29,414 nt of DNA, taken from IMG/VR virus record IMGVR_UViG_3300032093_000615, positions 1-29,414 of that record, one strand, 5' to 3'. Origin of the DNA: a virus. Position numbers and translations under genes: made by a program. The notes under the pieces are model-generated. The model saw only the letters and a list, made by a program, of their open reading frames with translations. It was not told the DNA's origin and searched no databases. Below, piece by piece: positions 1 to 29,414 of the stretch (positions are counted from its first letter, which is position 1; each line of letters begins with the position of its first letter).

Positions 1-1381
1 GGTGCGGCGCGCGGCGCCCGCGCACGATCTTGCCGTCCTTGACGTTCAGGTCGCCGATCATCTGGTCGATCACGGACAGCGTGTTCATCGCGCTGTCGCG
101 CGCCGAACCGTACTTATCCAGAAACTCCACGTCGGTGTCGGCCTGCTTTTCCGCACGCTTCTCTTGGTAAAGTTCGCCGGGCGTCTTGCGTTGCACTCTT
201 GCTTCGGCTTCGACGCGCGACAAAGGCACCTGCGCCGAACCGGGCAGCGGCGACTGCATCGGCGACTTACCCTTAAACTGCCGACCAGTGTCCTCGTATT
301 CTTCCAGCGCCTGTACTCGCGTCATGCCGGCGTCGCCTTCGCCGGGGCGGTAGACAGCGCTGCGCATACCGGCAGCCGGCTGTTCATCCGGCATGATGCG
401 GATGTTGTTGCTGCGCAGGATTTCCGCCAACTGGGCGTCCTTGCCCGGCCCCGCGGCCGCGCGCATCGCTTCAAGGTTGGACTGCGACACGACGCCGGTG
501 TCCATCATGGTCTGAACAATACCCGCCAAATCCGGCTGCGCCGCGCCGCCAGCCGACATCGTCTGGAACTCAGGGCTATTCTGCATCAGCCGGCTGGCGC
601 GCTTCTGGACCTCCAGAAAATCGCTTTCGCTCAGGTCGCGCAGCATGGGGTCGGATACATTAGCGCCGCGCGCGACAGCGCGGGCAGCCGCGTCAAGCTG
701 CTCTGGCGTAGCCGGAACCGCTTGCGGTGTCGCCTGAGCGCGCAAGTCCGCCGGCGTTGTATTGACATCTCGCGTGGGGCGAAAACCGCCGGCTGGCACA
801 ATACCACCCGAAGGCTGCGCGGGCGCGCCCGCAACCGGCGCGGCGGGCCGACGCTTAAGCTGCCGCGTGGTGAGCGGGTAGACGCCTTGCGCGCCTTTTT
901 CGGCGGAGAACCCGCCGGTCACAGCAACACCGTAGTTGCCGTTTTCGTCCATAACTACTTCGGTTTCTAGCGGACCGTATGTAGCCCTAAAGTTGTCGCT
1001 CAGGCTACCGACCATCTTAAGCAGTTCGTTTCTGCTAAAATTTTCAGGTGGCAGATTAGCGGCAAAAAATTCCGCAAACTGGGGCGCGTCACGCTGCATA
1101 TCGCGCAGCAGCAGCACATAACCCTGCGCATTCATAGTCTGGCCGGCTCGTTTAGTGTAAAAGTCGAACAGCTTTCCGGCCTGATCAATCTCGGCCGCCG
1201 AAGCCTCGCGGCTTTCCTTGGCCTGCGCGAGTTGCATTTCCTGCGCGGCTTTCGCAGCCTGCCGTTCCGCCGCGCGCTGCTGCGACATCATGTTCATCAT
1301 CTGCGCGTTGCGCTGGATGGCCGTGCCGAGAAAGTCGGTCTGCGGGGCGCGGGCCTGAAGGGCGATCATCTGGTTGGCCAT
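1..1381 (-). CDS. Putative internal virion / DNA-ejection protein, 3' end cut by window edge
   Basis: An open frame runs leftward from ATG at 1381 to the window edge with no stop, giving at least 460 residues; the C-terminus is missing. The N-terminus (about residues 20-60) is rich in Ala, Gln, Met and Glu and looks helical (SQQRAAERQAAKAAQEMQLA). A less biased region follows around residues 70-150, then a Pro/Ala-rich linker. The start overlaps the stop of the upstream gene as TAATG, so the two are translationally coupled. In P22 the genes after gp7 are the ejection proteins gp20 and gp16, and this gene sits in that position. I see no motif that proves ejection function, so the role is inferred from gene order and composition only. 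Confidence 0.6.
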   Translation of the reverse strand, partial: MANQMIALQARAPQTDFLGTAIQRNAQMMNMMSQQRAAERQAAKAAQEMQLAQAKESREASAAEIDQAGKLFDFYTKRAGQTMNAQGYVLLLRDMQRDAPQFAEFFAANLPPENFSRNELLKMVGSLSDNFRATYGPLETEVVMDENGNYGVAVTGGFSAEKGAQGVYPLTTRQLKRRPAAPVAGAPAQPSGGIVPAGGFRPTRDVNTTPADLRAQATPQAVPATPEQLDAAARAVARGANVSDPMLRDLSESDFLEVQKRASRLMQNSPEFQTMSAGGAAQPDLAGIVQTMMDTGVVSQSNLEAMRAAAGPGKDAQLAEILRSNNIRIMPDEQPAAGMRSAVYRPGEGDAGMTRVQALEEYEDTGRQFKGKSPMQSPLPGSAQVPLSRVEAEARVQRKTPGELYQEKRAEKQADTDVEFLDKYGSARDSAMNTLSVIDQMIGDLNVKDGKIVRGRRAPH

Positions 1382-2148
1382 TAGAAGATACTCGGATTGG
1401 CGCGCATGGCGGATGTCACGTCAGGGACCAGCGACGCAGACGGAGCGCCGCGGTTGAAGTAGTTCAACTGGGCCTGATACAGCGGGTAGTTCATCGCCGC
1501 CTGACCGATACCGCTGAGAGCACCAGACAGCGCGTTGGCGCTACCGACGTAGCCCGACGCGCGGGCCGCGCCAGCGTTCATCAGGTTCTGCGCCTGCGCC
1601 TGCCCCGCCTGCCCGGCCGCGCCGGTCAGCGTATTCGCCGCGGACTGGCCCGACCCCATCAACGACTGAAGCGGGTTCAGACGTGCAGCGCGTTCGACCT
1701 GATAGCGGTTGAAGGCGTTCTGGTACTCTTGGCTGGCCAAGTCCTGCCCGAAGCGCTGGATGCCCTTCATGGTCGCGCCCGACAGCAGACCGCCGCGTGC
1801 CGCCGCCGACCGCTCCAGCGCTTTCATTCCTTCGGCCTGCCGGAAAGCGTAGCCGGGGTCTTGCTGGAACTGCTCGGTGCCGAACGGCTTGGCGAGGCTG
1901 CCGTAGCCAGCCGCCGTCTGGTCGCCACCGATGCCGAGCAACTGCATGATCTGCTGCTGGGCGGTCAGGCCAGCCTGCCGGAACGGTTCCTGAAGTTCGA
2001 TCTGCCGCTGGAACATGCGCTCCTGTGCGGCGAGGGCTTCCTGCGCGGCGCGCTCCTGCGCGCTGGCGGCCTTCTTCGCGCCGCTCGACGCGACCAGACC
2101 ACCACCAATGGATGCGACACCCCCGATAATTGCGCCGGCGACTGGCAT
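1381..2148 (-). CDS. DNA injection (P22 gp7-like) virion protein
   Basis: 255 residues from ATG 2148. A frame upstream of this ATG stays open, but this start overlaps the previous stop as TGATG and gives the usual N-terminus MPVAGAIIGGVASIGGGLVA, a glycine-rich hydrophobic segment that could insert into membrane. An Ala/Gln-rich helical region follows (about 25-60), then the block PGYAFRQAEGMKALERSAAA (about 98-117) and RGGLLSGATMKGIQRFGQDL, which recur in phage DNA-transfer proteins. The C-terminal third is Ala/Gly/Gln-rich. In P22, gp7 leaves the capsid with the DNA and helps it cross the envelope. Its place directly after a gp14-like gene supports the call; sequence similarity to gp7 itself is not something I can demonstrate here. 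Confidence 0.7.
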   Translation of the reverse strand: MPVAGAIIGGVASIGGGLVASSGAKKAASAQERAAQEALAAQERMFQRQIELQEPFRQAGLTAQQQIMQLLGIGGDQTAAGYGSLAKPFGTEQFQQDPGYAFRQAEGMKALERSAAARGGLLSGATMKGIQRFGQDLASQEYQNAFNRYQVERAARLNPLQSLMGSGQSAANTLTGAAGQAGQAQAQNLMNAGAARASGYVGSANALSGALSGIGQAAMNYPLYQAQLNYFNRGAPSASLVPDVTSAMRANPSIF

Positions 2149-2570
2149 CAGTCCAACTCCATCATAAAGATACGGTGCGGGGCACCGAAGGTTTCTATCA
2201 CTTCTCCGGTCGGCTGCATACCCCCTTGCCGCGCGAAGCGCTCGACGTGGCGGGCCTGCGGCGGGACGCGGGTCCAAAGCATCTTGGCGCCGTGGCGCCG
2301 GGCGAAGTCAATTCCTTGCGACCGGGCGGCGTTACCCCATTCGCCGCGGCCCGACCGAAGGATGAACGTATGCACCTCGTACGTTCGTGGCGCGGTCCAC
2401 AGCAGTGCAAACCCGCCATGTTCACCCATCAAAAACCAGTGCTCCGGGCGCTCGACCAGCGCCGACAAGTCCAGTTCACCGGCTTCCGGCGCACCGACAT
2501 ACGGACGGACATCGGGGTGGTTGACCACCCAATTGACCAGCGCCGCGTCGTGGGTGCGCTGCAAGTGCAT
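2148..2570 (-). CDS. GNAT-like protein in P22 gp14 (head assembly) position
   Basis: 140 residues. The layout suggests a GNAT acetyltransferase-like fold: an N-terminal helix, beta strands around HWFLMGEHGGFALLWTA (about 44-60), the strand EVHTFILRSGRGEWGNAAR (about 65-83) where a GNAT would bind acetyl-CoA, a helix, a strand AKMLWTRVP, and a C-terminal FARQGGMQPTGEVIETFG like the 'GF...G' end of the fold. P22 gp14 (DUF2824) sits immediately before gp7 in a similar arrangement. The start overlaps the following gene's frame ends as TGATG on both sides, so the gene is tightly coupled. Catalytic activity is unproven; members of this group may be structural. Confidence 0.6.
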   Translation of the reverse strand: MHLQRTHDAALVNWVVNHPDVRPYVGAPEAGELDLSALVERPEHWFLMGEHGGFALLWTAPRTYEVHTFILRSGRGEWGNAARSQGIDFARRHGAKMLWTRVPPQARHVERFARQGGMQPTGEVIETFGAPHRIFMMELD

Positions 2571-2905
2571 CAGGTGATCTCGCGGCCTGATGCACGGATG
2601 TTGACCGACAGCGAGGCGCTGGCCAGCGTAGAGATGAAGCCGTTCGGGGCCAAGGCGTGCCCGACGATCTCCGGGAAGGTATACGTCTCGTTCGGTTGCA
2701 GCGTCTTGGTCTTCACGATCAGGTTCTGCGTACCGGCCGTGTCGGCGGCCGTCACCAGATTGACGCTGATCGACGCTGCCGAGGTGCTGTAGTTGGTGGC
2801 GGTGAACTTGTCGATGATCGTGGTCACGTTGGTCGCGGTGTACTGCGTGGACTGCGTGTTCTCCGCGATCTTCGACGGAATGAGCACTTTGACGGTAACA
2901 GTCAT
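2570..2905 (-). CDS. Small beta-rich virion protein, function unknown
   Basis: 111 residues, Thr/Ser/Ala-rich, with alternating hydrophobic residues throughout (for example FTATNYSTSAASISVNLVTA, about 34-53) that suggest a beta sandwich. It contains no membrane segment, signal peptide or catalytic motif. It lies between small tail-region proteins and the gp14-like gene and overlaps the latter as TGATG. Small proteins of this composition are common in the tail-gene cluster of short-tailed phages, where they are usually left as hypothetical. A structural role on the virion is an inference from position. Confidence 0.6.
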   Translation of the reverse strand: MTVTVKVLIPSKIAENTQSTQYTATNVTTIIDKFTATNYSTSAASISVNLVTAADTAGTQNLIVKTKTLQPNETYTFPEIVGHALAPNGFISTLASASLSVNIRASGREIT

Positions 2906-2916
2906 GGTTCAGGCCC

Positions 2917-3345
2917 TTAGTTGTATTCGGCTTGTAGCGTTATGTCCGCCGAAGCCAAAATTGTCGAGGTGCCGACGCGCCGAATGCCGATATTGATGAT
3001 CGCGTCGGTAATGCCCAGCGTCGGCTGCGACACCAGCCACGCCCGCGACGACGACAGCGCCAGCCAAGTGCCGGTCGCGGAACTGCTGCCGTCGAGAACC
3101 CCCGACACAACCGTGACGTAGCACTCGTAGTTGGTGGCCTGCGCGCCCGGCACGCACCAGTCTTCCAGAAAGATGTAGCCGCCACCGTTCTGGCTGTAGT
3201 TGGCCGTGCCATCTGACTTTAGCTGGTACGCCGCGGAAGCAGTGCCCAGCGCATTGAAAGCGTAGATGTACTGCGCGCTAAGGGTAATCGTAACGGCCGA
3301 CGCGCCCCCGCCAGCGCCAATCAGCGAGAGGACCGCGCCGCTCAT
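2917..3345 (-). CDS. Small phage structural-region protein, function unknown
   Basis: 142 residues starting at ATG 3345, which overlaps the stop of the upstream fibre-like gene. After a short Gly/Ala-rich start (MSGAVLSLIGAGGGASAVTI) the protein is rich in Thr, Ser, Tyr and aromatic residues with repeated beta-strand patterns (GTWLALSSSRAWLVSQPTLG, about 92-111; ADITLQAEYN at the end). It looks like an all-beta virion protein. The N-terminal segment might be taken as a membrane helix but is too glycine-rich for a confident call. No function can be assigned. Confidence 0.6.
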   Translation of the reverse strand: MSGAVLSLIGAGGGASAVTITLSAQYIYAFNALGTASAAYQLKSDGTANYSQNGGGYIFLEDWCVPGAQATNYECYVTVVSGVLDGSSSATGTWLALSSSRAWLVSQPTLGITDAIINIGIRRVGTSTILASADITLQAEYN

Positions 3346-4199
3346 CAGGACAGCCCCGCCCCGCTGATGACCCAGACCGTAGCGGCCACCTTGACGACCG
3401 TGGCCAGACCGTAGCCCGCCAGCGTGCGAGAGCCGGTGTTCGTGGTGCCAGCCTGCCGCAGCGTGTCGGACGTGATGGCGATGGTCTGCGAGGAGCCGCT
3501 GTTGTTGTAGATCACAACGGTCGCGCCAATCGGGAACGCCACCGAGGCGTTAGCCGGAATGGTGATGCCGCCGGTCGTGATCGAGATGTGCTTGCCGTTG
3601 TCGTTCAGCGTCAGCGCGTAGGCGCCGGTCTGGGCGTTCTGCGGGGCGCCGCGGTAGCCGACGCTGTCCGTGCCGATGGTGCCGGTGGCGACAATCGCCA
3701 CGTCCTGCTCCAGCGAGGTGATGTCGGTGTTGGCGCCCGATGCGGCCGCGCCGAGGTTGGTGCGGGCGTTGGCAGCCGTCGTGGCGCCCGTGCCGCCGTT
3801 GGCGACGGCGACGGTGCCGGTCACGTTGGTGGCCGTGCCGGTGATGCTGCCGGCGAAAGTCACGCCGCTGCCGATGGTGCCGCCGGTGATGCTGACGTTG
3901 TCAGCGTTCTGCGTGGCCATCGACCCAGACATGGCGATGTTGTCCACAGTCCAGATGAGCGCGTCGGCCGAGGTGCGCAGGACGACCTTGTACGACACGC
4001 CGGGCGCGTACCAAATGTCGGCCTCGCCGCGCGCGTCAAGGATGACCGGGTTGGCGTTCGGCGTGGTGCCGCCCGCAGTAGTGTAAGTCGCCAGCGGCGT
4101 GGTCGTGCCGGCCTGATAGGTGTAGACCTTGCCGCCAGCCAGCGGAGCGCCGTTAGCGTCGAGGAACTGGGCCTTGGGCGGTGGAGAAAGGATTGCCAT
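3345..4199 (-). CDS. Tail fibre / tailspike-type protein with head-binding-like N-terminus
   Basis: 284 residues from ATG 4199, which lies one base after the upstream stop. An alternative ATG at 4220 would overlap that gene by 20 bases. Residues 1-65 (MAILSPPPKAQFLDANGAPL, GGKVYTYQAGTTTPLATYT, NPVILDARGEADIWY) match the N-terminal pattern of many podovirus tail-fibre proteins, which attaches the fibre to the tail. The middle holds a Gly/Thr/Ala-rich stretch with the fibre repeat VANGGTGATTAANARTNLGA (about 139-158). The C-terminus is beta-rich. The protein is short for a receptor-binding fibre, so it may be a connector or a minor fibre. The family resemblance is clear; the receptor is unknown. 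Confidence 0.7.
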   Translation of the reverse strand: MAILSPPPKAQFLDANGAPLAGGKVYTYQAGTTTPLATYTTAGGTTPNANPVILDARGEADIWYAPGVSYKVVLRTSADALIWTVDNIAMSGSMATQNADNVSITGGTIGSGVTFAGSITGTATNVTGTVAVANGGTGATTAANARTNLGAAASGANTDITSLEQDVAIVATGTIGTDSVGYRGAPQNAQTGAYALTLNDNGKHISITTGGITIPANASVAFPIGATVVIYNNSGSSQTIAITSDTLRQAGTTNTGSRTLAGYGLATVVKVAATVWVISGAGLS

Positions 4200-4200
4200 A

Positions 4201-4923
4201 TCAGTAAGGCCCCCCGGCATTGATGTTGTTGGTCACGGTCAGGATGACCGACGGAATAGCAGGGTGGAAGGCGCTGGCGGCGCTGGAGTTCAGGTACACG
4301 CCGGTGTCGTCCACGGCCCACATCAGTTCAAAGTAGTCACCAGCGTTCATGGATAGCAGATAATTCCATGCAGCAATAGTGGCGAAGTTGTTGCCCTTGG
4401 TGCGCACCTGCCCAGCGCTGTCAGGCACGTCCGTGCCGTTCTTGCGCAGCCAAATCCACAATAGATGGTCGGTCGCTATCGTGGTGTCGATCTGCGCCGA
4501 GAACTGGATGTTGTAGATGTTCGCGGTATCGACGTAGACGCGCGACGTGGGCGTGCCGAGCGTGACGCCGAGGCTCAGGTCGGTCGTGTTGAACGTCATC
4601 GCGTAGGCCGTGTTAACCAGCGCGGCAGTCTGATCCGTCGTGTCGTAGAACGAGCCGTAGCGATGCCGCGGCAACTGCGGTGTGTGCGCAGGCGCGAGGT
4701 TAAGCCCCTGCAACTCCTGCATCACCTGATGCTCGGACAAGTTGTTGTCGGTTGGCGGCCCAAGCTGCACCTCGTCCAGCGTGACCGGGTTGTTGCCGCC
4801 GCCGGTCAGCGTGAACAGGTTGAAGAAGAACCGATACCAGTCACGGGTCATCAGGCCCGTGCGCTGGTCGATGACGCCGACACGGGACGCGGGTATCTTG
4901 GTTATGTTGACCGGTTCAGCCAT
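4201..4923 (-). CDS. Tail-region virion protein with jelly-roll-like C-terminal domain
   Basis: 240 residues. The N-terminus has the short block IPASRVGVIDQRTGLMTRDW followed by YRFFFNLFTLTGGG (about 10-43), common in phage proteins next to the gp10-like gene. After a linker, residues 90-240 are beta-rich, with patterns such as YNIQFSAQIDTT, LLWIWLRKNGTDVPDS and GDYFELMWAVDDTGVYL that recall trimeric C1q/TNF-like jelly rolls found at fibre tips. The gene overlaps the end of the gp10-like gene by 8 bases and ends one base before the next start. A role as tail needle or fibre accessory is plausible, since no obvious gp26 homologue is seen, but this is inference. Confidence 0.6.
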   Translation of the reverse strand: MAEPVNITKIPASRVGVIDQRTGLMTRDWYRFFFNLFTLTGGGNNPVTLDEVQLGPPTDNNLSEHQVMQELQGLNLAPAHTPQLPRHRYGSFYDTTDQTAALVNTAYAMTFNTTDLSLGVTLGTPTSRVYVDTANIYNIQFSAQIDTTIATDHLLWIWLRKNGTDVPDSAGQVRTKGNNFATIAAWNYLLSMNAGDYFELMWAVDDTGVYLNSSAASAFHPAIPSVILTVTNNINAGGPY

Positions 4924-6451
4924 TTGTCCCGCTCAGGAGCAGTTCGGCGCCAATGATGCTGATCTTGACCGGGTCGGTGCCTGACACCTCGTAGACGCGG
5001 TCGCGCAGCTTGAGCGTCATGCCGAGACGACGCCACAGCGCGCGGCGGCTGTACTGGCCGATACGCCCGATGGAAGTCCAGTGCTCGTTCGACCATGTAT
5101 GGCCGCCGTCGTCCGACCAGCGCAGCATAACCTGCGGGTCCGCGCCCTGCACGACCGGCGTGGTGCCGGGCACCTCGAACAGTTGATCTTGAAAGTCTAG
5201 TTCAAGCGTGTAGTCTGGGCTGCTCTGCGTGTCGCCAAACGCCAGCCCGTTCAGGCCGACACCGACTTCCAGATTGAGTTGCAGCGAGTGCTGCGTCGTA
5301 CGACGCAGGTTGTTCGCGCCGGTCGGCAGCGCACGCCACGACCGCAGCCACTTCTGCGGAGTGCCGTTGTCAGCATAGGTCGTCAGGTCGAACGTGTAGA
5401 TGTTGCCGTTCTGGTAGTCGCCGATGATGATGTTGCCGTTGAAGTTGCACTGGCAGTTGCCGCGGTGGCGGGTGAACTCGCCCGCGTCGAAATACGCCCG
5501 CTCGTGCCATGCGCCGGTCGCGGCGTCATAGACCCACGTCGTGTTGCCGCTGGGGAAGTTCAGCACGTAGAAGGCGTGGCCGTCCTGCTGGTAGGTGTAG
5601 GCCACCGCGTCGGTCATGTCCGAGTACTGCTGGATTTGCCACTCGATAGCGTGCGTCGAGATGCGCTGGCCGACGTAACCGCCAGCGCGGTAGACGATGC
5701 CCTGACCGCGGGCGTCGCGGCCCAGCCAGAACACGCTGTTGTCCAGCTTGGCAATCGAATAGGGAGCGACGCAGCCGATCTCGTTGTAGGCGCCTTGGAT
5801 GCGCGCCAGCGGGAAATCGGCTGCGCCGGCGTTGTACCAGACTTCGGTGCTGTCCGTCCCGAAGACCCATACTTCGCGGTGGTCCACGATGATGCCGACC
5901 ACGCCGTCGGGCGAACCTTCAGCGCTGGCAAAGTCCAGAGGGTCGATTTGTGTGCCGTCCAGCAGCGACGTGACCCAAAGTTTCTGGCTATCCGGCTGGT
6001 TGAACACGAAGTAGCCGTCGAGGTAGCCGACCGTCACCGCGCCGGGGAAATCCGGGTCCGTGACCTGCACGTAGGTGTCAGTGGACTCCGTGTAGACGTA
6101 AGCGTTCGGGTTCGACACGAAAACGATCTGGTCGCCATTGTCGGCGATGGACACCTGACCGGTGCCGGAGATCGAACCCAGCAGACGCGGCGTGCCGGTC
6201 AGCGAGGACAGCTTGTAGACCTCTTGGCCTGACACGACGTAGAAGTCGTCGCCCTGCGTCTGGTGCGCCCACAGCCCGCGAATGGGGCCGGTGCCGACGG
6301 TCTGCTGAAACTTCAGGCCCGGCGCGCGGTTCAGGAACGCGGGCATCTGGCCGCCTTCCGGCACGACCTCTGGGAAGAGGTTGATCATGCGGTTGTCGGC
6401 GGCGTTGACGCTGCGGGCGACATACGCCGACCCAAGGATCGGCGTCTGCAT
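4916..6451 (-). CDS. Packaged DNA stabilisation protein (P22 gp10-like tail hub)
   Basis: 511 residues; P22 gp10 has 472. In P22 this protein binds gp4 below the portal and closes the tail after packaging. The opening MQTPILGSAYVARSVNAADN followed by RMINLFPEVVPEGG is the characteristic N-terminus of this family. The body repeats beta-propeller-like strands (VYKLSSLTGTPRLLGSISGT, QIVFVSNPNAYVYTESTDTY, VWVFGTDSTEVWYNAGA, VFWLGRDARGQGIVYR, HAFYVLNFPSGNTTWVYDA), and the W-x-E and D-x-W motifs are in the usual order. It starts at the stop of the gp4-like gene. The order gp4 then gp10 is as in P22. Confidence is high. Confidence 0.9.
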   Translation of the reverse strand: MQTPILGSAYVARSVNAADNRMINLFPEVVPEGGQMPAFLNRAPGLKFQQTVGTGPIRGLWAHQTQGDDFYVVSGQEVYKLSSLTGTPRLLGSISGTGQVSIADNGDQIVFVSNPNAYVYTESTDTYVQVTDPDFPGAVTVGYLDGYFVFNQPDSQKLWVTSLLDGTQIDPLDFASAEGSPDGVVGIIVDHREVWVFGTDSTEVWYNAGAADFPLARIQGAYNEIGCVAPYSIAKLDNSVFWLGRDARGQGIVYRAGGYVGQRISTHAIEWQIQQYSDMTDAVAYTYQQDGHAFYVLNFPSGNTTWVYDAATGAWHERAYFDAGEFTRHRGNCQCNFNGNIIIGDYQNGNIYTFDLTTYADNGTPQKWLRSWRALPTGANNLRRTTQHSLQLNLEVGVGLNGLAFGDTQSSPDYTLELDFQDQLFEVPGTTPVVQGADPQVMLRWSDDGGHTWSNEHWTSIGRIGQYSRRALWRRLGMTLKLRDRVYEVSGTDPVKISIIGAELLLSGTNG

Positions 6452-7161
6452 CAGTAGTTGCCCGCGTAGACGTTAAAGCGCTGGCGACTGGCGATCAGGC
6501 TGTACGGCATGGCCATGATGTCGTCGGGGTTGTTGATCCGCTTGAGGTTGCGCTTGCTGGTCATGGCGATGCGCTGGACCTGCGGCGACGGCTCGACGCC
6601 GAACTCCGGGGCCAGTTCGCAGGCCAGATTGTAGCGGAACGCCCGCAGGTAGCCCGGCGGGAAGTGAAGCGATGTCGCCAGCGTGACCGGTGCGGTCAGT
6701 TCTTCGACCGAGATGAAGTGCCACTCCAGCGCCCGGATGGGCTTCGGATAGACGAACATTTCGATGTCGGGGTAGGTGTTGTTGACGAAGATGACCTGCG
6801 GGTACGTCGAAGTCACGGTCTTGACCGCGATGCCGTTGTACTGCTGCTGGTTGATGAACTTGATGCCGTAGCTGACGCCGGTGGTGGCGTCACGGAAGTA
6901 GGTGCTATCGTCCAGCAGCACCGGGCGGTTGCCGACGAAGTCGCCAGACGGCCCCAGCGTGCGACGGATTTCGGCGGCGGGCCAAGTGAAGACCTGATCT
7001 TGCGTGGAAAAAACCGACAGCCGTTCTGTGTTCCAGCTATCAATCATCTGCTGCATCGCCACCAAGGCGTCCTGCGACGTGTCAGCGGACGGCGTTTCGC
7101 CTTCGGCCAGTACGCCGATCAGGCGCAGAGAGCCGTTAATGATGTCGCCCGCGCTGGCCAT
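6451..7161 (-). CDS. Head-to-tail adaptor (P22 gp4-like)
   Basis: 236 residues; P22 gp4 has 166, so this member is longer. The N-terminus MASAGDIINGSLRLIGVLAE (1-20) and SQDALVAMQQMIDSWNTERL (about 29-48) are the helical adaptor core found in gp4-type and gp6-type connectors, which bind the portal ring and extend the channel. The middle part (about 60-135) is a beta insertion, and the C-terminal helix LRAFRYNLACELAPEFG is typical of the family. P22 gp4 also has peptidoglycan-degrading activity; I see no residue set here that would prove that. It lies immediately upstream of the gp10-like gene, as in P22. Confidence 0.85.
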   Translation of the reverse strand: MASAGDIINGSLRLIGVLAEGETPSADTSQDALVAMQQMIDSWNTERLSVFSTQDQVFTWPAAEIRRTLGPSGDFVGNRPVLLDDSTYFRDATTGVSYGIKFINQQQYNGIAVKTVTSTYPQVIFVNNTYPDIEMFVYPKPIRALEWHFISVEELTAPVTLATSLHFPPGYLRAFRYNLACELAPEFGVEPSPQVQRIAMTSKRNLKRINNPDDIMAMPYSLIASRQRFNVYAGNY

Positions 7162-7164
7162 GAC

Positions 7165-7335
7165 TTAGTCTTCCTGCTCTGCCCGGCGAGGGCCGCGGCG
7201 CTTGGAGTTCTTTTCCACCGTGGCGGCAGGATCAGCAATGCGTTCCCACCCGTACATTTCGTCGTAATCCGCTTCAGCGTCCGAAGTTGCTACTTTGGCG
7301 CCGTGGATAGGGTGTACCATGTAAATGACAGCCAT
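7165..7335 (-). CDS. Small charged protein, function unknown
   Basis: A 56-residue reading frame beginning MAVIYMVHPIHGAKVATSDA and ending in a basic, then acidic tail (KRRGPRRAEQED). An AAGAGG ribosome-binding site lies about 6 bases before ATG 7335. The stop is 3 bases before the gp4-like start, so the gene fills the gap between the coat-proximal genes and the adaptor. The first half has the feel of a small beta fold: hydrophobic start, HPIHG turn, DEMYGWE. No domain is recognised. The strong ribosome-binding site and tight packing make it a real gene. Confidence 0.65.
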   Translation of the reverse strand: MAVIYMVHPIHGAKVATSDAEADYDEMYGWERIADPAATVEKNSKRRGPRRAEQED

Positions 7336-7348
7336 GACAAACCTCTTG

Positions 7349-7378
7349 AAAACTGCGCCCGGCCGAAGCCGGGCGCAG
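7349..7378 (-). terminator. Hairpin terminator with UUCG loop
   Basis: An 11-bp perfect stem (CTGCGCCCGGC, 7353-7363, pairing with 7368-7378) closes a loop that reads UUCG on the leftward transcript, followed by UUUU and then a C. It sits between the coat-proximal 137-residue gene and the 56-residue gene. The U tract is short, so it probably lowers rather than abolishes transcription from the abundant coat message into the tail genes. Confidence 0.6.
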
Positions 7379-7384
7379 ACTTTG

Positions 7385-7798
7385 TTAGGCGACGCGGTAC
7401 AGCGTCCAAGCCCCGGCGGCCGACTTGCGCGCGATCATCATCGCGCCAGTGGTCACGGGGATGGTCATGGTCAGCGAACCGGTGACAGTCCAGCCGGTGC
7501 CAGCCGCGATAACGGCGGTGCCCGACGAGGTGCCGAGGTTGACCACGCGGAAGGTGAACGAAGTGCCCACCTTGTCCGCGTTGGTCAGAGCAGCCTCAAG
7601 GTCAGTGACCGTCGGCAGAGTGTAGGTCTGCTGGGAGGTCACACCGTTGTTTGCAAGGATCAGACCGTTGAGAACCTGAGCCGCGGTCAGCGTGGCCGTA
7701 GCCGTAACCGAAACCGGGGCCGGGATCGCGTCGATCAGGGGTTCGTCGAGGTTGCCATCACCGATCTGATAGCCGCCGCCGCCATTGGGAAGAGACAT
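7385..7798 (-). CDS. Coat-associated small beta protein, possible capsid decoration protein
   Basis: 137 residues. The N-terminus MSLPNGGGGYQIGDGNLDEP is glycine-rich and probably flexible. Residues about 30-137 alternate hydrophobic and Thr/Val residues (TATATLTAAQVLNGLILANN, FTFRVVNLGTSSGTAVIAA) and end WTLYRVA, suggesting an all-beta fold. A strong AAGGAGA ribosome-binding site precedes the ATG. The gene follows the major coat gene directly, with a hairpin on either side, so it is likely expressed at a high level with the coat. That is where decoration or cement proteins are usually encoded. The decoration role is inferred; the family is otherwise unassigned. Confidence 0.6.
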   Translation of the reverse strand: MSLPNGGGGYQIGDGNLDEPLIDAIPAPVSVTATATLTAAQVLNGLILANNGVTSQQTYTLPTVTDLEAALTNADKVGTSFTFRVVNLGTSSGTAVIAAGTGWTVTGSLTMTIPVTTGAMMIARKSAAGAWTLYRVA

Positions 7799-7821
7799 AG
7801 TATTTCTCCTTGATCAGAATT

Positions 7822-7843
7822 GGCCCCCGGAAGTCCGGGGGCC
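7822..7843 (-). terminator. GC-rich hairpin just after the coat gene
   Basis: A 9-bp perfect stem (GGCCCCCGG, 7822-7830, with 7835-7843) and a 4-base loop begin 11 bases after the coat stop codon. No clear U tract follows on the leftward strand (AAUUCU), so it may act as an mRNA 3' stabiliser or partial terminator rather than a strong stop. Confidence 0.45.
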
Positions 7844-7853
7844 GTAGTTTTGA

Positions 7854-9062
7854 TTAACCCCAGAGACGGCAAGCCATCTGCGGACGGATGGTGCTGTAGC
7901 CGTACAGAACGTCGATACGGCAGGGCATACGGTCGTTGTTGATGTCGTACTGACGGACAACGCGCAGGCTGATGCCGTTGTGCACCTGACGCGACGCCAT
8001 ATCGACGCCCTGCGGGAGCAGAAGGTCGGCGGTGGCGAAGGTGATCGCGTCCTTGTGGTACACGAGGTTCTGCGGGTACTGCGTGCTGGCAGCGCCGACG
8101 AACACGATGGCCTTGCTGTTGCCCGGCAGCGCGTCCACGGTGGCAAGCGCGTGGCCGGCCGAATAGATCGGAGCCACGGTGATATTGCCGGCGCCGGCGC
8201 CGCTCAGGGTCACGTCCGCCAGAGCGACGAACTGGAACAGCGAACCGGTGCTTTCACGGGTCTGCGGGTTCACCATGAAGCAGTCAGCCACGGTGAACAC
8301 GTCGCCCGCACGGACGGTGGCGTTAGCACCAGCACCGGTGATGGCGATGGTGGTGGCACCTTCCGTGGTGACGGCCGCCGAGGTCGAACCGCCGGTCGCG
8401 GTGCGCGAACCGGTGGTAAACTGCTTGATCGACTGCGACATGTTGACTTCTTCGAAGCCAAGCACGCCGGTGCCCATCAGGCCGTTCTTGAACTGCTTGC
8501 TGATGACATCAGTCGGGTTGAACAGCCCCTTCAGGCCTTCGACCAGACCAGCGTTGGCCGCCGGGTTGACGGTGGCGTAGCGCGGCGACATCACGGCAGC
8601 GTTTTCGTTCAGCTTCTGCTGGGCCGAAAGCAGCACAGCCGAAGTGGACGGCACAGTGCCGGGGGTGCCGACCGAGTTGCCGACGGTGCGGAAAGCGTTG
8701 GCAACGTCCGCGTCGATGCTGGCAGCAAGCTGCGAGATACGCGGCTTGAGCACGCGCTCGGCGAAGTCGTCAAGCTGCATGGTCAGTTCGGCGGTGGTGA
8801 AGTTCACACCGATGTGCTTCTGGTTGTTGACCGTCAGCGTGGTGAACTGCTCGTTGTCGTCCTGCACCTGAAGGGCAGCACCGTCGGTCACGAGAGCGCG
8901 GTCCGGCAGACGGATGCGCAGGGTCGAGCCGATCTTGGCGCCTTCGACGGCGAAGCTGTCGTCGTACTGGCGGTTGACGTTGCGGGTGAGCACGAGGTTG
9001 TTCTCCAGAATTTCCAGAGCCTTCCGCGTGATCATGTCAATAGTAAGAAGTGAGTTGGCCAT
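7854..9062 (-). CDS. Major capsid (coat) protein, P22 gp5-like
   Basis: 402 residues; P22 coat has 430. It should form the icosahedral shell with an HK97-type fold. The N-terminus MANSLLTIDMITRKALEILE then NNLVLTRNVNRQYDDSFA is the signature of the P22 coat family. The segment KIGSTLRIRLPDRALVTDGA (about 42-61) and HIGVNFTTAELTMQLDDFAE (about 82-101) follow in the usual order. A Gly/Thr/Ala-rich stretch at about 215-260 is where P22 coat carries its inserted I-domain. The gene lies directly after the scaffold gene, with a 15-base gap, and is followed by a hairpin. Confidence is high. Confidence 0.93.
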   Translation of the reverse strand: MANSLLTIDMITRKALEILENNLVLTRNVNRQYDDSFAVEGAKIGSTLRIRLPDRALVTDGAALQVQDDNEQFTTLTVNNQKHIGVNFTTAELTMQLDDFAERVLKPRISQLAASIDADVANAFRTVGNSVGTPGTVPSTSAVLLSAQQKLNENAAVMSPRYATVNPAANAGLVEGLKGLFNPTDVISKQFKNGLMGTGVLGFEEVNMSQSIKQFTTGSRTATGGSTSAAVTTEGATTIAITGAGANATVRAGDVFTVADCFMVNPQTRESTGSLFQFVALADVTLSGAGAGNITVAPIYSAGHALATVDALPGNSKAIVFVGAASTQYPQNLVYHKDAITFATADLLLPQGVDMASRQVHNGISLRVVRQYDINNDRMPCRIDVLYGYSTIRPQMACRLWG

Positions 9063-9077
9063 GTTCGTGGTCCCAAA

Positions 9078-9872
9078 TTAGCGGTTGCGTTGTGCCTCGT
9101 ACTTCTTGATCTGCCGTAGCCTTTCCGCTTCGATCCATTCCGACGTGCTCATCGACTTGGTCGAGCGAGGGTCGGTGGTGTCGTACACGGGTGCGCCAGA
9201 AGCGCGCGGCGTAACAGGTGCAATCGGTGCCGGGGCGGTTGAAGTCTTTCTAACCGGCGGATTGGAGGACAGTGAAGCCTCAATCTTTCCGATTTCCTTC
9301 GCCTGCAAGATCGGGTGCAATCTGGCGATACGATCCGCTTCCTTGGGGTTGGAACCGAGCCAATAGAGGACATCGGGGCCAACATCCGAGGCTTGGATGC
9401 TCTGGGCCATGTATTCCGTGACGGGAAGGTTGGGGTTGTACGCGACTTGGTCGAAGTCATCGTACTTGTCCCGCGCCGTCTCTTCACGGTCGTGGTACTG
9501 TTCGAGCAAAGCCTGCTGTTGCCGTGCGGCTTCCCGCTGGGACAGCAATTCTTCCGCCTTACGTTCGGCCAAAGCCTCTGCGTACTGGTCGTAAGTATCA
9601 AACTGCTCCGGGGATAGATCGGCCGCCGGCGTAGCCTTGAGCCTTGCTTCCATCTCCGCAAGCCGCTGAGCCTGCTCTCGTTCCCACTTGCGCTGTTCTC
9701 TCGCAAGCCGCTTGCCGACGATGGCGTCCAGTTCTTCCTGAGTGAAGGATTTGGGCGCGTCCTGATCGACAGGCTGTTCTTCCGGCGTTGCGGTTTCAAC
9801 GGGTTCTGGAGCCGCCGTGGTTTCCAGTTCCGGCGCGGGCACTTCCGCTTCAATGGGGACGGTATCGTCCAT
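9078..9872 (-). CDS. Scaffolding protein
   Basis: 264 residues; P22 scaffold has 303. It is acidic and Glu/Ala/Gln-rich with an N-terminal Pro/Glu/Thr-rich region (1-40), then FTQEELDAIVGKRLAREQRK (about 43-62), the helical block that marks many phage scaffolds. A long predicted coiled coil continues to about residue 140 (AEALAERKAEELLSQREAAR). The C-terminus is basic (SEWIEAERLRQIKKYEAQRN), matching the basic coat-binding helix at the end of P22 scaffold. It is encoded immediately before the coat gene, as in P22. Scaffold directs procapsid assembly and then leaves the shell. Confidence 0.88.
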   Translation of the reverse strand: MDDTVPIEAEVPAPELETTAAPEPVETATPEEQPVDQDAPKSFTQEELDAIVGKRLAREQRKWEREQAQRLAEMEARLKATPAADLSPEQFDTYDQYAEALAERKAEELLSQREAARQQQALLEQYHDREETARDKYDDFDQVAYNPNLPVTEYMAQSIQASDVGPDVLYWLGSNPKEADRIARLHPILQAKEIGKIEASLSSNPPVRKTSTAPAPIAPVTPRASGAPVYDTTDPRSTKSMSTSEWIEAERLRQIKKYEAQRNR

Positions 9873-9926
9873 GTGGTTTTGACCCTTTCAAGTCACCTGA
9901 TGTTCCGCACCAGTACGGTTGTCGGT

Positions 9927-9952
9927 CAGCGTACAATAAAGTTTGTACGCTG
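9927..9952. promoter_or_regulatory. 10-bp perfect dyad before the scaffold gene
   Basis: CAGCGTACAA (9927-9936) and its exact complement (9943-9952) flank the six bases TAAAGT, in the short gap between the 113-residue gene and the scaffold gene. No U tract follows on the leftward strand. It could be an RNA processing or pausing hairpin, or a protein-binding dyad; I cannot tell which. Confidence 0.5.
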
Positions 9953-9959
9953 GCAATAT

Positions 9960-10301
9960 CTAGGCCCAGACCCGAAACGGCTGTTCGGGCGGCACGATGA
10001 TGATCGGCTGAAGTTCAGCAAGCTGCTCTTCAGTCAGGTCATATGACCGCACGTTGACGTGCCATTCCGGGTAGTCGATCTCGACTGGCGGATCGACGCT
10101 GTAGTCCCACTTCACGATAGGCCCGATAACGTCGAGGCTCACGAACGGGGCGGGAACCAGCACAGTGGCCTCGCCCATAATCGGTTCGCCGTCTTCGTCC
10201 TCGCCCGTCTGGACAGGAACGGTTTCGTTGTAGGCCAAGCCAGCAGCGATCAGGGCTGCGTTCATCGTGGCTTCGTCGGGGGCGCGGAGATATAGGTCCA
10301 T
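9960..10301 (-). CDS. Small acidic phage protein, function unknown
   Basis: 113 residues with a strong AAGGAGA ribosome-binding site before ATG 10301. The opening MDLYLRAPDEATMNAALIAA resembles the start of a group of small phage proteins encoded beside fibre genes. Acidic loop residues follow (VQTGEDEDGEPIMGEA, about 30-46). Later come beta-rich segments (KWDYSVDPPVEIDYPEWHVN, about 64-83) and a short helix DLTEEQLAELQP. It follows the large fibre gene with a 12-base gap, so it could be a fibre chaperone or an accessory subunit. No catalytic motif is seen. Confidence 0.6.
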   Translation of the reverse strand: MDLYLRAPDEATMNAALIAAGLAYNETVPVQTGEDEDGEPIMGEATVLVPAPFVSLDVIGPIVKWDYSVDPPVEIDYPEWHVNVRSYDLTEEQLAELQPIIIVPPEQPFRVWA

Positions 10302-10313
10302 GTTGGTGTCTCC

Positions 10314-12479
10314 TTAGGCCGTCAGGGCTTGGCCCTGCGCCTGCGTTAGGCGCGTTGGGTAATAGCGGATTGAGCGCAGCCAGCCGTTCCAGAATGCCGC
10401 GCTCCCGGCGGCGTTACCGATGAACATCCGGTCTACGGTCGGGATCGTCCCGCTTGTGTCAGTCCCAACTTGCGACCCGTTGCGGAAGAATGCGAAGTCG
10501 TTGACCTTGTATGCGTAGGCCAGCTTTTCGGTCGCGTTGGCGGTGTAGGCTGTGTTAATGTCAACCTGCGTGACGCCGCCAACAACCGTCCGTCCGGTAA
10601 CAAGATTAGACAGCGGGCCGATCAGATGCCGGTTGTTAATCCCGCCATCACTAACATCGACAGCCAACACGGTGACGCCCACGCTCGTTGGCTTAAAGGT
10701 CACAGCCTCGACGAGGATCGTCCCCTCGCTCTGGTTATACCAACTCGCAAAGTTCGGCGCGTTGATCGCCGCCACATCCGCCGTCCGCGTAACCTGCGAG
10801 GCCACCGTGGGGATGTAGCTGGTGGCAAAGGCACCGGCTTCGAGTTGTGCGCCGTAGATGAAGATGCCGCTGGTGCCGTTGCCTGTGAATGAAGTGTTTG
10901 TCCCCGTATCGACAAGGAAGATGCGGCAATTGATTGCAGTTTGCGCCGCCCCGGTAGTGAAGGTGATCGTGCAGCGGTACCATCCGTTGCCGAAGTTTGT
11001 AATCGTCGCAGTCGCAGCGTTGGTCGAAACAACCGTTCCGTTTGAAAGGTCAAAATTGCCTATGGCGTTGCTACCGGCGCCGTCCTGCAAAGACGCGCGA
11101 GTGCGTTCGCCAGCCTTCAGAAAGACGGAATAGGTGTAGGTTGTAGAGGATGAAGCGGTCTGGCTTTGCAGTACAAAATGCGTGTCACTGGCAGTTGTAT
11201 CTTCAACCAGTTTGTCCGCCGTCACCGTCCCATCGGGGGCCGTTGTAGCGTTCGCAGTCACACTAGAGCGCAACTTCGACCACGCCGCGTTATCAAACTC
11301 TTGCGACCGCAGCAGCAAGTTCACCCGCTGCTCCTCGATCAGCAGGCCGCGCGGGGCCAGCGTCACGGGGTCGTAGTCAAAGCGCGGGGGGAACACGCCG
11401 CCCACGTTGCGGGTGTAGTCGGTCGCTGCCGAGGCTTGTTCGAGCTGTGCGCCCCAGATGAGGATGCCAGAGCCGTTGCCGAGGTAGCTTTCCAGACCGC
11501 CCGCCGTCGCTGAAATCACCCCGGTCTTGTTAATGCCGACAATTGCACGGGCAAACGCAACCGAAGACCCAGTTGTGACAGTTACGGCACAGCGATACCA
11601 TCCATTGCCGACCGATGTGATGGCAGTGCCAGAAACCGCGTAGCCCGTCCCGGCTGCGCCCGAAGTGGCAAGTGTTCCGTTCGACAGGTTAAAGACAGCG
11701 ACTGCGTACAGGCTGCCGCTAGAGATGTCGGAGACCCCGACAGTGACAAAGCCCAGCGTTGAGGCTTTGGCAAACACTGACACGGTGTAGCTGGTGTTTG
11801 CGGCAATCGCAGGCGTGGCGGCTTGATAGGCGTAATGAATGTTCGACACAGCGGTGTCCAACAGCGTATCCGCCGTCGAGGTGCCGTCCGGGGCCACGTT
11901 CCAGCCGCCGACAACTTCGCGGACGGAGACATTATCAATCGAAAGCGAAGCTGCGGCAGCGCCGCAAACAAAGCCGAGAGTGTTGTTCCCACCTACAGCA
12001 GTCAGGTATTCAACATAGGTTCCGTTTGCAGAGCGAGTTGCTCCATTGACATCGCTGCCGCCGCTAAACTGAACCTGCACAGATGCCGCCGAATAGGCGC
12101 TGACCGTGTATTCAACGCGATACAGGCGGCCCGCAACAAGCGCGATCGGCTGGCTTAGGATGCTGCCAGAACCAGCAGGCGAACGAACCGCAAGACCGCC
12201 AGTAATTGTCCACCCGCCGCCCTTGGTCCAAACAGTGTCAGTTGCAAAATCACCATTCGTGACCAGTTCCGACCCCAGCGACGCCGCCGCAGGGTTCTGG
12301 TTCGGCACCACGGTTGCGTTCGTCTTGGTCCACGCCGCGTTGTCAAACTCCTGCGTAAACGTCAGCAAGTTCCGGCTCTGGGGCGTCGAGGCGATGTTGC
12401 CCGACGAGTTCACGAAGGTCGCCGCAGAGGTGCGGGTGAAGTCGATCAACTGATCGAAAGTGCGGTTAACGAGAGGCAT
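10314..12479 (-). CDS. Fibre protein with two carbohydrate-binding-like repeats and a C-terminal lectin-like domain
   Basis: 721 residues. Residues 1-36 (TFDQLIDFTRTSAATFVNSS) form the N-terminal attachment block. Repeat A spans about 37-354 and repeat B about 387-558. Both begin NLL...QEFDNAAW, continue APDGT.TAD.L, GNGWYRC, and end GAQLE...AT.Y. Repeat A is interrupted at about residues 66-192 by an extra domain (ELVTNGDFATDTVW ... LSIDNVSVREV), a typical small carbohydrate-binding-module pattern. Residues about 578-712 look like a LamG/concanavalin-type lectin fold (FAFFRNGSQVGTD, FWNGWLRSIRYYPTRL). Such repeats are annotated in other phages as head-spike fibre domains. It lies between portal and scaffold, a capsid-gene position, so it may decorate the head rather than the tail. 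Sugar binding is inferred. Confidence 0.75.
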   Translation of the reverse strand: MPLVNRTFDQLIDFTRTSAATFVNSSGNIASTPQSRNLLTFTQEFDNAAWTKTNATVVPNQNPAAASLGSELVTNGDFATDTVWTKGGGWTITGGLAVRSPAGSGSILSQPIALVAGRLYRVEYTVSAYSAASVQVQFSGGSDVNGATRSANGTYVEYLTAVGGNNTLGFVCGAAAASLSIDNVSVREVVGGWNVAPDGTSTADTLLDTAVSNIHYAYQAATPAIAANTSYTVSVFAKASTLGFVTVGVSDISSGSLYAVAVFNLSNGTLATSGAAGTGYAVSGTAITSVGNGWYRCAVTVTTGSSVAFARAIVGINKTGVISATAGGLESYLGNGSGILIWGAQLEQASAATDYTRNVGGVFPPRFDYDPVTLAPRGLLIEEQRVNLLLRSQEFDNAAWSKLRSSVTANATTAPDGTVTADKLVEDTTASDTHFVLQSQTASSSTTYTYSVFLKAGERTRASLQDGAGSNAIGNFDLSNGTVVSTNAATATITNFGNGWYRCTITFTTGAAQTAINCRIFLVDTGTNTSFTGNGTSGIFIYGAQLEAGAFATSYIPTVASQVTRTADVAAINAPNFASWYNQSEGTILVEAVTFKPTSVGVTVLAVDVSDGGINNRHLIGPLSNLVTGRTVVGGVTQVDINTAYTANATEKLAYAYKVNDFAFFRNGSQVGTDTSGTIPTVDRMFIGNAAGSAAFWNGWLRSIRYYPTRLTQAQGQALTA

Positions 12480-12482
12480 GGT

Positions 12483-12728
12483 CTACTCCCAGACCTTGAG
12501 AATGACGTAACCCGGTGCGGTAGGATCGGTGTTGTACACCTCGTACTGCTGGGTCAGGAAGTTGTTGGCCAGCGTGTAGTCGTAGACCGGATCGCTAGGC
12601 ACGAAATCGAGAATGAGTGTCGGTTCGCCGCGGCGGCTGCGACCACCCACGCCCGACCCGGAAGTCAGGGAGACAAGCGTGCCTATCCCAACGGACAGGC
12701 CGTTACGGACAGGATCACCCCAACTCAT
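12483..12728 (-). CDS. Small virion-region protein, function unknown
   Basis: 81 residues from ATG 12728; a frame upstream is open but would run into the previous gene, and the ATGA overlap with that gene's stop fixes this start. The N-terminus MSWGDPVRNGLSVGIGTLVS is followed by a Gly/Ser/Arg-rich loop, then beta-rich sequence (PTLILDFVPSDPVYDYTLAN) and the end YVILKVWE. The next gene's GGGAG ribosome-binding site overlaps its stop. It belongs to the portal-to-fibre group of small genes. Nothing identifies its function. Confidence 0.6.
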   Translation of the reverse strand: MSWGDPVRNGLSVGIGTLVSLTSGSGVGGRSRRGEPTLILDFVPSDPVYDYTLANNFLTQQYEVYNTDPTAPGYVILKVWE

Positions 12729-13027
12729 CGAATGTTGATCGGCTTGGCGTACACGGTGCCCGACACGCCGATTTGCAGCGCGCTGACCCGCCATGTGGCA
12801 CCAGTGCCGGGCGGAACCGTGAACGGAATGGGGGTGAAGGCCGGGATCGGCGTGTCGGCCGAGGTGGCGGTGACGCCCTCACCGACGCGGACATAGGCGT
12901 CAGTGGTGCTCCACACCAGCACGCCCTGCGGGCCGGCGTTCCAGCCCGTCGTGGAGCCGGCAGTGCCGGTATACGACGCGTTCTGCGTCGCAAATCCGGC
13001 GTCGTTCAGGGGGCGAAGCAATTCCAT
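12725..13027 (-). CDS. Small beta-rich phage protein, function unknown
   Basis: 100 residues, starting MELLRPLNDAGFATQNASYT. It is rich in Thr, Gly, Pro and Val with a TPIPAFTPIPFTVPPGTGAT stretch (about 58-77) and ends in a probable beta hairpin (WRVSALQIGVSGTVYAKPIN). An AAGGAT ribosome-binding site overlaps the stop of the upstream gene. Its stop overlaps the next start as ATGA, so the pair is coupled. The sequence resembles the small fibre-base or decoration proteins of other short-tailed phages, but no family name can be given with confidence. Confidence 0.6.
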   Translation of the reverse strand: MELLRPLNDAGFATQNASYTGTAGSTTGWNAGPQGVLVWSTTDAYVRVGEGVTATSADTPIPAFTPIPFTVPPGTGATWRVSALQIGVSGTVYAKPINIR

Positions 13028-13038
13028 AACGTCTATCC

Positions 13039-13404
13039 TTACGCCAAAAATTTCAGCTTGTAGAGGGTGGAGTAGTACAGACCGAAAATCTCGTCGATGA
13101 TGTTCTGAAGCGGCGTGCAGTCCTTATCGACCACCTTATACCGCATTTCCATCAGGTCTTCCACCTGACCCTCCAGAAACTCGACCACGTTGTTGGTCTT
13201 CTTGGCCGACATCAGCGAAATCGGGCCGATCAGCCCGTACTTGCCCTGATAGGCTTCCGCAAACTTGTCCGCCAAGTCGATGATGCCGTCGTAGAACTCG
13301 TTCAGAGCGACGTGCTTGGCGTAGCTGCGCGTGTTGAGGTGCGCGGAATGGGCCACATCCCGCGCCAGAAACAGCATCCCGACGAAATCGTTACATTTGC
13401 TCAT
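13039..13404 (-). CDS. Ferritin/Dps-like small helical protein (DUF5856-like)
   Basis: 121 residues, mostly helical. The segment MLFLARDVAHSAHLNTRSYA (about 10-29) and KHVALNEFYDGIIDLADKFA (about 30-49) has the spacing H..H....H......F.......D..D.F.E that recalls the four-helix bundle of Dps and ferritin-like proteins. The second half (LEGQVEDLMEMRYKVVDKDC ... LQNIIDEIFGLYYSTLYKLK) gives two further helices. It overlaps the end of the portal gene by 14 bases. Phages of several groups carry such a protein; its job is not known. Iron or metal binding would be an inference from the histidines and acidic residues. Confidence 0.6.
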   Translation of the reverse strand: MSKCNDFVGMLFLARDVAHSAHLNTRSYAKHVALNEFYDGIIDLADKFAEAYQGKYGLIGPISLMSAKKTNNVVEFLEGQVEDLMEMRYKVVDKDCTPLQNIIDEIFGLYYSTLYKLKFLA

Positions 13405-15649
13405 TTTCAGCCGTTCCTTCGGGCATTTCGGGCGTCATAGGCATCTCAGGCGCTTCCATTTCTGGGGCTTCCATTTCCGGCATTTCAGGGCCTTCCGGCG
13501 CCTCGTTTTCCGGCAGTTCGCGCATTTCCGGCGCTTCGCCGATCAGGTCGCCAGTGTCCAGCGCAGCCGCAATCGTGCCCATGACTATATCCTGAATTTG
13601 TTCGGGTGTCATGCTGTTCTGCACGGCGGCGATACGCTTGGTTTCGGCGTTGTAGGCGTCGATTTCCGACTTGTAGCGGTCGATCTCGACCTTCTGCTGC
13701 TCGGTGCTGTCCTGAATGTTCTGCAAAATGTCCGTGACGCGGTTCAACTCCTGCGTCATGGCTTCGATCTGCTGCTGCGCGGCCATCATTTCGGGCGACT
13801 GATCGCCTTCCGACAGCACCTTCGGGTCCAAAATCTTCTTGAACCGCGCCGCCATCTCCTGCGCGCCCGGCCAGTCCATGTTCTTGATGAACAGGTCGCC
13901 GGCCACCGTCCAAAGCTGCGGGTTGGCCTGCAAAATCTGGCTCATGGCGTCCAGCGCTTCCTGCCGCTTGGTCATGTAGCCGGGGCCGGTCGTGACCATC
14001 ACGTCGTAGGTGCCCACGCCGGGGTTGTAGATTTTTTCGATCAGCGACCCGTCCGGCCCGCGGATTTCCTTGACCGGCTCCTGCTGGGTCGGGTTGAACT
14101 TGACCATGTTCACGTCGCCATCGACGCCAATGATGCGGGCGATGCGCTGCGTGTCGTAAATCTTCGGGATCAGGTCCACGATCTGCCGCGTGATATGGCG
14201 CACGGCGCGGGCGAGGTTATCGACGTAGTGGTACGTCCCCACGTCGCCCTGCTTCTCGCGGGCGATGATGGCCTTGGCCGAGCGCTCGTTGCCGCCGATG
14301 CCCAGCGAGGCGTCGTACTGGCCGGTCGTGCCCTTGATGTCGTCAGCAGCCCCCATCTTGGCCTGAATAAGACCTGTCTGGGGCAACGGAGGAGGTGCGC
14401 GCTGGGGTAGAGGGAGGACATTCCCCGCGCCGTCCGTCACGTCGGGATTGACCTCCAGATACGGCCAGTTGGTCGTATTTGCGGTCTTCCACTGCTGCTC
14501 GTAGCCTTCAAACTGGCCGCCGTAGCCGATGAAGGGTGCCTTCGGGGCCAGCGCCAGCATTTCTGCCTCTTGGCTGGTCCAGTAGTTGTACATGCGCTGC
14601 GCGTCCTTGGCGTTGCGCACAAGGCCGGAGATGTGCATCCGGCCATCGACTTCCCACTCGTTGCCGATGACGCGAACGACCGGTATCCACTTGCCCGGCC
14701 ACTCGCGCTCGTCGAGCACGTCGAAGCCGTTGGTCTTCATCCACATGACCTTGGTGCGCTGCACCGAGCGGCTGCGGATCGGCTTGCCGAACAGCGCCAT
14801 AAGCTGCTTGTCCAGCGGCGTGCGGGCGAAAGCCGTCTGGTTGTCCGGGTAGAGGTGCAGCGTGGCCGGTTCGTAGGTCTTATAGAAGTACTCCGCGATG
14901 CGGATGGTGTCTTCCTGAAGCCACGACGAGATGCCCTGATCGCCGACGCCTTGGCTGTACAGCGTCGAGATCGGCGTCGCATCGGGGAACATCCGCTCGT
15001 ATTCGGTCTTCAGGATGTCTTCGGTGATGAAGCACCACTCCGCGTCCGCGCCGCACGGGTCTTGGATCGTCGGGTCCATGTAGACGCTGAACGAGTTGCG
15101 CACGCGGCCGATGCGGATGTCCTGATCGAACGTCTCGTCGTTGCAGTACTCGGTCAGCAGGCGGATGTAGCCTTCGCCGTACGTGACCTGATTGTCGCAG
15201 GCGGTGTCGTAGGCCACGTCGGCGTCCGACATGTACTCGATGTGCCGCACGACGCCGTTCAGCACCTCAGCGACCTGAATGTCGGCATTGTCGTCGGCCG
15301 GGATGACCTTACCGCTGGGCCGGTTCTGGCGCTGCTCGTTCGTCACCATGCGGACGTGCTGCGGCAGCTTGTTGATGGTCAGGCACGGGCGTGCGTTGAT
15401 CGTCTGGCCCTGCACGGCCCCGCGGGTCGCCAGCACGTCGGCCGGCCACTGCCACTGGTTGTCGGGCGAACCTGCCATGAAGCGCAGGTCGTCCAGTTCA
15501 TCCTCGCGGCTGTCCGAGTACGCCGACTGCGCGATTTGCAGCCGGTGACGCATGGTCGCCATCTTGTCATCGTCACCCGACGACTTGGCAGGGTTAGACC
15601 CCACGTTGGCCACGCTGCCGGCCGCATTGATGCCCGTAGGGTCCGCCAT
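13391..15649 (-). CDS. Portal protein, P22 gp1-like
   Basis: 752 residues; P22 portal has 725. Twelve copies form the ring through which DNA enters and leaves the head. The N-terminal third has the P22-type pattern DDLRFMAGSPDNQWQWPADV (about 53-72), RPCLTINKLPQHVRMVTNEQ (about 87-106) and DNQVTYGEGYIRLLTEYCND (about 151-170). The region RTKVMWMKTNGFDVLDEREW and WPGKWIPVVRVIGNEWEVDG lies mid-protein. A long helical region follows (about 620-700, AQQQIEAMTQELNRVTDILQ), matching the P22 barrel/coiled-coil part. The last 40 residues are a run of PEM and APE units, probably disordered. The gene sits between terminase-linked small genes and the ferritin-like gene. Confidence is high. Confidence 0.92.
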   Translation of the reverse strand: MADPTGINAAGSVANVGSNPAKSSGDDDKMATMRHRLQIAQSAYSDSREDELDDLRFMAGSPDNQWQWPADVLATRGAVQGQTINARPCLTINKLPQHVRMVTNEQRQNRPSGKVIPADDNADIQVAEVLNGVVRHIEYMSDADVAYDTACDNQVTYGEGYIRLLTEYCNDETFDQDIRIGRVRNSFSVYMDPTIQDPCGADAEWCFITEDILKTEYERMFPDATPISTLYSQGVGDQGISSWLQEDTIRIAEYFYKTYEPATLHLYPDNQTAFARTPLDKQLMALFGKPIRSRSVQRTKVMWMKTNGFDVLDEREWPGKWIPVVRVIGNEWEVDGRMHISGLVRNAKDAQRMYNYWTSQEAEMLALAPKAPFIGYGGQFEGYEQQWKTANTTNWPYLEVNPDVTDGAGNVLPLPQRAPPPLPQTGLIQAKMGAADDIKGTTGQYDASLGIGGNERSAKAIIAREKQGDVGTYHYVDNLARAVRHITRQIVDLIPKIYDTQRIARIIGVDGDVNMVKFNPTQQEPVKEIRGPDGSLIEKIYNPGVGTYDVMVTTGPGYMTKRQEALDAMSQILQANPQLWTVAGDLFIKNMDWPGAQEMAARFKKILDPKVLSEGDQSPEMMAAQQQIEAMTQELNRVTDILQNIQDSTEQQKVEIDRYKSEIDAYNAETKRIAAVQNSMTPEQIQDIVMGTIAAALDTGDLIGEAPEMRELPENEAPEGPEMPEMEAPEMEAPEMPMTPEMPEGTAENEQM

Positions 15650-15650
15650 G

Positions 15651-15794
15651 TTACTTCTTTTTGCCCTTCTTGGCCGCTTCGCGCTTCACACTATACGCGA
15701 TTGCAACTGCTTGTTTTTGCGGCTTTCCGGCCGCGATCTCGGCCTTGATGTTCTTGCGAAACGCGGCCTTGCTGGTGGACTTGGTCAGCGGCAC
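15651..15794 (-). CDS. Tiny lysine-rich protein (DUF6496-like)
   Basis: 47 residues from a GTG start at 15794, one base after the previous stop; there is no ATG in the frame. The sequence PLTKSTSKAAFRKNIKAEIA then AGKPQKQAVAIAYSVKREAA matches the pattern of small phage proteins named DUF6496 (K.NI..E...GKPQKQAVAIA). It ends in a poly-lysine tail. The AGKPQKQAVAIA block is the strongest evidence that the frame is real. Its high positive charge suggests binding to nucleic acid or the packaging complex, but the function is unknown. It is the last of four basic proteins between terminase and portal. Confidence 0.65.
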   Translation of the reverse strand: MPLTKSTSKAAFRKNIKAEIAAGKPQKQAVAIAYSVKREAAKKGKKK

Positions 15795-15795
15795 G

Positions 15796-16017
15796 TCACT
15801 TGCCCTTCTTGACCGGCGTCTCGCGCATCCGCGTGACCACGCTGATGGTGTCCTTGGCGGCTGGGCGGCGGCGCATCAGCAGGGCCTCGCTGCGGGCCTC
15901 TTCGGCCTGCCGTTTGGCGTGCCGGTCGAGCGCGTTCTGCGTGACGGGCGGCGCCGGGCGGTTCTGCGCGGGCTTGGGGGCCGGCTTGGAAGCGATCATG
16001 CGGGGTGGCTTGGCCAT
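15796..16017 (-). CDS. Small basic protein, function unknown
   Basis: 73 residues, strongly basic and Pro/Ala/Arg/Lys-rich (MAKPPRMIASKPAPKPAQNR, then a helical segment DRHAKRQAEEARSEALLMRR, about 31-50). The end TRMRETPVKKGK is again lysine-rich. Composition suggests an extended, mostly disordered protein with one helix. Its stop is one base before the GTG of the next gene and its ATG abuts the stop of the gene before it. No family is recognised. It belongs with the neighbouring lysine-rich genes. Confidence 0.55.
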   Translation of the reverse strand: MAKPPRMIASKPAPKPAQNRPAPPVTQNALDRHAKRQAEEARSEALLMRRRPAAKDTISVVTRMRETPVKKGK

Positions 16018-16167
16018 TTACTTGCCTTTCTTGGCGGTTTTGGCGCTCTCACGGAACGCTTTGGCGGTCGGAGCACCCTTGGTGCCCGGTTTGCGCATCT
16101 TTTCGCCCGATCCGGCGGCAATCCGAGCCTTCTTGGCGTGAATGTTGGTGTAAAGTCCCGGTTTCAT
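16018..16167 (-). CDS. Tiny basic conserved phage protein
   Basis: 49 residues starting MKPGLYTNIHAKKARIAAGS then GEKMRKPGTKGAPTAKAFRE. The ATGA overlap with the preceding gene's stop favours ATG 16167 over ATG 16173, which has a ribosome-binding site too close to it. The pattern GLY.NIH.K..RIAAGSGE.MRKPG recurs in many environmental phages in this position, which supports it being real. The role is unknown; the charge suggests nucleic acid binding. It is one of four such small genes between terminase and portal. Confidence 0.6.
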   Translation of the reverse strand: MKPGLYTNIHAKKARIAAGSGEKMRKPGTKGAPTAKAFRESAKTAKKGK

Positions 16168-16430
16168 GAGCATTTCCACCGTCTGAGGCTGGCGCGGGCG
16201 CGTTCGCCGTCCTTGGCCTTGGCTGCTACGGCGCCCATCCGGGCGCAAAATGACGCTTTACGGCCTGCTTCGGCCTTGGTTTTGGGGTTCGGCGCCGGCG
16301 CCTTCAGGTTCGACCCCGTTTCGCGGTTGTACTTGGCCCGACCCTTGGCGGTCAGCCCCGCGCCCTTGGACGCAGGCAGCTTTTCACCGCGTCCAACTGC
16401 CAGCGAGACAGACTTTTTCTTGTCGGCCAT
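16164..16430 (-). CDS. Small basic protein (DUF6321-like)
   Basis: 88 residues, lysine- and arginine-rich. The core KLPASKGAGLTAKGRAKYNR (about 17-36), ETGSNLKAPAPNPKTKAEAG and RKASFCARMGAVAAKAKDGE, ending in SLRRWKCS, fits the small phage family I know as DUF6321 (GLTAKGR.KYN...G..LKAP... R..SFCARM). It starts 3 bases after the large terminase stop and overlaps the next gene as ATGA. Two cysteines near the C-terminus could bind metal, but this is weak. The function is unknown; in similar phages it also sits between terminase and portal. Confidence 0.65.
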   Translation of the reverse strand: MADKKKSVSLAVGRGEKLPASKGAGLTAKGRAKYNRETGSNLKAPAPNPKTKAEAGRKASFCARMGAVAAKAKDGERARASLRRWKCS

Positions 16431-16433
16431 GTG

Positions 16434-17960
16434 TCAGGCCCCCAGCCAAGATGTAGAAACACCGCTCATAGAGTAGCCGCGGCGTGGGTTCTTGTCAACG
16501 CGGGCTTCGCGCGACGCCAGCGGGTAGGCGAAGGTCACGGCGATGGCGTCCGCGGCGTCTGGCGAGGCCAGACCGCGGGCCTTCATGTCCTTCTTGCTTT
16601 CGAGAAAAATCGTACCCTTGCTGTCGGGCTTGGTCTTCGGCCCGATCAGGTCCGACTTCAGGAAGCGGTCCTCCGGGATGCTGGCCGTCTTGAGCCAGTC
16701 GCGCATGGCGCCCCACATCTCGGCCCGCTTGTTGCCGTACATGAGTTGCTTCTGCGCCTTGTTGCCGAAGTTCACGCCGCGCACCTTGTAGCGCTGCTCC
16801 TTCAGGCGGTCCACGACGCCCGCGCCGAGGCCGCCCTCGTCGATGACGGTCAGCGCAGGCTTGTACTCTTCGATGGCGTCGATGACGTGCCCGACCACTT
16901 CCATCGTGTCTGCGCCGCGCAGCCGCTTGATGGCGATCAGGTCGCGGCCTTGCCGCACCGCGATGACGGTGGCGTCGCTGCCGAACCGCGCCGGGTCCAC
17001 GCCGATGGCGATGGGCGCCGAGGTGTCCTTGTATTTGGGCCGCTTCATGGCGTCGTCCACGAGGTTGACGGCGATGAACTGGTCGTCGCCTTCCGACGGG
17101 AACTGCCCGTAGACTTCGACGTTGGCTTGATAGCTGTCGCTGCCGTACTCGTCGATGATCTGCTGGTAGAGGTTCTTGTCCGTGCCCTCGACATCACGCG
17201 CGTCGATGTTGCGTGTGCGCCAGAAGTTGCGCTTGGAGTTGAACGCTTCGTAGAAATAGCCCGTGTTGCGGCGCGGGTTGGAGAAGGCCAGATGGAAGCG
17301 GTTGGGCGTGTTTTCGGTGAAGAAGCCGTTGGCGACCGACCAGATGCTGTCGGGGATACCACTGGCTTCGTCGAAGATCAGCATCACACCGTCGAAGTTG
17401 TGAACACCTGCATAGCTGTCCGGGTTCTCTTCCGACCACAGCCGGCCTTCGACCGACCAGTAGCGCGTGCCTTTCTTCAGGTCGCGCTCGACGATCTCGG
17501 TCAGCCACTTGGCCGGCATGATGCGCGTCGCGGCGACCTCGAACCAGTGGCTGTTCAGCGCCATCGCCAGCCACTTGGTGATTTCAGCCCATGTGACCGA
17601 GCGTAGCTGCGCTTCCGAGTTGGCCGAGATGATGGTCGTCGAGCCGATGCGGGTCGAGAGCATCCAGATGGTCAGCCACGAGACCAGTGCCGACTTGCCG
17701 ATCCCGCGGCCGGAGGCGACCGCTTCGCGGAAAGTGTCATAGTCGATCTTGCCGTTGTTTGAGCGGATGTGGTCGCGGATGTCGGTCAGGATGTCGCGCT
17801 GCCATTTGCGCGGGCCGTGGAAGTGCTCCAGCGGCGTGCCCTTCTCGCCCCACGGGAAGGCCAGCAGTACGAAGGCCAGCGGGTCATCCTTGATGGCCGG
17901 CGACCACAGCCGCGCCATCAGTTCCATTTCGTCTTGTGCTGAGTAGATCGGCTGCTGCAT
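16434..17960 (-). CDS. Terminase large subunit (packaging ATPase-nuclease)
   Basis: 508 residues; P22 gp2 has 499. It pumps DNA into the procapsid and cuts the concatemer. The ATPase domain shows a Walker A variant ASGRGIGKS (82-90) and Walker B LIFDEAS (194-200). A likely coupling motif, LAFSNPRRNTG, lies at about 224-234. The RNase H-like nuclease domain shows GVDPARFGSDATVIA (320-334) with the first acidic residue D322, VIDEGGLGAGVVDRL (372-386) and SPDAADAIAV (466-475). Its start overlaps the stop of the preceding Pro/Gly/Tyr-rich gene by one base. All key acidic and lysine residues are present, so it should be active. Confidence 0.93.
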   Translation of the reverse strand: MQQPIYSAQDEMELMARLWSPAIKDDPLAFVLLAFPWGEKGTPLEHFHGPRKWQRDILTDIRDHIRSNNGKIDYDTFREAVASGRGIGKSALVSWLTIWMLSTRIGSTTIISANSEAQLRSVTWAEITKWLAMALNSHWFEVAATRIMPAKWLTEIVERDLKKGTRYWSVEGRLWSEENPDSYAGVHNFDGVMLIFDEASGIPDSIWSVANGFFTENTPNRFHLAFSNPRRNTGYFYEAFNSKRNFWRTRNIDARDVEGTDKNLYQQIIDEYGSDSYQANVEVYGQFPSEGDDQFIAVNLVDDAMKRPKYKDTSAPIAIGVDPARFGSDATVIAVRQGRDLIAIKRLRGADTMEVVGHVIDAIEEYKPALTVIDEGGLGAGVVDRLKEQRYKVRGVNFGNKAQKQLMYGNKRAEMWGAMRDWLKTASIPEDRFLKSDLIGPKTKPDSKGTIFLESKKDMKARGLASPDAADAIAVTFAYPLASREARVDKNPRRGYSMSGVSTSWLGA

Positions 17961-18463
17961 CAGAACTGCCGGCCGTACTGGCTCAGGCCGCTCATGCTGC
18001 CTATACCGCCGAACAGGCCCGCTCCGCGGCCGTAGGCGCTGCCGTAGCCCCCGAAGCTGGCGTTGCCCCTGTAGCGCCCGTACGGGGCTGCTGGCGGCCG
18101 TGCGTAGGCACTACGCGCCATGTAGTTCAGCGGGGCCTGCTGCGCCTGCCCCATCGGCGTCGGCTGCTGGTAGGGCAGGAACGGCGTCATGGTGCCGAAC
18201 GCCGGCATGGGCGGCAGGTCCGCCATCGTCGGCAGCGGCGCCATGTCCTGCGTGCCTTGCAGGCCGCCGGTAGCGTCCGACGGCTGGTCGAACCCACCAA
18301 AGTCCGCGCCGGGCGCCGGCGGCGGTGCGCTGGGGCCGGGGCTGAAGGCGTAGCCGTACTGGTAGCCACCCAGCCGCTCGTCAGTGCTGCCGGGACGCTC
18401 GTAGGCCGGACCGCCTTGTGGGGGCATGTACCGCAGATAACCGTTAGTCATCGCGTTGCGCAT
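17960..18463 (-). CDS. Pro/Gly/Tyr-rich low-complexity protein between terminase subunits
   Basis: 167 residues from ATG 18463, chosen because GGAG lies 7 bases upstream; an ATG at 18451 has no ribosome-binding site. It overlaps the small terminase by 20 bases. The protein is almost entirely Pro, Gly, Ala, Tyr, Gln and Met, with patches such as PSAPPPAPGADFGGF (about 44-58) and PYGRYRGNASFGGYGSAYGR (about 126-145). It has no clear domain, signal peptide or membrane segment and is probably disordered. Base composition is like its neighbours, and tight overlaps on both sides argue for a real gene. Interaction with the packaging complex is a guess from position. Confidence 0.55.
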   Translation of the reverse strand: MRNAMTNGYLRYMPPQGGPAYERPGSTDERLGGYQYGYAFSPGPSAPPPAPGADFGGFDQPSDATGGLQGTQDMAPLPTMADLPPMPAFGTMTPFLPYQQPTPMGQAQQAPLNYMARSAYARPPAAPYGRYRGNASFGGYGSAYGRGAGLFGGIGSMSGLSQYGRQF

Positions 18464-18902
18464 CGACCGTCTCCGTAGGTTGGTTGAGGTCTTCTAGCGC
18501 ATTTACGGGCGAGTAGATACCCTCGATTACGCGCGTCTGCGCACGCTCCAGCGCGCCGATCACCGAGATTTGCTGGTCCACGTTCACGTCGATCTGCTGC
18601 TTGCTGACCCAGCCGTGCTGATGCTTCAGGATTTCCAGCGCCGCCTTACTGTCGCCGTCGGCCGCCGCGTCGTAGAGCGTCTTCGCCGCGCTGTACTCGC
18701 CGTCTGCCCGGCCCTTCAGTTCAGCCATCTCCACCAGCGGGTCGAACTCGTGCAGCCGGCGGTACTGCGCCGGGGTCAGGCCAGCGGCCAGCGCAAGGCT
18801 GTCGCCCTTCAGGCCATAACGGGCTGCGTTGTAGATCGCCTCCAGTCGCGCCTCTGTCGCTTCCGGTCGCTCTGGCGTGAACGGCAGTGAGTAGAAGGTC
18901 AT
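18444..18902 (-). CDS. Terminase small subunit
   Basis: 152 residues from ATG 18902 (MTFYSLPFTPERPEATEARL); P22 gp3 has 162. An in-frame ATG at 18986 would add 28 residues of unlikely composition, and neither start has a good ribosome-binding site, so the start is uncertain. Residues about 20-60 (AIYNAARYGLKGDSLALAAG, LTPAQYRRL) look like the helix-turn-helix that recognises the packaging site. The next part (GRADGEYSAAKTLYDAAADG, then SKAALEILKHQHGW) is the usual helical oligomerisation region, and the tail includes WVSKQQIDVNVDQQISV, which recurs in small terminases. It is the first gene of the leftward operon and overlaps the next gene by 20 bases. Confidence 0.8.
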   Translation of the reverse strand: MTFYSLPFTPERPEATEARLEAIYNAARYGLKGDSLALAAGLTPAQYRRLHEFDPLVEMAELKGRADGEYSAAKTLYDAAADGDSKAALEILKHQHGWVSKQQIDVNVDQQISVIGALERAQTRVIEGIYSPVNALEDLNQPTETVDAQRDD

Positions 18903-19056
18903 GGCTGCAACATACTCTGCTGCGCCTTGGCTGGCAAGTGGCGCGACAGCGTTCCCGAATACGCCGCCGCGCCACCCCCTCGACATGAACGCGCTGGAGC
19001 GTCGCGCCCATGTGGCTCCTATACCGTAAAGCCATCTGCGGTGTCGGGATGGGACA

Positions 19057-19104
19057 GTAAAAAAATTTTATTACGAAAAAAAATTTTTGCAAAAAATTTT
19101 GATG
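19057..19104. other. A/T-only tract block, possible DNA-unwinding element
   Basis: Long runs of A and T (A7 T4, A8 T5, A6 T4) broken by only a few C/G bases. Such blocks are easily melted or bent and are common at origins and promoters. A smaller A-tract follows at about 19120-19128. Function is inferred. Confidence 0.5.
19065..19092 (-). promoter_or_regulatory. Candidate leftward promoter for the packaging operon
   Basis: On the leftward strand TTGCAA (19092-19087) and TAAAAT (19070-19065) are separated by 16 bases, about 160 bases before the small terminase start. The A/T-rich context makes chance matches likely, so this is a weak candidate, but some promoter must lie here to serve the operon. 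Confidence 0.35.
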
Positions 19105-19245
19105 CGGTTTGCTGTTTTGCAAAAAATTGTTTGCGACCCGTGCCCGTGACAATCACACGCCGCTCGGCCCCACCCCCTCCCCCCTCAGCCGAAGGCTGCC
19201 CGGCAAACAGAGCCGCGCTCTGGATTTCGGCCGGACCTTTTGGCC

Positions 19246-19264
19246 TGTGGGTCATGTGGGTCAT
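19246..19264. repeat. TGTGGGTCA repeat, cluster 1 (two tandem copies)
   Basis: TGTGGGTCA occurs twice head to tail with a 9-base period (19246-19254 and 19255-19263), followed by T. The same motif recurs in two other clusters of the control region. Confidence 0.7.
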
Positions 19265-19303
19265 GGAAAACACATTGGCTGGCTGGCAGTCAGACTCACA
19301 TCA

Positions 19304-19326
19304 TTGTCTACTTGCAGGGTAGACAA
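19304..19326. promoter_or_regulatory. Dyad TTGTCTAC-N7-GTAGACAA
   Basis: Perfect 8-bp arms at 19304-19311 and 19319-19326 with a 7-base spacer. The right arm overlaps an inverted, imperfect copy of the TCTACCCTCA repeat (19315-19323). The size fits a dimeric repressor site. Confidence 0.5.
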
Positions 19327-19377
19327 ATGAGAACATCGGCCAGCCAGTCAGTCGATCGACGCAACATCCGAAAAGCC

Positions 19378-19393
19378 ACACAACAAATTGTGT
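19378..19393. repeat. Small dyad ACACAA-N4-TTGTGT
   Basis: Six-base arms at 19378-19383 and 19388-19393. The sequence is related to the stronger GCAACAC dyad at 19570 through the shared TTGTGTTGC. The significance of this short dyad alone is low. Confidence 0.35.
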
Positions 19394-19569
19394 TGCAGAT
19401 TGCCGATCGGCCGAAACTTACCCTCAAATGTGCAGCACATTTTGTTATTTTGTTGTTTAGAACAAACCGTAAACAAATCGGGAAGATTAGTTTGAGGGTA
19501 GCTGAGTAGCCAAAATGCGTCGACGCGCTCTAAGGGGCCTTTCCGGGCAATTTAGACGTATACATTTTT

Positions 19570-19586
19570 GCAACACATTGTGTTGC
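19570..19586. promoter_or_regulatory. Dyad GCAACAC-ATT-GTGTTGC
   Basis: Perfect 7-base arms (19570-19576, 19580-19586) around three bases. TTGTGTTGC is shared with 19388-19396, so the control region has two related sites. It could be an operator. Confidence 0.45.
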
Positions 19587-19603
19587 GTTTGAGCAACTGA
19601 ACC

Positions 19604-19648
19604 GGGGGGCGGAATGCGTGGGCGATGGGGGGGGCGGAATGCGTGGGC
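19604..19648 (+). repeat. Two copies of GGGGGGCGGAATGCGTGGGC
   Basis: A 20-base G-rich repeat at 19604-19623 and 19629-19648, with a period of 25 bases. The core GCGGAATGC also appears inverted at 19969-19977. Runs of six to eight G are otherwise rare in this window. Confidence 0.7.
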
Positions 19649-19674
19649 TGTGGGTCGTGTGGGTCATGTGGTCA
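19649..19674. repeat. TGTGGGTCA repeat, cluster 2 (three tandem copies)
   Basis: TGTGGGTCG (19649), TGTGGGTCA (19658) and the degenerate TGTGGTCA (19667) follow each other with a 9-base period, directly after the G-rich repeat. Confidence 0.7.
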
Positions 19675-19874
19675 CTAGTTTTCAATCGCACCCACTAGTA
19701 ACTCTTATTGCGAACCATTCTCATTAAAAACCAAATCTCCATAAATACAGATTAGCATGACCATTTAACCCACAAGCCCCAAATCACTAGCTTTCTTGCG
19801 GGTTTGAGCGTGGTCACCCGTCTACCCTCATAATTACCCACACACGTACCAAAACGCCCACGTTTTCGACCCAC

Positions 19875-19894
19875 TACTGACATCAATGTCAGTA
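19875..19894. promoter_or_regulatory. 20-bp near-perfect palindrome, operator-like
   Basis: TACTGACAT and its exact complement ATGTCAGTA flank the two bases CA (19875-19894). The shape and size are those of a phage repressor or activator site. It lies 11 bases upstream of a TATAAT hexamer, so a protein bound here would control that promoter. The bound protein is not identified. Confidence 0.65.
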
Positions 19895-19905
19895 CCGTAA
19901 CACTT

Positions 19906-19911
19906 TATAAT
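19906..19911 (+). promoter_or_regulatory. Candidate -10 element TATAAT of a rightward promoter
   Basis: An exact TATAAT with no good -35 at normal spacing; the operator-like palindrome occupies that place instead. This arrangement suits an activator-dependent promoter or a repressed one. It lies about 150 bases before the first gene of the rightward block. Confidence 0.45.
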
Positions 19912-19926
19912 ATACGCCCCGAAAAC

Positions 19927-19957
19927 TGTGGGTCATTTAGCCTGACTTGTGGGTCAT
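19927..19957. repeat. TGTGGGTCAT repeat, cluster 3 (two spaced copies)
   Basis: TGTGGGTCAT at 19927-19936 and 19948-19957. The copies are 21 bases apart, two helical turns, so proteins bound to them would face the same side. They lie between the palindrome and the first gene. Confidence 0.7.
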
Positions 19958-19990
19958 TCTCACGCCCCGCATTCCGCAACAAAAAGTGTA

Positions 19991-20018
19991 TTGCATCTAC
20001 CCTCAAAATCTGTATTCT
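19991..20018 (+). promoter_or_regulatory. Candidate rightward promoter overlapping a TCTACCCTCA repeat
   Basis: TTGCAT (19991-19996) and TATTCT (20013-20018) are 16 bases apart, and the repeat at 19996-20005 fills the spacer. Transcription would start near 20025 and leave a short leader to the ATG at 20058. The hexamers are only fair matches to a sigma-70 consensus. Confidence 0.4.
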
Positions 20019-20057
20019 GCGCAGGCCAGACAGGCACAGACAACGGAGCAAAACGAC

Positions 20058-20264
20058 ATGACCTATGAAATTTTCGAGACTAGCGGCATTGGTCCAGCCC
20101 GCCGCAAGACTGTGCACGCAAGCGCTGACACGCTCGCAGACGCAGTCGCGCTTGCGCGTTCCATGTTCAACGTGATCGACCTTGAAATTGACGCGCTCAA
20201 CCCGCGCTGCGCTGATTTTTATACCGCCTGCAACCGCGTTATGTCGATCGAGCCGTGGGCTTGA
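20058..20264 (+). CDS. First small gene of the rightward block, function unknown
   Basis: 68 residues starting MTYEIFETSGIGPARRKTVH. ATG 20058 is chosen because GGAGCAAAACGAC directly precedes it, the leader shared by many genes of this block; the frame is open further upstream but without a ribosome-binding site. The middle (ASADTLADAVALARSMFNVI, about 21-40) is probably a helix. There are two cysteines near the end (RCADFYTACNRV) and no recognised motif. Being first after the control region, it would be expressed early. Confidence 0.6.
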   Translation: MTYEIFETSGIGPARRKTVHASADTLADAVALARSMFNVIDLEIDALNPRCADFYTACNRVMSIEPWA

Positions 20265-20298
20265 TCGACGCCACCACACAGACACAGGAGCAAACGAC

Positions 20299-20643
20299 AT
20301 GCGCGACAACTGCCTCAACAAGTACGCCACGCCCGGCGAAGCCCGCGCCGCCCGCAAGCTGATCAAGGCGGCGCTGGCCGCTGGCTATACCATCAGCGTC
20401 AACGACGGTGAGGAATTTACCGTCAAGCGCTCGACCCGTGAGACCGAAATTGTCGACGCGCTGGCGACCACTGGCGAAGATCGGCTGTTGCTGCGCTTGC
20501 CGGTGTCCGGCGATGTCGTTGGCTCGTTCTGGCTGATTTACGGTAACGACCCCAGCGGCGAAGAACTGATTAGCGACCACAGCGACAATCCCGCCTGTGA
20601 AGCGCTCTATAAGGCCGCCTATCGCGTGAAAACCACTATCTGA
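20299..20643 (+). CDS. Small protein, function unknown
   Basis: 114 residues beginning MRDNCLNKYATPGEARAARK. The start at 20299 has the shared leader GGAGCAAACGAC. The N-terminal half has a helix (ATPGEARAARKLIKAALAAG, about 10-29) followed by YTISVNDGEEFTVKRSTRET, and the second half is strand-rich (LLLRLPVSGDVVGSFWLIYG, about 63-82). It ends EALYKAAYRVKTTI. Overall it looks like a compact alpha/beta protein. The organisation N-helix plus beta sheet is seen in small phage regulators or inhibitors, but no family can be named. Confidence 0.6.
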   Translation: MRDNCLNKYATPGEARAARKLIKAALAAGYTISVNDGEEFTVKRSTRETEIVDALATTGEDRLLLRLPVSGDVVGSFWLIYGNDPSGEELISDHSDNPACEALYKAAYRVKTTI

Positions 20644-20653
20644 CCATCAACCC

Positions 20654-20701
20654 GCCGCGCGCACGAGCTGCTGCGCGCGGCACCACACAGGAGCAACTGA
20701 C
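20654..20701 (+). promoter_or_regulatory. Stem-loop plus shared leader before the 105-residue gene
   Basis: A 10-bp GC-rich stem (20654-20663 with 20672-20681) with an 8-base loop is followed by CACCACACA and then GGAGCAACTGAC before ATG 20702. No U tract follows. The same order of hairpin, CCACACA and leader appears before 22084. Confidence 0.5.
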
Positions 20702-21019
20702 ATGGCATTCAAGATCGAACCTTTCGGCGGCCAGCGTTATAACGGCCACTACGCCGACCACGGCGATATCCGCCAGTACCTCGGCCTTCCCCGCAACGCG
20801 AAGCTGCCGCACAATATGTGGACGCAGACCAGCGTGCCGCTGACAGACGGCCGTACGACCATCCTGTCGGTCAAGCCTAGCACGCCCGCCCCTGCTGGCG
20901 AACGCCGCTGGCGCAATAAGTCCAGCGCGCACCGCTGCTACGTGATCTGCCCTGACTGCATGCACGCAGTACCCGCCGGGCGCACGCACCAGCACAAGTG
21001 CAAGAAACCGCACGCATGA
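20702..21019 (+). CDS. Small basic protein with zinc-binding-like C-terminus
   Basis: 105 residues starting MAFKIEPFGGQRYNGHYADH. The body is basic with the segment RNAKLPHNMWTQTSVPLTDG (about 31-50). The C-terminal 30 residues contain CYVICPDCMHAVPAGRTHQH then KCKK: cysteines at C..C spacing followed by H.H.C, a zinc-finger-like arrangement that could bind metal. Combined with the basic charge this suggests nucleic acid binding. The start has the shared leader. Its stop overlaps the next small gene as ATGA. Family unknown; the zinc site is inferred from spacing only. Confidence 0.6.
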   Translation: MAFKIEPFGGQRYNGHYADHGDIRQYLGLPRNAKLPHNMWTQTSVPLTDGRTTILSVKPSTPAPAGERRWRNKSSAHRCYVICPDCMHAVPAGRTHQHKCKKPHA

Positions 21020-21105
21020 ACCGCCGCCTGATCATCGACGCCGCCGCTATCCTGATCGCGCTACCCTGCCTCGTGCTGGCGCTGGCGCTTATCCTGCCGA
21101 ACTGA
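21016..21105 (+). CDS. 29-residue membrane microprotein
   Basis: ATG overlaps the previous stop as ATGA. The sequence is MNRRLIIDAAAILIALPCLV then a hydrophobic run LALALILPN: a positively charged start followed by one transmembrane helix of about 22 residues. The arginines at the N-terminus and the lack of charges after them suggest the N-terminus stays in the cytoplasm. Very short reading frames can be chance, but coupling and the clear membrane pattern support it. Role unknown; small phage membrane proteins often affect lysis or host entry exclusion. Confidence 0.5.
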   Translation: MNRRLIIDAAAILIALPCLVLALALILPN

Positions 21106-21117
21106 AAGGCTTTCGCT

Positions 21118-21321
21118 ATGACCGACCGCAACGCTAATATGCTGCACTACATCACCGCCGGGGAACGGCTTTGGAACGGTGTTATTATCACCGCACCGCT
21201 CGCAGCTGCATACAACCGCCTGACAGATAAGATCGCGGCGTATGACCGCGCCGGGCGCAAAACGCCCGAGCACATCCTAAACGGCCGTCACAATCTGCTG
21301 AACGGCTATTACAATTGGTGA
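21118..21321 (+). CDS. Small protein, function unknown
   Basis: 67 residues starting MTDRNANMLHYITAGERLWN. A helix-rich middle (VIITAPLAAAYNRLTDKIAA, about 22-41) is followed by YDRAGRKTPEHILNGRHNLL and the end NGYYNW. An AAAGG sequence about 8 bases before the ATG could be its ribosome-binding site; the gene lacks the shared leader. It starts 12 bases after the membrane microprotein. No motif is recognised. Its aromatic end and the mixed charge do not point to a function. Confidence 0.55.
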   Translation: MTDRNANMLHYITAGERLWNGVIITAPLAAAYNRLTDKIAAYDRAGRKTPEHILNGRHNLLNGYYNW

Positions 21322-21325
21322 CCGC

Positions 21326-21361
21326 CGATCGACCGGATCTGGCCGACCGATCGACCGGATC
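21326..21361 (+). repeat. Two 14-base direct repeats before the clamp gene
   Basis: CGATCGACCGGATC occurs at 21326-21339 and 21348-21361, a 22-base period close to two helical turns. The spacing and position suggest a protein-binding site, but the copies could also come from replication slippage. Confidence 0.5.
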
Positions 21362-21397
21362 CGCCATACAATCCACTACAGTAGAGGAAACGACACT

Positions 21398-21991
21398 ATG
21401 ACCGACATCGCACACCCTAATTCGATCGCCGTCCCGGCCGTCATGCTGAAGGCCGCGCTGATCTGCGCATCGACCGAACAAGCCCGTTACTATCTGAACG
21501 GCGTTTACGTGGATCCGAAAGGCTTTCTCGTTTCGACCGACGGCCACCGCCTATTCTGCGGCAAGATCGACGTTAGCGACGTTGCGCCGTTCGACGGCTG
21601 GATCATCCCCCGCGACGCCGTCAAGCGCGCGCTGACAGGCTTTAAAGCGGATCTTATCGGCATAAGCCCGGCGCACGTCGGCGACATTGCGTGCCGGTCT
21701 GTTGACGGATCTTTTCCCGATTGGCGGCACGTTGTGCCGACCGAATTGAGCGGCGCGACCGCACAGTTCAATCCAGCTTACGTTGCCGACATGGGCAAGA
21801 TCGGGGAGATCCTGTTCGGCCGCGGCAAGCCGGTCCTGCCCGCGCATATCCATCACAACGGCGAAGGCCCGGCTGGCGTTACCTTCCCAACCTGCGCTGA
21901 TGCTTTCGCCGTCCTTATGCCAATCCGATCGGCGCATACGGATCCGACCGACGCATGGGCTTCCCGATCGGCCATGATCGGCATTGGCTGA
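21398..21991 (+). CDS. Shortened DNA sliding clamp-like protein (DnaN-related)
   Basis: 197 residues; bacterial beta clamps have about 366. Residues 12-115 match clamp domain II: VPAVMLKAALICASTEQARY (compare E. coli MKRLIEATQFSMAHQDVRY), YLNGVYVD, the hallmark STDGHRL (46-52), WIIPRDAVKRAL (68-79) and DGSFPDWRHVVP (103-114). Residues about 123-177 (FNPAYVADMGKIGEILF, then FAVLMPIRS) resemble the end of domain III, where E. coli has VSYVLDVLNAL and VMPMRL. Domain I is absent and domain III is shortened. A ring could still form from more subunits. The ribosome-binding site is GAGGAAACGAC, a variant of the block's leader. Its partner is probably the polymerase encoded at the right edge. Confidence 0.8.
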   Translation: MTDIAHPNSIAVPAVMLKAALICASTEQARYYLNGVYVDPKGFLVSTDGHRLFCGKIDVSDVAPFDGWIIPRDAVKRALTGFKADLIGISPAHVGDIACRSVDGSFPDWRHVVPTELSGATAQFNPAYVADMGKIGEILFGRGKPVLPAHIHHNGEGPAGVTFPTCADAFAVLMPIRSAHTDPTDAWASRSAMIGIG

Positions 21992-22000
21992 CAAGCCGAA

Positions 22001-22083
22001 ACAGGCGGCCCTAGCGCCGCCTGTCCGCGCCCGCTGGCCTAGGCGCGCTGATGAGGCAGGCCACACAACCGGAGCAACTGACC
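22001..22083 (+). promoter_or_regulatory. Stem-loop plus shared leader after the clamp gene
   Basis: A 9-bp stem (ACAGGCGGC, 22001-22009, with 22016-22024) and 6-base loop follow the clamp stop by 9 bases. CCACACA and GGAGCAACTGACC then precede ATG 22084. The stem lacks a U tract, so it is a weak terminator or an RNA control element. Confidence 0.5.
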
Positions 22084-22416
22084 ATGAACCTATTCATTTA
22101 CCCGGCGGAGCCTAGCGAGGCCGCCCGCGAACTGTACCTCTATACGCGCAACTGCGCCGCCGCATGGTGCATGGCTGAGGCTGCGTTCCGCAACTATGAA
22201 CGCAAGCGCGCCAAGGGCCAGTACGACGCCGCCCTAGCCCGTAAGGGCCTGATCTACGCCGTGGAGCAAGCCGCGCGCTTGTACACGCTGGAAAACGGCG
22301 CACCCGGCGATAAGTGGCACGCGCTGTTCCTGCCAGCCGACCGCCGCGCGGCGGCTCACCTCATCATGACCGACACCGAAGCCGAATGGGCTTGCGGCAA
22401 TAGCTGGAGCAACTGA
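22084..22416 (+). CDS. Small protein, function unknown
   Basis: 110 residues starting MNLFIYPAEPSEAARELYLY. ATG 22084 is chosen for its leader GGAGCAACTGACC; an upstream in-frame ATG at 22051 lacks one. The sequence is mainly helical and Ala-rich (AAAWCMAEAAFRNYERKRAK, about 22-41; GLIYAVEQAARLYTLENG, about 53-70). The C-terminal part DRRAAAHLIMTDTEAEWA continues the helices. The shared leader of the next gene is contained in its last codons, with the stop TGA inside it. No homologous family is recognised. It looks like a small cytoplasmic helical protein. Confidence 0.6.
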   Translation: MNLFIYPAEPSEAARELYLYTRNCAAAWCMAEAAFRNYERKRAKGQYDAALARKGLIYAVEQAARLYTLENGAPGDKWHALFLPADRRAAAHLIMTDTEAEWACGNSWSN

Positions 22417-22418
22417 CC

Positions 22419-22637
22419 ATGACCGACGCAGACTTTCACGAGCAACGCTTGTACCTCGCCCGCGAGGCCCTGAACGCCTATTGCAACGCGCGCGGCACCA
22501 TCAACGCGCCCGACGAGGACGTAACCGACCTGATCACCGACCTGTTGCACTTGCTCGACACATACGAAGGGCAAGCCAGCGTCGAACTGGTCCTGTCCAT
22601 GGTGAAGAGCCACTACGAAGCCGAAACGGACGTCTGA
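22419..22637 (+). CDS. Small acidic helical protein, function unknown
   Basis: 72 residues starting MTDADFHEQRLYLAREALNA. It is acidic and probably all-helical (DEDVTDLITDLLHLLDTYEG, about 32-51; ASVELVLSMVKSHYEAETDV, to the end). The leader GGAGCAACTGACC ends the preceding gene and serves this start, so translation of the two is coupled. Small acidic early phage proteins sometimes mimic DNA or bind host enzymes; nothing here proves that. No motif or membrane segment. Confidence 0.6.
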   Translation: MTDADFHEQRLYLAREALNAYCNARGTINAPDEDVTDLITDLLHLLDTYEGQASVELVLSMVKSHYEAETDV

Positions 22638-22640
22638 CCT

Positions 22641-22799
22641 ATGGCCGACCCCAAACAGCATTACTGCCCGACCGAGGCCGAGCGGCTGCACCGCGAGTAC
22701 ATGCGGCGCGCGAGCGAGGCCCTGCTGCATCAACTGACCGACCGACACCCGCGCATCGTGCAGACCCTGCAACAGCGCGCACAACAAAGGAGCAACTGA
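22641..22799 (+). CDS. Small basic helical protein, function unknown
   Basis: 52 residues beginning MADPKQHYCPTEAERLHREY and ending TLQQRAQQRSN. The ATG lies 3 bases after the previous stop and has no strong ribosome-binding site of its own, so it probably depends on coupling. The sequence is rich in Arg, Glu and Gln with a clear helix (TEAERLHREYMRRASEALLH, about 11-30). The leader for the next gene lies within its last codons. Compact overlap supports a real gene; function cannot be assigned. Confidence 0.5.
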   Translation: MADPKQHYCPTEAERLHREYMRRASEALLHQLTDRHPRIVQTLQQRAQQRSN

Positions 22800-22800
22800 C

Positions 22801-23055
22801 ATGTACGACCCCTTCTATGACCGCACCGACTGGCGGCGCTGCGATGACCAGCGTCTGACCGCCGCCGCCCGCGAAAGCGGACACGAACTGTGCATCGCGC
22901 TGGGCGAACGGCTGGAGGACCTGACCGACATTGATGATCAATTGCAGGACGTGATCGCCGAACGCGATGAACTGGACCGCCGCGTCACGCTGCTGCTGAC
23001 CGAACTCAATGAACTGCACGAGGCGCTAAAGGGCACCGGGGCCGGGCTGGACTGA
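22801..23055 (+). CDS. Coiled-coil small protein, function unknown
   Basis: 84 residues starting MYDPFYDRTDWRRCDDQRLT. From about residue 33 to 78 it is a long amphipathic helix with heptad spacing (ALGERLEDLTDIDDQLQDVI then AERDELDRRVTLLLTELNEL), a probable coiled coil. The leader GGAGCAACTGAC immediately precedes the ATG. The stop overlaps a 19-residue membrane frame as TGATG. A dimeric or trimeric coiled coil may serve as a spacer or regulator. No family is recognised. Confidence 0.6.
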   Translation: MYDPFYDRTDWRRCDDQRLTAAARESGHELCIALGERLEDLTDIDDQLQDVIAERDELDRRVTLLLTELNELHEALKGTGAGLD

Positions 23056-23114
23056 TGGGCGCGGCGATATTCGCCCTAGTGCTAGGGCTGCTCTGCCTAC
23101 TCTTGGAGGAATGA
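23055..23114 (+). CDS. 19-residue hydrophobic microprotein or leader peptide
   Basis: The frame starts in a TGATG overlap with the coiled-coil gene and ends within the start of the next gene. It reads MGAAIFALVLGLLCLLLEE: a single hydrophobic helix with an acidic end. Its last codons carry the TTGGAGGA ribosome-binding site of the next gene. It could be a real membrane peptide, or a coupling frame whose translation opens the next start. The length gives little statistical support. Confidence 0.35.
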   Translation: MGAAIFALVLGLLCLLLEE

Positions 23115-23116
23115 CC

Positions 23117-23344
23117 ATGACAACCGAAACGACCGAACGTATCCCCGCCGCCGTCCTGACCGAACAGGACGTGCTTATTCTGGCCAGCGAGGCCCTACAG
23201 GAGCACGAACGGCTGCGGGCAGCCCTACGGGCCAGCGAAACCCGCCTGCGCACTCTGTGTCGCCAATTTGACGCCGCTAGCGGCTCTACAGGCTTCGCAC
23301 CGCACCATCTGGCACAAGCCTGCAAGGCTAGGGGGCTGCTGTGA
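23117..23344 (+). CDS. Small helical protein, function unknown
   Basis: 75 residues from ATG 23117 (MTTETTERIPAAVLTEQDVL), favoured because GGAGG lies 7 bases before it; an ATG two codons earlier at 23111 is too close to that site. The body is helical (ASEALQEHERLRAALRASET, about 25-44), consistent with a short coiled coil, and is followed by RLRTLCRQFDAASGSTGFAP. The end overlaps the next gene's GTG as GTGA. No domain can be named. Confidence 0.55.
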   Translation: MTTETTERIPAAVLTEQDVLILASEALQEHERLRAALRASETRLRTLCRQFDAASGSTGFAPHHLAQACKARGLL

Positions 23345-23559
23345 CCGCCCCTGACCCGCATTGGCTGCGCGCCATGCCGACCCGCGACTTCAACTGTCGG
23401 CTGGTCTACCTGACACCGGCTGGCCATCGCCGCACGGCGCACGTCAAGACCCGCGCGGCACTGGCCGATGCAGCGCTCGACGTGGCCGAGCGGCTGCTGG
23501 CGCGCGACCAGCGCCGCAAGGTGGCCCGCGTCGTCTACGCAGAGGCCATCGAGCAATGA
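23341..23559 (+). CDS. Small basic protein with GTG start, function unknown
   Basis: 72 residues starting at GTG 23341, which overlaps the preceding stop; the sequence opens TAPDPHWLRAMPTRDFNCRL after the start. It then reads as two strands (VYLTPAGHRRTAHVKTRAAL, about 22-41) and a long helix (DAALDVAERLLARDQRRKVA, about 43-62). The strand-strand-helix layout resembles small nucleic-acid-binding or WGR-like folds, but this is only shape. It is net basic. The stop overlaps the next start as ATGA. Confidence 0.55.
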   Translation: MTAPDPHWLRAMPTRDFNCRLVYLTPAGHRRTAHVKTRAALADAALDVAERLLARDQRRKVARVVYAEAIEQ

Positions 23560-23732
23560 CGCAGACGCGCGACGAGGCGGCGCTGGAGATCGGCCATCAT
23601 CTGCTCGACGATGCCGACAAGCTGCGGATGTTCCTAGGCAGCAGCTTCGAAGCAATCTTTCCGATTGCATGGAAAGGCTGCACCTATACTGTAACCCTCA
23701 AACTGGAGCAAAACGACCATGAGACTGGATAA
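23556..23732 (+). CDS. Small protein, paralogue of the gene at 25456
   Basis: 58 residues beginning MTQTRDEAALEIGHHLLDDA. ATG overlaps the previous stop as ATGA. The sequence LLDDADKLRMFLGSSFEAIF then PIAWKGCTYTVTLKLEQ aligns without gaps with VLADADKLRLFMPDCYARFP and LEWCGHQFEVRVIYQ of the 25456 gene: a helix with DADKLR, an aromatic centre, then a two-stranded end. The protein overlaps the next gene by 14 bases and contains that gene's leader. Function unknown; presence of two copies suggests a useful small binding module. Confidence 0.6.
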   Translation: MTQTRDEAALEIGHHLLDDADKLRMFLGSSFEAIFPIAWKGCTYTVTLKLEQNDHETG

Positions 23733-23841
23733 TTGGCCTCTGCTGTTCATCCTGAGCATTCTGGGCATCGCCGCGTGGCTTGCCTTCACGACACCCGACA
23801 TCGAGGACATCGAACTGACAGAAGAGGACTGGGGACTATGA
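23719..23841 (+). CDS. 40-residue membrane microprotein with acidic tail
   Basis: ATG 23719 is preceded by the shared leader GGAGCAAAACGACC. The sequence MRLDNWPLLFILSILGIAAW is followed by LAFTTPDIEDIELTEEDWGL: one transmembrane helix (about 6-23) and a strongly acidic C-terminal tail. It is probably an inner-membrane protein with its acidic tail outside or inside depending on topology; the single N-terminal arginine favours a cytoplasmic N-terminus. The stop overlaps an in-frame ATG of the next gene. Function unknown. Confidence 0.55.
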   Translation: MRLDNWPLLFILSILGIAAWLAFTTPDIEDIELTEEDWGL

Positions 23842-23867
23842 GTAAGACAACCAAAGGAGCAAGTGTT

Positions 23868-24170
23868 ATGACTGACAAGATTACCATCAACGGAGTTGAC
23901 TACGTTCCTGCCAACAGCAAGCCCGCTGGCAACCGCGCAGTGGTCGTTGTGGATCGCGGCTGGATTTTCGCAGGCGATGTGACCCGCGAGAATAGCCGCA
24001 TCGTGCTGACCAATGCTCTGCACGTATTCAAGTGGGAGAGTGTCGGCTTCGCGGGCATGATTGCCGATCCGAAGAAGGCCAAGGCCGACCTGCGCCCCAT
24101 TGCCGATGTCGATATGCCTGCCGGTGCGGAAGTCTTCTGCGTTCCGGTCAAGGGGGACTGGGGGCTGTGA
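23868..24170 (+). CDS. Small conserved phage protein, DUF6948-like
   Basis: 100 residues from ATG 23868 (MTDKITINGVDYVPANSKPA), chosen because GGAGCAAGTGTT precedes it; an ATG at 23838 overlaps the previous stop and would add ten residues. The central AVVVVDRGWIFAGDVTRENS (about 24-43) and RIVLTNALHVFKWESVGFAG (about 44-63) then MIADPKKAKADLRPI fit a widespread phage family known to me as DUF6948 (DRGW.F.GD....... L.NA..I..W). The pattern is two beta hairpins with a conserved RGW turn. It ends GDWGL, as does the preceding membrane protein. Function is not known for the family. Confidence 0.65.
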   Translation: MTDKITINGVDYVPANSKPAGNRAVVVVDRGWIFAGDVTRENSRIVLTNALHVFKWESVGFAGMIADPKKAKADLRPIADVDMPAGAEVFCVPVKGDWGL

Positions 24171-24499
24171 TGGCCCCCAACACCTTCATGCCGGTCGGCG
24201 ACGGCGACGGCTACGGCTACGGCGACGGCTACGGCTACGGCGACGGCGACGGCTACGGCTACGGCTACGGCTACGGCTACGGCTACGGCAACGGCAACGG
24301 CTACGGCAACGGCTACGGCAACGGCGACGGCGACGGCTACGGCTACGGCTACGGCAACGGCTACGGCTACGGCTACGGCTACGGCAACGGCTACGGCAAC
24401 GGCTATGGCTACGGCAACGGCGACGGCGACGGCGACGGCAACGGCTATGGCTCTGTCGGCAATTCCGACAAGATTAGGAGGACTGGGGACTATGACTGA
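24170..24499 (+). CDS. Gly-X dipeptide repeat protein (Gly-Tyr/Asp/Asn)
   Basis: 109 residues, starting in a TGATG overlap with the preceding gene. After MAPNTFMPV, residues 10-93 are 42 uninterrupted Gly-X dipeptides: X is Tyr 23 times, Asp 10 times, Asn 9 times. The tail is GSVGNSDKIRRTGDYD. At the DNA level this is a hexamer array GGC-NAC (24197-24448) in which only N changes apart from two TAT codons. The protein must be flexible and Tyr-rich, like sequences that self-associate. It has no known family. The tail and both gene junctions keep the neighbouring frame pattern, so I take it as translated. Function unknown. Confidence 0.65.
   Translation: MAPNTFMPVGDGDGYGYGDGYGYGDGDGYGYGYGYGYGYGNGNGYGNGYGNGDGDGYGYGYGNGYGYGYGYGNGYGNGYGYGNGDGDGDGNGYGSVGNSDKIRRTGDYD
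24197..24448 (+). repeat. Hexanucleotide array GGC-NAC, 42 units
   Basis: Forty-two tandem six-base units GGCTAC, GGCGAC and GGCAAC with no insertion or frameshift. GGCCAC never occurs. Because units are two codons long, gain or loss of units would keep the frame. Confidence 0.95.
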
Positions 24500-24758
24500 C
24501 GAGCAAACGCCACCCGACTGGGCTTTCGCTAGGGCGCAGGAACTACGCAATAAGCGTGGCTTTACCCACCTAGATGCTTTTGCCGCTTACATTGCAGAAC
24601 ACGGTCGCCGCCGATTGGAAGCAGGGCATCTGGAAGAACGCCGACCGCCCGTCCCTGCTCAAGGAAGTGCTGTATCGCACCGCCGAGCGGGCCGACCGTC
24701 TGGCCAGCGTCAACGCAGAACTGGCCGCGCGCCTCGAACAACTGGGCGGCATGACTGA
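24492..24758 (+). CDS. N-terminal half of a probably split small gene
   Basis: ATG 24492 overlaps the end of the repeat-protein gene. Residues 1-37 (MTDEQTPPDWAFARAQELRN, KRGFTHLDAFAAYIAEH) look like normal protein with helices. After about residue 38 the frame becomes Arg/Pro-rich (RRRLEAGHLEERRPPVPAQG) and unlike its neighbours, the usual look of out-of-frame coding DNA. The frame one base ahead carries good helical sequence from about 24595 to 24795. I therefore think only the first part is genuine and that the natural product continues in the other frame. Confidence 0.45.
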   Translation: MTDEQTPPDWAFARAQELRNKRGFTHLDAFAAYIAEHGRRRLEAGHLEERRPPVPAQGSAVSHRRAGRPSGQRQRRTGRAPRTTGRHD

Positions 24759-24795
24759 CCACTTGCGCAAGGCAATTAGGGAGACGGTTCAATGA
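24574..24795 (+). CDS. C-terminal half of the split gene, or a separate small helical protein
   Basis: This frame has the sequence NTVAADWKQGIWKNADRPSL then LKEVLYRTAERADRLASVNA and ELAARLEQLGG, a convincing helical protein. Its stop overlaps the next start as ATGA, in keeping with the block. The first ATG at 24574 has no ribosome-binding site, and its leading residues (MLLPLTLQ) overlap the better-looking part of the previous frame. One base too many between about 24580 and 24605, or a natural +1 shift, would join the two into a protein of about 100 residues. Confidence 0.5.
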   Translation: MLLPLTLQNTVAADWKQGIWKNADRPSLLKEVLYRTAERADRLASVNAELAARLEQLGGMTDHLRKAIRETVQ

Positions 24796-24938
24796 CGCTG
24801 ATTGACGATGAAGATTGCCCGGAAGTGGTTTGCGCAAACTGCGGCGACAATCCTCCCACTGGCGTCGATTGCGCCACCGAACTTTGTGAGCTGTGCTTTG
24901 AATACATCATGGGGAGTGATGAGGGGTTTGAGCCATGA
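24792..24938 (+). CDS. 48-residue acidic zinc-ribbon-like protein
   Basis: ATG overlaps the previous stop as ATGA. The sequence is MTLIDDEDCPEVVCANCGDN then PPTGVDCATELCELCFEYIM and ends GSDEGFEP. Cysteines at C14, C17 (C..C) and C32, C35 (C..C) form a classic four-cysteine zinc ribbon, with two extra cysteines at 9 and 27. The protein is acidic, so it more likely binds protein than DNA. The stop overlaps the next frame as ATGA. Zinc binding is inferred from spacing. Confidence 0.6.
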   Translation: MTLIDDEDCPEVVCANCGDNPPTGVDCATELCELCFEYIMGSDEGFEP

Positions 24939-24994
24939 CGCTGATTGAACGACTGCAACGGGAGGAGAATTTTGATGCCAGCAGTACATTTTAG
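24935..24994 (+). CDS. 19-residue frame, possible leader peptide
   Basis: It begins in an ATGA overlap and reads MTLIERLQREENFDASSTF. It carries inside it the GGGAGGAG ribosome-binding site and the ATG of the next gene (24975). Its first 14 bases (ATGACGCTGATTGA) repeat the start of the zinc-ribbon gene exactly. It may be a coupling peptide or the remnant of a duplicated start. Support is weak. Confidence 0.3.
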   Translation: MTLIERLQREENFDASSTF

Positions 24995-25106
24995 CCAGAA
25001 AGAAGATCGCTACTGGGTTCGTGATGGTGACGACATTGCGTGGTTTGACGGCCCACTAGAGGCGCAAGACGCAGCCCGCGCAGCACTAGGAGAAGGCCAT
25101 GACTGA
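24975..25106 (+). CDS. 43-residue protein, function unknown
   Basis: ATG 24975 follows a strong GGGAGGAG ribosome-binding site. The sequence MPAVHFSQKEDRYWVRDGDD and IAWFDGPLEAQDAARAALGE forms a probable beta hairpin followed by one helix, like small DUF-type phage proteins with an RYWVRD..D.A.F motif. It ends GHD. The stop overlaps the next start. No specific family can be given. The compact fold and good ribosome-binding site make it likely real. Confidence 0.55.
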   Translation: MPAVHFSQKEDRYWVRDGDDIAWFDGPLEAQDAARAALGEGHD

Positions 25107-25239
25107 TATGATTATCGGAGCCTGTGTCGGCTTTATCGCTGGCGTTTGGTTTCACCACCTCACGATGCTGGCGATTTTCAAGAAGCTCAAAGCGGAAATT
25201 GGAAGTCGAGAGGCTGGAAATTGGGAGGCGCGGAAATGA
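25099..25239 (+). CDS. 46-residue membrane microprotein
   Basis: The frame opens MTDMIIGACVGFIAGVWFHH, followed by LTMLAIFKKLKAEIGSREAG and NWEARK. Residues 4-18 are a glycine-containing hydrophobic stretch that may extend to about 27, and the rest is a charged helix, so it is probably a single-pass or peripheral membrane protein with the C-terminus in the cytoplasm. The ATG overlaps the preceding stop by 8 bases, and the stop overlaps the next ATG as ATGA. No function is known. Confidence 0.5.
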   Translation: MTDMIIGACVGFIAGVWFHHLTMLAIFKKLKAEIGSREAGNWEARK

Positions 25240-25463
25240 CCTACATCCGCATTGAATGGCTGTCCGCCAGCACAGACTGCGACCAAGCCGGTTGCAGCGG
25301 CGGCTACTCCGAAGGCGCACGGGTCTACTTTGATGGCGAACTGGCGCTCGACCTTGAGCCGGAACCCTCCTGCTACGGAAGGACATCTTACGACCAAGAG
25401 CAGGTGTTCGGGCTGATCCTAACCAAGCTGGGACACAGCCTTGTGGAGACAAGCTATGAGTGA
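25236..25463 (+). CDS. Small acidic protein, function unknown
   Basis: 75 residues starting MTYIRIEWLSASTDCDQAGC. ATG 25236 is fixed by the ATGA overlap; the upstream part of the frame lies inside another gene. The sequence is acidic with SGGYSEGARVYFDGELALDL (about 21-40) and EPEPSCYGRTSYDQEQVFGL. Three cysteines (15, 20, 47) could form one disulfide or a metal site. The C-terminal helix is LILTKLGHSLVETSYE. The fold looks like a small beta sheet plus helix. It overlaps the next gene by 8 bases. Confidence 0.55.
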   Translation: MTYIRIEWLSASTDCDQAGCSGGYSEGARVYFDGELALDLEPEPSCYGRTSYDQEQVFGLILTKLGHSLVETSYE

Positions 25464-25620
25464 GGACGAACTGGCCGACTACATCGGGCGGCGCGTGCTG
25501 GCCGATGCCGACAAGCTGCGGCTGTTCATGCCGGACTGCTACGCACGTTTCCCGCTGGAGTGGTGCGGGCATCAGTTCGAAGTCCGCGTGATCTACCAAG
25601 GCCCAGCCGATGACGCCTAG
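25456..25620 (+). CDS. Small protein, paralogue of the gene at 23556
   Basis: 54 residues: MSEDELADYIGRRVLADADK, then LRLFMPDCYARFPLEWCGHQ and FEVRVIYQGPADDA. It shares with the 23556 protein the block DADKLR.F, the aromatic centre ..F.A.FP..W.G, and the strand pair that follows. The two genes are about 1.9 kb apart in the same block, so the pair arose by duplication or by separate gain of the same family. It overlaps both neighbours. Function unknown. Confidence 0.6.
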   Translation: MSEDELADYIGRRVLADADKLRLFMPDCYARFPLEWCGHQFEVRVIYQGPADDA

Positions 25621-25693
25621 CCTGCGCCACTGGCTCTGGGTCAACTTCGGCTGGGACATTTACGACTGGAGTCCTGATGACCTTCGTTTCTAA
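25610..25693 (+). CDS. 27-residue aromatic-rich microprotein
   Basis: The frame MTPSLRHWLWVNFGWDIYDW continues SPDDLRF. It overlaps the end of the preceding gene by 11 bases and the start of the next by 17. Five tryptophans in 27 residues is unusual and suggests binding to membrane or a protein surface if translated. There is no clear ribosome-binding site, so it may depend on coupling or not be expressed. Confidence 0.35.
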   Translation: MTPSLRHWLWVNFGWDIYDWSPDDLRF

Positions 25694-25889
25694 CCCCTTC
25701 GGTCGCCCGACGACCTATCCCTTCGCCGCGATGGACGTAGGCGAGACCGTCAAGCTGGACGTGCCCACCGCCGCCGACGTTAAACGCATCGCCCGCAATG
25801 CCAGCCAGTATGGCCTGCGGCACAACCGCGGCTATCGCTGCAAGACCGACCGCGTCACGCGCATCATGACGGTGACGCGCGTTAGATAA
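25677..25889 (+). CDS. Small basic protein, last gene of the rightward block
   Basis: 70 residues: MTFVSNPFGRPTTYPFAAMD, VGETVKLDVPTAADVKRIAR, then NASQYGLRHNRGYRCKTDRV and TRIMTVTRVR. The order strand, helix (about 31-44), basic loop, strand matches small phage proteins in which a helix with ...R..A..Y....G....K...  precedes a beta strand; nucleic acid binding is plausible. It ends 5 bases before the convergent terminator. No family name is recognised with certainty. Confidence 0.6.
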   Translation: MTFVSNPFGRPTTYPFAAMDVGETVKLDVPTAADVKRIARNASQYGLRHNRGYRCKTDRVTRIMTVTRVR

Positions 25890-25894
25890 AAGAA

Positions 25895-25926
25895 AAGCCC
25901 CGGCGGAGTGAGGACCGCCGGGGCTT
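25895..25926 (-). terminator. Strong convergent terminator between the two blocks
   Basis: A 12-bp perfect stem (AAGCCCCGGCGG, 25895-25906, with 25915-25926) and 8-base loop. On the leftward strand it is followed by UUUUCUUUU, a good rho-independent terminator for the primase operon. In the rightward direction the U tract is poor, though the hairpin should still slow polymerase after the last small gene. Confidence 0.85.
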
Positions 25927-25939
25927 AGGGTTAGTCTAC

Positions 25940-25949
25940 GGAGCAAACG
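25940..25949 (+). promoter_or_regulatory. Orphan copy of the shared ribosome-binding leader
   Basis: GGAGCAAACG matches the leader at 20287 exactly but is followed by TGACTAG and the end of the convergent primase gene, not by a gene. It lies just past the terminator. It looks like the remains of another small gene of the rightward block. Confidence 0.45.
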
Positions 25950-25952
25950 TGA

Positions 25953-28313
25953 CTAGCGGATGCCTACCACTTTCTTGTCGTCCGATGCAACCCCATCCTG
26001 TTCAACCATGCGCCGCAACTCGGACTTGCCCCACTTCAGGCGCTCCATCATCGCCCGTTCGGCGAAGACCTGCTTTTTGGTCGGAAAGTCCCGCGAGTGC
26101 AGCCGACCGCAGTCCACCCAGTTCGCTTCCTTGAGCGCGTGCAGCACGACCGCCTGCGGCACCTTGGCCACCGACGTTTGCAGATGGTCCGCAATGGTAG
26201 CGCATACGCGGTACAGCGGCCCGGCGATCACGCCGCGGTTGAACGGCGCGATCCGGCTGTGGATCATATCGACGATGCTGCTCTCGGTCATGCTCATGCC
26301 ATGCTCGACCATGTTCAGCTTCCATTCCGTCACCGGCGGCTTGGCCGCAGGGTTGAACGCTGAAACGTCGCGCTGGTGCAACCACGCCGCGATCTTGGCA
26401 AAGCCTTCCCGCTTGTACCATGCCCACATCTTGACCGCCTCGTCCTCGTCCATGCGCGGCGCGCGGCTCCAGACGCAGAACCAGCGCCGGTCCTGCGACG
26501 GGATCGTGATCGGCACTGCGTCATTGGTGAACGCGATCACCAGCAGACGGTTCAGCATCTCGTACGGGTGCAGGCCCTTGCGGTTGATCGTGATCGTCTC
26601 CGGCGGCGCGGCGATGATCGGCTTCAGCTTGTTCGCCAGCGCCCGGCGCTCCTTGGCCTCTGGCTCCTTCAACTCGTTCAGGATCACCACTTCAGCCTGC
26701 AAGCCGTAGCCCCACTGGCTGTCCAGCCCCTTCGTCTCGATGATCGACCGGTTGTGCTGGTGTTCGCCGCCGATGGCCCACAGGAATGGTGCCCACATGG
26801 TGTCCTTGCCGCTGCCCTCGTCGCCGCCGTGCAGCACTGCGTGGTTGATCTTGATGTTGGGGTGCTGCACCTTGAACGCCATCACGTTCAAGACATGCTC
26901 CAGTTCGGCCGGTTCTTCGATCAGCGTGCGGCAGTGGTCCAGCCACGGCGCGATGTCGCGGTCGCTGATGATGTCGCTGCCGGACAGGTCCGGCCGGTGG
27001 TTGATCCATGTGTTGCCGTATACCAGCCCATCGCGCGCCACCAGCACGCCCTCGCCCGGCGCGTAGGTCACGCCGACCAGCGCCTTCGCGCCGTACTCCT
27101 GCCGGCGCTCGTCGAAGTAGATGCTGGCCTGCACGCGGTTCTTCTTCGCACCGTGCATCGACTTGCACTCGACGTGCCGGAACAGCGCGTTGAAGACGTT
27201 GCGCGGCAACTCCCGCCGCGTCACCATGTCGAAATAGCTGTCGTCGGACTGAATGTAGGCGAAGCGCTCGAACCACTCGGCCTTCTCCAGCCGCCCGGCT
27301 TCCTTGCGCTCGACTTCCTTCACAATCGCCGACGCCTCGTCGGGAAACGCTTCGGTCGGCATGATCTTGTCGGCCATCATCTTCATGCGCTCGGCGATCA
27401 GTTCGTCGCGCAGCCCCGGCGTCACCCGCGGGCCGTCGTTCTCGGCGACCCAGTCGAGGAAGGTGCGGCTGTCGAGGTGCTGGCAGTGGCCGTGGTAGCA
27501 GCAGAACGAGCGGTCCAGCGGCTTGTAGCGGGCCTCCAGCGCGCCGTCGGTGTGTTCGGCATGGTTAGGGCAGACGATGCCGCACCAGCCGTCGTTGTTG
27601 ACGCGTGACAGCACGAGGTTGTTGTCCGACAGCCATTGCAGCACGGTGTCGCCGCCCGTGTCCCGGATCGACACATGCCGAAACTCGGCCGTGTCCGCCT
27701 CGGCCGGCACGACGCCCAGCGCGTCGCAAATCTCGCCCAGCGTGTACTCGCGCTCAGGGTGAAACTCGACCAGCCGCGCCGGAAAGTTGTTCCGCCCGCG
27801 CTTCAGGTTGATGCTGCCCGGCAGGCGGCAGTTGCGCACAGGATTGTTCGCGCCCGGATCGGTATAGCCTGCGTCGGCGATGACCTTGATCGCGGCGGTG
27901 AACTCCTGCTTGGTCGGCTGCGTGCTGAACGCGTAGCCCCACTGGAACGACCCCTCGGACGTTTCCATGATCCACGTCGGTTCGATGAGTGGCGTCTTCG
28001 ACTTCGTGCCAATGTCATCCAGCATCATGAACAGGACGAAGTCGCAGTACTCGCCGCGAGCGCCCGGCTTGTTGTCCTTGAAGCGGTCGATGATGAACGA
28101 GCCGGTGTTGACGTACCACGCCTCGCCATCCTTGATGCGGGCCTTGTCCGGCATGAACGCCGGGAACGTCGCCTTGGGCGCGCCGTCGCCGTGGTAGACG
28201 ATGTTGCCCCCATCATCCAGCTTCGGCTTCTGCTTCAGCAGCAGCGCGGTCTCGCCTTCAACGTCGGCCAGACCTGTGATGAACTCGATAAACTTAGTGC
28301 GATCCTCACTCAT
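25953..28313 (-). CDS. Primase-helicase (AEP-like primase fused to superfamily 3-type helicase)
   Basis: 786 residues. The N-terminal part resembles a RepB-type archaeo-eukaryotic primase: acidic motif FVLFMMLDDIGTKSK (92-106, D99 and D100), SFQWGYAFS (122-130) and NCRLPGSINLKRG (161-173). A zinc-binding-like cluster follows, WCGIVCPNHAEH (243-254) with CCYHGHCQH (271-279). The C-terminal part is a helicase like the DUF5906/D5 group: Walker A GGDEGSGKDT (496-505), Walker B EVVILNEL (541-548), sensor-like VIAFTNDAVPI (592-602), and DRRW (608-611). It would unwind DNA and prime synthesis for the neighbouring polymerase. The ribosome-binding site AGGAG overlaps the polymerase stop, so the two are coupled. 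Confidence 0.85.
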   Translation of the reverse strand: MSEDRTKFIEFITGLADVEGETALLLKQKPKLDDGGNIVYHGDGAPKATFPAFMPDKARIKDGEAWYVNTGSFIIDRFKDNKPGARGEYCDFVLFMMLDDIGTKSKTPLIEPTWIMETSEGSFQWGYAFSTQPTKQEFTAAIKVIADAGYTDPGANNPVRNCRLPGSINLKRGRNNFPARLVEFHPEREYTLGEICDALGVVPAEADTAEFRHVSIRDTGGDTVLQWLSDNNLVLSRVNNDGWCGIVCPNHAEHTDGALEARYKPLDRSFCCYHGHCQHLDSRTFLDWVAENDGPRVTPGLRDELIAERMKMMADKIMPTEAFPDEASAIVKEVERKEAGRLEKAEWFERFAYIQSDDSYFDMVTRRELPRNVFNALFRHVECKSMHGAKKNRVQASIYFDERRQEYGAKALVGVTYAPGEGVLVARDGLVYGNTWINHRPDLSGSDIISDRDIAPWLDHCRTLIEEPAELEHVLNVMAFKVQHPNIKINHAVLHGGDEGSGKDTMWAPFLWAIGGEHQHNRSIIETKGLDSQWGYGLQAEVVILNELKEPEAKERRALANKLKPIIAAPPETITINRKGLHPYEMLNRLLVIAFTNDAVPITIPSQDRRWFCVWSRAPRMDEDEAVKMWAWYKREGFAKIAAWLHQRDVSAFNPAAKPPVTEWKLNMVEHGMSMTESSIVDMIHSRIAPFNRGVIAGPLYRVCATIADHLQTSVAKVPQAVVLHALKEANWVDCGRLHSRDFPTKKQVFAERAMMERLKWGKSELRRMVEQDGVASDDKKVVGIR

Positions 28314-28323
28314 CGCGTCTCTC

Positions 28324-29414
28324 CTACTTCCCGTAACGGGTCATGGTGGCAACTTCCGCGTTCAGCGGCAGGCCCTCGGCCCACGCTGGCGCGGTTGTCA
28401 TGATCTTGAGCAGCGCAGCGGCCGCGGCTTCAGGGTCGGCAGTCTCCAGCACAACTTCGTCATGAACGTGGAGCACGCAGTCCAACCCTTCCTCTTCCAG
28501 CCGCCGCAGCGTGTGGCGCAACAGGTCGTTGGCCACCGCTTGCGTTATGTTCTCGCAGGCCAGACCGCGCCAGAGCCTAGCGCGGGGCCATTCCTTCGCG
28601 TCGGCCGCGGGCTTCCACGACGCCTTCGCGTAGGTGATGTTGCCCTCCTCATCGAAGCGGGCGAACGGATAGCATAACACACGTCCGCTCGGCAGGGCAT
28701 ACCAAAGATGCTGTGTGTCGTATAAATATGTGACCCGACCGGCGGAAAACTCCCTGCCGGGATTGCGCATGGCGGCCGAGTAGGCGTGCTCCAGCTTGCC
28801 CCAGTAGACCGGCGCCCACGGGTTCGCCCGGCGCCAGCCATCGACCATGCGCCGGCTCTCGTGCTCGGACAGGATCACGTTGTAGATGCGGCCCATCGCG
28901 GCGAAGGCACCCACACCGCCGGCGAAACCGCAGGCCAATTCCTGCACCTTCCCGATCTGGCGCTGGTCTTTATCCACAGCTTCGTAATCGACGCGGAACG
29001 TCGCCGCAGCGTTGTGCTTGTACACGTCCTCGCCGCGCTCGAAGATGCCCAGCTTGGCCGCGCCGCTGTTGGTGTTCGACGCCCACGGCGTCACCCGCGC
29101 TTCGATGGCCGCCCAGTCGGCCACGACCAGATGCTTGCCCGGCGCGGCCATCAGCGCGGGCCGCAGCATACCCTTCAGCACGTCGGTCACGCGGCGGCCG
29201 AACTTTGGCACGATCTTGTGCCCGCGGACGATAGCCTCGCGGGCTAGTGCCGGGTCGGCTGCACACTTTCGGGGGAAGTTGTGGACCTGAAGCCCAAACG
29301 ATGAAGCGCGGCCAGTAGCGCTACCTCCTGCAAATACGAACGCGCCTCTAACTCGGCTATCTTCCTCATCAGCCAGCGCCGCTGCCCTTGCGAACTTCGC
29401 CACGGACGAGGCCC
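28324..29414 (-). CDS. DNA polymerase I family (family A), 5' end cut by window edge
   Basis: At least 362 residues; the frame is open to the window edge. It contains the three polymerase motifs: motif A HLVVADWAAIEARV (catalytic Asp codon at 29118-29116), motif B RQIGKVQELACGFAGGVGAF (starting near 28962) and motif C LHVHDEVVLE (Asp codon at 28461-28459). The TGRASSFGLQVHNFPR stretch near the edge is typical of phage polymerases. The 3'-5' exonuclease and N-terminal domains would lie beyond the window. The usual aromatic Tyr of motif B is Phe in GFAGG. It is the replicative polymerase of the phage, followed 10 bases later by the primase-helicase gene. Confidence 0.9.
   Translation of the reverse strand, partial: ASSVAKFARAAALADEEDSRVRGAFVFAGGSATGRASSFGLQVHNFPRKCAADPALAREAIVRGHKIVPKFGRRVTDVLKGMLRPALMAAPGKHLVVADWAAIEARVTPWASNTNSGAAKLGIFERGEDVYKHNAAATFRVDYEAVDKDQRQIGKVQELACGFAGGVGAFAAMGRIYNVILSEHESRRMVDGWRRANPWAPVYWGKLEHAYSAAMRNPGREFSAGRVTYLYDTQHLWYALPSGRVLCYPFARFDEEGNITYAKASWKPAADAKEWPRARLWRGLACENITQAVANDLLRHTLRRLEEEGLDCVLHVHDEVVLETADPEAAAAALLKIMTTAPAWAEGLPLNAEVATMTRYGK

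Follow-up and report, generated by a model that had tools for sequence, protein, structure and literature searches.

A lineage-specific iteron array and its proposed primase-helicase reader in uncultivated tailed phages

Described initiator-iteron systems and the present locus

The alpha protein of satellite phage P4 is a primase-helicase with a C-terminal origin-binding domain and iterons at ori and crr, and its origin lies away from the gene. The O protein of phage lambda is not known to be a helicase or a primase. The lambdoid O/ori arrangement resembles the one proposed here in that its initiator, also encoded by a phage, recognizes iterons next to A/T-rich DNA; those iterons are within gene O (PMC7466680), whereas the present array is located away from the gene of the proposed initiator. 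For the helicases SaPI Rep and SCCmec Cch2, iteron binding through the C-terminal domain has been reported (PMC7581432). The likeness to the present proposal is that short iterons are bound by the C-terminal domain of an initiator helicase, which in some cases is joined to a primase (PMC7581432, PMC6092414), and allelic Pri-Rep variants exist among SaPI/PICI elements (PMC7581432, PMC6092414). In the Vibrio cholerae PLE, the DNA-binding domain of RepA covaries with its origin and the modules are exchanged, and a phage nuclease that cuts at the iterons is thought to have selected such exchanges (PMC8263062). The PLE is a satellite with two RepA-ori types, a RepA_N domain and semi-palindromic repeats of roughly 30 bp (PMC8263062), whereas the present phages have many types of asymmetric 10-bp repeat and, by structure prediction, a winged-helix reader. 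Judged by the sequence of the helicase part, the closest solved relative is the NrS-1 primase-polymerase, in which a primase is likewise joined to a helicase (PMC7102993; PDB 6k9c, 6k9e). For priming, NrS-1 relies on an 8-nt template sequence that occurs in two copies, and the text of that paper mentions neither a winged helix nor repeats (PMC7102993).

The window analyzed here, 29,414 bases long, is a complete IMG/VR record and represents a genome fragment of a P22-like tailed phage. It encodes terminase, portal, and coat-type structural proteins together with a primase-helicase and a family-A DNA polymerase. Its control region is very probably an origin of replication, with iterons that the C-terminal domain of the phage's own primase-helicase would bind. 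By analogy, this resembles a known kind of system, in which the C-terminal domain of an initiator recognizes iterons, as in SaPI/PICI Rep-ori, with differences in setting. The SaPI/PICI origin lies directly downstream of rep, whereas here it would be about 6 kb from the 3' end of the gene (18987-20057 against 25953), beside terS. SaPI/PICI are integrated satellites or islands, whereas the present phages are free-standing, with their own structural genes, a family-A polymerase, and no integrase found. They also differ from SaPI/PICI Rep-ori in the frequent turnover of the putative origin.

The repeat array and the control region

The 1.07 kb between 18986 and 20058 is the only long noncoding stretch of the window. 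Structural genes are read leftward from 18986, beginning with a terS-like gene, and the small early genes start at 20058 and are read rightward. The GC content is 0.49 at 19001-20000 versus about 0.63, and the control region gave no Rfam match. The features of the region are as follows.

18987-20057, no strand: noncoding control region and proposed replication origin (ori), without a credible gene; relatives carry iteron arrays at the same place
19057-19130, no strand: A/T-rich block adjoining the array, with inverted repeat I2; candidate unwinding element by its sequence
19246-19254, plus: iteron 1, TGTGGGTCA, exact
19255-19263, plus: iteron 2, exact, in tandem with iteron 1 at a 9-bp period
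19649-19657, plus: iteron 3, TGTGGGTCG, one mismatch, in the 9-bp register
19658-19666, plus: iteron 4, exact, in tandem with iteron 3
19667-19675, plus: degenerate copy TGTGGTCAC, one base missing
19766-19774, minus: one-mismatch copy TGTGGGTTA, from a one-mismatch motif search
19834-19842, minus: one-mismatch copy TGTGGGTAA, from the same search
19927-19935, plus: iteron 5, exact
19948-19956, plus: iteron 6, exact, 21 bp after iteron 5

The initial annotation had described seven repeats here as iterons marking a replication origin or cooperative regulator binding. Its coordinates, 9-bp period, and 21-bp spacing were all correct upon reexamination; the seven comprise five exact copies, one with a single mismatch (19649), and one that is degenerate (19667), and the two minus-strand copies had been overlooked. 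The exact motif (starts at 19246, 19255, 19658, 19927, and 19948, all plus) is confined to one 711-bp stretch (19246-19956), and the count elsewhere that had been proposed as a check returned none in the rest of the window. Its expected count in the window is 0.22, and no dinucleotide shuffle reached five copies. Allowing up to one mismatch, the window holds 23 matches against 5.8 expected. GC skew, a further check proposed at the outset, lent no support to an origin, with both GC skew and GC3 skew uninformative.

Other elements share the control region, among them a promoter-like site that overlaps iteron 5 (19927). A second repeat, TTTGAGGGTA, occurs in four copies (19419-19428, minus; 19491-19500, plus; 19823-19832, minus; 19998-20007, minus) and is possibly an operator; one relative (L018) carries TTTGAGGATA several times, and TGAGG(G/A)TA is present in at least two copies in 10 of 175 genomes. 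The near-palindrome CAACA(A/C)ATTGTGTTGC appears twice, 190 bp apart (19381-19396 and 19571-19586). A 25-bp tandem repeat beginning GGGGGGCGGAATGCGTGGGC occupies 19604-19653, and an inverted copy of GCATTCCGC lies near the early side at 19965-19977. Elsewhere in the window, a long GGC(T/G/A)AC hexanucleotide run spans 24180-24450, and the early gene at 21398-21991 matches the central domain of the DNA polymerase III beta clamp weakly, just under the cutoff. The open reading frame at 17960-18463, which separates terL from the terS-like gene, has no relative among the genomes of the set and no match in Pfam or PHROGs; many related phages have terS directly next to terL.

Arrays in related phages and the protein that tracks them

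Among annotated phage records, the relatives MW202483 and OR003940 (Phage DSL-LC05) have about 70% nucleotide identity to the window over the terminase region. Terminase-based retrieval yielded 80 related viral contigs, and four more scans with primase queries brought the set to 175 distinct genomes in which both the control region and the primase were readable; distances, trees, and covariation derive from metagenomic contigs. The region upstream of the terminase was searched in each contig without a preset motif, and counts of exact cores defined the motif classes. Most relatives carry a multicopy 9- to 10-mer there, with a sequence that differs by lineage. The array lies beside the terminase genes in 156 genomes, with a median of 8 copies, and in these genomes the 755 distances between same-strand neighbors include 386 of 9 bp and 65 of 10 bp. 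Tandem pairs at 9 bp and copies on both strands recur with the different repeat sequences. Across 15 long genomes, the density of each genome's own 10-mer inside the control region is about 83-fold that outside it. A clear array was not found in three genomes with the same primase family (L261, L369, and L370), and it was weak in L010 and L358. Lineage versions of the repeat include TTTGGGTCAT, TCTGGGTCAT, TGTGGACAAT, GGGACGTCAT, and TTTAGGCTAT; by genome, the repeats are as follows.

TGTGGGTCA: the window, L005 (11 exact copies), L045, and L046
TCTGGGTCA: L020, L041, and L043
TTTGGGTCA: L052, L058, and L066
TGTGAGTCA: L055, L056, and L061
TGTGGACAA: L047, L063, and L064 (11 to 12 exact copies)
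GGACGTCAT: L013, L032, and L036
TTAGGCTAT: L018, L022, and L025
CAGTGGGTCAG: OR003940 (DSL-LC05), at the same place (33580-33990)
ATGTAAAC: MW202483

Lack of conservation in relatives had been put forward as one refuting result for the iterons. The kind of array and its place are kept, while the exact sequence differs in most relatives; a test on motif conservation would have misled, because the repeat sequence and its reader change together. Repeats differ even between L052 (TTTGGGTCA) and L056 (TGTGAGTCA), whose TerL proteins are 99.6% identical. Between close phages of different classes, the polymerase, the protein downstream of it, and the terminase are about 90 to 99% identical, whereas the latter part of the primase-helicase falls to about 60% identity between classes C and A/D. 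Between classes C and E, the primase-helicase differs mainly at amino acids 600-660 and 720-787, and amino acids 500-600 are 99 to 100% identical.

The repeat class was then predicted by nearest neighbor in the 175 genomes, with clones masked. Along the primase-helicase, the accuracy rises from 0.21 at amino acids 1-60 (0.21 to 0.32 over the N terminus) to 0.87 at amino acids 691-750, compared with 0.28 for TerL, 0.31 for TerS, 0.26 for the polymerase, 0.26 for the portal, and 0.18 for shuffled labels. The neighboring small genes f7 and f13 gave 0.69 and 0.75, versus 1.00 for the primase C terminus, as expected from linkage. Within the window's own background (49 genomes with the 25677-25889 gene) prediction was weaker, at 0.46. 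The primase-helicase is the only protein found whose variation follows the repeat class. Among other candidate binders, the small basic protein encoded at 25677-25889 is nearly identical in phages with different repeats, and TerS is 94 to 98% identical across them. The "repressor C" and "transcriptional regulator" of DSL-LC05 have no homologues in the group, and the partial tracking of class-specific small proteins was put down to linkage. The features of the proposed initiator are as follows.

25953-28313, minus: primase-helicase, 786 amino acids, proposed initiator (PHROG DNA primase; Pfam DUF5906; covariation with the iterons)
25956-26327, minus: C-terminal winged-helix domain and tail (amino acids 663-786), proposed iteron-binding domain (AlphaFold2 model; best predictor of iteron class)
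26082-26099, minus: wing-loop codons 739-744 (H739, R741, P744), proposed specificity residues (covariation)

Pfam recognizes DUF5906 in this protein at 42.7 bits (cutoff 27.6), with a weak RepB_primase match, and the NrS-1 chains 6k9c/6k9e match amino acids 475-619 with an E value of 4.6e-8. AlphaFold2 gives a pLDDT of about 90 over most of amino acids 670-765, and the predicted order of helix-helix-strand-helix-helix-strand-strand is that of a winged helix, with the last hairpin carrying residues 739-744 in its loop. By this prediction, the proposed initiator helicase has a C-terminal DNA-binding domain, as in SaPI/PICI Rep-ori systems. Foldseek with the C-terminal domain returned weak winged-helix matches of the PadR, LmrR, and MarR types, none of them significant, and P4 alpha was absent from the 50 hits listed; a sequence profile search of the domain against the PDB returned nothing.

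Over the whole protein, mutual information with the repeat class peaks at columns 741 and 739, and 744 is close behind. Residues 739, 741, and 744 of the wing covary with motif positions 4, 2, and 6-8, respectively. Tallied over 104 nonredundant genomes, all 57 with G at position 2 of the motif have R or K at residue 741, all 18 with C have T or V there, and 22 of the 26 with T have G, S, or A. At position 4, 31 of the 32 genomes with A have G or N at residue 739, and all 71 with G have K, A, or H. The triplet ACA at positions 6-8 goes with D744 (21 of 21), never occurring without it, and D744 is found nowhere else. Moreover, TGTGGGTCA is common to the window and L005 (H739, R741) and to the distant A/D lineages (K739, R741), whose primases are less than 60% identical to that of the window.

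The 10-mer changes at least 49 times on the tree of amino acids 1-600 of the 104 initiators. In phylogenetically independent pairs, position 2 and residue 741 agree in 13 of 13 cases (p = 0.00024) and ACA and D744 in 7 of 7 (p = 0.016); position 4 and residue 739 agree in 4 to 5 against 0 of 6 pairs, reaching only p = 0.06. The distinction of C from T at position 2 is not significant in independent pairs, and control columns showed no agreement in them. When trained only on primases less than 85% identical over amino acids 1-600, the wing residues alone recover the exact 10-mer in 55% of cases, versus 21% for random column sets (best, 44%). The primase of DSL-LC05 is a different one, and its C terminus (L140:17521-18069, minus) appears by eye as a helix and a hairpin with KKK; this primase and its repeat could serve as an independent test of the code.

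The proposed origin and its alternatives

The first option of the initial annotation, replication-origin iterons, gains support at the sequence level from the family-wide array, its constant place, its 9-bp tandem layout, and its covariation with the C-terminal winged helix of the primase-helicase and not with the terminase, polymerase, or portal. Physical binding, melting, and origin firing would then proceed as follows. The TGTGGGTCA repeats would be double-stranded sites for the winged helix. Once several copies of the protein had bound at the tandem 9-bp sites of both strands, the helicase ring would be positioned on A/T-rich DNA close by. After this DNA was opened, the N-terminal primase domain of the same protein would prime it, and the family-A polymerase of the phage would carry out extension. 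Relatives have a 50-mer with about 80% A+T that lies within the array or close to it, at a position that varies. Lineage by lineage, the repeat would change in step with the wing loop that recognizes it.

The position of the array between divergent transcription units, with a promoter-like site over the iteron at 19927, would also suit operators of a transcription regulator for divergent early and late operons, either a separate small protein or an autoregulating primase-helicase. We consider this unlikely, given that no separate DNA-binding protein follows the repeat class (TerS and the 25677-25889 protein are nearly unchanged) and that f7 and f13 predict it less well than the primase C terminus. 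In addition, no integrase was found in 16 related genomes, which gives no sign of lysogeny, and a prophage is not supported; the GTDB matches were to metagenome bins only, with no isolate genome. An additional operator role for the same sites is possible, because the array sits between divergent operons.

Since the array begins next to a terS-like gene in these phages, the repeats could be pac- or cos-like packaging sites for the small terminase subunit. This is very improbable: TerS predicts the repeat class no better than unrelated genes do, and L028 and L030 have TerS proteins that are 98% identical but different repeats. Recognition by host DnaA or a phage-encoded DnaA-like protein has some appeal for one lineage, whose repeat TGTGGACAA differs at a single base from the DnaA box TGTGGATAA, and a small protein resembling Bac_DnaA_C is encoded in MW202483 (31477-31671) and in the L060 and L077 genomes. 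No phage protein of this kind was found, however, in the window or in most relatives searched, the repeats of other lineages are unlike DnaA boxes, and the covariation is with the primase-helicase, which leaves DnaA with very little likelihood.

For the origin bound by the primase-helicase, we offer tentatively, as a possibility that we rate below even, that its identity is under diversifying selection. Repeat and reader would switch repeatedly between near-identical phages, as if escaping decoy origins, satellites, origin-cutting nucleases, or interference by coinfecting relatives, and a few wing residues would set the specificity. For a widespread group of uncultivated aquatic phages, the analysis proposes an origin and an initiator, and its more than 100 natural pairs of repeat and reading domain make a residue-to-base code readable. 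It also raises the question of why these phages would give their own origin a new address so frequently.
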